Positions 1 to 41,262 of a stretch of 41,262 bases of DNA are shown one piece after another (position 1 is the first letter of the stretch; every line of letters begins with the position of its first letter). The DNA lies in assembly GCA_012729455.1 (NCBI GenBank), contig JAAYDC010000028.1, positions 1-41,262 on the forward strand. Direction: 5' to 3'. A program made the translations under genes and the position numbers. Under the pieces are notes generated by a model. The model did not search any database and was not told where the DNA came from. It saw only the letters and a list, made by a program, of their open reading frames with translations. This DNA comes from Chloroflexota bacterium (GTDB lineage Bacteria > Chloroflexota > Anaerolineae > UBA1429).

Positions 1-55
1 AAACAGGTTTCGTCATCGTTTAACCTCGTTTGCCAGCTGACAGGGCTGCGAGCCC

Positions 56-289
56 TTACAGGTTAACCAACCCCTGCGGATTGCCGGGTTCGTGCACGTT
101 CGCATCCGCCCGGATGAGCCGCCCCGTACTGGGGTCATACCAGCGCGCGCCGTAATCGTACAGTCCCAGCGAACTCTCGCTGCACTGGCTGGTGTACTGA
201 TACACCGGCGCCAGGCCGTCCGTGCACATGCCCTCTAACGGGTGGTGGTGCAGCATAAAGTTCCTCCCCGCCTGACGGACAAGGGACAA
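56..289 (-). pseudogene. RHS-repeat core remnant
   Basis: The 77-residue reading frame contains GLYDYGARWYDPSTGRLIRAD, the hallmark of the RHS-repeat-associated core (consensus G-L-Y-x-Y-x-A-R-x-Y-D-P-x-x-G-R). In intact RHS proteins this is followed by NPQ-x-L-N-x-Y-x-Y and then a variable toxin tip. Here the frame ends just after NPQGLVNL, and the upstream YD-repeat shell is missing, since the frame opens only about 45 residues earlier. I read it as a detached fragment of an RHS/YD cell-surface or contact-toxin protein. No immunity gene is recognisable beside it. The window edge limits what can be said about the sequence to the left. Confidence 0.7.
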
Positions 290-401
290 CGTCTATACCT
301 TATTTATCCCACCACTACATAATAATGTCAATCTCTTCCTTTACCCCTGCCAAGTTATGCGCCCCCTCTTGACCCAACCCATGCTCCGTGTTTGAACAGC
401 A

Positions 402-417
402 TAGAACAAACGTTCTA
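402..417. promoter_or_regulatory. LexA/SOS-box-like palindrome, copy 1
   Basis: TAGAACAAACGTTCTA is a perfect dyad, TAGAAC-N4-GTTCTA. It matches the GAAC-N4-GTTC core bound by LexA (DinR) in Bacillus and actinobacteria. It lies 13 bp before an ATG (430) with an AAGGAG Shine-Dalgarno. An identical half-site pair occurs at 6012-6027 in front of another gene. LexA control is inference; another dimeric repressor could read the same dyad. Confidence 0.65.
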
Positions 418-429
418 CAAGGAGCCTAC

Positions 430-516
430 ATGCCGCGCAATCCTCTCGAACGCCGCTGCCAGGCCGAGCGCTGGCTGGCGGGCAGAGGCCGCGGCAGGAG
501 GGGGAGGAGGTTGTGA
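430..516 (+). CDS. Small ORF downstream of damage-box-like site (28 aa)
   Basis: This short frame begins at ATG 430 with AAGGAG ending six bases upstream, directly after the palindrome at 402-417. The product is basic, with Arg/Gly-rich residues at the C-terminus (GRGRGRRGRRL). Its TGA overlaps a GTG at 513 (TTGTGA), and a long purine-rich stretch AGGAGGGGGAGGAGG sits just before that GTG, which looks like translational coupling to a second gene. However, the frame opened by that GTG is not the one that looks coding further on. I recognise no family. It may be a genuine leader peptide or the broken start of the gene that follows. Confidence 0.35.
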   Translation: MPRNPLERRCQAERWLAGRGRGRRGRRL

Positions 517-553
517 AAAGTTTCTTATACAAATCAGTGCTCCGAGCCATAGG

Positions 554-1048
554 ATGCTGCTCGCCCCTGCACCAGAGGCCGCGGTGGTGCCCGCGTCCAC
601 CCCCAACCTGGCGCTGCTGCAGGCGGTGGGACCCTCGCTGGTGCGCGTCTTTCGCGCCAACCTCCAGGGCAGCGGCGTCGTGGTCTACCGCACGGGCGAG
701 GTGCTCACCGCTTTGGCGGTGGCGGGCGGTCCCGACGACTACCCCACCGTCATGGATGCCTCCGGCCGCAGCTGCCGTGCCGTCCAGATCGGTGCCGATC
801 TGGACGAACTCACCCGGCTGCAGTTTGGGGTGCGCGCGCGTACCTGCGGCCAGATGAGCTGCTTTGACGATCTCGCCGAGATCGTCAAGCTGGCCTGCAA
901 GGCCGAGGATGCCCGCCTCCGGTATTACAAGGCCGGCGCCGGGGCGCTGGATGAGGCGCACGAGCTTGAAAGCAAGCTGCTGCGCGCCCGGGCCGACAAG
1001 GCCGGCGAGGCCCTCCACGAACGTTACGGCCGGCCCGAGTGCGACTGA
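554..1048 (+). CDS. Degenerate trypsin-fold-like protein (HtrA-like N-half)
   Basis: Residues 25-95 read GPSLVRV...LQGSGVVVY..GEVLTALAVAG..YPTVMDASGR..AVQIGADLDEL. This parallels the first beta-barrel of trypsin-like/HtrA peptidases (P-S-V-V-x-V, G-S-G-V-V, V-L-T-N-A-H-V, then the strand with T-D-L-A-L-L). The His of the family motif is replaced by Ala55 and there is no second barrel with a Ser, so it cannot be an active protease of that type. Residues 105-164 are charged and helical. ATG 554 is the first ATG in this frame but lacks a Shine-Dalgarno. The strong purine tract at 496-510 and the GTG at 513 are in another frame, which suggests a frameshift near the start. It lies behind a LexA-like box. 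The homology is inferred by eye. Confidence 0.45.
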   Translation: MLLAPAPEAAVVPASTPNLALLQAVGPSLVRVFRANLQGSGVVVYRTGEVLTALAVAGGPDDYPTVMDASGRSCRAVQIGADLDELTRLQFGVRARTCGQMSCFDDLAEIVKLACKAEDARLRYYKAGAGALDEAHELESKLLRARADKAGEALHERYGRPECD

Positions 1049-1140
1049 CGCCGCTCGCCATCAAGAGGCTTGGCATGTGGGTGCGAATTCGACACGATAT
1101 CGCTCTTGTACGAGCTACTTGAATATAGCGAGGGCGGCTG

Positions 1141-3063
1141 TCACTGAACTTTCTGGTTATACCCCAGCGGCATCCACAGGCGATGCTCCGCGACCGTGTA
1201 GCCGGTATCCATCACCGTCACCATTGCGCCCGACATGCACATTCCCTGGCGCACCAGGGAATGGTTGGTCACATCCAGCAGGTCGCGCAGTCTGACATCG
1301 CGCGGATCGACCCGCTCGCCGTGGCTCACGTACACATAGTTGCGGTAGATACCCTTGAGGCTGGTGAGGATCAGCGGGGCGGTGTAGGCGCGCTCCCAGC
1401 GGATCGCGCCGGTGGCCGGATCCAGCACGTAAAAGGCCGTCGCGGTGGTGGCATACAGCTGGGAGCCGTCTTCGTTGACGGCAATGTCGGTGATGTTAGC
1501 CGGCAGGGTATAGCGCGAAAGCTTGGCATAATCACTGGCCCTGACCACCTCGATGGTGCGCGAGCCGTTCGAGTAATAATAGAGCCGGTTGCTGGGCACC
1601 GATGATACCAGCTCGCTGATCGGGGCCGAGGCAGTCAGCACGGTGCGGTGGCTTATGGCCGCCACATCGATCTCGGCCACCCCATATATGCCGTTCAGGC
1701 TCCAGGCTGCCAGCACGTGGTTGGGGTTGGCCGGCGCCGCGATGCTCTGGATCGGCGCCCCCAGGCTGTAGATGACCGGCGAGTCGTTGGGCACCAGATA
1801 GCTGTGCAGGTCGTCATAACCAAACGAGGTCACATGCAGGCGGGCTGAATCGCTCGAAAACACCGCCATCTGGTACCCCAGCGTGTCGCTGGTCAGGGGA
1901 TAGTGGTCGCTCGGCTGGTCGAGGTCCATCACATACGGGGGCAGGTGCAGCTGCGGATTGGATATCGCCATCCAGCGGTTATCCGGGCTGACGGCCATTA
2001 CCCAGTTGCCCGGACGCACCGGCAGGCTGAACCAAAACGGTTCGCGCGAGACGGGGTGCATCACCCAGCCCAGCCTCAGGTTGGCAGCCGCCAGCACAAA
2101 CTCGTCCGGCAGGATATTGATCGTCAGGGTGTGCTCGGACGAATAGTCCGGGTCGTTGGCAGACGTGGCCCGCAGCGTCAGGGTGTGGCGCCCCGGCAGG
2201 GTGCTCTCCGGCACCGCCACGCGGATCGTCAGGGTGCGGCTTATCCCGGGCGCCAGCGCGATCTGCGCGGGGATCTCGCTCAGATCAAAGATGATGATGC
2301 CGTCGGCATCCGGCACGCCCTCATAGCGCGAATCGGGCCCGGGCGGCCCATCCGGTTCGTTGACCTCGGCGCTTATCGTATAAGTATCATCGGTCGTCGA
2401 GAGGTTGGATAGCTGCACGGTAAAAGAGCCTGTATCCCCCAGACACAGCCAATCCTCACCCCAGACGGGTCGAAAAGCCGGCGCCGCCAGCGGGGTGGTA
2501 ACGGTGAATGTGCGCGTGTACAGCGCCGGATACTGGCTGGCAAACTCGGAATGGCTCGTGCCCGCCAGATAGTGCACCCCAAAGTGGCCCGTGTTGGGCC
2601 CCAGGTAGTAGCTTATCTCGGCGGTATATAGGGCCGTCTTGGTCAGGGGATAAGCCATCCGCGGGGTGGCGGCTACCCACCAGTCAAAGCCAGGGCGGTG
2701 GTCATAGATCTCGGCCTCGAACGACAGGCTCGCCGAGCGCGTCAGCAGCCAGGTCTCGGTGATGCTGTGCAGGGTGATCACCTCGCCCGCCATCACCGCG
2801 CCCTTGGGCAGGCTGACTCCCAGCTGCCCGAAAACGTCGGGGTCCTCGTCAGTAACGCTGGCCAGCGAATGTGTCAGCGTGATGACGTCCGTCACCAGAT
2901 CGCCGGGGGCGGCGTTGCTCGTGACGGGGGTATTTGAGCCAAAGCTCACGCAGCCCACCAGAGCCAGCACTACCAGCACCAGCCCCAGCAAAAGAAAAAC
3001 ACGCCCCCACCATACAGCCTCCGGCGCCTGGCGGGCGCCCGAGAATGGTTGTGCGCGTTTCAC
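1141..3063 (-). CDS. Large lipoprotein with C-terminal propeller-like repeats
   Basis: This 640-residue protein starts at GTG 3063 behind GAGGGGG. A hydrophobic stretch at residues 22-37 ends in LVGC, a lipobox, so the mature protein should be lipid-anchored at Cys38. The middle has beta-sandwich character with phrases such as GSFTVQLSNLSTTDDTY and PGRHTLTLRATS, resembling NEW3-type or CARDB-type domains that contrast plasma proteins. The C-terminal third (from about residue 340) has repeated short strands such as MAVSPDNRWMAIS, IAVNEDGSQLYATT and YVLDPATGAIRW, typical of YVTN/WD-like beta-propeller blades. The function is unknown; an extracellular binding or sensing role is inferred. It lies convergent with the preceding plus-strand ORF. 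Confidence 0.7.
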   Translation of the reverse strand: MKRAQPFSGARQAPEAVWWGRVFLLLGLVLVVLALVGCVSFGSNTPVTSNAAPGDLVTDVITLTHSLASVTDEDPDVFGQLGVSLPKGAVMAGEVITLHSITETWLLTRSASLSFEAEIYDHRPGFDWWVAATPRMAYPLTKTALYTAEISYYLGPNTGHFGVHYLAGTSHSEFASQYPALYTRTFTVTTPLAAPAFRPVWGEDWLCLGDTGSFTVQLSNLSTTDDTYTISAEVNEPDGPPGPDSRYEGVPDADGIIIFDLSEIPAQIALAPGISRTLTIRVAVPESTLPGRHTLTLRATSANDPDYSSEHTLTINILPDEFVLAAANLRLGWVMHPVSREPFWFSLPVRPGNWVMAVSPDNRWMAISNPQLHLPPYVMDLDQPSDHYPLTSDTLGYQMAVFSSDSARLHVTSFGYDDLHSYLVPNDSPVIYSLGAPIQSIAAPANPNHVLAAWSLNGIYGVAEIDVAAISHRTVLTASAPISELVSSVPSNRLYYYSNGSRTIEVVRASDYAKLSRYTLPANITDIAVNEDGSQLYATTATAFYVLDPATGAIRWERAYTAPLILTSLKGIYRNYVYVSHGERVDPRDVRLRDLLDVTNHSLVRQGMCMSGAMVTVMDTGYTVAEHRLWMPLGYNQKVQ

Positions 3064-3156
3064 TTGTCCCCCTCCCCCTGCGCGAACGATGAGCCGATTG
3101 CTTAAAAAACGAGTATAAAGGCTAGGCGCTGTGCTCCAAAAAGGGAGCCAGATACT

Positions 3157-3291
3157 TCAAGCCAGGCTGATCCATTCCAGCCCCGCATCGCTGTGCGCGC
3201 CGAGGCGCTCCGCCAGCTCGCCGGTGTGGAGGGCCAAGTGGCGCAGCATGGCCAGCGCCGCCGCGGACTGGCTCTTTAGCGCGGCTTTCAC
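3157..3291 (-). pseudogene. Frameshifted C-terminal tail of the hydrolase upstream
   Basis: A 44-codon frame starts at GTG 3291, overlapping the TGA of the hydrolase (GTGA). It reads VKAALKSQSAAALAMLRHL and ends GLEWISLA. It has normal codon usage and the look of a helical C-terminal tail. The simplest reading is that one base was lost near 3292, so the hydrolase should continue through this segment. The alternative is a separate, translationally coupled 44-residue protein. Confidence 0.45.
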
Positions 3292-5027
3292 GGCATATCC
3301 GCCAGTGGCGGTCGTACCCGCTTGTGTAGATCGCTCGAATCGGCGGCGCTGGGGTTGGCGTGATAGAGCATGATCAGCTCGCTCAGGGCGGTGCGCGCCT
3401 CGGCGCTGTTGAGCCCTCCGGGGGAGCGCCGCAGCGGCTCGAGCCGGGCACGCAGATACAGGATGCGCCAGCGCCAGCTGCGCGCCGCCCAGCGCGGCAA
3501 TGTGGCATCGATGCTCACCGCCAGGTTGGCGGCGGCCTCGGCAGCGCGCATAAATGCCTGCGGGTCGTCGGCAGAATCGCCGATTTCTGTCGCCAGGCGT
3601 ACCGCTACCTTGTTCCACTCGACGGCGCGCTCGCCCGAAAGCGTGTGTGCGTTGGAGCGCGCATCCGCGAGGGCAGCCTGGTTGTGGGCCTGCTCGATGT
3701 ATCCCGTCAGCTCGAGCAGCTCGCGCGCGTCGCTCATGCCGAACTCATAGGCAGCGTACTGCCGCAGGGTCTCTTCGGCCGTGGCAGCCGGATCCCAGTA
3801 AAACTGCGCTACGATGGCCTTGTTGATATCCTCATAGATGCCTTCGGAATATGGGAACCCGCCTTTCACGCTGCCGCGCACCTGGTTCCACAGCCGCTGG
3901 AGCCGCCCCGGCAGCGGGCTGGCGCCGAATCCGCCCCACGGATAAAGCCCCCACATGCTGATCTCGGGAAAGTTCAATAACGGCAGTTTGCCGGGCACGC
4001 CCACATCCAGCGGATAGCGCGGGTAATCTTCGTGGGCATCCGCCAGGATATAGTTGCACCAATCGTTACCCGAGGCGAGCTGTTTGGTAAGGGCCTGCCA
4101 TTCGCCCTCGGGAGGCGTGTCGTACATCCAGGTGCTGAGCACGGTGCGCAGATCGGGGTTAAACATCCTGGCCTGCAGCGTCAGCTCGCGCGAGAGGCGG
4201 ATAAAGCCGTTGGCGCCCCACGGGGCGCACTCGCTGCACGAGCAGCCGCCCTCGTCATAGGGCCAGTGCACCAGCAGGTCGACGCCGGTGTTGCTCAGCT
4301 CGCTCATCAGGCGGTTGAGGTTGGAGCGGATCAGGCCGCTGCCGCCCGGCTTTGAGGGGCAGATCGGGTAGCCGGAGTTGCCGCGCCGGCCGGTCGGGTC
4401 GGGCAGGGGCTCGGCGCGCAGGCCGACGGGCGTACCTTTGAACCAGGTGTTGCCGGTGGCGGTGGCAAACTGCAGCCCGATGGCGTGCGTCAGGTGGGCG
4501 ATGGAGCGCAGATGCTGCAGCGCGCCCTCGGCGGCGGGGTCCTGCCAGCCCATCAGGTCGATGGCCGGGTAGATCGCCATCACCGTATTGGTGCCCCACA
4601 GCGCCAGGTCTTCGATATAGCACTCGAGCTCGCCGCGCGAGGCGCGCATATACCAGTTATCAAAATGCGAGGCGAAATACATACCTCGCACACTGCCCTG
4701 CGGGAGCGATGCACCGCGCCACTCTGAAATCTGCATGCCGGCGCTCGAGTAGCGGCTGGTGCGCAGGAGCTGCCCCACACCGTACAGCAGGCCGCGGGAG
4801 GATCCGCCCGTTACCCGCACACCCTCGCCGGCCGCCTCGATGGCATAAGCCTCCTGGGGCAGGTTGCGGTCGATGCCGAGGATGATGTCGGCTGCGTTGG
4901 GGTCGGCAGGGGTAAAGGTGGCGGGAAAACGCTCGCGCACGCGGGTGGTAAGGACGCTGGAGGCACGTGCGCATTGCGGGTTTTGGGCAGGATCACTGGC
5001 GAGACGGATAAAGCGCAATGTTGGCAT
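3288..5027 (-). CDS. Glycoside-hydrolase-like protein (GH20 N-domain / DUF4838 type)
   Basis: The protein has 579 residues from ATG 5027, which has GGAG five bases upstream; an upstream in-frame start at 5066 lacks one. Residues 50-100 (ADIILGID..., YAIEAAGEGVRVTGGSSRGLLYGVGQLLR) match the zincin-like N-terminal domain found before the TIM barrel in GH20, GH67 and DUF4838 proteins. A barrel-like region follows, with WGTNTVMAIYPAIDLMG and VHWPYDEGGCSCSEC. The pair Asp258-Glu259 beside a Cys cluster is the likely active-site edge. It has no signal peptide, so it is cytoplasmic. It probably acts on an N-acetylhexosamine- or uronate-containing oligosaccharide; the substrate is unknown. The last residues seem to continue in another frame (3157-3291). 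Confidence 0.65.
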   Translation of the reverse strand: MPTLRFIRLASDPAQNPQCARASSVLTTRVRERFPATFTPADPNAADIILGIDRNLPQEAYAIEAAGEGVRVTGGSSRGLLYGVGQLLRTSRYSSAGMQISEWRGASLPQGSVRGMYFASHFDNWYMRASRGELECYIEDLALWGTNTVMAIYPAIDLMGWQDPAAEGALQHLRSIAHLTHAIGLQFATATGNTWFKGTPVGLRAEPLPDPTGRRGNSGYPICPSKPGGSGLIRSNLNRLMSELSNTGVDLLVHWPYDEGGCSCSECAPWGANGFIRLSRELTLQARMFNPDLRTVLSTWMYDTPPEGEWQALTKQLASGNDWCNYILADAHEDYPRYPLDVGVPGKLPLLNFPEISMWGLYPWGGFGASPLPGRLQRLWNQVRGSVKGGFPYSEGIYEDINKAIVAQFYWDPAATAEETLRQYAAYEFGMSDARELLELTGYIEQAHNQAALADARSNAHTLSGERAVEWNKVAVRLATEIGDSADDPQAFMRAAEAAANLAVSIDATLPRWAARSWRWRILYLRARLEPLRRSPGGLNSAEARTALSELIMLYHANPSAADSSDLHKRVRPPLADMP

Positions 5028-5087
5028 GCTCGCTCCGTTTAGTGGGCTGGGATTGTTATACATCAAGTGCTTGAGCGCTGCAAGCCG

Positions 5088-5993
5088 CTACCAGGTGTGA
5101 TGCATAAAGCGGAGCGTTACCGGCGTGCCCTCCAGCTCACTCAGCAGCGGGCTGTAGCGCGCCGGGTTGCGCGCGCGCAGATAGTCGGCCGATATCCAGC
5201 TGTGGGTGGCGACAAGCAGCGGCCCGTCGCGAAAGGAGAGCGCGTAGGAATCCTCCAGCCAGACCTCGAGGTGCTCTTCGGGAAAGGCTTCGATCAGCTT
5301 TTGGAACAGCGTATCCCACTGCAATGCGCCGATCCGTACCCGCGGCAGACGCTGGCGGCGCCGCAATACGGCGGGTTTGGGGGCGGGCTCGTCGGCCTCC
5401 TGCTCGGGGGGCAGGCCGATATCGGCATGCTGCAGGATGCTGGCCAGCACCGCGCCGGTGTGGCGGATCTGGCGGTTGGCCTTTAGATGGCGCACCCAGG
5501 CGCTCACCAGCTCGGGGGTGATCCAGGGACGGCTGGCCAAGTTGATGGCTACAGAAGGATTGACGCCGGCGCGCACCAGCAGGGCATAGGCAGAGCTTTC
5601 CGGGGGATGAGAGGGACCTGTAGCGCTGCTACTAGAAGCAGTTCCACCGCTGCAAGAACCCGACTCGCTCATTTGCGGGGGCGCAGAGTTTGGCGCCCCC
5701 ACCGCCGCGCGCAGGCCGGGCGGCAGCTTGAGCTTTAGGATCAGCGGCAGCCCCTCGTGCTCGGGGGTATTGGCCACCAAACCGGCGTTGCGCAGCGCGC
5801 ACAGGTGGGTATCGATGGTGCGCAACGCCAAACCGCGCGCATCGGCCAGTTCCTGATGCGTGACGGGGCTGGTGGCGCCCTCGGGCCGGCCGAATGCCAA
5901 GCCCAGGAGCAGGGCATAGGTCATGCGCTGCGGATCCGTCAGGTTGGGCATCTCATCGCAGGGCAGCAGCAGGTAGGGCAGGGTGCGCGCCAT
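5088..5993 (-). CDS. Winged-helix protein with DnaA N-terminal-like C-domain
   Basis: The protein has 301 residues from ATG 5993, with GGAGG upstream. Residues 15-80 form a winged helix (QELADARGLALRTIDTHLCAL as recognition helices), as in replication initiators and MarR/GntR-like proteins. A Ser/Pro-rich linker covers 100-135, followed by a helical segment at 136-195. Residues 224-297 (LQWDTLFQKLIEAFP...VWLEDSYALSF.DGPLLVATHSWISADYL) resemble DnaA domain I plus linker, the part that binds DnaB helicase and partner proteins. A perfect TAGAAC-N4-GTTCTA dyad lies 18 bp before the start, so damage-linked repression is plausible. It may be an accessory or plasmid/phage-type replication protein. 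Only the domain layout is visible; the function is inferred. Confidence 0.65.
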   Translation of the reverse strand: MARTLPYLLLPCDEMPNLTDPQRMTYALLLGLAFGRPEGATSPVTHQELADARGLALRTIDTHLCALRNAGLVANTPEHEGLPLILKLKLPPGLRAAVGAPNSAPPQMSESGSCSGGTASSSSATGPSHPPESSAYALLVRAGVNPSVAINLASRPWITPELVSAWVRHLKANRQIRHTGAVLASILQHADIGLPPEQEADEPAPKPAVLRRRQRLPRVRIGALQWDTLFQKLIEAFPEEHLEVWLEDSYALSFRDGPLLVATHSWISADYLRARNPARYSPLLSELEGTPVTLRFMHHTW

Positions 5994-6011
5994 GGTCGCC
6001 TCCGTTAGGAA

Positions 6012-6027
6012 TAGAACAGGTGTTCTA
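6012..6027. promoter_or_regulatory. LexA/SOS-box-like palindrome, copy 2
   Basis: TAGAACAGGTGTTCTA has the same TAGAAC-N4-GTTCTA dyad as 402-417. It sits 18 bp upstream of ATG 5993 of the winged-helix/DnaA-N-like gene, where a bound repressor would block transcription. Confidence 0.65.
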
Positions 6028-6183
6028 ATGGTATCCCAGGAGGGCTGCCGCGTCAAGCACCGCTGCCGAATATGGGAGGGGTTAATACGGGCATAATCCG
6101 TCAGGTTGCAGGAGTAAAACGGACTTGTGCGGCCCTGCAACAGTCAGTTTATTTGCAGCACTCGTGCGTACTCACGCTACCCA

Positions 6184-6225
6184 TAAAAACAGATCGCGGC
6201 GGAGCGTATCACTCGCTCCGCCGCG
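6184..6225 (-). terminator. Intrinsic terminator of the DUF2202 gene
   Basis: A perfect 12-bp GC-rich stem (6195-6206 with 6214-6225) has a 7-base loop. Read on the minus strand it is followed by a T-rich tract (CTGTTTTTATGG). It begins 16 bp after the stop of the DUF2202 gene. Confidence 0.8.
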
Positions 6226-6241
6226 CAGTCGCGCCCGGATC

Positions 6242-6850
6242 CTAGTTGGCGGCGTCCAGCTGGCGGCTGAAGGCGCGCAGATGGTTGCTCGAGCCGCGTG
6301 CCAGGTTGGCATAGAGCTGCGTCAGGCCTGCATCGCTGGAGGCCTCGGCGGCGGCAGTCAGATCGGCTATGTCGGTCTCTTCGATCGTCACGCCCACCTC
6401 TAACGCGGCGGTAAGCGACTCCAGCCCCTTGGCCAGCAGGGAGTCGTAGAGCGCCTGCAGGTCGGGGTCGGCAAACTGCCCGGCCGGCAGGTCAGCGCTC
6501 GGGTTGGTGAGCCCCAACGCCTCAAGCGCCCTGGCTGAGGCGGCCGCGTGGGTCAGCTCGGAGGAGGCGATGCGCGCAAATATCGGCACATCCCAGGCTT
6601 TGGCGAATTCCACATACAGGTCTTGGGCCAGCTTTTCTTCCTGCGCCAGATACAACAGCTGATCGCGTTCGGCATCACTCACCTGGCCAAACACCAGGTT
6701 GGAGCCGGCCGGGCGCGCTGCTGGGACGGTGGTGACGGCATTGCCGCGCCGACCGCGGGCGCGTATCGGACCCTTTGCGTCCGCCGCAGGGACGGCTGCC
6801 AGCAGGCTGCCGGCGATGACGAGTACGGCGAGAGAGGTTTTTACAAACAT
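6242..6850 (-). CDS. DUF2202 ferritin-like exported protein
   Basis: The protein has 202 residues from ATG 6850 with TGGAG upstream. A signal peptide at 1-26 (VLVIAGSLLAAVPAADA) is followed by a short basic segment and then the DUF2202 ferritin-like four-helix domain. LLYLAQEEKLAQDLYVEFA carries the first metal-ligand-type Glu pair, SSELTHAAA carries the E-x-x-H motif, and GVTIEETDIADL follows. Such domains may bind a diiron centre; the physiological role of DUF2202 is not established. It is exported and monocistronic, with a clear terminator downstream. The divergent neighbour begins at 6975. Confidence 0.85.
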   Translation of the reverse strand: MFVKTSLAVLVIAGSLLAAVPAADAKGPIRARGRRGNAVTTVPAARPAGSNLVFGQVSDAERDQLLYLAQEEKLAQDLYVEFAKAWDVPIFARIASSELTHAAASARALEALGLTNPSADLPAGQFADPDLQALYDSLLAKGLESLTAALEVGVTIEETDIADLTAAAEASSDAGLTQLYANLARGSSNHLRAFSRQLDAAN

Positions 6851-6918
6851 TTGACTCCATTCAATCGTTATCATATTGGTGACACTACTAAAACGCGCGG
6901 CGCCCTGCTTTGGTCACT

Positions 6919-6947
6919 TTGCACATAGCGCGCGGGCACGCTACAAT
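6919..6947 (+). promoter_or_regulatory. Sigma-70-type promoter
   Basis: TTGCAC (6919-6924), a 17-bp spacer and TACAAT (6942-6947). It ends 27 bp before the ATG of the lipoprotein gene at 6975. Confidence 0.6.
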
Positions 6948-6974
6948 AGCGTTATTCGTTGTGCGGGAGGCCAT

Positions 6975-7694
6975 ATGTCGTCACAGCAGAGATGGGTGAG
7001 CGTGATCCTGGTACTGGTAGCAGCGGCAGTCCTGAGCGGCTGCAAGGCCGCCGGCAGCACCACGCTGGGCTACCCGGATGTGGCCGAAGCCCAGGCTATC
7101 ACCCCCGTGGCAGCCTCTGAGGCCCCCGCCGATCCCGGCAGCTACCCTTACCCCGACCAGGCCGCCGCTCCTGCGGCTGGACCGGCCGGCCTGTATCCCC
7201 TCTCGATGCGCACCGGCCTGCCCGAGCTGGATGCCGTGCTGGCTGCCCTGGAAACCCGCGATACCGCAGGGCTGGTCAGCCTGGTCAAGCTCCAGCTGGT
7301 GGCGTGCGGGGTGGATGACCAGCCGATGCTGGCATGCCCCGAAGGCGTCAAAGCCGGCGCCCAAGTCGAGGTGCTGCCATATGTGGCCGAGACGCGCAGT
7401 TACCTTGCTCGCGAGGGGCTGGAGCAGGCCCTGCAGCTGCCGATAACAGGCCTGTATGCCCTCACCCAGCCGATCGTCGATCCCTCCGCGCCGGCCGTCT
7501 GGCAGCCCGGCACGCATGCCCTCATCCTGGCGTTGGAAGAGCCTTCTCAATCCGCGGTGCTGCACGTGCGCGAGGGCGCCATCGTGCGCCTGGAGCGTTA
7601 CGCGGCGGCGCCCATCGAGGCCGTCAAGGCCACCGGCGGCGCCATCATCCTGGCCCCCGCCGATGGCAGCACCGACATCTACCCCGCGCCCTGA
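6975..7694 (+). CDS. Lipoprotein of unknown function
   Basis: The protein has 239 residues from ATG 6975 behind GGGAGG. The signal segment VILVLVAAAVLSGC ends in a clear lipobox, with Cys23 as the lipidation site. A Pro/Ala/Tyr-rich tether (about 30-75) precedes the folded part. From about 80 on it contains TGLPELDAVLAALETRDTAGLVSLVKLQLVACG, a helical pattern seen in uncharacterised Chloroflexota surface proteins, and later strands such as ALILALEEPSQSAVLHV. I recognise no enzymatic motif. It has its own promoter and is followed by a perfect palindrome at 7715-7738. Confidence 0.7.
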   Translation: MSSQQRWVSVILVLVAAAVLSGCKAAGSTTLGYPDVAEAQAITPVAASEAPADPGSYPYPDQAAAPAAGPAGLYPLSMRTGLPELDAVLAALETRDTAGLVSLVKLQLVACGVDDQPMLACPEGVKAGAQVEVLPYVAETRSYLAREGLEQALQLPITGLYALTQPIVDPSAPAVWQPGTHALILALEEPSQSAVLHVREGAIVRLERYAAAPIEAVKATGGAIILAPADGSTDIYPAP

Positions 7695-7706
7695 GAAGCC
7701 CCTCCA

Positions 7707-7738
7707 ATAGGCCATTTGGCTTGTTTAAACAAGCCAAA
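7707..7738. repeat. Perfect 24-bp palindrome plus GCCA/TGGC element
   Basis: Bases 7715-7738 form an exact palindrome, TTTGGCTTGTTT followed by its reverse complement, with no loop. Just upstream, ATAGGCCATTTGGC (7707-7720) recurs inverted at 9996-10009. No T-tract follows, so it is not a standard intrinsic terminator. It may act as an operator or transcript-end structure. Confidence 0.6.
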
Positions 7739-7787
7739 GAACGCGCCGACTTTGCGTCATATGGCGCGTCAAAGCGTCCCCCTCTGT

Positions 7788-7796
7788 TGTTATACT
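7788..7796 (+). promoter_or_regulatory. Extended -10 promoter
   Basis: TGTTATACT combines a TGn extension with the -10 hexamer TATACT at 7791-7796; no good -35 is visible. It would give a leader of about 165 bases before ATG 7968, containing a stem TTGGGGG (7846-7852) with CCCCCAA (7895-7901). Confidence 0.45.
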
Positions 7797-7967
7797 GAGA
7801 TAGGACAGGTTAAGCTACCTACTGTCTGAGTGTGATTGCAACGTTTTGGGGGAGTTCGATTGAGCAGGCTCAGTATCACCGCTGCAGATTTATCCCCCCA
7901 ACACCGCCAAGATCACAACAAAAATATTCATCGGGTAGTGTATTTTTTAGGAGAGGGGAGATACAAA

Positions 7968-8960
7968 ATGGCAACGAAACGGTCACTCAGTACGATCCTG
8001 ATGGTGATGGTAGCGCTCAGTCTGGTGCTGGGGGTCGGCGCCAGTTACTTGAACGCTACGGCGCCGCAGGCCTCCGCGCAGACGGTGGGCGATGCAATTG
8101 ACGTTGACGGGTCAGTTGATAATTGCCGTGGCACCATCAAGATCCACATCGGGGATTCCAATGACGAAGCAGGAGGCAACGATCCCAAGGTCTGTGAGTT
8201 CCATCTGTATGCTGAAGGTTTTTTCGGCTACGACTGGATCAAATGGGGCATCTATGACAAGAATAGCGGAGATCTCGTCAGGACTGGCACCTTTCGAGCC
8301 GATTATTGGGGCAAGGTGCGCGGACCTGTCATGAGCCTGCCTGCCGGCCATTACAAACTGGTCTGGATCAGCTATTCGTGCGACCCTTGGATGAGACTGG
8401 AATGTTCGAAAAAGCACAAGGTGTTCAAGAGCAACTGCGTGCCGACTCCCACGCCGACTAACACGCCGACAAAGACCAACACGCCCAAGCCGACGAACAC
8501 GCCCGAACCTACGGCGACGAAACCCGCGCCTACGGCAACCAGCACGGCTGAGCCGTACGTGGAGCCGACCAGAACAGCCGAGCCGGAAATCAGGCCGACC
8601 CTGACGCCCTTGCCCGACGGCCGCAGCAACATTGCGGTGCTCTGCCAGGGCTGCTGGGATAACCAGGCCACCCTGTGGGTGGGCGGCACCGAGCAGACGA
8701 CCATCAAGTTCGTGCCGGCTGCCGACGGCTGGCCTGCGGTGAACTGGATCCTGTGGAACGACGTGCCGTGGGAAATCCGCATCGCGGTGACCATGCCGCC
8801 CAACCTCGACGAGAGCCGCTGGAGGATGCTGCTGTGGGTCGGGACCGGTCCGGAGGACTTTATCTGGACGCAGGAACTGACGGACACGATCAACCCGGGA
8901 GATAACATTCTCTACGACTTCCAGCTGGTTGATCTCGAGCACTGGCAGTATCACAAATAA
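7968..8960 (+). CDS. Secreted protein with shared C-terminal VGGTEQ domain, paralogue 1
   Basis: The protein has 330 residues from ATG 7968 behind AGGAGAGGGGAG. It has a signal peptide at 1-36 (Ala-x-Ala site near ASAQT). A Cys-containing N-terminal beta domain (about 45-160) includes HIGDSNDEAGGNDPKVCEF. A Pro/Thr-rich linker (about 162-215) is the kind common in Chloroflexota surface proteins. The C-terminal domain (219-324) has C-x-G-C-W, WVGGTEQ, ILWNDVPWE, MPPNLDESRWRMLLW and a final FQLVD. The same domain ends the next two proteins (170-275 and 202-304). I know no family with this signature. It is the first gene of the three-paralogue cluster, is probably extracellular, and has a terminator directly after it. 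Confidence 0.7.
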   Translation: MATKRSLSTILMVMVALSLVLGVGASYLNATAPQASAQTVGDAIDVDGSVDNCRGTIKIHIGDSNDEAGGNDPKVCEFHLYAEGFFGYDWIKWGIYDKNSGDLVRTGTFRADYWGKVRGPVMSLPAGHYKLVWISYSCDPWMRLECSKKHKVFKSNCVPTPTPTNTPTKTNTPKPTNTPEPTATKPAPTATSTAEPYVEPTRTAEPEIRPTLTPLPDGRSNIAVLCQGCWDNQATLWVGGTEQTTIKFVPAADGWPAVNWILWNDVPWEIRIAVTMPPNLDESRWRMLLWVGTGPEDFIWTQELTDTINPGDNILYDFQLVDLEHWQYHK

Positions 8961-8973
8961 ACACATCTGCAGC

Positions 8974-9003
8974 AAGCGGGGACCTCAGGGTCCCCGCTTT
9001 TTT
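8974..9003 (+). terminator. Intrinsic terminator
   Basis: An 11-bp stem (8974-8984 with 8989-8999, AAGCGGGGACC arm) has a 4-base loop and a run of T from 8998 to 9003. It ends the transcript of paralogue 1. Confidence 0.9.
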
Positions 9004-9086
9004 AATTCGCTTGACGCCCTGCCGAAAGAGCCGTACAGTGCGATATATAGAGACCGCATCAGGCAAAGAACAGAGGAGGGAGACAG

Positions 9087-9923
9087 ATGGCAAGGAGGAA
9101 ATGGCTGTCGTGGCTTGTTCTGGCGGCGGTGTTGGCGGTGGGCCTGCTTTCTGTATCGCCCATAAAGGCAGCTGATCCCGCGGATGCCGCCTGCCCGGGC
9201 GAGGTTATGGTGCACGCGGGAGCTTATTCAGCTCCGGAGACAGTGGTGCCCGGCACCAGTATTACTCAAACCGCGGAGGATCAAGTCCATTTCCACTTTT
9301 ATGGATTTCCCCTCGGCAAAACTGTGAGACTCCAAGTTCGCATTGCTCCAAATCCTCCGAGTGATGCGAATTTCACGATTGATAAAGAGGACTATTGGTT
9401 CCAAGGTCCCCTGTTCAATACTCCAGTACTGCTCATATATGACTTTGAAACGGATTGCCACCCGTTTCGGCCTGAAAACCAGCGGCCGCGCGTCGCCATA
9501 TACGGCGCCGAATACATACCGCCTGACCCGACCCCCACGCCGGTACCCAATGCCACACCGGTGCCCACCGCTACACCGGCGCCGTCGGACATACGCAGCA
9601 ACGTGTCGGTGCGGTGCCACGGCTGCTGGGGCAGCAGTGCCGCGCTGCGGGTCGGCGGCACCGAGCAGCCCGCGCTGCCCCTGACGGCGGACGCCTGGGG
9701 GGTGCCCGCCGCGCATTATATCCTGTGGAACATGGTGCCGTGGGAGGTGACCGCCAGGGTGAGCCTGCCGGAGGGGCTCGACCCCGCGAGGTGGAAGCTG
9801 GCGGTATGGCAATCCGGCGAGGTGGAGTGGGCGGACGAGCTCACCCGGACGGCCATACCGGGAACGACGGTCAGGTTCGAGTTCCAGCTGATCGACACAG
9901 CCGGCTGGGAATACGGCGGCTGA
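9087..9923 (+). CDS. Secreted protein with shared C-terminal VGGTEQ domain, paralogue 2
   Basis: The protein has 278 residues from ATG 9087 behind GAGGAGGGAG. It has a signal peptide at 1-28 (cleavage near PIKA-AD). The N-terminal domain (35-150) has two Cys, GEVMVHAGAY and VHFHFYGFPLGK, and differs from that of paralogue 1. A short linker PTPTPVPNATPVPTATPAP leads to the shared domain at 170-275: RCHGCW, RVGGTEQ, ILWNMVPWE, LPEGLDPARWKLAVW, FEFQLID. The N-terminal domain changes while the C-terminal domain is kept, which suggests the latter is an anchoring, sorting or assembly module. Its own terminator follows. No enzyme motif is visible. Confidence 0.7.
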   Translation: MARRKWLSWLVLAAVLAVGLLSVSPIKAADPADAACPGEVMVHAGAYSAPETVVPGTSITQTAEDQVHFHFYGFPLGKTVRLQVRIAPNPPSDANFTIDKEDYWFQGPLFNTPVLLIYDFETDCHPFRPENQRPRVAIYGAEYIPPDPTPTPVPNATPVPTATPAPSDIRSNVSVRCHGCWGSSAALRVGGTEQPALPLTADAWGVPAAHYILWNMVPWEVTARVSLPEGLDPARWKLAVWQSGEVEWADELTRTAIPGTTVRFEFQLIDTAGWEYGG

Positions 9924-9949
9924 GCTCCAGCCGCCATCAGACAGACCAC

Positions 9950-9981
9950 AGCGGGGAACCCATACACGGTTCCCCGCTTTT
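9950..9981 (+). terminator. Intrinsic terminator
   Basis: An 11-bp stem AGCGGGGAACC (9950-9960) pairs with 9968-9978, with a 7-base loop and a following T run. Its stem is close in sequence to that of the terminator at 8974. Confidence 0.85.
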
Positions 9982-9994
9982 GATTACCCCACCA

Positions 9995-10029
9995 GGCCAA
10001 ATGGCCTATCAGCAGCACGCCAAATGGCG
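9995..10029. repeat. Pair of GCCAAATGGC dyads
   Basis: GGCCAAATGGCC (9995-10006) and CGCCAAATGGCG (10018-10029) are two near-identical dyads 23 bp apart, about 130 bp before paralogue 3. The first, extended to GCCAAATGGCCTAT, is the inverted copy of 7707-7720 before paralogue 1. They look like operator sites, but no binding protein can be named. Confidence 0.45.
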
Positions 10030-10161
10030 CTTCGGCAGCGCGCCATAGAGCGTGTCTGGTATAGCCAAGTCACAGCGCAAAAATGAGCCAAGCAGCTCGT
10101 TACAATGCCGCTCCGAGCTGTCATAATAGGGGCAGATGATTGTAAGCCTTTGGGGGATCCG

Positions 10162-11076
10162 ATGAACGATAGAAAGAACCAAATCACCGCAAAGACCATC
10201 CGCCTGCTGGCGGTTTTGCTGTTGGTAGCGGGAATTACGCTGATGAGCGCCGTGCAGACGGGTATTTCCGTCAGCCGCGCTACGCTCGAGCCCCCACCCT
10301 TGGATGACGTTTTCTCGCTTGGCCCCACGGTAGAGCCCACGGTGGGCCCGGCCAACGCCAACTGCAGGACGCTGGGTTATGCCACATCGGTAAAGATAGC
10401 CAACTATCGTGCCGGCACCACCAGCTTTACCCTGCGCGGTCGCACCGAATATTTCTGCCTCTGGAATCTGGTGGGCAAGTTCTTCTTTGACTGGAGATCC
10501 TCGGTGCCACCGGCGGCTGTGATCGTCAAGAGCGAGGGGAGCTCCAATATCTACGTCTATGAGCCCGATCACCTGACGTACTCCAATACCCATATGAGCG
10601 GCCCGATCAAGCAGGGGTTGGAGACGTACGAGATCAACACTGTCGAAGTCTGCTACGGCGACCTAGAGCCTGCCCTGCTGCCCGACACGGGCGACGGCAC
10701 CACCCCGCGCTATCCCGGTATCCCCTGTGTGCCGGATTTCTGGATGGTCGAGCCCGACCGCTCGAACACCTCGATCAACTGCGCCGGCTGCGGCGATGCC
10801 AAACTGCGGGTGTGGGTGGGCGGCACCGAGCAGCCCGTGCTGAATATGGCTGTCGACGCCTTTGGCAACAACGGCACACTGCTGACGCTCTGGAACTGCG
10901 AGCCGTGGGAAGTGCGTGTGCAGGTCGAACTGCCCGAGGATGTTGACCCGGACAAGTGGCAGTTGATCCTGTGGAACGGCACAGGTCCCGACGACTATAC
11001 GGTTACCGACGAGGCCACCTTCTGGGCGGGGGCTGGCAGCAGCCAGACGATTCGGTTCCAGTTAGTGAGCAAGTAA
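10162..11076 (+). CDS. Secreted protein with shared C-terminal VGGTEQ domain, paralogue 3
   Basis: The protein has 304 residues. I chose ATG 10162 because GGGGGA lies just upstream; the frame is open 19 codons further back without a start signal. A hydrophobic N-terminal segment (residues 14-30) is a signal peptide or anchor. The middle region is unrelated in sequence to paralogues 1 and 2 and has no PT linker. The shared domain occupies 202-304: NCAGCG (the Trp of GCW is missing here), WVGGTEQ, LTLWNCEPWE, LPEDVDPDKWQLILWNGTGPDDY, FQLVSK. It is followed after 61 bp by a small membrane protein and may be co-transcribed with it. Confidence 0.7.
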   Translation: MNDRKNQITAKTIRLLAVLLLVAGITLMSAVQTGISVSRATLEPPPLDDVFSLGPTVEPTVGPANANCRTLGYATSVKIANYRAGTTSFTLRGRTEYFCLWNLVGKFFFDWRSSVPPAAVIVKSEGSSNIYVYEPDHLTYSNTHMSGPIKQGLETYEINTVEVCYGDLEPALLPDTGDGTTPRYPGIPCVPDFWMVEPDRSNTSINCAGCGDAKLRVWVGGTEQPVLNMAVDAFGNNGTLLTLWNCEPWEVRVQVELPEDVDPDKWQLILWNGTGPDDYTVTDEATFWAGAGSSQTIRFQLVSK

Positions 11077-11137
11077 TATGGCCGAGAGCCATGCGCAGTT
11101 GGGAGGGACTGCGCGCGTACTTGGGAGGATCGTTCCC

Positions 11138-11368
11138 ATGATGACACATCGTCATATCGAGCGCAGCCGCAACGAAGGGCGTCTTTCGCAGATTGTGATC
11201 TGGGCATTGATTGGCGCGGTGACTGTAGGGCTGCTACTCAGGATGGCGCTGGGGGTGATCCACCGCGAAGAGGCTTACACCGATCTGCAGGTCGCGCGCA
11301 AGATAGTCACCACCAGCAGCCTGGCAAGTATCCAGCAGGTGCAGGCGATCTTTAAGGGTTTCTACTAG
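11138..11368 (+). CDS. Small single-pass membrane protein
   Basis: The protein has 76 residues from ATG 11138 (a second ATG follows directly), with GGGAGGA nine bases upstream. One transmembrane helix (VIWALIGAVTVGLLLRMALGV) is preceded by a basic N-terminus (HIERSRNEGR), which predicts the N-terminus inside and a 35-residue outside tail. I recognise no family. It sits between paralogue 3 and a strong terminator, so it is probably the last gene of that transcript. Confidence 0.5.
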   Translation: MMTHRHIERSRNEGRLSQIVIWALIGAVTVGLLLRMALGVIHREEAYTDLQVARKIVTTSSLASIQQVQAIFKGFY

Positions 11369-11389
11369 GTCGCGGTTTATCTGAACAGC

Positions 11390-11417
11390 GAGCGGCGCAC
11401 ATGCCGCTCTTTTTTTA
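11390..11417 (+). terminator. Intrinsic terminator
   Basis: Stem GAGCGGC (11390-11396) pairs with GCCGCTC (11403-11409), followed by eight T. It ends the plus-strand cluster and faces the convergent MFS gene. Confidence 0.85.
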
Positions 11418-11422
11418 TCCCG

Positions 11423-12679
11423 CTAGATATTGCTCTCGGCAGCCGGCTTGGCTTTTCCGCGCCGCCAAAACATCAGGCCCACCAGCATCACCACCGGAAA
11501 GATCACCGCCGAAAGCAGCCCGATGCGCAGCCCGATCTGTTCGGCATCCCAGCCGGCACCCATCGCCCAGGCGAGCGTCACAGCCAGGCTTTGAGCGCTA
11601 TCCGAGACCAGGCCCGTCAGCCAGGGGCCCAGCGCGCAGCCCACATCGCCCATGATTGCCAGCACGCCGAACATGGGCGTGCCCCCCAGCGGGTAGGTGC
11701 TGGAGGCAACACGCAGCATCCCCGGCCACATGATGCAGACCGCCAGCCCCGATACCGCCACGCCGATGAGCGAGAGCGCCGGGCTGTGTGTAAAGACGAT
11801 CATCGCGTAACACGCGATGCACAACGCGGCGCTGAACAGGAGCGTGCGGCGCAGGTTGAGCCGCTCGCCCCAGATGCCGTAGGCGGTGCGGCCGATCGCC
11901 ATGCACACCGCAAACATCACGGGGCCCAGCACATCGCCGAGGAGCTTGGGTATACCCAAAGCCACCTCGGCAAAGAGCGAGCTCCACTGCGCGACGGCTT
12001 GTTCGGCGGCTCCCGAGCAGATCATCATCAGCATGGCCAACAGAAAGAGCGGCCGCACCAGCAGGGTGCGCAGCGGGGTCTGCTCGTCCTCGTCGGGCAT
12101 GGGCGCCAGCGGCACGCGGCTAAAGAGCCAGGCGTTAAAGGCCGGCACGATCCCCCACAGCAGGGGCAGCCAGTACCAGTTTTCGGCGCCAAACACGCGG
12201 ATAAAGAGGGTCGAAAGGAGCATCACCGCCACCTGCCCCCACGAATAGAACGAGTGCAGCAGCGACATGGCGGCGTCCTTGGCCTCGCCGGGCAGCGCAT
12301 CGACGGTGGGCGAGACCAGCACCTCGATCAGGCCCCCGCCGATGGCATACACTACCGCCGAGATCACCAGGCCGGTGTAGGGCGAAGGCAGGATGCGCGG
12401 CAGGGTCGACATCATGATAAAGCCCGCCACCGCGCACAGATGCCCGATGATGGCTGCGCGGCGCAGGCCGATGCGGTTGATGTAGCGCACCGCCATCAGG
12501 TCGGTCAGGAGCTGGGTGACAAAGTTGATCAGGATCAGCCGGCCGAGCTTTTCGAACGACAGCCCAAAGGCGTTCTGGTAGATGATAAAGAGGATCGGCG
12601 AGAGGTTGACGACCGCCGCCTGGGTGATATAGCCCAGGTAGCAGGCATACAGGGTGCTGCGATAGTTGGGTTTGCTCAC
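11423..12679 (-). CDS. MFS transporter
   Basis: The protein has 418 residues. GTG 12679 with AGGAG nine bases upstream is preferred over an earlier start. About twelve hydrophobic helices are visible, for example AAVVNLSPILFIIYQNAF, RRAAIIGHLCAVAGFIMM and LSLIGVAVSGLAVCIMW, with the short loop RYINRIGLRRAA after helix 2-3 in the position of the MFS signature. The protein resembles the FucP/sugar-type MFS branch by eye. It is divergent from a glycosidase-like gene 127 bp away, which suggests that it takes up the product or substrate of that enzyme. The substrate cannot be read from the sequence. Confidence 0.85.
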   Translation of the reverse strand: MSKPNYRSTLYACYLGYITQAAVVNLSPILFIIYQNAFGLSFEKLGRLILINFVTQLLTDLMAVRYINRIGLRRAAIIGHLCAVAGFIMMSTLPRILPSPYTGLVISAVVYAIGGGLIEVLVSPTVDALPGEAKDAAMSLLHSFYSWGQVAVMLLSTLFIRVFGAENWYWLPLLWGIVPAFNAWLFSRVPLAPMPDEDEQTPLRTLLVRPLFLLAMLMMICSGAAEQAVAQWSSLFAEVALGIPKLLGDVLGPVMFAVCMAIGRTAYGIWGERLNLRRTLLFSAALCIACYAMIVFTHSPALSLIGVAVSGLAVCIMWPGMLRVASSTYPLGGTPMFGVLAIMGDVGCALGPWLTGLVSDSAQSLAVTLAWAMGAGWDAEQIGLRIGLLSAVIFPVVMLVGLMFWRRGKAKPAAESNI

Positions 12680-12749
12680 AGATTGCGTCTCCTGGCGGTT
12701 GCTCAGCCGCAGGCATGATACCCGCTCGGGGGCACGTGTCAAACCGGCG

Positions 12750-12778
12750 TTGACACGCTCGGATAGCGTGGTTAGCAT
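12750..12778 (+). promoter_or_regulatory. Sigma-70-type promoter
   Basis: TTGACA (12750-12755), 17-bp spacer, TAGCAT (12773-12778). It ends 28 bp before GTG 12807 of the GHL6-like gene. Confidence 0.65.
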
Positions 12779-12806
12779 AGGCGCAAATGCGACCAGGAGG
12801 CGTGCC

Positions 12807-14765
12807 GTGAGCGCAGCGTGGTTCCCCAGACGGGCCGTACATCTCGATTTTCACACCATGCCGGGCATTTATGATGTGGGAGCCAACTTTAACGCGGATG
12901 CCTTTGGCGATACGCTCGCCGATGCCGGGGTGGATTACGCGACGGTCTTTGCCAAGTGCAATCTGGGCTTTGCCTACTATCCAACCGAGGTGGGCACCGT
13001 GCATCCGGGGCTGCAGCGCGAGCTGCTGGGCCCAATGCTCGACGCCCTGCACGCACGCGGCATCCGCGCGGCTGCCTACCTTAACACGGGGCTCGATCAC
13101 GAGGCCGCCAACAACCATCGTGACTGGCTGCGCATGAACGCCCTCGGCCAGGTGGCCAAAAACGATGTGATGGGCAACTTTTTCCGCGAGATGTGTCTCA
13201 ACACACCCTGGCAGGATCTGCACCTGCGGATGATCGAAGAGGTGCTGACGCGCTACGAGGTCGACGGCCTCTTTCTGGATTGCCTGATGGTGGCGCCCTG
13301 CTATGGCGCCGAGTGCATCCGCGGGATGGCCGCCGAGGGGCTCGACTGGCGCGACGCGGCTCAGGCGCGCGAATATGCCTGGCGCGTGATGCAGAGCTTT
13401 GTGGACAAGGTCAATGCCCTGGTTGCGCGGGTGAGCCCGGGCATTTTCGTGGTCTATAACGGCCTGCCGTATACCGTCCAGCCGCGCCACTGCGAGCTCG
13501 AGGTGTTGCCCACCGGCGGCTGGGGCTATGATGTGCTGCACTGGTCGATGCGCTACGCCCGCACCCTGAACAAGCCGTGGTTTTTGATGACCGGGCGCTT
13601 TCACAAAAGCTGGGGCGATTTCGGCGGCCTGCGCCCCGAGGCCTCGCTCGCCTATGACTGCTTTAACGCGCTCGCCAACGGCGGCACCGTCTCGGTGGGC
13701 GATCATCCGCACCCGCGCGACCTGCTGGATGTGGGCGTCTATGAGCGCATCGGGGCGGTCTTTGCGCAGGTGCGTGCCAGCGAGCCGTGGACCGACGGCG
13801 CGGTCCCCCAGACAGAGATCGCCATCCTCGACCCGGACGTGCTGGGGTATCCGCAGCTGTCAAAGCACAGCGCGCCGGTAACGGGCACCAGCCGGCTTTT
13901 GCTCGAGCTGCATCAGCAATACGATGTGATCGGCACCTATACCGACCTGGCGCGCTATCGGGTGGTGATCGTGCCCGAGGGCGTGTCCGGCGAGCCGGCC
14001 CTGCTGGATGCCCTGCGCGCGCACGCGGCGCACGGCGGGGCGCTGGTGGTCTTTAGCGATGGCGCCGGCGGCGATGAGGCCTTTGATGCCGAGGTGCTGG
14101 GTATCCGCAGGCTGGGGGTTGAGCCGTTCGACCCGATCTTTATCGAGCCGTTGGCTGAGGCCGCCGAGGGCCTGCCCGAGACGCTCAGCGCGGTCTATAC
14201 GCGCGGCACAGCTGCCGAGGTGCTCGCCGGCACCGAGGTGCTGGCGAACGCCTGGCAGCCCTATTTTAACAGGAACTCGTGGGATGGCCTGCACGAGAAC
14301 TATTACTGCCCGCCCGATACGCCCACCGGCCGCCCGGCAGTGGTGAAGAAGACCAGCGCGCTCTACTTTTCGCCGGCGCTGGGCAGCGGCTATCTGGCGG
14401 ACGTGGTGCAGGCCCACAAGCTCATTTTCGCCAACTGCCTGCGCATGCTCCTCCCGCGGCCGCTGGTGCGCGGCAAGGGCCTGCCCAGCTATGCTCAGCT
14501 GACCCTCACCGCTCAGGAGGCCCGGCGCATCGCGCATGTGCTCGCGTATGTGCCCGAGGCGCGCGGTCCCGAGATGCAGATTGTCGAGGAGCCCATCACG
14601 CTCACCGGTGTGCGGCTGGGCTTACGGCTGGATGAGGGCGTCTTCACACCCGCGCGCGCCTATCTGGCGCCGAGCGGCGAGGAGCTCGCGCTCACGATCG
14701 CCGATGGCTATGCCTGGGCGGCGCTGCCAGAGGTGCACGGCCGGGCACTGGTGGTGTACGAGTAA
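12807..14765 (+). CDS. Hypothetical glycosyl hydrolase 6 (GHL6)-like protein
   Basis: The protein has 652 residues from GTG 12807, with AGGAGG seven bases upstream. The first 330 residues form a TIM barrel of the GHL6 type: HLDFHTMPGIYDVGANFNA, HARGIRAAAYLNTGLDHEAA, WLRMNALGQ, LNTPWQDLHLRMIEEVLTRY and EVDGLFLDCLMV. Asp158 in FLDCL is at the barrel-strand position expected for an active-site acid. From about 350 to 480 a glutamine-amidotransferase-like domain (YRVVIVPEGVSGEPALLDALRAH) corresponds to the trimerisation domain of GH42 beta-galactosidases. It has no signal peptide, so it is cytoplasmic. The activity of GHL6 proteins is generally unproven; a galactosidase- or fucosidase-like role is inference. 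It is paired with the divergent MFS gene. Confidence 0.75.
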   Translation: MSAAWFPRRAVHLDFHTMPGIYDVGANFNADAFGDTLADAGVDYATVFAKCNLGFAYYPTEVGTVHPGLQRELLGPMLDALHARGIRAAAYLNTGLDHEAANNHRDWLRMNALGQVAKNDVMGNFFREMCLNTPWQDLHLRMIEEVLTRYEVDGLFLDCLMVAPCYGAECIRGMAAEGLDWRDAAQAREYAWRVMQSFVDKVNALVARVSPGIFVVYNGLPYTVQPRHCELEVLPTGGWGYDVLHWSMRYARTLNKPWFLMTGRFHKSWGDFGGLRPEASLAYDCFNALANGGTVSVGDHPHPRDLLDVGVYERIGAVFAQVRASEPWTDGAVPQTEIAILDPDVLGYPQLSKHSAPVTGTSRLLLELHQQYDVIGTYTDLARYRVVIVPEGVSGEPALLDALRAHAAHGGALVVFSDGAGGDEAFDAEVLGIRRLGVEPFDPIFIEPLAEAAEGLPETLSAVYTRGTAAEVLAGTEVLANAWQPYFNRNSWDGLHENYYCPPDTPTGRPAVVKKTSALYFSPALGSGYLADVVQAHKLIFANCLRMLLPRPLVRGKGLPSYAQLTLTAQEARRIAHVLAYVPEARGPEMQIVEEPITLTGVRLGLRLDEGVFTPARAYLAPSGEELALTIADGYAWAALPEVHGRALVVYE

Positions 14766-14816
14766 GGATCACAGGCTGTGGGGGCAGGGCAGGGGGCGCC
14801 GGCGGCAAACCCTCCA

Positions 14817-14852
14817 AAATAAAAACAGCGCGGGGTGTGTGCCCCGCGCTGT
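14817..14852 (-). terminator. Intrinsic terminator of the NSS transporter gene
   Basis: A perfect 11-bp stem ACAGCGCGGGG (14825-14835) pairs with 14842-14852. Read on the minus strand it is followed by GTTTTTATTTT. It lies 18 bp past the transporter stop. Confidence 0.9.
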
Positions 14853-14869
14853 GACGTACAGGTGCAGCC

Positions 14870-16267
14870 TCAGCCAAAGAGGCCCAGGCCGCACAGCAGC
14901 ACCACCAGCACCAGGATGGGTGTCACGAACTTGGCAATGCCATAAAAGAACTTGACGACGCGTTCGTTGTTGAGCGTGCCCTTGTTGGTGAGGGCATCGC
15001 GCACCTGCGGCCAGCCCCAGACCCAGCCCACGAACACGCAGATAAAGAACCCGCCGATCGGCAGCATCAGGTTCGAGGAGAGGTAATCCCACAGGTCAAA
15101 AAAGGTCTTGCCAAATATCTTGACGTTTGCCAGCGTGCTGGACGAGAGCGCCGCGGTCGAGCCGATGAGCGCCAGCAGCACGGCGGTGATCACGGTCGCC
15201 TGGGTACGCGTCAGGCGCGTCTTTTCGGCCAGATACGCCACCGGCACCTCAAAGAGCGAGAGCATGGCGCCCGTGGCGGCGATGGCCGTCAGCACCAGGA
15301 AGGCCACCATCACGACGCCGCCCAACGGCATGGTGTTGGTAACCGTCGGGATGGTGATGAACAAGAGCCCCGGGCCGACCGCCGGCTCAGCGCCAAAGGC
15401 GAACACAGCCGGAAAGATCGCCACGCCGGCCAGGATCGAGACCAGCACGTCCGCCAGCATCACCCGCAGCGCAATGCGCGGGATGTTGGCATCGTCGGTA
15501 AAGTACGAGCCGTAGGTAATCATGGTGCCCATACCCACCGAGAGCTTGAAGAACGCCAGCCCCATGGCGGTCAGCAGGACGGAAAAGGTCAGCTTGGTGA
15601 GATCCGGCGTGAATAAGAAGGCCAGCCCCTGCCGGATCTCGGCGGCTTTGCCGGGCAGCGTCAGAGAGCGGATGCCGATCAGGATCAGGATCGCAAAGAG
15701 GATCGGGATCAGGATGCGCGTGACACGCTCAATGCCCTTGGCCACGCCGGCGATGATGATCACCGCCACATAGGCGATCACGATCCACTGGCCCACCAGA
15801 CTGGCGACCGGGTTTGAGATCAGGCTGACAAACACTTTTTCCGTCACGGCCGGGTCGCTGGTGGCCAGCTCGCCGCTGATCGCCTTGGGGATGTACAGCA
15901 GCACCCAGGCCACCACTTCGGTGTAGAACGCCAGGATGAAAAAGGCCGCCAGAGCACCCAGCGCGCCTACCAGCCACCACAGCTTGCCGGGCGCCAGGCG
16001 CCGAAAAGAGGTAATGGCATTGGCGTGCTGGCTTCGGCCGATCACCAGCTCGGAAATCATCACCGGCAAACCCACCAGGATGGTGCTGATAATATAGGCC
16101 AGCACAAAGGCTGCACCGCCATTGGCGCCGGTGAGGGCCGGGAACTTCCACAGGTTGCCAAGCCCCAAGGCTGAGCCCAGCGTAGCCACAAAGATGCCCA
16201 GCGTGGTGGTAAAGTGGTCACGGACGAGCGGTTTTTTCGGCTTAAGTGCGGGATCAGATTGTGCCAT
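14870..16267 (-). CDS. Neurotransmitter:sodium symporter (NSS/SNF) family transporter
   Basis: The protein has 465 residues from ATG 16267, with AAAGGA upstream. The NSS hallmark in TM1 is complete: GSALGLGNLWKFPALTGANG, followed by GAAFVLAYI. That region forms the Na+ and substrate sites in LeuT. About eleven to twelve helices follow, for example VMISELVIGRSQHANA and AFFILAFYTEVVAWVLLYI. The length fits bacterial NSS proteins (LeuT, MhsT, TnaT). It should be a Na+-coupled amino-acid or amine importer; which substrate is not visible. It has its own TTGACA promoter with an inverted repeat and a strong terminator. Confidence 0.93.
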   Translation of the reverse strand: MAQSDPALKPKKPLVRDHFTTTLGIFVATLGSALGLGNLWKFPALTGANGGAAFVLAYIISTILVGLPVMISELVIGRSQHANAITSFRRLAPGKLWWLVGALGALAAFFILAFYTEVVAWVLLYIPKAISGELATSDPAVTEKVFVSLISNPVASLVGQWIVIAYVAVIIIAGVAKGIERVTRILIPILFAILILIGIRSLTLPGKAAEIRQGLAFLFTPDLTKLTFSVLLTAMGLAFFKLSVGMGTMITYGSYFTDDANIPRIALRVMLADVLVSILAGVAIFPAVFAFGAEPAVGPGLLFITIPTVTNTMPLGGVVMVAFLVLTAIAATGAMLSLFEVPVAYLAEKTRLTRTQATVITAVLLALIGSTAALSSSTLANVKIFGKTFFDLWDYLSSNLMLPIGGFFICVFVGWVWGWPQVRDALTNKGTLNNERVVKFFYGIAKFVTPILVLVVLLCGLGLFG

Positions 16268-16289
16268 AGCGAGTCCTTTCCGGCGCAAA

Positions 16290-16327
16290 TATAGCCGTGC
16301 TCACTTCATTGGGCCAGCACGGCTATA
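16290..16327. repeat. 12-bp inverted repeat in the NSS promoter/leader
   Basis: TATAGCCGTGCT (16290-16301) and AGCACGGCTATA (16316-16327) are exact reverse complements with a 14-base loop. The right arm covers the predicted start of the NSS transcript. It could be an operator, or a weak terminator for the upstream beta-helix gene. Confidence 0.55.
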
Positions 16328-16329
16328 GC

Positions 16330-16358
16330 ATAGTATAAAAGAGTACGTTTTCTGTCAA
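16330..16358 (-). promoter_or_regulatory. Promoter of the NSS transporter gene
   Basis: On the minus strand TTGACA (16353-16358), 17-bp spacer, TACTAT (16330-16335). An alternative -10, TATACT, has a 15-bp spacer. Confidence 0.55.
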
Positions 16359-16364
16359 ACTGCC

Positions 16365-18062
16365 TCAGGGCAGATAGGCAACACTGGGCGCCCAGCTGAC
16401 ACCGTCCGTCAGGTAGCCGGCCGGCCCCGAAACCTCGCAGCGCAGCATCTCGCCGGCCTCAACGGCTACTTCATCCAGCATGATCTCATAGCCGGCACGC
16501 TCCGTGCCGACTACTTCCAGCTCTTCCCACAGCACCGCGTCTCCCAGCGTCAGGCGCGCGCGCACCTTGGCGCCGCCCGCGGCGGTCTTGATCAGCCTGC
16601 CGCGGATCGACAGCTTGCCGGCTTTGGGTGCCTGCCAGGCTCTGGCCGTCCAGAGGACCGGTTCAGCCGAGAATTGCTCGTGCCGGCTGATCCATACGAG
16701 CGCATCGCGCGGGCCGTTGGTCCATACCTTGCGCTCGCTGTCGTACCAGACGAGGTCCTGCCACTCGCCGTCGTCGCCCTGCCTGGCCTGATAGCGCCAA
16801 CCCTTGAAGCCCTGCTGGGCGTAGAAATCGGCCATGCCGTTGGCGATGCTGCCGGCCGCCTCGCGGTTGTTTTCGAGGGTAAAATGCACAAACTCGCCGT
16901 GGAACATCGGCCGGTCGGGCTCGTAAAATAGATTGTCGCGGATGATGCCGTTGGCCAGGTTGCCGCCGTGGTGGTGGATGCCGCCCGAACCCTCCTGCCC
17001 GCCGTGGGTCGAGTACCCGTTGCCCTCAAAGACGTTGCCGGCCACGGTGTGGTTATCAGAATAGGACTTTTCGCCCCAGATGTCGAGGAACTCGATGCCC
17101 GGGCCGGCGTTGTGCCCAAAGTAGCAGTTCATTATCCGCACATTGCAGTTGGTGGCCTCGAAATCGATGGCACACTGGTCCACAGAGCCCGTATCGGGCG
17201 TGCGCGTAAAGGCCGAGTTGTTAAAGACCACGTCATCGTTGCCCGCCAGAATCACCATGGCGGTGCCCGAGGTGGTGAACTGCCCGCAGCAGTGGTCCAG
17301 CCAGGAGTTCATCATGCTCACCCGCTGGCAGCGCACAAAGCGCAGCGAATCGGGGATACCGCCCGGGTTGGGGGCGTCGTCGTCGTGCAGGTAGAGGTGG
17401 TTGAGCGAGATATCCTGAAAGGCGTAGACGCCCTCGCTCTTGATGCTTGAGCCGTCAAATGGGTCAATGGCAATCGAGTCGCCGTTGTGGGTGCCCTCGA
17501 TCTGGTCGAAACGGATGCCCTTGCAGACGTATTCCTCGGGCTTTAATTCCATTTTCTTGCAGGTCACCAGGATGCCGGTGGAAAAGGCGGCGCAATCCTC
17601 GGTGGCCATGGCACGCGCCGGGCCATCCTGCATGTCGCGGATGAAAATCCCGCCGCAATGATGCACATAGATGTTGTTGAACGTCAGCGATTCGTGCATG
17701 GGGGTCTCGTAGAGCGCCAGGATGCCCACGCCGGCGTTGCCGATCTCGACGTTGCTGATGCGCCAGTATGACACGTCGCGCATGACGATGCAGCGTTCGG
17801 TGGGGTCGCCGTTGCGGAGGATCTTGGGCAGGGGGCCCTTGCCCCAGGCATCCACGGCACAGGAGCCAAAGCCCTTGTCGCCCGAATCGACGATGGTGAG
17901 CTGCTGGTTCCAGCAGCTGCCGCGCTCCAGCATGATGCGGTCACCCGGGCGCAGGGTGATGTGATGAATGGGCGTGAAATCACGCCACGGAGATTGCTGG
18001 GTGAGGCCCGAGTTGGCGTTCGATCCGTTGCCGCCCGGCCGGTTGGAGATGTAATAGTTCAT
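16365..18062 (-). CDS. Right-handed parallel beta-helix protein
   Basis: The protein has 565 residues from ATG 18062 behind GAGGGG. The opening MNYYISNRPGGNGSNANSG resembles N-terminal caps of pectate-lyase-like beta-helix proteins (D/N-G-S-x-x-N-S-G...W-x-x-L). Repeated coils follow, with patterns such as YWRISNVEIGNAGVGILALY, CNVRIMNCYFGHNAGPGIEF and NLANGIIRDNLFYEPD, typical of PbH1 repeats. From about 430 a beta-sandwich-like tail ends the protein (KLSIRGRLIKT, YEIMLDEVAVEAG). It has no signal peptide. It may be a polysaccharide lyase or glycosidase; no catalytic triad can be assigned. Confidence 0.75.
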   Translation of the reverse strand: MNYYISNRPGGNGSNANSGLTQQSPWRDFTPIHHITLRPGDRIMLERGSCWNQQLTIVDSGDKGFGSCAVDAWGKGPLPKILRNGDPTERCIVMRDVSYWRISNVEIGNAGVGILALYETPMHESLTFNNIYVHHCGGIFIRDMQDGPARAMATEDCAAFSTGILVTCKKMELKPEEYVCKGIRFDQIEGTHNGDSIAIDPFDGSSIKSEGVYAFQDISLNHLYLHDDDAPNPGGIPDSLRFVRCQRVSMMNSWLDHCCGQFTTSGTAMVILAGNDDVVFNNSAFTRTPDTGSVDQCAIDFEATNCNVRIMNCYFGHNAGPGIEFLDIWGEKSYSDNHTVAGNVFEGNGYSTHGGQEGSGGIHHHGGNLANGIIRDNLFYEPDRPMFHGEFVHFTLENNREAAGSIANGMADFYAQQGFKGWRYQARQGDDGEWQDLVWYDSERKVWTNGPRDALVWISRHEQFSAEPVLWTARAWQAPKAGKLSIRGRLIKTAAGGAKVRARLTLGDAVLWEELEVVGTERAGYEIMLDEVAVEAGEMLRCEVSGPAGYLTDGVSWAPSVAYLP

Positions 18063-18147
18063 GGCTGCCCCTCGCTGGCACAGTGATGACTTATCTATAA
18101 CGCGAAACGCGTTTGGACGCAAGCGCCAGCGAGGGCGCGGACGAGAA

Positions 18148-18783
18148 TCAGCGGGTCGAGAGGGCCTCGTCGAGCGTCTGGCCGTTGATGGTGACGGCCA
18201 CCGGCCTGCCCTCAGCCAGCTCGGCGGTCATCTCGAGCTGGGCTTTGACGCGCGGTGTGTCGCATGTGCCGGCCAGTCTCAGGGTGCCCTCAAGCGCCAG
18301 AGTGGTTCCGGAGGCGGTGCGCTCGATCTGCGCGATCTTTAGATCGCTCTGATGGAAGACGTTGTACAGCCCCGATTCGCCGTAATAAACGTCGCGCACG
18401 TCGAGCAGGGCGTTGATGGCGGCCTCGAGCGGGTCGTCGCCGGCGCCCGGCTCAGCCTCGACGGCTACCGCGCCGTCGTTGCAGCCGATCGGTTCGCCAG
18501 CCGATGGGTCTTCCAGGGCGATCAGCACGATCTGCACGGATGTGATCGGCGCCACGGTGGGGTCGGCCGGAGCCTCTGTGGGCGCGGCGGTCGCATCGGC
18601 GGGCGCGGCGGTCGCATCGGCGGGCGCGGCGGTCGCATCGGCGGGCGCGGCGGTCGCATCGGCGGGCGGGGTGACGCGGTCGGCCGGGATGGTAGGGTCG
18701 GCCCCACGGCAGCCGGCGGCGGAGAGCACAAGGGCCAGCAGCAGGGCAATCAGCAATCGGCGTGTGATGGGCTTGGTACGCAT
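18148..18783 (-). CDS. GerMN-domain lipoprotein
   Basis: The protein has 211 residues from ATG 18783. The signal segment LLIALLLALVLSAAGC has a lipobox with Cys25. A spacer of four tandem PADATAA units (residues about 40-68) is encoded by the 21-bp repeat at 18580-18663. Residues 82-208 match the GerMN (sporulation/germination) fold: VQIVLIALEDPSAG, DDPLEAAINALLDV, IERTASGTTLALEGTLRLAGTCD, and VAVTINGQTLDEALS at the end. GerMN proteins occur outside spore-formers as surface proteins of unknown binding role. An inverted repeat AGTCTAT/ATAGACT lies just upstream (18807-18831). Confidence 0.8.
   Translation of the reverse strand: MRTKPITRRLLIALLLALVLSAAGCRGADPTIPADRVTPPADATAAPADATAAPADATAAPADATAAPTEAPADPTVAPITSVQIVLIALEDPSAGEPIGCNDGAVAVEAEPGAGDDPLEAAINALLDVRDVYYGESGLYNVFHQSDLKIAQIERTASGTTLALEGTLRLAGTCDTPRVKAQLEMTAELAEGRPVAVTINGQTLDEALSTR
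18580..18663. repeat. Four exact 21-bp tandem repeats in the GerMN gene
   Basis: The unit gggcgcggcggtcgcatcgg + c occurs four times head to tail with no visible difference. In frame it encodes the seven-residue unit PADATAA. Exact identity suggests recent slippage, so the copy number may vary between strains. Confidence 0.9.
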
Positions 18784-18806
18784 CGCATACTCCTCGGTGT
18801 TTGGTA

Positions 18807-18831
18807 AGTCTATTGGTCAGACACATAGACT
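18807..18831. promoter_or_regulatory. Inverted repeat upstream of the GerMN gene
   Basis: AGTCTAT (18807-18813) and ATAGACT (18825-18831) form a 7-bp dyad with an 11-base gap, 24 bp before the start codon. It has the shape of a repressor operator; no regulator gene is adjacent. Confidence 0.35.
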
Positions 18832-18847
18832 AACGAAATGGTTCCGC

Positions 18848-18981
18848 TCAGTCAAGCGTGACGGGCTCATCCAGCAGGATATGGTCGGCGCCTGCGAGCG
18901 TGGTGAGGCGCTCGCCCGTGATAGCGTCGTACAGGCCGATCGCCAAGTTGCCCGTCCAACGCGCAGCCTGGCGGAGATGAT
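18848..18981 (-). pseudogene. Orphan C-terminal coding remnant
   Basis: Directly after the ABC exporter stop, a minus-strand frame reads LRQAARWTGNLAIGLYDA, then ITGERL, and ends in ADHILLDEPVTLD and a TGA at 18848-18850. It looks like the tail of a glycosyltransferase-39-type membrane protein or a related secreted protein (GLYD-x-x-T-G-E-R-L). It has no start codon and no upstream body, and sits between the exporter and the GerMN gene. I take it as a deletion relic. Confidence 0.45.
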
Positions 18982-20931
18982 TCAGGCGGCCGAACCGTTC
19001 AGGGCGGTATTGACGTCGAACTGGGCGTTGTAGAGCTCGGCGTAAAAGCCGCCGCGGGCCAACAGCTCGTCGTGCTTGCCCTGCTCGACAATGTCGCCGT
19101 CGCGCATCACCAGAATCAGGTCGGCGTTGCGCACAGTCGAGAGGCGGTGGGCAATCACGAACGAGGTGCGCCCCTCCATAAGGCGTTCCATGGCGTGCTG
19201 GATCAGTACCTCGGTGCGCGTATCCACCGAGCTGGTGGCCTCGTCCAGGATCAGCACGGTCGGGTCGGCCAGGATGGCGCGCGCGATGGTCAGCAACTGC
19301 TTTTGTCCCTCAGAGATGTTGGAGACCTCTTCGTTGATCACCATCTGGTAGCCCTCGGGCAGGGTGCGGATGAAATGGTCAACATGGGCGGACTGGGCAG
19401 CGGCGATCACTTCCTCGTCGGTGGCGTCGGCGCGTCCGTAGCGGATATTTTCCATGATTGTGTCGTTATACAGCCAAGTATCCTGCAGGACCATGGCAAA
19501 GTGGCTGCGCAGGTTGTTGCGGCGGTAGCTGCGGATGTCGTCGCCATCCACGCGGATGGCTCCCGACGAGACGTCGTAAAAGCGCATCAGCAGCTTGACC
19601 ATGGTAGTCTTGCCGGCGCCGGTCGGCCCGACGATGGCGATGCGGCTGCCGGGAGTCGCCAGGGCCGAGAAATCGCCAATGATCTGGCGCTCGGGGGTAT
19701 AGCCGAATGCGACGTGGTCGAACTCGACATGCCCCTCGATATCCTCCTTGACGAGTGCGTCGGGGGCATCGGCGGCCTCTTCGGGCACCTCGAGGAACTC
19801 GAACACCCTTTCGGCGGCCGCGGCAGTCTGCTGCAGCAGGTTGGCGACGTTAGCCAGCTGGGCCGCAGGCTGAGTAAAGGAGCGCACATACTGGATAAAG
19901 GCCTGGATATCGCCCACGGTGATGGCATTACGGATCGCCAGCCAGCCGCCCAGGATCGCCACCACCACATACACCAGGTTGCCCACCAGGGTCATGATCG
20001 GGTGCATGATGCCCGAGATGAACTGCGACCTCCAGGCCGCGTCGTACAGGCTGTTGTTGAGGCCGTCAAAGGTAGCCAGAGAGCGGGCCTCGCCGTTAAA
20101 GGCCTTGACAATCGTGTGGCCGCCATACATTTCCTCGACATGCCCGTTGACATGCCCGAGGTATTCCTGCTGACGCGCGAAATAGATCTGCGAGCGGCGG
20201 ATTACCATCCCCATGATGACGACCGAAAGGGGCAGGATGATCAGCGAGGCAAGCGTCATCCACACGTTGATCGAGAGCATCATGATGAGCACACCGATCA
20301 TGGTGATGACAGAGGTGATCACCTGGGTCAGCGAGTTGTTGAGGGTCTGCGAGACGGTGTCGACATCGTTGGTGATGCGCGAAAGCACCTCGCCGTGCGA
20401 GGTCGTGTCAAAGTACGAAAGCGGGATGCGGTTGATTTTGCGGGCGATCTCGCGGCGCATGCGGTAGCTGATGTCGACAGAGATGCCGGTCATCAGCCAC
20501 GACTGGATAAAGATAAACAGCGACGACGAGGCGTACAGCGCCAGGGTGGTCAGCAAAATGCGCCCGATGTAGGCGAAATCGATCTCGCCGGTGCCCTGCA
20601 CGTGAGCGATGGCGCCCTGGAAGAGCGCCGTTGTGGCGCGCCCCATGATCTTGGGGCCGACGATGCTGGCGGCGGTCGAGGCGATGGCAAACAGGAGCAC
20701 CACGATCAGCGCCCCGCGGTAGATGCGGATATAGTTCCACAGCTTGCGCATGGCGCCCTTAAAGTCGGCGGCTTTTTCCATCGACATCGACATGCCCATG
20801 GGGCCCCGTCCGCCCGGACGTCTCCCGCCGGGACCTCCGGGGCGGCCAGGTCCGCCGGGACCGCCGGCCTGTCCCTGGCCCTGAGGGGGTTTGTTGTTGG
20901 TGTTGGCGCGCTGCGGCTGTTGAGTGCTCAT
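18982..20931 (-). CDS. ABC exporter, subunit B (catalytic-site half)
   Basis: The protein has 649 residues from ATG 20931 behind GAGGAGGA. The start overlaps the stop of subunit A (ATGA), so translation is coupled. Residues 20-50 are an unusual Gly/Pro/Arg-rich cytosolic tail. Six transmembrane helices are followed by the nucleotide-binding domain: Walker A GPTGAGKTT (from 435), signature NISEGQ (540-543, not LSGGQ), Walker B VLILDEATSS with the catalytic Glu564, and a switch His in IAHRLSTV. With subunit A it forms a heterodimer in which its altered signature faces the Asp-containing Walker B of A (the degenerate site), as in TM287/288. It probably exports a drug, peptide or lipid. Confidence 0.92.
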   Translation of the reverse strand: MSTQQPQRANTNNKPPQGQGQAGGPGGPGRPGGPGGRRPGGRGPMGMSMSMEKAADFKGAMRKLWNYIRIYRGALIVVLLFAIASTAASIVGPKIMGRATTALFQGAIAHVQGTGEIDFAYIGRILLTTLALYASSSLFIFIQSWLMTGISVDISYRMRREIARKINRIPLSYFDTTSHGEVLSRITNDVDTVSQTLNNSLTQVITSVITMIGVLIMMLSINVWMTLASLIILPLSVVIMGMVIRRSQIYFARQQEYLGHVNGHVEEMYGGHTIVKAFNGEARSLATFDGLNNSLYDAAWRSQFISGIMHPIMTLVGNLVYVVVAILGGWLAIRNAITVGDIQAFIQYVRSFTQPAAQLANVANLLQQTAAAAERVFEFLEVPEEAADAPDALVKEDIEGHVEFDHVAFGYTPERQIIGDFSALATPGSRIAIVGPTGAGKTTMVKLLMRFYDVSSGAIRVDGDDIRSYRRNNLRSHFAMVLQDTWLYNDTIMENIRYGRADATDEEVIAAAQSAHVDHFIRTLPEGYQMVINEEVSNISEGQKQLLTIARAILADPTVLILDEATSSVDTRTEVLIQHAMERLMEGRTSFVIAHRLSTVRNADLILVMRDGDIVEQGKHDELLARGGFYAELYNAQFDVNTALNGSAA

Positions 20932-23168
20932 TGCAGTTCCTCCTCGCTGAGCTGCGACAGCGCAATTTCGCGATAGGTTTTGCAATTGGCCATCAGCTCG
21001 TCGTGGGTGCCCAGTCCTACCATCTTGCCCTCATCCAGCACCACGATCTGCGGGGCATGCCGGATGGTGGCGATGCGCTGGGTGACGATGATCAGCGTCG
21101 ACGCCTCGGCATAACGCGAGAGCGCCTGGCGCAGGGCGGCATCGGTGCGGTAGTCGAGCGCCGAGAATGAATCGTCAAAGATCAGCACGGGCGGCTTGCC
21201 CACCAGGGCGCGGGCGATCGCCAAGCGCTGCTTTTGCCCGCCCGAGACGTTGCTGCCCCCCTGGGCGATCTCGTGGCTCATGCCGTCCGGCAGGGCGTCG
21301 ATAAACTCGGCTGCCTGAGCTACCTCGATGGCCTCGCGCAGGGCCTCCGGCGCGGCGGATTCATCCGCAAAGCGCAGGTTGGATTCGATGTTGCCCGAAA
21401 ACAGCACGCTGCGCTGCGGGATCAGCCCCACCTGGCTGCGCAGCTCGTGCAGGTCGAGGTCGCGCAGGTCGACGCCATCCAGGGTGATCGAGCCGGCCGT
21501 CACGTCGTACAGGCGCGGCACGAGCGAGACGATGGTCGATTTGCCCGAGCCGGTCGGCCCGATGATGGCGGTGATCTGCCCGGGATGCGCGGTAAAGTTG
21601 AGCCCCCGCAGGGCGTCTTCCTCGCCGCCGGCGTAGCGGAATGCCACATCCTTGAAGGTGAGCTCGCCGCGCACCGGCTTGGCGAGTGCCACAGGTGTCG
21701 CAGGTTCGTGGATGGTCGGCTCGGTCTCGAGCACCTCAGCGATGCGCCGTCCCGAGACGGAGGCGCGCGGCACAAAGATAAACATGAACGACATCATCAG
21801 GAACGAGAATACGATCTGCATGGCGTATTGGGTAAAGGCCAGGATATCGCCCACCTGCAGGCTCGAGTTCTGCACCTCGTGGGCGCCCACCCACAGGATG
21901 CTGACCATCAGCACGTTCATGATCAGCATCATCACCGGGCCCATGGCCGACATGACCCTTGAGACGTACAGGCCGATGTTGGCCAGGTCGCGGTTGGCGA
22001 TCTCAAAGCGCGCGGCCTGGCTTTCCTGGCGGTTAAAAGCGCGGATGACCATCATGCCCGAAAGCGACTCGCGCGAGACCAGGTTGAGGCGATCAACCAG
22101 CTTTTGGATGATGCGGAACTTGGGTACCGCCAGGATAAAGATGACCATCACGAGCGTGATCAGCGCGCCGACTGCCGCGGCGATCAGCCACCACATCGAG
22201 CCGGCCTTGGAAATGGCCCTCAGGATGCCGCCCACCCCCATGATGGGGGCATAGATGATCATGCGCATAAACATCATCACCAGCATCTGCACCTGAGTGA
22301 CGTCGTTGGTGGTGCGGGTGATCAATGAGGCGGTCGAAAAGTTATCCAGCTCGCCAGCCGAAAAGGCCGAAACCCGCTCAAACACGGCTCGGCGCAGGTC
22401 GCGCGCAAAGCCGGACGAGGTCATCGAGGAGAGAAAGCCGACGGCCAGCATCGCCATCATAATAGCGGCGGTGAGCGCCAGCATCAGTGCGCCGGCGCGG
22501 ATGATGTACGACATCTGCATGCCGTCCACGTTGGCCCCCAGGGCGGCGTATTCGGCGCGCACGGCCGGCGCGGCGGCCTGCACGATGGCTTTGTTATCCA
22601 TCGCGCTGAACTGTTTGGTGAGGCCCGCGCGCATCGCGTCGGCCTGCTCGGCCGGCAGCCTTTCGAACACGGTGTAGAGGTCGGTGCCGGGCGGCAGGGC
22701 GGGCACTTTAATGCCGGCGCGCTCGGCCATCTCGGCGGTGCGCTCCGGGTCGGCAGTGAGCTGCTGCACAAAGTAATTCGCCAGCATGCCCTTGCCCATG
22801 ATGGCGTCCAGCTCGGTCTGGTCGGCACGTCCCTGGGCATTAACCACCATCACTGGTGTTTCGGCGGCGCCCGGGTAGCGCGCGGTGAGCTCACTATAGT
22901 TGAGCGCAGTTTCATCCAGCGGGATATAGCGCTCGCTGATATAAGCGCGTTCGTCGGGGGTCATCCACAGCTGCACCCGCCGCAGGGTCTCAGCGCGCAG
23001 GGCTTCGGGGGCGGCGTGCTCGATGCCGCCCTGCTGGATACCCACGTTGACGATGCGCGAGAGGTAATCGGGCAGGGCCAAGTCGGCATTGGCCTGGGCA
23101 AAGAGCAGAGCCACGTTGAGAAGGAGCATCCACCAATAGGGTTTGAGGAAGCGCACCAGTTTGTGCAT
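20928..23168 (-). CDS. ABC exporter, subunit A (degenerate-site half)
   Basis: The protein has 746 residues from ATG 23168 with AAGGA upstream. TM1 is separated from TM2 by about 180 residues (25-205) of charged, helical, presumably extracytoplasmic sequence, much longer than the short loop of Sav1866-type exporters but known in some firmicute-like heterodimeric exporters. The nucleotide-binding domain has Walker A GPTGSGKST (from 537), signature VSGGQ (about 641-645) and Walker B VLIFDDSFSALD, where Asp666 replaces the catalytic Glu. This is the usual degenerate half. It is the first gene of a two-gene operon with a promoter at 23254-23282. Confidence 0.92.
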   Translation of the reverse strand: MHKLVRFLKPYWWMLLLNVALLFAQANADLALPDYLSRIVNVGIQQGGIEHAAPEALRAETLRRVQLWMTPDERAYISERYIPLDETALNYSELTARYPGAAETPVMVVNAQGRADQTELDAIMGKGMLANYFVQQLTADPERTAEMAERAGIKVPALPPGTDLYTVFERLPAEQADAMRAGLTKQFSAMDNKAIVQAAAPAVRAEYAALGANVDGMQMSYIIRAGALMLALTAAIMMAMLAVGFLSSMTSSGFARDLRRAVFERVSAFSAGELDNFSTASLITRTTNDVTQVQMLVMMFMRMIIYAPIMGVGGILRAISKAGSMWWLIAAAVGALITLVMVIFILAVPKFRIIQKLVDRLNLVSRESLSGMMVIRAFNRQESQAARFEIANRDLANIGLYVSRVMSAMGPVMMLIMNVLMVSILWVGAHEVQNSSLQVGDILAFTQYAMQIVFSFLMMSFMFIFVPRASVSGRRIAEVLETEPTIHEPATPVALAKPVRGELTFKDVAFRYAGGEEDALRGLNFTAHPGQITAIIGPTGSGKSTIVSLVPRLYDVTAGSITLDGVDLRDLDLHELRSQVGLIPQRSVLFSGNIESNLRFADESAAPEALREAIEVAQAAEFIDALPDGMSHEIAQGGSNVSGGQKQRLAIARALVGKPPVLIFDDSFSALDYRTDAALRQALSRYAEASTLIIVTQRIATIRHAPQIVVLDEGKMVGLGTHDELMANCKTYREIALSQLSEEELQ

Positions 23169-23253
23169 CGAGCCATTCCTTGCTCAGGCAAGCGCCTGCG
23201 GGTGAGTCGGATTTGCTGCCAGCGCCTCCGCCAGGCGGCAGACGCTGGCGACT

Positions 23254-23282
23254 AGCATAATCCTGTTGGGCGTGATGAGCAA
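23254..23282 (-). promoter_or_regulatory. Promoter of the ABC exporter operon
   Basis: On the minus strand TTGCTC (23277-23282), 17-bp spacer, TATGCT (23254-23259). The leader that follows contains an inverted repeat GCCAGCG/CGCTGGC with an inner CCGCC/GGCGG stem (about 23218-23250). Confidence 0.5.
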
Positions 23283-23283
23283 A

Positions 23284-24279
23284 TCAGTTTACTGGGGTGG
23301 TGATCTCCTCCTCGGTAAAGACGTTGAGGACGATCTCGCCGGGGCCATAGCGGTCATAGTCGTGCACGGCATAGATAGTGCCGTCGGGGGCCTGTACCGC
23401 GTCGGGATACGAGACCTTGTCGCGGCTATCCAGGAGCAGGGCATGCTCAAAGGGGGCGCCGTCGCTGCCATCCGAGAGGTAGGCCGTCAGCTCCTGGCGG
23501 TTGGTGGGGTGCGAAGAGTTGATCAGCAGCACCTTGCCCGAGCGCAGGCGGCGGAGGAAAAAGCGCGAGCCGGGGTTGACGATCTCGCTGGGGTGAGCAG
23601 CCACCCAGGTGTGTCCGCCGTCGGTCGAGCGCGACTGCCACAGGACGCCGTCGTTGGTACGGATCAGCATCCACACCGAACCATCGCGCAGCTCGAGCTC
23701 CATGTTTTCGAGCGCCCACGAGGGTGCCTCGAGGGCCCCGTGCAGCCGCCAGCTCTCGCCGCGGTCAGAGCTGAGCGCCACGCCCTGCAGATGCTCGTCG
23801 GTGCCAAAGTAGCCCGGAGGGGTCTGGCGGGTATAGGTAACTGGCAGCATCCAGTCGCCGTTCAAGAGCACAATCGGCTTGTTGAGGCGAAAGGCAAAGG
23901 GCACCCCCAGGGCAATGCGCCGTGGCGCCGACCACCGCAGCTCGGCATCGTTGGGGTTATCCGCCACGATCGCCTCGCAGTAGGCGCCTTGGCCTTCCAT
24001 CGAGCGGTTGTAGAACAGCCACATGCGCCCCTGCGGGTCGATCCACAGGTTTTCGTCAAAGGCGCGCCATCCCGCCACTGGCACCACTATCGGCCAGGGT
24101 TCAGCCCAGGTAAAGCCGTCGTCGGTCGAGGTCGTCAGGTAGACGGTGTTTTCGGGGTGCGGTTCGATGGTGCCGCCGGAGAAAAAGACGCACCACAGCC
24201 GCCCGTTGGGAGCGCGTTCAATGCCGGGGATACCCTGCCAGTGGCGGTCGGCTTTGGTGGCGATCAGGTGGGTTCGCAT
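23284..24279 (-). CDS. Sialidase-like BNR-repeat protein
   Basis: The protein has 331 residues from ATG 24279 behind AAAGGAG. It is a six-bladed neuraminidase-type propeller with three Asp-boxes (S-x-D-x-G-x-x-W): STDDGFTW (51-58), SSDRGESW (170-177) and STDGGHTW (218-225). Family features include an early GIPGIERAPNGRLW, LIRTNDG and an Arg-rich RFFLRRLRSG that could supply the arginine triad. It has no signal peptide, so it would act on imported material. Many such proteins in bacteria are not true sialidases. Possible substrates are sialic acid- or uronate-like sugars. Confidence 0.82.
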   Translation of the reverse strand: MRTHLIATKADRHWQGIPGIERAPNGRLWCVFFSGGTIEPHPENTVYLTTSTDDGFTWAEPWPIVVPVAGWRAFDENLWIDPQGRMWLFYNRSMEGQGAYCEAIVADNPNDAELRWSAPRRIALGVPFAFRLNKPIVLLNGDWMLPVTYTRQTPPGYFGTDEHLQGVALSSDRGESWRLHGALEAPSWALENMELELRDGSVWMLIRTNDGVLWQSRSTDGGHTWVAAHPSEIVNPGSRFFLRRLRSGKVLLINSSHPTNRQELTAYLSDGSDGAPFEHALLLDSRDKVSYPDAVQAPDGTIYAVHDYDRYGPGEIVLNVFTEEEITTPVN

Positions 24280-24434
24280 GGTTAACTCCTTTCATGGCAT
24301 GAGCTTTCGCGGATGTTCAAGCTTTCATCACCCCCGCCGCACTCTGGCGGTAGTCACTGCGGTTGTGTTTGTCTGCTGGGTGACGGCAGCAGTGTAAACC
24401 GGCGCCGGTGAGGCGTCAAGCACCAGAAAAATGG

Positions 24435-24463
24435 TTGACACACGGGCGCGCAGGATGTATGCT
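24435..24463 (+). promoter_or_regulatory. Sigma-70-type promoter
   Basis: TTGACA (24435-24440), 17-bp spacer, TATGCT (24458-24463). It ends 28 bp before ATG 24492. Confidence 0.65.
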
Positions 24464-24491
24464 GGCGAGATCGTGTTGAGGAGGGAAACTG

Positions 24492-25541
24492 ATGCTGCGA
24501 CGTATTATCCTGCTTGCGTTGGTTGTCATATTACTGGTTCCCGCCATGAGCGTAGCTGCGGCAGGGCCCAACCTGCTGGAAAACCCGTCTTTCGAACGGC
24601 CCTATATCCCCATGCCCGCCAAGGAAAACTGCCGTATTGCGGCGCCGTGGGTGCCCTATTATTACGAGGGCGCGCCCTTTGAGGTGGAGCAGGGCTACCG
24701 CCTGGCGCCCGAATACAAGGCTGCCTTTTACTGGGAGGCGCCCGGCAACCGCGTGCGCACCGGCGAGCTCTCGCAGCAGTATTTTCACTCCTACGGCAAC
24801 TTTGAGGGCGGCATCCTGCAGCGCGTCAGCGGGTTTCGCGCCGGCGAAGCGCTGCGCTTTAGCCTGTGGGTGATGTCGTGGTCGTGCGATAACGAGTCCA
24901 AAGGCAACTGCGGAGGCAACACCTCGGGCGATCCTTCGCCCATGCATCTCAAGATCGGCATCGACCCGACGGGCGGCACGGACGCGCGTTCGCGCAACAT
25001 TGTCTGGTCGGCCGAGACCAACTCGTACGACGAGTGGTCGCAGATCTCGGTGGCGGCCATTGCCCAGGGCCCGGCGGTGACGCTATTTGTCTATTCCTAC
25101 CCGGATTACCGCTCGCAGGATAACAACGTCTACCTGGATGATGCCGAGCTCGTGCGCATCAGTGCCGCCGAGTACGACGACATCGCCAGCCCCGCGCCGG
25201 CTGCCGCGGCTGCGCCTGCGCCTGTCGTTGCGGCGTCCAGCTGGCCGGTGCGCGGCAGCCTGCTGGGCAACCGCGGCGGCGCGTATGCCAATGCCGCTTA
25301 TGTGGCGGATGCCTCCGGCCCGGTGACGCTCAGGATCGAGCTGCTGCCCTATGACCTCGTGATCGGCATGGCCAGCGGCTTTGAGGTCTACGGCCCGAAC
25401 GGGCTGGTGGCGGCCTCGGGGCAGGGCAATGTTTCGAACGTGCTGGAAGCCAGGTTCGACGTTGTGGCCGGCGTCGAATACCGCGTGCAGATCTATAACT
25501 ATGCCGAAGGCCTCTCGCTCAGCTATTACCTGAGCGATTGA
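24492..25541 (+). CDS. Secreted protein with carbohydrate-binding-like N-domain
   Basis: The protein has 349 residues from ATG 24492 behind GAGGAGGG. It has a signal peptide at 1-24 (AMSVAAAGP). Residues 25-225 form a CBM4/9-like jelly roll: the start NLLENPSFERP, VRTGELSQQYFHSYG and the end NNVYLDDAELVRI are typical of carbohydrate-binding modules in Chloroflexota. A short Ala/Pro linker leads to a second beta domain (250-349), GPVTLRIELLPYDL to VQIYNYAEGLSLSYYLSD, similar to PPC-type (peptidase C-terminal) domains. It probably binds glycan or matrix at the cell surface; no catalytic domain is present. Confidence 0.72.
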   Translation: MLRRIILLALVVILLVPAMSVAAAGPNLLENPSFERPYIPMPAKENCRIAAPWVPYYYEGAPFEVEQGYRLAPEYKAAFYWEAPGNRVRTGELSQQYFHSYGNFEGGILQRVSGFRAGEALRFSLWVMSWSCDNESKGNCGGNTSGDPSPMHLKIGIDPTGGTDARSRNIVWSAETNSYDEWSQISVAAIAQGPAVTLFVYSYPDYRSQDNNVYLDDAELVRISAAEYDDIASPAPAAAAAPAPVVAASSWPVRGSLLGNRGGAYANAAYVADASGPVTLRIELLPYDLVIGMASGFEVYGPNGLVAASGQGNVSNVLEARFDVVAGVEYRVQIYNYAEGLSLSYYLSD

Positions 25542-25561
25542 TCGGCCCTGCTAGAGTGCAG

Positions 25562-25595
25562 CGGCGGCAGCCCGGCATAGGGCGGCCGCCGTTTT
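25562..25595 (+). terminator. Likely intrinsic terminator
   Basis: Stem CGGCGGC (25562-25568) pairs with GCCGCCG (25585-25591) around an inner CCC/GGG pairing, followed by TTTT. It lies 20 bp after the secreted-protein stop. Confidence 0.65.
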
Positions 25596-25615
25596 GCGTT
25601 CAGTTGGGCGGCTGG

Positions 25616-26185
25616 TCAGGGGCGAGCGGTGCGGCGCGAGGCGTTACGGTAGGCCTGGCTGCGCACGCGGTCGATCTCTTCCAGCACGTCTTCGGGGTGC
25701 AGCTCGGTCTCGAGCTGTACGAGGGTCTCATCCTCGTTGTTGTCGATATCCATGCGGTCCTGGATGGCGTCCAGCATCTGGATCACGCGGGTGAGCTCAT
25801 ATTCGCTCAGCAGGCCGATCTGCAGCGCCAGGTCGGCATGGCGCTCGGCCTGTGCTTCCGAGCGGCGCTGGGTGATCAGCACAAAGATCGAGAGCACAAT
25901 CGCCTCGAGCGAGACCACGGTGGTGAGCATGTTGTAGGGGAAGGGGTCAAAGGGCGTGATGCCGAGATGCCCAGAGTTGATGATCAGCCAGGCCGCGAAA
26001 AAGAGGATGTTGATCACCAAAAAGCTGATGCGGCCGGTGTATTCGGTGATGGCATCCGCCAGGCGGCTGTACCAGGGGCGCGCCAGGTCGGCCTGGGTGC
26101 GCAGATGGATGATGGTGTGGATGTTGCGCTCCAGCACGTTGATCATGCCGGGCCGGTCATAGGGCGGGATATACTCCTCTGGCAT
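25616..26185 (-). CDS. DUF1003 membrane protein
   Basis: The protein has 189 residues from ATG 26185 behind AAGGAG. The DUF1003 pattern is clear: NIHTIIHLRTQADLARPWYSRLADAITEYTG before TM1 (ISFLVINILFFAAWLIIN), then FDPFPYNMLTTVVSLEAIVL as TM2 with FVLITQRRSEAQAERHADL directly after. The cytoplasmic tail (110-189) is acidic and helical. DUF1003 proteins are widespread; their role is not established. It follows the secreted protein gene at 26250 on the same strand, 64 bp away. Confidence 0.9.
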   Translation of the reverse strand: MPEEYIPPYDRPGMINVLERNIHTIIHLRTQADLARPWYSRLADAITEYTGRISFLVINILFFAAWLIINSGHLGITPFDPFPYNMLTTVVSLEAIVLSIFVLITQRRSEAQAERHADLALQIGLLSEYELTRVIQMLDAIQDRMDIDNNEDETLVQLETELHPEDVLEEIDRVRSQAYRNASRRTARP

Positions 26186-26249
26186 GCGGGGCTCCTTGAT
26201 GATGCTTGCTGGTACAAGTGTATGCCGGAGCGCCGCCTGTGCCAAAGCG

Positions 26250-26924
26250 TTATTGGCCGTTGATTACCAACGGCAGGAAGAGGATCTCGGTGTGGGTCTC
26301 GAGGGAGACCGAATCGATCGCTACCAGCAGGCCGCGGTTGGTTTCTCCGTTGGCGTCCGGCAGGTAGTGGCGAAAGGCGATGCGCCCAGTGGCCTCCGGC
26401 GGAAAGAGCCTGTCAAAGGCGCCATAGCGGCGCCATTCGGTGGGGTAGCCGCCCGCTGCCATCTGCTCGTTGATGTCGAGCAGGAGATGCGTAAAAACCC
26501 CCACCGATTCGGCGGTCGTGCCCACGTCGGTAGAAGCTCCCGAGACGCTCAGGCGCACCTGTAATCGGTCGGCGTAATAGGTCGTGAGCGCTTGGCGGGT
26601 ATAGAAACCGATCACCAGGATGTCGTTAAGGGGTATCTCGGGGCTGATCAGCCAATTCGAGATGGTGCCGCCCTCCGGCGCAGCGACGGTAAAGCTCGAG
26701 AGCATATAGGAGCCGGCCGACCCGGCCTGTGCCGCAAAGGTGTCAGCACTGCCCAGGCGCCACGAGGTGGTGCCCGCAGGCTCGGAGCGGTTGATCACCA
26801 GCCATCCCTCCGGCAGGCTCTCAAAGCCCTCCGTCAGCCACGGATCGGCGCCGGCCACGGTGACGACGCTGAACAACAGGCCGAGCAGCACGAACAGCAC
26901 GCGCAGGAGACGTTTTGTGCGCAT
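26250..26924 (-). CDS. Secreted choice-of-anchor J-like protein
   Basis: The protein has 224 residues from ATG 26924. It has a signal peptide at 1-26 (VLLGLLFSVVTVAGA). The body starts EGFESLPEGWLVINRSEPAGTTSW, the opening of the choice-of-anchor J / MAM-like beta-sandwich, and continues with NWLISPEIPLND and DSVSLETHT. The last residues FLPLVINGQ match the F/Y-L-P-L-V end motif often seen on secreted Chloroflexota proteins, which I suspect is a sorting or anchoring tail (inference). No enzyme motif is present. Confidence 0.7.
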   Translation of the reverse strand: MRTKRLLRVLFVLLGLLFSVVTVAGADPWLTEGFESLPEGWLVINRSEPAGTTSWRLGSADTFAAQAGSAGSYMLSSFTVAAPEGGTISNWLISPEIPLNDILVIGFYTRQALTTYYADRLQVRLSVSGASTDVGTTAESVGVFTHLLLDINEQMAAGGYPTEWRRYGAFDRLFPPEATGRIAFRHYLPDANGETNRGLLVAIDSVSLETHTEILFLPLVINGQ

Positions 26925-27029
26925 GTAGGGAGTCTAGCAGAGCGCGGTGAGGGGCGTCAAATTCGGCGGCTTGCGCGATTCATTCAATTGTGCTTGAATC
27001 AGTAAGACCTTTCCCCAAAGTAGGAGCAT

Positions 27030-28490
27030 ATGTACACCAAACTCACACTATTACATTCCAACGATATGCATGGCGATTTTCTTGAAGAAGCGGCGACCGG
27101 CAGCGGTACGCTGATCGGCGGGCTGGCACGCCTCTCCGGCTACATCAACCGTGTGCGTGCCGAAGAGGAAAACGTCCTGTATCTGGTTTCGGGCGATATG
27201 CTGCAGGGCTCGGTGATCGACACCGAATACCGCGGAATCTCGACGATCGAGATGATGAACTATCTGGCGCCCGACGCCGTCACGCTCGGCAACCACGAGT
27301 TCGACTATGGCCTGACGCACCTGCTCTTTCTAGAAAAGGTGGCCAACTTTCCGATCGTCAACGCCAACCTCTACATCCGCGGGGTCAACAAGCGCCTGAT
27401 GCGGCCCTATACCATCCTGCAGATAGCCGGCTGCAAGGTACTGCTGATCGGCGTGATCACCGACAAGGTGCTGCAGGATATCCGCAAGCAGGGCGCAGTG
27501 GGCTCTTTTATCACCCTTGAGGAAGCCTCCATCGAGATCGGCAAGATCATTGCCGCGCACCGGCGCGACGACATCGACCTGACGGTGATCATGACCCACA
27601 TCGGCCACGAATCGGATTGCGAACTGGCGAGCATGCTGCCGCCGGAATGGGGTGTCGACCTGATCATCGGCGGCCACTCGCACACCGTGCTGGAACGCCC
27701 GGACGAGGTCAACGGCATCCTCGTGGCGCAGGCCGGGGTGGGCACTGACCAGATCGGACGTTACGATCTGGAGCTCGACACCGACCGCAACTGCGTGGCC
27801 AACTGGCGCTGGCAACTGGTGCCGATCGACGAGCACTGCGCCGAGCCCGACCGCGAACTGGAGGCCTTTATCTCCGGTTATCATGACGAGGTGCAGGCCA
27901 AATACAACACTCTGCTCGTCAAGCTGGCCACCCGCCACACCCATCCGCACCGCGAGATCGAGACCAGCCTGGGCAACCTGCTGGCCGATTGTCTGGCCGA
28001 CGCCGCCGGGCTCGATATGATGCTGCTGGGTTCAGGATCGGTGCGCAGCGAGACGCTCGGGCCGGTGGTGACGCTGGGGCAGGCGCAAACCTGTTTCCCG
28101 TACGCCGACAAGCTGGTGCGCTGCAGCCTGACGGGAGCCCAGCTCGAACGCGTGTTTGCGCACTGGATGCGCCCCGACAACCGCACCGGCGAGGGCGAAT
28201 GCTACCAGGTAAGCGGCCGTTGGCGTGCCCTCTATGATAACGCCGCCCAACAGCTGGTAAGCCTGGAGTGCGACGGCCAGGCGGTCGATGCGGAGCGCGT
28301 CTACACGGTGGGCATTCAGGGCTACCAGATTGCCAACAGCCTCGACAACCTCAACCTGAGCGCCGAGGAACTCGCCAGTGTGCGGAAACCCTTTACCTAC
28401 AGTGCCGACGTGCAGAGCATGCTCTTTGAGTATTTGGGCAGCCACCAGAACCTGGCGCGCAATGTCGAGGGGCGCCTGACCTGGCGTTAG
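27030..28490 (+). CDS. Bifunctional UDP-sugar hydrolase/5'-nucleotidase family protein
   Basis: The protein has 486 residues from ATG 27030, with GTAGGAG upstream. Calcineurin-like metal motifs are all present: SNDMHG (10-15), SGDMLQGS, GNHEFD (87-92), THIGHE (189-194) and GGHSHT (214-219). The C-terminal half is the 5'-nucleotidase substrate domain (NLLADCLADAAGLDMMLLGSGSVRS, YADKLVRCSLTGAQL). It has no signal peptide, unlike periplasmic UshA, so it resembles cytoplasmic YunD-type enzymes. It should hydrolyse nucleotides or related phosphoesters using two metal ions. It appears to be monocistronic. Confidence 0.93.
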   Translation: MYTKLTLLHSNDMHGDFLEEAATGSGTLIGGLARLSGYINRVRAEEENVLYLVSGDMLQGSVIDTEYRGISTIEMMNYLAPDAVTLGNHEFDYGLTHLLFLEKVANFPIVNANLYIRGVNKRLMRPYTILQIAGCKVLLIGVITDKVLQDIRKQGAVGSFITLEEASIEIGKIIAAHRRDDIDLTVIMTHIGHESDCELASMLPPEWGVDLIIGGHSHTVLERPDEVNGILVAQAGVGTDQIGRYDLELDTDRNCVANWRWQLVPIDEHCAEPDRELEAFISGYHDEVQAKYNTLLVKLATRHTHPHREIETSLGNLLADCLADAAGLDMMLLGSGSVRSETLGPVVTLGQAQTCFPYADKLVRCSLTGAQLERVFAHWMRPDNRTGEGECYQVSGRWRALYDNAAQQLVSLECDGQAVDAERVYTVGIQGYQIANSLDNLNLSAEELASVRKPFTYSADVQSMLFEYLGSHQNLARNVEGRLTWR

Positions 28491-28556
28491 TTCCAATCCC
28501 CGAGTTTTTCTCCCGGGTGGGTGGTACATGGGCAGAACACCCGGGAGAGCAAATCT

Positions 28557-29120
28557 ATGCCCATCCGCGACTGGCTGCTCGATACCTTTTTCCGCAATGC
28601 CGTCGATGAACGCCTTCGCCTGAGCCTGCCGGCCAGAGACGCCCCCTCCGCGGGCTGGCGCGGGCTCAACCGCCCGGCGCTCGAGCCGCCCTGGCACACC
28701 CAGCGCGAACTACTGGAAGACGCCGTGCGTCTGGCCGCCACCAATCCGCTGGCGGCCAGGATTGTAAAGCTCAGCGTCGATTTCACCGTCGGGCAGGGCT
28801 TTGAGCTGGTGGGCGACCCCTGGGCGCGCGCCTTTTTCTACGATCCCTCCAACCGCCTGAGTGCCCGCGTGCGCAGCCGGGCCAGCGAGCTGGCTGTGTG
28901 TGGCGAGCTCTTTGTGGTGCTTTCGCGCAACGTCGGGGGCCCGATGACCTATGTGCGCGAGGTCAGCGCGCGCCTGATCGACCGCGTCGAGACCTCGCCC
29001 GACGACCGCGAGCGCGAGCTCGGCTACCATCAGCAGACAGATACCCCCGAGGGGCGCAGCTGGCCCACGCACACCGCGCGCGGGGTGTATGAATCGCGTC
29101 TGACGCTCGGGCTGAGATAG
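28557..29120 (+). pseudogene. Truncated phage-portal-like protein
   Basis: The product has 187 residues from ATG 28557 behind GGGAGA. LLEDAVRLAATNPLAARIVKLSVDFTVGQGFEL matches the N-terminal region of tailed-phage portal proteins (NP-x-A-x-R-I-V-x-L-x-x-D-F-x-V-G-x-G). Residues 95-150 (RVRSRASELAVCGELFVVLSRN) continue the same pattern. Portals normally have 400 or more residues; this frame stops at 29120, at the left end of a 14-bp direct repeat that bounds the ASCH gene. No terminase or capsid gene is nearby, so it is a prophage remnant. Confidence 0.6.
29103..29116. repeat. 14-bp direct repeat, left copy
   Basis: ACGCTCGGGCTGAG lies in the last codons of the portal-like frame. The identical 14 bases recur at 29615-29628, so the two copies bracket the ASCH gene. 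Confidence 0.75.
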
Positions 29121-29125
29121 ATAAG

Positions 29126-29542
29126 CTATCCAGATATCTCGAACAGGAGCGGAATCGGATCAGTCTCTTCCAGTAGGTAAGGATAGTCGAATTCAAACAG
29201 TCCCAGCTTACCCTTACAGGGGCAGGGTTTAAGGACGCGCGGGTTAGCCAGCACCCAGCCAAAGGGACCATTGAACCAATCACTATCGTGCCATTCCACG
29301 CAATCCACCACATCAACGATGCCAACAATGCAACCAGTCAGCATCCTGGGCGGTGCAGTAACCTTTGGGTAAGCCTTTCTGATAACCTTGTTCGCCCACG
29401 CAATATCCCGTTTATCGCTGCGCAAGCCAGCCTGGATGAGAAGCGGCCCACGGTAGCTGGTTGCCCAAGAGCGATTTTCTATATCTTTTGAGCCCTCAAC
29501 AATCAGCCAGGCCCAAGGCTGTCGCACTGATATTGCTTTCAT
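29126..29542 (-). CDS. ASCH-domain protein
   Basis: The protein has 138 residues from ATG 29542. The ASCH/PUA-like opening MKAISVRQPWAWLIVEGSKD is followed by IENRSWATSYRGPLLIQAG (Arg and Tyr of the domain), TGCIVGIVDVVDCVEW and GPFGWVLANPRVLKP. ASCH domains bind RNA or modified nucleosides, and some are N4-acetylcytidine amidohydrolases. The E-N-R-S-W pattern fits the single-domain phage and host type. The Shine-Dalgarno is weak. The gene and its flanks are more AT-rich than the neighbours and lie between 14-bp direct repeats, so I read it as an inserted cassette. Confidence 0.85.
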   Translation of the reverse strand: MKAISVRQPWAWLIVEGSKDIENRSWATSYRGPLLIQAGLRSDKRDIAWANKVIRKAYPKVTAPPRMLTGCIVGIVDVVDCVEWHDSDWFNGPFGWVLANPRVLKPCPCKGKLGLFEFDYPYLLEETDPIPLLFEISG

Positions 29543-29614
29543 GTCCGCACTATATCAGATCCATATACCCTGTCAATGGGAATGCCGGGCTTGGCCTGGA
29601 GGTGTTATCACCAA

Positions 29615-29628
29615 ACGCTCGGGCTGAG
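29615..29628. repeat. 14-bp direct repeat, right copy
   Basis: ACGCTCGGGCTGAG is identical to 29103-29116. Just inside the copies are GATAAGCTATCCAG (29120-29133) and, inverted, CTGGAGGTGTTATC (29596-29609), matching at 10 of 14 positions. Confidence 0.7.
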
Positions 29629-29635
29629 TTAACCA

Positions 29636-29664
29636 TTGCGCAGCAAGCGGCGGGGTGCTATGCT
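29636..29664 (+). promoter_or_regulatory. Possible sigma-70 promoter
   Basis: TTGCGC (29636-29641), 17-bp spacer, TATGCT (29659-29664), about 110 bp before the small ORF at 29774. Confidence 0.4.
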
Positions 29665-29773
29665 GTGGGTATGCCGGAGCGAAATGAGGGTATCTCGGCG
29701 ATGAGCAGCCAACCGCACAGCGGCGCAGCGCGAGAGCCGCCAGCCGGGCTCGTCGCCCAACGGGATGCGCCGC

Positions 29774-29938
29774 ATGACGGAGTTTCCCACCCTCACCTTT
29801 TTCGCCAGCAAAGCCGACGCGGATGCCTATTGGGCGTGGCTGGTGTCAGAGAAAAAGTATTATGATACCGATCCCGACTGGCGCTGGCAGGGCTATGGCC
29901 GCTATGAGAAATCGCGCCGCCTCGGCTGGCCGTATTAG
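29774..29938 (+). CDS. Small protein of unknown family, copy 1 (54 aa)
   Basis: The frame runs from ATG 29774 (or ATG 29765, three codons earlier) to TAG 29936. It reads MTEFPTLTFFASKADADAYW, then WLVSEKKYYDTDPDWRWQGY and GRYEKSRRLGWPY. The Trp/Tyr-rich composition and normal codon use argue that it is coding. A diverged relative with the same A-D-A-x-A-Y-W and W-H/R-W-Q-G-Y-G motifs lies at 31605-31727, on the other side of the glycosidase-like gene. It is near a portal remnant and may be of phage origin. An intrinsic terminator follows. Confidence 0.5.
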   Translation: MTEFPTLTFFASKADADAYWAWLVSEKKYYDTDPDWRWQGYGRYEKSRRLGWPY

Positions 29939-29995
29939 TGTATTCATTCGGTAAAATACATGCCATAGCGCGATACATCCGCCCCTGACGATTCG

Positions 29996-30016
29996 AGCGC
30001 CTGCGAGGCGCTTTTT
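29996..30016 (+). terminator. Intrinsic terminator
   Basis: AGCGCC (29996-30001), loop TGCGA, GGCGCT (30007-30012), then TTTTTCTTT. It follows the small ORF ending at 29938. Confidence 0.75.
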
Positions 30017-30136
30017 CTTTACGTGAAAAGGTGAGATAGGCGTATGATATACTAAAGATACAGGAACAAGTTACAGGAGATTGTACCCAAGAATATATCT
30101 CTAGTTGTTACGCAGTACTTTAAGGAGTTGCTGATT

Positions 30137-31606
30137 ATGGACAGGATCAAGATTGGATCGCGCAGAGAAGTGTGCTGGGATGAATACCTGATCGATCAAG
30201 CCCAGGATGTTCGCGTACAGATGCATCATCCAGAGTTTCGGAATGTTGTTTTGGATTGCAATGCTCCCTGGGAAGGTAATCGCTGCGGTTATTTTGTGCT
30301 CTTGAACGATCAGGGGCAATTTCGTCTTTACTATCGTGGTCTGAATTATGATATCGATCAGGATGCAAAGCCGATCAAACACTTTCCGGCTACGATGTGC
30401 TATGCCGAGAGCAGCGACGGCAAAAGTTTCCAGCGTGTTCCGGTTCGCAAGATTCCGTTTTGGGGAACGACGGACAACAATATTCTTTTGAACACGATCC
30501 GCGACAACATGTTTTTTTTCAAAGATACCAATCCGGATTGCGCATCTGAGGCTTTATATAAAGGACTAGCCGAAGACAAACAGGCACTGTGGCTTTATGA
30601 AAGTGCTGATGGAGTAAACTTTGAGAAAAAGCGGATGCTGATCAACGATGGTGCGTACGATTCGATGAACGTAGCCTTTTGGGATGCGATTTCCGAACAG
30701 TATTTTTTGTTCTACCGGGGAATTCACGGTGCGGGGACGGAGGGTGGAAAATGGACGGCACAACAGGGCAGCGCACGGCACACTTCAAGTGTCCGGGATG
30801 TGCGGGTCAGGACCTCTAAAGACTTTGTGACCTGGTCAGAACCGCAGATGATTCGCTTTGATCCGGCGCGGGACGACTTGGAATTATATACGAATCAGGT
30901 GCAGCCTTACTATCGGGCCAAGCACATGTTCATCGGTTTTCCGACGCGTTATACCGATCGTTATAAAGACACGCAGAATTTTGCTTATCTGCCGGACAAA
31001 GAGCATCGTGGCCGGTTAATTCGGGCGGAAGGACGCACGGGGACGGCAATGACCGACGCGGCTGTAATGACTTCCCGAGATGGTTTGTACTTTCGCCGTA
31101 CAGAAGAAGCGTTTCTGACTCCGGGCATCGAGCGTGACTGGAACTGGTATTATGGCGACTGCTATTTTGCTTATGGTATGGCAGAAACCGACGGAGACCG
31201 TCCCGGTTCGCCCAGGGAGATATCCATGTATGCAGGGGGTGATTACGGTGTCAACTCTGTCAAGCTGTGCCGGTATGCCATTCGCCTGGACGGTTTCTTT
31301 TCTTGGCGCTGTGATTACCAGCCCGGTACGGTTGTAACCAAACCGCTGATTTTTGACGGGGGTATACTGTCGATTAACTTTGCCACCTCTGCCTTGGGTT
31401 ATATCCGCATTCGGTTGTTGTCAGAGGACGGCACGCCGATAGACGGCTTTGATTCCGGGCGGTTGTTTGGCGACAGCGTGGATCGCCCGGTAGATTTTCA
31501 GGGGGATCTTGCTATCCTGGCAGAGAAGCCAGTCCGTATGGAAATAACCATGAGTGATGCGGACCTTTATTCGTTCAGATTTACACCGAAAGTCAATTTG
31601 TGCTGA
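30137..31606 (+). CDS. GH32/GH43-like beta-propeller protein, probably transferred
   Basis: The protein has 489 residues from ATG 30137, with AAGGAG nine bases upstream. The start CWDEYLIDQAQDVRVQMHHP and APWEGNRCGYFVLLNDQGQF are the pattern of large hypothetical proteins often annotated as GH32-like in Planctomycetes and Lentisphaerae (F-x-D-x-Y-L-I-D, P-W-E-G-N). Propeller-type strands follow, for example WLYESADGVNFEK, RVRTSKDFVTWSEP and VMTSRDGLYFRR, and a beta-sandwich C-terminus. It has no signal peptide. The gene is visibly richer in A/T than most of the window and lies between two relatives of one small gene, so horizontal gain is likely. It probably acts on a plant or microbial sugar; the substrate is unknown. 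Confidence 0.72.
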   Translation: MDRIKIGSRREVCWDEYLIDQAQDVRVQMHHPEFRNVVLDCNAPWEGNRCGYFVLLNDQGQFRLYYRGLNYDIDQDAKPIKHFPATMCYAESSDGKSFQRVPVRKIPFWGTTDNNILLNTIRDNMFFFKDTNPDCASEALYKGLAEDKQALWLYESADGVNFEKKRMLINDGAYDSMNVAFWDAISEQYFLFYRGIHGAGTEGGKWTAQQGSARHTSSVRDVRVRTSKDFVTWSEPQMIRFDPARDDLELYTNQVQPYYRAKHMFIGFPTRYTDRYKDTQNFAYLPDKEHRGRLIRAEGRTGTAMTDAAVMTSRDGLYFRRTEEAFLTPGIERDWNWYYGDCYFAYGMAETDGDRPGSPREISMYAGGDYGVNSVKLCRYAIRLDGFFSWRCDYQPGTVVTKPLIFDGGILSINFATSALGYIRIRLLSEDGTPIDGFDSGRLFGDSVDRPVDFQGDLAILAEKPVRMEITMSDADLYSFRFTPKVNLC

Positions 31607-31727
31607 TGGAGCCGACGCGGCTGCTTACTGGGAAACGGTGGCAGAGTGCAGCAGCATCCAGCGTTATCCCAACTGGCACTGGCAGGGCTATGGCAATTAT
31701 GACGTTCTTGATGGCACGCGGCGCTAG
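31605..31727 (+). pseudogene. Fragment related to the 54-residue protein, copy 2
   Basis: The frame immediately overlaps the stop of the preceding gene and reads DGADAAAYWETVAECSSIQR then YPNWHWQGYGNYDVLDGTRR. It aligns with SKADADAYW...DPDWRWQGYGRY of copy 1 and shares the 11 bases AGCCGACGCGG. The N-terminus is missing at the junction with the glycosidase-like gene, suggesting that gene arrived inside or beside it. Confidence 0.45.
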
Positions 31728-31955
31728 GCGCTGAACCTGTGCCGCTGCATGATAGGACCACCGCGCGCGACGAGCGCTGTGGCGGTGGGTAGCTTTTGTC
31801 TCATTCAGAGCTTGTATAATCGCTTCGGGCCTTTGGCAGATATCAGGTGCATCAGCCCGCTGGAAAGGAGCGGTATCCGCCTGGGCTAAACCACCATCCG
31901 CCGACGACCTTTGCAGAGCTGCTGGTTCGTTTCCGTCGATACAAGTAGGCCGGGT

Positions 31956-32588
31956 TTACAGCAGCGGATCGATGAGCGTCTCGCGGATGTTCTGTAGCAG
32001 TTCCTGCTGGGCGCAGGGGTTGGCATCCGCGGGGAGGGTGATGTGGATGTGCACGTGCACCCCGCCGGTGCGCGTTAGCGTCAGCGCCTCGTTCGCGGGG
32101 ACGGGCGCCGGCTCGCCGGGGGGCGGCGTGTAGGGTTCAGTGTTGTTGCGCGGGGCATCGCCGCTCAGCCGGCCGGCGGTTTCAGCCAGCACCTGAAAGG
32201 TGCGCGCCTGCAAACGCGAGACCTTGGCCGAGGTGCCGTCCGCTTGGGCAAAATAGGTCGCTAGATCGCTGGTGGGCAGGCTCCAGGCGTGCTCGCCGCG
32301 GATCTCGAACAGGTCGCGATAGTGGCTCATCAGGTGTGCGGCCAGCCCAGCCTGGAAGGCGCTCTCGGAGGTCATCTGAAAGAGCGCTGCCGCCTGCGCC
32401 GTGCGCCGGCCAGTATCATCGATAAACCCGAGGTTGCGGATGATCGATAGCGTGGCGCATTCGTTGCGCGGGGCGATCCCCAGCTTTTTCAGCGTCTCGC
32501 TCGAAAGCTGGGCCGGAAAGTTGCTGCGCAGGGCCTGCACGAGCTGGTATACATAAGTTGGGGCAGTCCCATAAGGATACGTTGCCAT
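31956..32588 (-). CDS. DUF5343 family protein, leaderless-type start
   Basis: The protein has 210 residues from ATG 32588. Residues 5-150 match DUF5343: YGTAPTYVYQLVQALRSNFP, then ETLKKLGIAPRN, LSIIRNLGFIDDTGRRT and LMSHYRDLFEIRGEHAWSL. Family members share this helical fold; the function is not established. The tail (155-210) has a Pro-rich stretch and VHVHIHITLPADANPCAQQE. There is no Shine-Dalgarno. Instead a promoter lies so close that transcription should start at the ATG. It is divergent from the RNA gene candidate at 32684. Confidence 0.8.
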   Translation of the reverse strand: MATYPYGTAPTYVYQLVQALRSNFPAQLSSETLKKLGIAPRNECATLSIIRNLGFIDDTGRRTAQAAALFQMTSESAFQAGLAAHLMSHYRDLFEIRGEHAWSLPTSDLATYFAQADGTSAKVSRLQARTFQVLAETAGRLSGDAPRNNTEPYTPPPGEPAPVPANEALTLTRTGGVHVHIHITLPADANPCAQQELLQNIRETLIDPLL

Positions 32589-32594
32589 ACGCGT

Positions 32595-32622
32595 ATTCTA
32601 GCACATTTGCCGCCAGACACAA
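32595..32622 (-). promoter_or_regulatory. Leaderless promoter of the DUF5343 gene
   Basis: On the minus strand TTGTGT (32617-32622), 16-bp spacer, TAGAAT (32595-32600), ending only six bases before the ATG. Two direct copies of CACAAAAT (32618-32625 and 32637-32644) lie between this and the divergent RNA promoter. Confidence 0.5.
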
Positions 32623-32648
32623 AATGTTTGTCGCATCACAAAATATAA

Positions 32649-32677
32649 TTGACAAGTCAGTTCGCATCTGCTATAAT
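32649..32677 (+). promoter_or_regulatory. Perfect consensus sigma-70 promoter
   Basis: TTGACA (32649-32654), exactly 17 bp, TATAAT (32672-32677). Both hexamers are full consensus, which is rare for protein genes and typical of stable RNA genes. The start is expected near 32684. Confidence 0.85.
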
Positions 32678-32683
32678 GCGGCT

Positions 32684-32905
32684 TGTGTAGTTGAGGGGGG
32701 TGTACTTGGGGTAATCTCCGGTTGGGAAGGAACCCGGCTGGGCCTCAACCGCACATAAAGACGGCTGGGATAATTCGGCATTGAAGCAGCACCTTGGGGG
32801 AAGGTGCTGCCCGCTCAGGGTACCTCTGGCGTCGCGTAATACATCCGGCGCCAGAGCTGAGCGGCTCAAATGACAAACCAGGCACGCATCGCGTGCCTGG
32901 TTTTT
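32684..32905 (+). ncRNA. Structured small RNA candidate, about 220 nt
   Basis: There is no credible ORF, but a perfect promoter lies before it and an intrinsic terminator after it. Four helices can be seen. H1: GTTGAGG (32690-32696) with CCTCAAC (32743-32749), with CCGGTT/AACCCGG inside. H2: GCAGCACCTT (32786-32795) with AAGGTGCTGC (32801-32810) and a GGGGG loop. H3: CCGCTCAG (32811-32818) with CTGAGCGG (32857-32864), containing CTCTGGCG (32824-32831) with CGCCAGAG (32849-32856). H4 is the terminator. It does not fit RNase P, tmRNA, SRP or 6S RNA as I know them, nor a riboswitch, because the following gene is on the other strand. The function is unknown. Confidence 0.7.
32875..32905 (+). terminator. 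Intrinsic terminator of the RNA gene
   Basis: A 13-bp stem (32875-32887 with 32891-32903) has an ATC loop and ends in TTTTT (32901-32905). It may also help stop the convergent SDR operon. Confidence 0.9.
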
Positions 32906-32908
32906 GTT

Positions 32909-33685
32909 CTAGATCCTGCGGCCGCCGGTGATGTTGAGCTCGGCACCGATCACGTGGCTGGCCTCGTCCGAAGCCAGATACAATACCCCGTTGGCGATAT
33001 CCTCGACGCGCTCGAGCTCTCCCAGCGGCGATTTGGCGGCGGCATCCGCCAGAAAGGCCACGCCGTTGCCATAAGTCTCGGTCTTTAAGGCGATCTCGCC
33101 GGGGGTCGCCACCCAGCCGACGGTAACCCAGTTGACGCGCACCTTGTCCGGCGCATAGGCCTTGGCCAGCGTGCGGGTGAGCGTCAGCAGGGCGCCCTTG
33201 GAGCACGAATAGGCCAGCCGATGGGTAGAGCCCAGATAGGCCATGCCGGTGCCGATGTTGATGATCGCACCGCCGCCCTGCGCGCGCATCAGCGGGATGG
33301 CCTCGCGGCAGCACAAAAAGGCGCCTCGCACGTTGACATCAAAGACCTCGTCCCACAGTTCGCACCCCACCTGCAGATCCGGCTCCTGGGGCGTGATGGC
33401 GGCGTTGTTGACCAGGATGTCGATGCGCCCAAAGTGCGCCTGGGTGCCATGGATCAGCGCCACGCAGTCGGCCTCGCGCGAGACGTCGGCCGGTATGGCC
33501 AGGGCACGCGCACCCGTCGCGGCGATCTCATCCGCCACTAGCCGGCAGCGTTCGGCGCGGCGCCCCGAGATCACCACGGCGGCGCCTTCTTCGGCTAGGC
33601 GGCGGGCGATGCCCTCGCCCATCCCGCCCGACGAACCCGTGATGACCGCCACTTTGCCGGCAACCCGGCCGCAGCCGGCCATCAT
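32909..33685 (-). CDS. SDR family oxidoreductase
   Basis: The protein has 258 residues from ATG 33685, which overlaps the stop of the VOC gene (ATGA). It is a classical SDR: TGSSGGMG (16-23) binds NAD(P), DVS at about 67-69, NNAA (93-96), N118, and Y159-x3-K163 (YSCSK). The usual catalytic Ser 13 residues before the Tyr is Thr146 here. The C-terminus ITGGRRI is typical. It should reduce or oxidise a small alcohol or sugar; the operon with a sugar isomerase and CBM9-like protein favours a sugar-derived substrate. It is the last gene of the operon. Confidence 0.9.
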   Translation of the reverse strand: MMAGCGRVAGKVAVITGSSGGMGEGIARRLAEEGAAVVISGRRAERCRLVADEIAATGARALAIPADVSREADCVALIHGTQAHFGRIDILVNNAAITPQEPDLQVGCELWDEVFDVNVRGAFLCCREAIPLMRAQGGGAIINIGTGMAYLGSTHRLAYSCSKGALLTLTRTLAKAYAPDKVRVNWVTVGWVATPGEIALKTETYGNGVAFLADAAAKSPLGELERVEDIANGVLYLASDEASHVIGAELNITGGRRI

Positions 33686-34068
33686 GCCGCCCCCACGGGG
33701 GTCATGACCATAAAGCCGTTGCCGTCCGGGTCATACACCATAAACCACACCCCGAAAAAGTCGTCGCGGAGCTCTTCCACCCGGGCCCCGCGTGCGCTCA
33801 GGCGCGCGTGTTCGGCGTGCGCGTCGGGGCAGCGCAGGATCAGGTCGGGCGCGGGCGTGGACCGGCCCGGCATGGCCTCGTTGATCATGCTGATCTCCAG
33901 CAGGCTCAGGCTGGTCTGGGCGCCCTCGGGAGCCACCTCCAGCCAGGTGCGGCACTCATCCAGCGGGCCCTCGCGCAGCACCTTCCAGCCCATCACATCC
34001 AGCCAGAAACTACGCGCCTCGGCCTGCGAACGCACGTAGAGGTTCACCATCATGATCTGGTCGGTCAT
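33682..34068 (-). CDS. VOC (glyoxalase/dioxygenase superfamily) protein
   Basis: The protein has 128 residues from ATG 34068 behind GAGGAACAGAG. It shows the beta-alpha-beta-beta-beta modules of the VOC fold: MVNLYVRSQAEARSFWLDVMG with KVLREG, LILRCPDAHAEHARLSARGA and FGVWFMVYDPDGNGFMVMTP. The metal-ligand positions are not complete (few His), so it may be a binding or resistance protein rather than an enzyme. Its start overlaps the stop of the 53-residue ORF, and its stop overlaps the SDR start, which ties the three genes together. Confidence 0.88.
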   Translation of the reverse strand: MTDQIMMVNLYVRSQAEARSFWLDVMGWKVLREGPLDECRTWLEVAPEGAQTSLSLLEISMINEAMPGRSTPAPDLILRCPDAHAEHARLSARGARVEELRDDFFGVWFMVYDPDGNGFMVMTPVGAA

Positions 34069-34226
34069 CTCTGTTCCTCGCTTGGAGTTATCGCCATAAA
34101 GCGGCGGCCGTCAGCGCCCATCGACCCGTTACCGCTCAGCTCAGGGCCGATCTGGCCGATGCAGGACTTGACCGCCTCGACTTGCGGGCTGACAAACAGG
34201 CGGTTGGTATCGACGCCGCTCATCAT
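34065..34226 (-). CDS. Small coupled protein of unknown function (53 aa)
   Basis: The frame from ATG 34226 to TGA 34065 overlaps the VOC start codon as ATGA. It reads MMSGVDTNRLFVSPQVEAVK, SCIGQIGPELSGNGSMGADG and RRFMAITPSEEQR. Codon use looks coding and the tight overlap supports translation. The frame remains open upstream (RVSVPGAA before the ATG), so it could be the tail of a longer gene lost by deletion. I do not recognise the family. The Shine-Dalgarno is weak. Confidence 0.5.
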   Translation of the reverse strand: MMSGVDTNRLFVSPQVEAVKSCIGQIGPELSGNGSMGADGRRFMAITPSEEQR

Positions 34227-34320
34227 GGCAGCACCTGGAACACTGACACGGCCATAATAACACGCCCGAAGCCGTCCGACAATCTGACGAACGATATTGA
34301 AAATGCGTCGAATAAGGCGT

Positions 34321-35145
34321 TTAGCGCGGCGCGAGATCCTCGACGTAACGGGCGTCCATGCGGATGCGCGAAAAGCGCTCGGGACGGTGCGAATCCATCA
34401 CCCCGTGCGAGGTGAGCGCCCAGCCGGCCTGCCCGGGCACCTGCACGCCCGACATGAAATAGTTCTCAAACCGCGCCAGCATGATCGGCCAGATGTCGCC
34501 GTCGTTGGGGGGCAGGGCGCGCCCATTGGCCAGCCAGGTCATCCCCGCCCACGGGAATTTCAGCTCGGCGCACCAGCCTTTGGAGAGCGTCTTGCGGTCG
34601 TTGAGGGTGCCGTCGACGTGTACGGCAGTTTCGAGGCCGGGGAAATCCCAGTCGAGGAACGCCCAGCGCACCCCGCGCGGGTGCGATCCGCGCCAAAAGG
34701 TCGGGCCGGAGCGGTCGTCGTTGCCGCCAAAGCTCACCGCCTTGCGCGCCGTCAGGTCAAATTCGGGCACATCAAAGCGCGAGCCGCGCCGGTAAGCATC
34801 CTGCCAGATGAAAAAGACCTCATAGATGGTGTTGAGCGCGTTGAGCTCGAACTCATAGTAGCAGTCGCCACCATCGAAAAACACCTCGATGTCGTTCTCG
34901 CGGCAGACCATGTCGTCGCGCTCGGTTAGCGTGGCGTAGGGAAAGGGCTCCTCCAGCCAAAAGCCGATGTAGAGGGCTGTGTCGTCCCACAAAACGGCGG
35001 CGGTGGTATCGAAAAGGGCCAGATCGCCGTTGGCCAGGTCGACAAAGCGCGGCGTGCGCGGCGCGAGTGCCCAGGCGCGCTCGTCGAGGCGCCCGTCGAT
35101 GGTGATGGGGCTGCGGGTGCGGTAGGCGGTGTAATCGGCTTGCAT
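34321..35145 (-). CDS. CBM9-like protein
   Basis: The protein has 274 residues from ATG 35145 behind TGGAGG. It has the CBM9-like pattern: ITIDGRLDERAWALAP at the start (I-D-G-x-x-D-E-x-x-W), DLALFDTTAAVLWDDTALYIGFWLEEP, ENDIEVFFDGG (the N-D-x-x-E-x-F-x-D motif), YYEFELNALNTIYE and WCAELKFPWAGM. It has no signal peptide, so it is not a secreted module in this form. Such stand-alone cytoplasmic proteins occur beside sugar catabolism genes. It follows the sugar isomerase gene by 18 bp on the same strand. Confidence 0.85.
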   Translation of the reverse strand: MQADYTAYRTRSPITIDGRLDERAWALAPRTPRFVDLANGDLALFDTTAAVLWDDTALYIGFWLEEPFPYATLTERDDMVCRENDIEVFFDGGDCYYEFELNALNTIYEVFFIWQDAYRRGSRFDVPEFDLTARKAVSFGGNDDRSGPTFWRGSHPRGVRWAFLDWDFPGLETAVHVDGTLNDRKTLSKGWCAELKFPWAGMTWLANGRALPPNDGDIWPIMLARFENYFMSGVQVPGQAGWALTSHGVMDSHRPERFSRIRMDARYVEDLAPR

Positions 35146-35163
35146 GGGACCTCCAGAGGGGTA

Positions 35164-35997
35164 TCAGGCCTGGTTTTCAGAGATCCAGCCGGCCACCAGA
35201 TCGCGCGCCTCCGCCAGATGGGCGCTCAGGGCGGCATCCGGCAGGGTGAGCAGGTCAACGCCAGGGGGCACAGGGCTGGCCTCGATCGTCACCACCAGGT
35301 TGGGGCTGGCCAGCTGCCCGAGCAGGCCCTTCAGGTCGAGCTCGCCGTAGCCCAGGAAAGAGTGCGGCGCGCCCGGCGTATAGTCCGAGAGGTGCACCGA
35401 GCGGATGCGTCCGCCCAGGATCTCGGCAGCATCATTCAGTGCTATGCCCATCTGGGCATAGTGCGAGGTATCCAGCGTTATGCCCAGTCCGTGCACGGCG
35501 GTGAAATCCGCCAGTTGTTCCGGCAGAGTGAGCGGCACCGCAAAGCCCTCAAAGGGCGGGGTGTTCTCGATCGTCACCTGCGCGCCGCCGGCTTCCAGCG
35601 CGTGCGCCGCCATGGCGACCTCGCCGGCGATGGCATCCCACCAGCCGGGCGGCTGCTCGCCGCGCACGTGCGGAGTGTGCAGCACGATGTAGGCCGGCGC
35701 ATAGCCCAGCGCGTCCAGCAGGGGGGCGAGGGACGGGTTGATGTAGCCGTCGATGCGGTCGGGGCGATCCAGCACCCCGCCGCCATCGTGCACGCATGCC
35801 AGTTGGATGCCGGCTGTGTTCAGGGCGCTGGCGATGGCGCGCGGCGAGTAGCCCTCGAGGTGCTGAGCCATGGCCCAGTCGCCCCCGCGCCAGTAGAGCG
35901 CCATCTCGGCCTCCTGCATGCCGGCGCCGGCAATCACCGACAGGGCGCGCTCAAAGGGCAGTTGATAATAATTGGCAGTGGCTGCCACAATAAACAT
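35164..35997 (-). CDS. Sugar phosphate isomerase/epimerase (xylose isomerase-like TIM barrel)
   Basis: The protein has 277 residues from ATG 35997 behind CAAGGAG. TIM-barrel strands of the AP-endonuclease-2 / IolE-like family can be followed: GAGMQEAEMALYWRGGD, GIQLACVHDGGG, YIVLHTPHVRG, QVTIENTPPFEG, GITLDTSHYAQMG, IRSVHLSDYTPG and LVVTIEASP. The acidic and His residues (E in ENTP, D and H in LDTSH, H and D in HLSD, E in IEAS) form the usual divalent-metal site. It should isomerise or epimerise a keto sugar or inositol derivative. It is the first gene of the operon down to the SDR. Confidence 0.9.
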   Translation of the reverse strand: MFIVAATANYYQLPFERALSVIAGAGMQEAEMALYWRGGDWAMAQHLEGYSPRAIASALNTAGIQLACVHDGGGVLDRPDRIDGYINPSLAPLLDALGYAPAYIVLHTPHVRGEQPPGWWDAIAGEVAMAAHALEAGGAQVTIENTPPFEGFAVPLTLPEQLADFTAVHGLGITLDTSHYAQMGIALNDAAEILGGRIRSVHLSDYTPGAPHSFLGYGELDLKGLLGQLASPNLVVTIEASPVPPGVDLLTLPDAALSAHLAEARDLVAGWISENQA

Positions 35998-36117
35998 CGG
36001 TTGTTCTCCTTGAGGCAGGAGTATAACACGGAGCGCGCCGGCGGCGAAACGGGGCCGCTTGACCGGTGTTCTGCGGGTGGCTTTCGCGTTCGGCGACCCA
36101 GCACAGCGTGGTGCAGG

Positions 36118-36891
36118 TCACTTCCTACGGCCAGGTGGTCTCGGGGATGCCGATGAACGGCCACTTGAGCAGCTGTGACCTCGGGCGTTCAGTGGCGGGT
36201 GACCGGCAGCCGCCAGCGTACCTTCCAGGGTTTTATCAGCGTGCTGTTGGCATAATAGGGATTCTTGTATATCCACGGGTACTTTCGCCATAAAGCGGTC
36301 GAGGTCGGCCGGCTGCATGGCATAGATCGAGTTAAACACCATTGTCATGATGGCAAAACCGTCCTTGAAAGTATGATTCATGGCTTCTATCATGAGACCT
36401 TTGTCATCCCAGAATGCCAATATGACGGCGAGTCCGTCTGGGCCAGGATAATAGGTCAGGTAGCGGTCGGGCAGGCCATAATACCAAAAGATATTGAGCG
36501 GCCGGAAGACGCCGCTGAAACGCATCGCCAGCACGGTGCCATCCGCCAGCAGTAACTCACCAGAGGAAATCGACTTGCCATCCTTATCGCTCCACGAGAT
36601 GCGGGTCCAGTCATCCTCGGTGAATGCCTCGTCCAAATCCGCGGTAACATGCGGCAAGCGGTTCACCAGGTCGACAGCTTCATCGACATCCGCCACAAGG
36701 GTTTGGCCGGGGATGATGCCGTAAAAGCAGGGCACCGCGCAGGGGTTGCGCTCCACAAACGTGATATCGGTTACCCAGCAGCGTCCCGCGGTGAGCGAGC
36801 AATACAGCCAGATCAGAAAGACCGGCCTTACCACGCCAACGACGAGCAAGCCGCAGCCCAGACAAGTAAAGCCTCTTTTCCTGATCTCCAT
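36118..36891 (-). CDS. Membrane-anchored PCxxGIIPGxT protein, paralogue A (frameshifted end)
   Basis: The reading frame has 257 residues from ATG 36891, with AAGGAG upstream. It has an N-terminal transmembrane segment (CLGCGLLVVGVVRPVFLIWL), then NPCAVPCFYGIIPGQT and VDEAVDLVNRLPHV, which match NPYAPPCWFGIIPGET in the next gene. The family seems lineage-specific; the function is unknown. The end of this frame (from about CQQHADKTLEG) looks wrong. A +1 shift near 36279-36285 gives YPWIYKNPYYANSTLIKPW and then KVRWRLPVTRH and TGA at 36189, which aligns with the tail of paralogue B. I treat the product as frameshifted; a sequencing error is the other option. Confidence 0.65.
   Translation of the reverse strand: MEIRKRGFTCLGCGLLVVGVVRPVFLIWLYCSLTAGRCWVTDITFVERNPCAVPCFYGIIPGQTLVADVDEAVDLVNRLPHVTADLDEAFTEDDWTRISWSDKDGKSISSGELLLADGTVLAMRFSGVFRPLNIFWYYGLPDRYLTYYPGPDGLAVILAFWDDKGLMIEAMNHTFKDGFAIMTMVFNSIYAMQPADLDRFMAKVPVDIQESLLCQQHADKTLEGTLAAAGHPPLNARGHSCSSGRSSASPRPPGRRK
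36189..36285 (-). pseudogene. True C-terminus of paralogue A in the shifted frame
   Basis: Read one base off the ORF, this stretch encodes YPWIYKNPYYANSTLIKPWK then VRWRLPVTRH and a stop. The STLIKPWK...PV segment matches DALVQPWK...PV at the end of paralogue B. Confidence 0.55.
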
Positions 36892-36909
36892 ACAGAGCGT
36901 CTCCTTGCT

Positions 36910-36993
36910 CTAATACGCCGGAGCGGGCGTGAGCTTGCCCAACACCGGATAGGTGCCGTAGCCCTTCCACGGCTGCACCAGCGCATCGCCGGG
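36910..36993 (-). pseudogene. C-terminal segment of paralogue B beyond an in-frame amber codon
   Basis: In the same frame as paralogue B, after its TAG (36994-36996), the sequence continues with PGDALVQPWKGYGTYPVLGK and LTPAPAY to a TAG at 36910-36912. The first TAG aligns with a Tyr in the restored tail of paralogue A. Confidence 0.55.
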
Positions 36994-37647
36994 CTATGCG
37001 GGATCCTCGAGCAATCCGCTGGTGCTGGCCGCCAGACGCGCGAGGCAGGCATCTAGCGTGTGGAACGAGACAGAACTGCAAACCGAGCTGCACGTCAGGA
37101 TCCCAGCCGCGCCGCGCTGGCGAAACCAGATTTCGATGGACAGGCTGCGGTCGTCGTACAGCAGATCGCCATACATCGCATCGCGCCCATAGGTATGATG
37201 CCAGAAATCAATCGATACCGCATCGGGTTCGCCGTAAATGCGGATGATCTCTTCCAGGCGATAGCGCCCCGACACATCCAACTGTGTGATGCGCTCGGAA
37301 TCATCGAAATAGCAGCTGATGTACAGCTCATCCGCCGTTTGCGCCTCTACCATCCGGATATCGAACTCGTTAATGGTGTGGATCGTGCCGGTGAGCACGC
37401 CGGGGATCTCGGCGAGGCGCTTTAAGACCTCTTTGCGGGTCGTCTCGCCGGGGATGATGCCGAACCAGCATGGCGGGGCGTACGGATTGGCGGCCAGCAG
37501 AGCCGGGTCGTCAAAGGGGGGAGGGAACAACCACTGCCAGTCCAACGGCTTGCAGGCGAGCATCGTCAGCACGATAACGGCCAAGGCGATCCTGTATCCG
37601 GCGCGGGCCTTGTGCGGCGGCACGGCGTCAGGCGTGTGGGTGGGCAT
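36994..37647 (-). CDS. PCxxGIIPGxT lipoprotein-like protein, paralogue B (in-frame stop)
   Basis: The product has 217 residues from ATG 37647 behind AGGAG. The N-terminal hydrophobic segment IALAVIVLTMLAC is followed by Cys32 and could be a lipobox. NPYAPPCWFGIIPGETTRKEVLKRLAEIPG is the shared family block, followed by beta strands (DELYISCYFDDSERITQLDVSG, DLLYDDRSLSIEIWF). The function is unknown; a surface-exposed, secreted-side protein is inferred. The frame ends ...SGLLEDPA-TAG but goes on in frame to 36910, with the TAG at the position of Tyr in paralogue A. Thus it is probably interrupted. Confidence 0.65.
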   Translation of the reverse strand: MPTHTPDAVPPHKARAGYRIALAVIVLTMLACKPLDWQWLFPPPFDDPALLAANPYAPPCWFGIIPGETTRKEVLKRLAEIPGVLTGTIHTINEFDIRMVEAQTADELYISCYFDDSERITQLDVSGRYRLEEIIRIYGEPDAVSIDFWHHTYGRDAMYGDLLYDDRSLSIEIWFRQRGAAGILTCSSVCSSVSFHTLDACLARLAASTSGLLEDPA

Positions 37648-37825
37648 CTCACAACTCCTGGCTGCCAGCTGCTCCTATCATAACACATTATTTCGTATGC
37701 TGTATGTTAAAGCTTTCGTTCCGGATAGGCCGGCGAGAAGAGCAGAAACTAAAAGGGCATTATCCCGACTGCAAACAGCTCTGAATTATGAGATCAGCAA
37801 ATGAAGCGGCAAGGTCATTTCGCAG

Positions 37826-38746
37826 CTATTCAATCGCTCCGAGCTTTTTCAGTTCAATATATACGCCCTCTTCGATACTCTTGAAATCTTTTGGCGCAAG
37901 CCCTGTAGCTTTTAAGACTTTGGAGTTATCAATTCTTCTGTCATAGGCTCTATCATAACACCAACTCCATACACCTGGCGGATAATGTACAGGAACCCAT
38001 TCAAATTTAACATTCAATAACCTTGTATAAATATCAGCCACATCACCCCAGGTGATATTCTGAGCCGAAGAGATTGTATACGCCTCGCCAATACAGTGTT
38101 CTTTGAACAAAAGGTTGGCAATCAGCTTGCCGGAATTGCCTGCCCAATCAAGACCTGCTGTAAGATGCCTGGCTTCGATGGGAAGCTGCACAGCTTTCCC
38201 TTCCTTGGCACGCTCAATAACAGTGTGTCCTGATACCATGTTGATATCCAGTCTTTTATCAGAAAACGAAATAACCGGACGAACAACGGTCCAGTTTTTG
38301 GGATACGGGTTGTTGGAGAGGAACCTTTCCGCGCGGGATTTAGCTAATGCATAAGTTTCCTGTTCATGAAACGCGGGATTATCCTTTATGACATCAATCA
38401 GCTGAGGCGCGCTCTCTGTAATAGGATGCTGTAAATCTGCATAAACACGATACGAAGACAGGAATATCAAATGTTCTGTGCTTTGTGAAAGCAATTTGTG
38501 ATAAGGTATATAGTCCTCGTAATTGGGGTAGTGAATGAAATTCACGATTCCGTCGTAACGGTTTTCCTGGAATAACTGGTCCAAATACTCTACGGTTGCA
38601 TTGGCTTTATAAAATTGCAGTTTTTCGTTATCAGATACCTTATCCTCAAGACAAATGACGTCGACGCTATGGCCAAGTCTCAAGAGTTCTTCAGCAGTAT
38701 AGGTACCCAAAGTACCGCCGCCCGCAATGAGCAACGCATGTTTCAT
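37826..38746 (-). CDS. NAD-dependent epimerase/dehydratase family protein
   Basis: The protein has 306 residues from ATG 38746, chosen over an upstream start because AAGGTG precedes it and the MDR stop is only five bases before. It is an extended SDR: GGGTLG (9-14) in MKHALLIAGGGTLGTYTAEE, LSSYRVYAD, and Y-A-L-A-K (catalytic YxxxK). The C-terminal part (YTISSAQNITWGDVADIYTR) is the substrate domain of nucleotide-sugar epimerase relatives. It is AT-rich compared with most of the window. It is the last gene of a three-gene sugar-oxidoreductase operon. Confidence 0.9.
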   Translation of the reverse strand: MKHALLIAGGGTLGTYTAEELLRLGHSVDVICLEDKVSDNEKLQFYKANATVEYLDQLFQENRYDGIVNFIHYPNYEDYIPYHKLLSQSTEHLIFLSSYRVYADLQHPITESAPQLIDVIKDNPAFHEQETYALAKSRAERFLSNNPYPKNWTVVRPVISFSDKRLDINMVSGHTVIERAKEGKAVQLPIEARHLTAGLDWAGNSGKLIANLLFKEHCIGEAYTISSAQNITWGDVADIYTRLLNVKFEWVPVHYPPGVWSWCYDRAYDRRIDNSKVLKATGLAPKDFKSIEEGVYIELKKLGAIE

Positions 38747-38751
38747 GTTGT

Positions 38752-39768
38752 TTACACCTTGTCCCAATCAAATAACACGCCAATCGGAAAGTTTCTGTCA
38801 TTTGCAAGTCTGGTGTATACCTCACCCGCTTCGCTGGGTGAGTAAACTGCAGAGATCATATCCTTGAAATTCAATCGTTTTCCCTTGATAAGGTTGAGAA
38901 CGGCTTTCAAGTCATCCCTGTCGGTCCAAAGGCCAGCAGATGATTCCGTTTTCGGCCGTGCCATAGTATGTGCGCCTATCAGGGATACTCCGGGTCCATG
39001 AACCTTGCCGTAATAATCAATCTCGAATTTTGAGCTTCTGGTGCAGCCCAAAAGCGCAACTCGACCCATTTTCTGCATACAATCAAGTGCCTGGATTAAG
39101 CCTGCTCCAAGCCCTGTTACCTCGATGCACACATTCACTCCGCCGTCAGTCAGTTTCTTAACCTGATCGGGGAAGCCACCATTTGTCGGATCAAACGCAA
39201 AGTCAGCCCCCATCTTTAACGCGAATTCGCGGCGTTCCCGCACGGGGTCAACAGCAATGATAGGGTATGCGCCCGCTATCCTTAATTCCTGAACGGCAAA
39301 AATGCCCAATATGCCAAGTCCCATCACCATCGCCGATTCGCCGATTTCAAGCTTTGCTTTTCTGATTGCAGCAAGCGGAAATGTAGAAATGAGTGCCATA
39401 GAGGCTTCTGCGGATGTTACTTCATCCGGGATTTTAATGACATTGTTTTTGCTTATGGTGATGTTCTTTTTGTGCAATCCCCAGAAAACAATGACTCTGT
39501 CGCCAACCTTGATGTCGTCGATACAGCTACCTGTATCGGTTACAACACCCGCCGCACTGTATCCCAGGGCTCTTGGAAAGACAGCTTCTTGGTCTTCAGA
39601 GCTGTTGGTACTGTTTCTCAATCCGATCAAGTTGGCTTTTTCAGTGCCTGCGCTTATTGCGGAATATTCCAGCCTTACGGTTACCTCGTTTTCTTGAGGG
39701 CACTGACACTCAGAGTCCAAAAGCTCCGCAACACCAGGCTTGGAAAATACGATCTGCTTTGTTTTCAT
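38752..39768 (-). CDS. Zinc-less MDR (alcohol dehydrogenase superfamily) protein
   Basis: The protein has 338 residues from ATG 39768, two bases after the stop of the Gfo/Idh/MocA gene. It has the GroES-like N-domain (VTVRLEYSAISAGTEKANL, GYSAAGVVTDTGSCIDDIKVGDRVIVF) and a Rossmann domain with GLGILGIFAVQELRIAGA and IAVDPVRERREFALKMGA. The catalytic zinc Cys of alcohol dehydrogenases (C-G-x-C-G-x-D) is replaced by S-A-I-S-A-G-T-E, a pattern of the bacterial sugar/inositol MDR group. It probably oxidises a sugar alcohol or keto-sugar intermediate with NAD(P). Confidence 0.88.
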   Translation of the reverse strand: MKTKQIVFSKPGVAELLDSECQCPQENEVTVRLEYSAISAGTEKANLIGLRNSTNSSEDQEAVFPRALGYSAAGVVTDTGSCIDDIKVGDRVIVFWGLHKKNITISKNNVIKIPDEVTSAEASMALISTFPLAAIRKAKLEIGESAMVMGLGILGIFAVQELRIAGAYPIIAVDPVRERREFALKMGADFAFDPTNGGFPDQVKKLTDGGVNVCIEVTGLGAGLIQALDCMQKMGRVALLGCTRSSKFEIDYYGKVHGPGVSLIGAHTMARPKTESSAGLWTDRDDLKAVLNLIKGKRLNFKDMISAVYSPSEAGEVYTRLANDRNFPIGVLFDWDKV

Positions 39769-39770
39769 GT

Positions 39771-40769
39771 TTATATTTTCACCCCACAGGCTTTTAATAT
39801 GGTCTTATATAGACCAAGCTCGTAATCATACGAATATGGATTTTCTCTGAGCCCTCTGACCATATACGCGAAATTCTTCATCATATCATTATAGCGGTCA
39901 TAGATATCTGTCTGTGATTCAATCAAAGGGGTATGCCAGTCTGCTAGATATGATTCTTTCATAACGGTATATTGTCCGCCTGCCGCGCCTACTTCCAACG
40001 GCTTTATTTCAATCGTTCCTTTTTCTCCGCAGATAACAAGCTGCCTTCTTAGAAAACCTCCACATTCACTGGCACAGGTTTTTGCAAACGATACACCGTT
40101 ACGATACCTGAATACGGCCATACCAAAATCCTTGGCTGATAATTCGTCAAAGCCTGTTGAACAGCTGAGCGGCAGGATTTCCAGTGGCTCTCCCTGAATT
40201 CGATAAATCAGATCGATCAAATGGCAGCCAAGGAAAAACATCATTCCGCCGGGGAAGGCTTCAAGCCAATCGCGCACTATAGCATTGTGTTTACAATTCA
40301 TATGAGCTTCAACAGAATAGATCTCACCAAGCTCCCCATTTTTAACCTTTTCAAGTGCTTCTTGAATTTTAGGGTTAAAGCGATACATATAACCTATTGA
40401 AAAGACCAGTTTTTTTGATTTTAAAATGTCTATCAGTCTCTCAAAGTCAGCGAGTTCTCTTCCGCCGGGTTTTTCCATATGCATATGTTTCCCGGCATTA
40501 GCTACCATGAGGGCATATTTTGTAAGATAAATTTCCTCTGTTTCTACTGTAACAGCTTCTATTTCCGGATCATTCAGTATTTGTTCAACGGACATCTCCG
40601 GATAACCTTCAAAAGCGCCCATCCTTTCCGGGAATTTCTCTCTTTCATTCTCCAGAAAAGCATACCCTGCCACCTCAAAGATATCCGGTTGTTTTAGTAA
40701 AGTCGTCCAGATATCATTGCCATGACTGTTTGTGCTTGTTCCAATTTGGGCAATTTTAATCTTTTTCAT
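39771..40769 (-). CDS. Gfo/Idh/MocA family oxidoreductase
   Basis: The protein has 332 residues from ATG 40769 behind AAGGAGAG. The N-terminal Rossmann fold begins KIKIAQIGTSTNSHGNDIW (dinucleotide site altered from G-x-G-x-x-G). The family motif EKPGG is at 99-103, followed by FSIGYMYRFNPKIQEALEKV, and GGMMFFLGCHLIDLIYRI carries the G-x-x-x-D/C-x-G-x-H-x-x-D pattern with H and D of the active site. It should oxidise a sugar or inositol with NAD(P). It is the first gene of the AT-rich operon with the MDR and epimerase genes. Confidence 0.9.
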   Translation of the reverse strand: MKKIKIAQIGTSTNSHGNDIWTTLLKQPDIFEVAGYAFLENEREKFPERMGAFEGYPEMSVEQILNDPEIEAVTVETEEIYLTKYALMVANAGKHMHMEKPGGRELADFERLIDILKSKKLVFSIGYMYRFNPKIQEALEKVKNGELGEIYSVEAHMNCKHNAIVRDWLEAFPGGMMFFLGCHLIDLIYRIQGEPLEILPLSCSTGFDELSAKDFGMAVFRYRNGVSFAKTCASECGGFLRRQLVICGEKGTIEIKPLEVGAAGGQYTVMKESYLADWHTPLIESQTDIYDRYNDMMKNFAYMVRGLRENPYSYDYELGLYKTILKACGVKI

Positions 40770-41262
40770 GTTTATTCTCTCCTTAATCCATCATATTCGG
40801 CACAGAATCACTATTATCTCTTACTACTCTTGCAGCCTTTACAGTGGGTTGGGTTGATACGTCGCATTCACCATGCTCGCCAAGTATGTCGCTCAGCCAG
40901 GCTGTGGTCCTGTTATCCTGTGAGTATTCGAATGAGCACCTCCGGAATAAAAAAGGAACCTGTAACTCAGTTTTGAGTCATGTAGTTATTCTCAAATAAC
41001 TATCTGCTCCTCGTCGGTATTTGCCTCTGATACAGTTTACACTATATCAGCGCTTCGTCTATGCTGCTTCTAGGCAATATCCAAAACGATCTCGGCAGGA
41101 ACAAGTACGTGAGAGGACACTATAACTTGCCCATTCTATGAATTGTGTCAATCAAACGCATCTACTTGTTAATAGCCTCGTGTTTGAAAGCAAGTCCTAT
41201 TCCCATACCGCCTTCACTGTCGAAAGCACAACCCATAACCTAGTAAAGTAGCTCCGCAATTA
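40770..41262. other. AT-rich stretch without a convincing gene
   Basis: I see no full gene here. A short hairpin AGTTATT-CTCA-AATAACT lies at 40984-41001. On the minus strand, 41162-41236 encodes MGCAFDSEGGMGIGLAFKHE + AINK, which looks like the tail of an oxidoreductase-type or sugar-enzyme protein, but is only 24 codons and may be a fragment cut by the window edge. Confidence 0.4.

Follow-up and report, generated by a model that had tools for sequence, protein, structure and literature searches.

Several kinds of bacterial RNA resemble the locus described here in part. 6S RNA (RF00013) is a stand-alone structured RNA of ~200 nt with a strong housekeeping promoter, whereas RNAs of the CsrB/RsmZ type comprise several hairpins and carry GGA in some of their loops. 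Trans-acting small RNAs (sRNAs) of intergenic regions have their own promoter and terminator, contain no open reading frame (ORF) and are narrowly distributed. Rapid evolution, with lineage-specific gain and loss, has been described for some bacterial sRNAs (PMC8557413). Furthermore, DUF3800 has been connected with putative non-coding RNAs (PMC10910872).

Here, we analyse an intergenic locus of a Chloroflexota bacterium, found in a contig stretch of 41,262 nt, referred to below as the window. A preliminary description had proposed that the locus encodes a new structured RNA behind a perfect consensus promoter. We find a unit of ~222 nt with its own promoter and terminator and no ORF, situated between a divergent DUF5343 gene and a convergent short-chain dehydrogenase (SDR) gene (Table 1). 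Given the promoter, the lack of an ORF, the strand-specific structure, the terminator and the lack of a known RNA family, this unit is probably a genuine, independently transcribed and lineage-specific small non-coding RNA gene.

Table 1. Features predicted at the candidate RNA locus (coordinates within the window).
Feature	Position	Strand	Basis or description
DUF5343 gene, divergent	31956..32588	-	PF17278 E 7e-11; PADLOC PDC-M34A E 4e-17
Direct repeat CACAAAAT, two copies spaced by 19 bases, between DUF5343 and RNA starts	32618..32644		Read from sequence
Promoter TTGACA-17-TATAAT	32649..32677	+	12/12 consensus, TG before -10
Predicted small non-coding RNA, ~222 nt	32684..32905	+	Fold; no Rfam match; no ATG ORF in core
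H1: closing stem 5 + 7 pairs (UGUGU/GCACA, GUUGAGG/CCUCAAC), three-way junction	32684..32755	+	z -3.0
P2: small linker hairpin GCUGG-GAUAAU-UCGGC	32764..32779	+	Fold
H2: perfect 10-bp hairpin, loop GGGGG	32786..32810	+	z -4.9
H3: 8-bp stem enclosing, after a 5-nt bulge, 11 or 12 nested bp	32811..32864	+	z -5.0
Intrinsic terminator, 13-bp stem + U tract	32875..32906	+	Terminator scan, fold
SDR gene, convergent	32909..33685	-	Ends 4 bases from terminator

Promoter and coding potential

The promoter upstream of the candidate RNA matches the consensus in full, as had been claimed, with the -35 hexamer at 32649-32654 and the -10 hexamer at 32672-32677. A promoter scan of 31900-33700 returned this site and no other, with 0.4 expected from shuffled sequences. 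In this genome and across its family, perfect-consensus sites mark genuine signals. The 2.64-Mb genome holds 10 copies of the perfect TTGACA-17-TATAAT pattern against none of the reversed pattern, so the signal is real; composition would predict 0.04. Perfect sites likewise occur in 15 of 15 family genomes, where the reversed control gave 0. Most of the other perfect promoters that were read in the same genome open directly into reading frames. At one locus (L004/L005, G000:C7:146797-146907), two of them stand back to back and lead into divergent reading frames, one of which resembles, by eye, an Hsp20 family protein. From the position of the -10 hexamer, 6-8 nt upstream, we infer that the RNA starts near 32684. 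The direct repeat between this start and that of the DUF5343 gene is a possible operator.

The predicted transcript contains a single ATG, at 32870. On the + strand, the longest frames starting inside the RNA core run to 20 and 30 aa, both from TTG; another TTG frame, of 45 aa, starts at 32794 and continues through the terminator. Having examined ATG and alternative-start frames, we saw no credible ORF or small protein in 32684-32905. Searches with Rfam 15 families at the gathering threshold gave no match anywhere in the 41-kb window, and over the RNA stretch, at E up to 10, returned chance matches only, to families of eukaryotic and of snoRNA type. Because the next gene converges on the unit, it is not the leader of anything now downstream. 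The preliminary description thus holds in outline: it had recognised a unit of ~220 nt with promoter, hairpins and terminator, without an ORF, belonging to no known RNA family, distinct from 6S RNA and not a leader of the present downstream gene.

Fold and terminator

The full unit folds at -113.2 kcal/mol, with a z of -7.0 against shuffles; with the terminator removed, the + strand of 32684-32870 still folds at -90.2 kcal/mol (z = -4.9). The - strand of the RNA body likewise scores well against its shuffles (z = -5.1), as is expected of any set of inverted repeats. After correction for their content of G and C, we ranked 1,372 segments of 187 nt from both strands of the same contig. The + strand of the RNA region tops this ranking with residuals of -3.7 to -3.9 sd, the first place being taken by the overlapping segment 32761-32947 at -3.9 sd, and the - strand reaches only -1.4 sd, which is no outlier. 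The RNA region is therefore one of the window's most highly structured parts, on the + strand only, a property that does not by itself prove a functional RNA. The other strongest + strand outlier of the window, 25501-25747, lies behind the stop of an ORF ending at 25541 and comprises a GC-rich hairpin followed by TTTT; it is perhaps just a terminator.

The predicted RNA comprises four hairpins, H1, P2, H2 and H3, and the terminator, each of which folds more strongly alone than its own shuffles. The inner hairpin of H1 is G-U-rich and bears the loop AAGGAA. In the full-length MFE structure, a long-range UUGAG/CUCAA pairing replaces part of H1, and the centroid retains H1. Of the three hairpins listed previously, the strong + strand structure and the 10-bp arm of H2 were recovered; the nested 8-bp arms given for H3 are in fact 8 pairs followed by 11 or 12 nested ones, and P2 was missing from the list.

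The terminator stem-loop at 32875-32903 has 13 perfect pairs, the stem length reported earlier, with a loop of ATC, and is followed by TTGTTCT. The run of five T that had been noted is present when the last stem bases are counted. Terminator-like sites are not rare in this stretch, 1 being found where shuffles predict 1.4; it is the length of the stem that stands out (z = -7.4). As the stop codon of the SDR gene lies 4 bases away, the terminator may serve both strands.

Search for homologues

A blastn search with the RNA, covering 60 relatives as well as plasmids and phages, returned only the self-match. A covariance model built on the single sequence gave no match in the 60 relatives and no accepted homologue in 396 genomes of the class. 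Four weak model matches in the class genomes, the best with an E of 0.0018 before correction for 396 genomes, were rejected, as they break many of the pairs and for the most part overlap or adjoin coding sequence. A scan of GTDB with a linker pattern returned 14 unrelated stretches, whose titles named no Chloroflexota and none of which the model matched, and viral pattern scans returned 0 and 5 matches, all unrelated to the RNA. Lastly, we screened ~105 distinct regions downstream of perfect promoters, 10 of them in the window's genome and the others in genomes of the family, for ORFs and terminators, and found no counterpart of the RNA among them. The candidates read in this screen, those with a terminator or no ORF, consisted of what looked like leaders, together with an rRNA promoter, a tRNA region and unrelated sequences.

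Since no homologue was found, the helices stand without evidence from covariation, and the wider reading, a conserved RNA class, is not supported by the 60 relatives or the 396 class genomes; the present evidence does not define a new RNA class. Because searches from one sequence have limited reach, these results are to be read as a sign of a narrow or fast-changing RNA, not necessarily a unique one. The lack of homologues fits the fast change and the lineage-bound gain and loss reported for some bacterial sRNAs. The nearest relatives searched belong to other genera of the same family, with no genome of the same genus among them, so that a gene of recent origin would look the same as a remnant in decay.

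Neighbouring genes and a second structured unit

The divergent neighbour was correctly named as a DUF5343 gene, and it begins only 96 bp from the RNA. Its supposed leaderless promoter is weak: the candidate, TTGTGT-16-TAGAAT, matches at 8 of 12 positions by reading and falls below the threshold of the scanner. DUF5343 is scattered thinly through the class, in 8 of 298 genomes, and a scan of GTDB with the protein found no relative. In the relatives L158, L159 and L165, a further protein of ~175 aa, with a shared NGTYENGWYDACAVM-like region, is encoded after the DUF5343 gene; the gene in the window stands alone, without this downstream partner. The closest homologue, 49% identical, is in genome G001 and sits at a contig end, leaving its upstream DNA unreadable. 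No counterpart of the RNA occurs in the readable flanks of other DUF5343 genes of the class, and the idea that homologues might stay beside DUF5343 thus fails wherever a locus has readable upstream DNA.

Further upstream in the window, a 57-aa ORF is present in two copies, at 29765-29938 and 31554-31727 (DADAYW...WQGYGRYE and GADAAAYW...WQGYGNYD). The DNA repeats are 86-87% identical and 1.8 kb apart, and the copies flank a 492-aa ORF at 30128-31606, a layout that would fit insertion of the 492-aa gene or duplication of the small one.

Elsewhere in the genome, a second structured non-coding unit (L011:1501-1625, G000:C25:60742 onward) lies behind a perfect TTGACA-17-TATAAT promoter. It folds into a three-way junction with a long closing stem and faces, in convergent orientation, a DUF3800 gene matching PADLOC PDC-M04A. 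The unit has no Rfam match, and blast against the 60 relatives returned a single stretch of 30 nt, in G047. Kinship between the two RNAs is suggestive by eye and no better than shuffles. We note the parallel between the DUF5343-side and DUF3800-side RNAs and do not claim it as a rule.

Alternative explanations

The unit could instead be an orphaned leader, from some class of riboswitch or attenuator not yet described, whose gene was lost or inverted, leaving the promoter, an aptamer-like three-way junction and the terminator. Attenuation leaders are built in the same succession of promoter, fold and terminator, and the three-way junction of H1 would suit such a leader; elsewhere in the family, sequences that by reading we take to be T-box-like leaders lie behind perfect promoters (for example, L067 and L042). 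Against this, pairing between the terminator arms and the RNA body is no better than chance, with no antiterminator above shuffles, no Rfam riboswitch or T-box matches the locus, and the downstream gene is convergent. We regard a leader origin as unlikely.

A locus with no functional gene, in which chance or relict inverted repeats lie beside a terminator belonging to the SDR operon, would account for the lack of detected conservation, for the proximity of the terminator to the SDR stop and for the equal frequency of terminator-like sites in shuffles. It is distinctly improbable in view of the perfect promoter, correctly oriented and the sole one in its stretch, of + strand structure far beyond composition and of a U tract that is better on the + strand.

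The RNA might also be one half of a two-part module with DUF5343, for example as an RNA antitoxin or as a regulator of a defence-associated protein. The closeness of the divergent gene points this way, as do the match of its product to PDC-M34A, a PADLOC candidate-defence model, and the second perfect-promoter RNA beside a DUF3800 gene, a family itself tied to putative non-coding RNAs. RNA nt 20-36 could moreover form a weak duplex with the start of the DUF5343 mRNA (z -2.6). However, this was the one weak signal among 21 duplex tests of the RNA against neighbouring mRNAs, and it is lost on correction for that number. The readable DUF5343 flanks of the class carry no trace of the RNA, several of these genes have a protein partner instead, and the closest homologue offers no upstream DNA to read. 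Such a module is very unlikely, and, like the orphaned leader, less likely than an sRNA gene. That RNA and DUF5343 form a module of a new kind, with an RNA antitoxin or cofactor of a defence-associated protein in parallel to the DUF3800-side RNA, seems to us more doubtful still. Antisense action on the neighbouring genes was rejected on the same duplex tests.

Possible mode of action

For the favoured reading, an sRNA gene, we propose that housekeeping RNA polymerase would start near 32684 from the full-consensus promoter, presumably at a high level, make ~220 nt of strongly folded RNA and halt at the 13-bp terminator. The RNA may then act in trans, making contact by the exposed purine-rich loops of H1 (AAGGAA) and H2 (GGGGG) and by the linker UAAAGACG. 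These elements could pair with C/U-rich stretches of mRNAs or bind a protein, a mechanism suggested by the loop sequences only. Neither Hfq nor CsrA was found in the genome by searches that were positive in control genomes, so the RNA would work without them. If transcribed, it would add to the sRNA repertoire of a lineage that, as far as these searches show, has no detectable Hfq or CsrA, and would be a case of sRNA action independent of both.

Comparison with known systems

The candidate shares with 6S RNA its stand-alone organisation, its size and its strong housekeeping promoter, but it has no rod with a central bubble. It also has no match to RF00013, and the genome's own 6S gene is a separate locus (G000:C9:41682-41848, 69.9 bits). 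With RNAs of the CsrB/RsmZ type it shares several hairpins and GGA in some loops; unlike them, it contains only 4 GGA in 187 nt, about the level set by composition. A CsrA-titrating role was rejected, as GGA is not in excess and no CsrA gene was found. The DUF3800-associated RNA candidates are alike in pairing a structured RNA with a small uncharacterised, defence-listed protein and differ in the neighbour, which here is a divergent DUF5343 gene. Hfq-dependent sRNAs differ in their requirement for a protein that the searches did not detect in this genome, and the candidate is folded more heavily along its length than is typical of them. In its own promoter and terminator, its lack of an ORF and its narrow distribution, it resembles the trans-acting sRNAs of bacterial intergenic regions.
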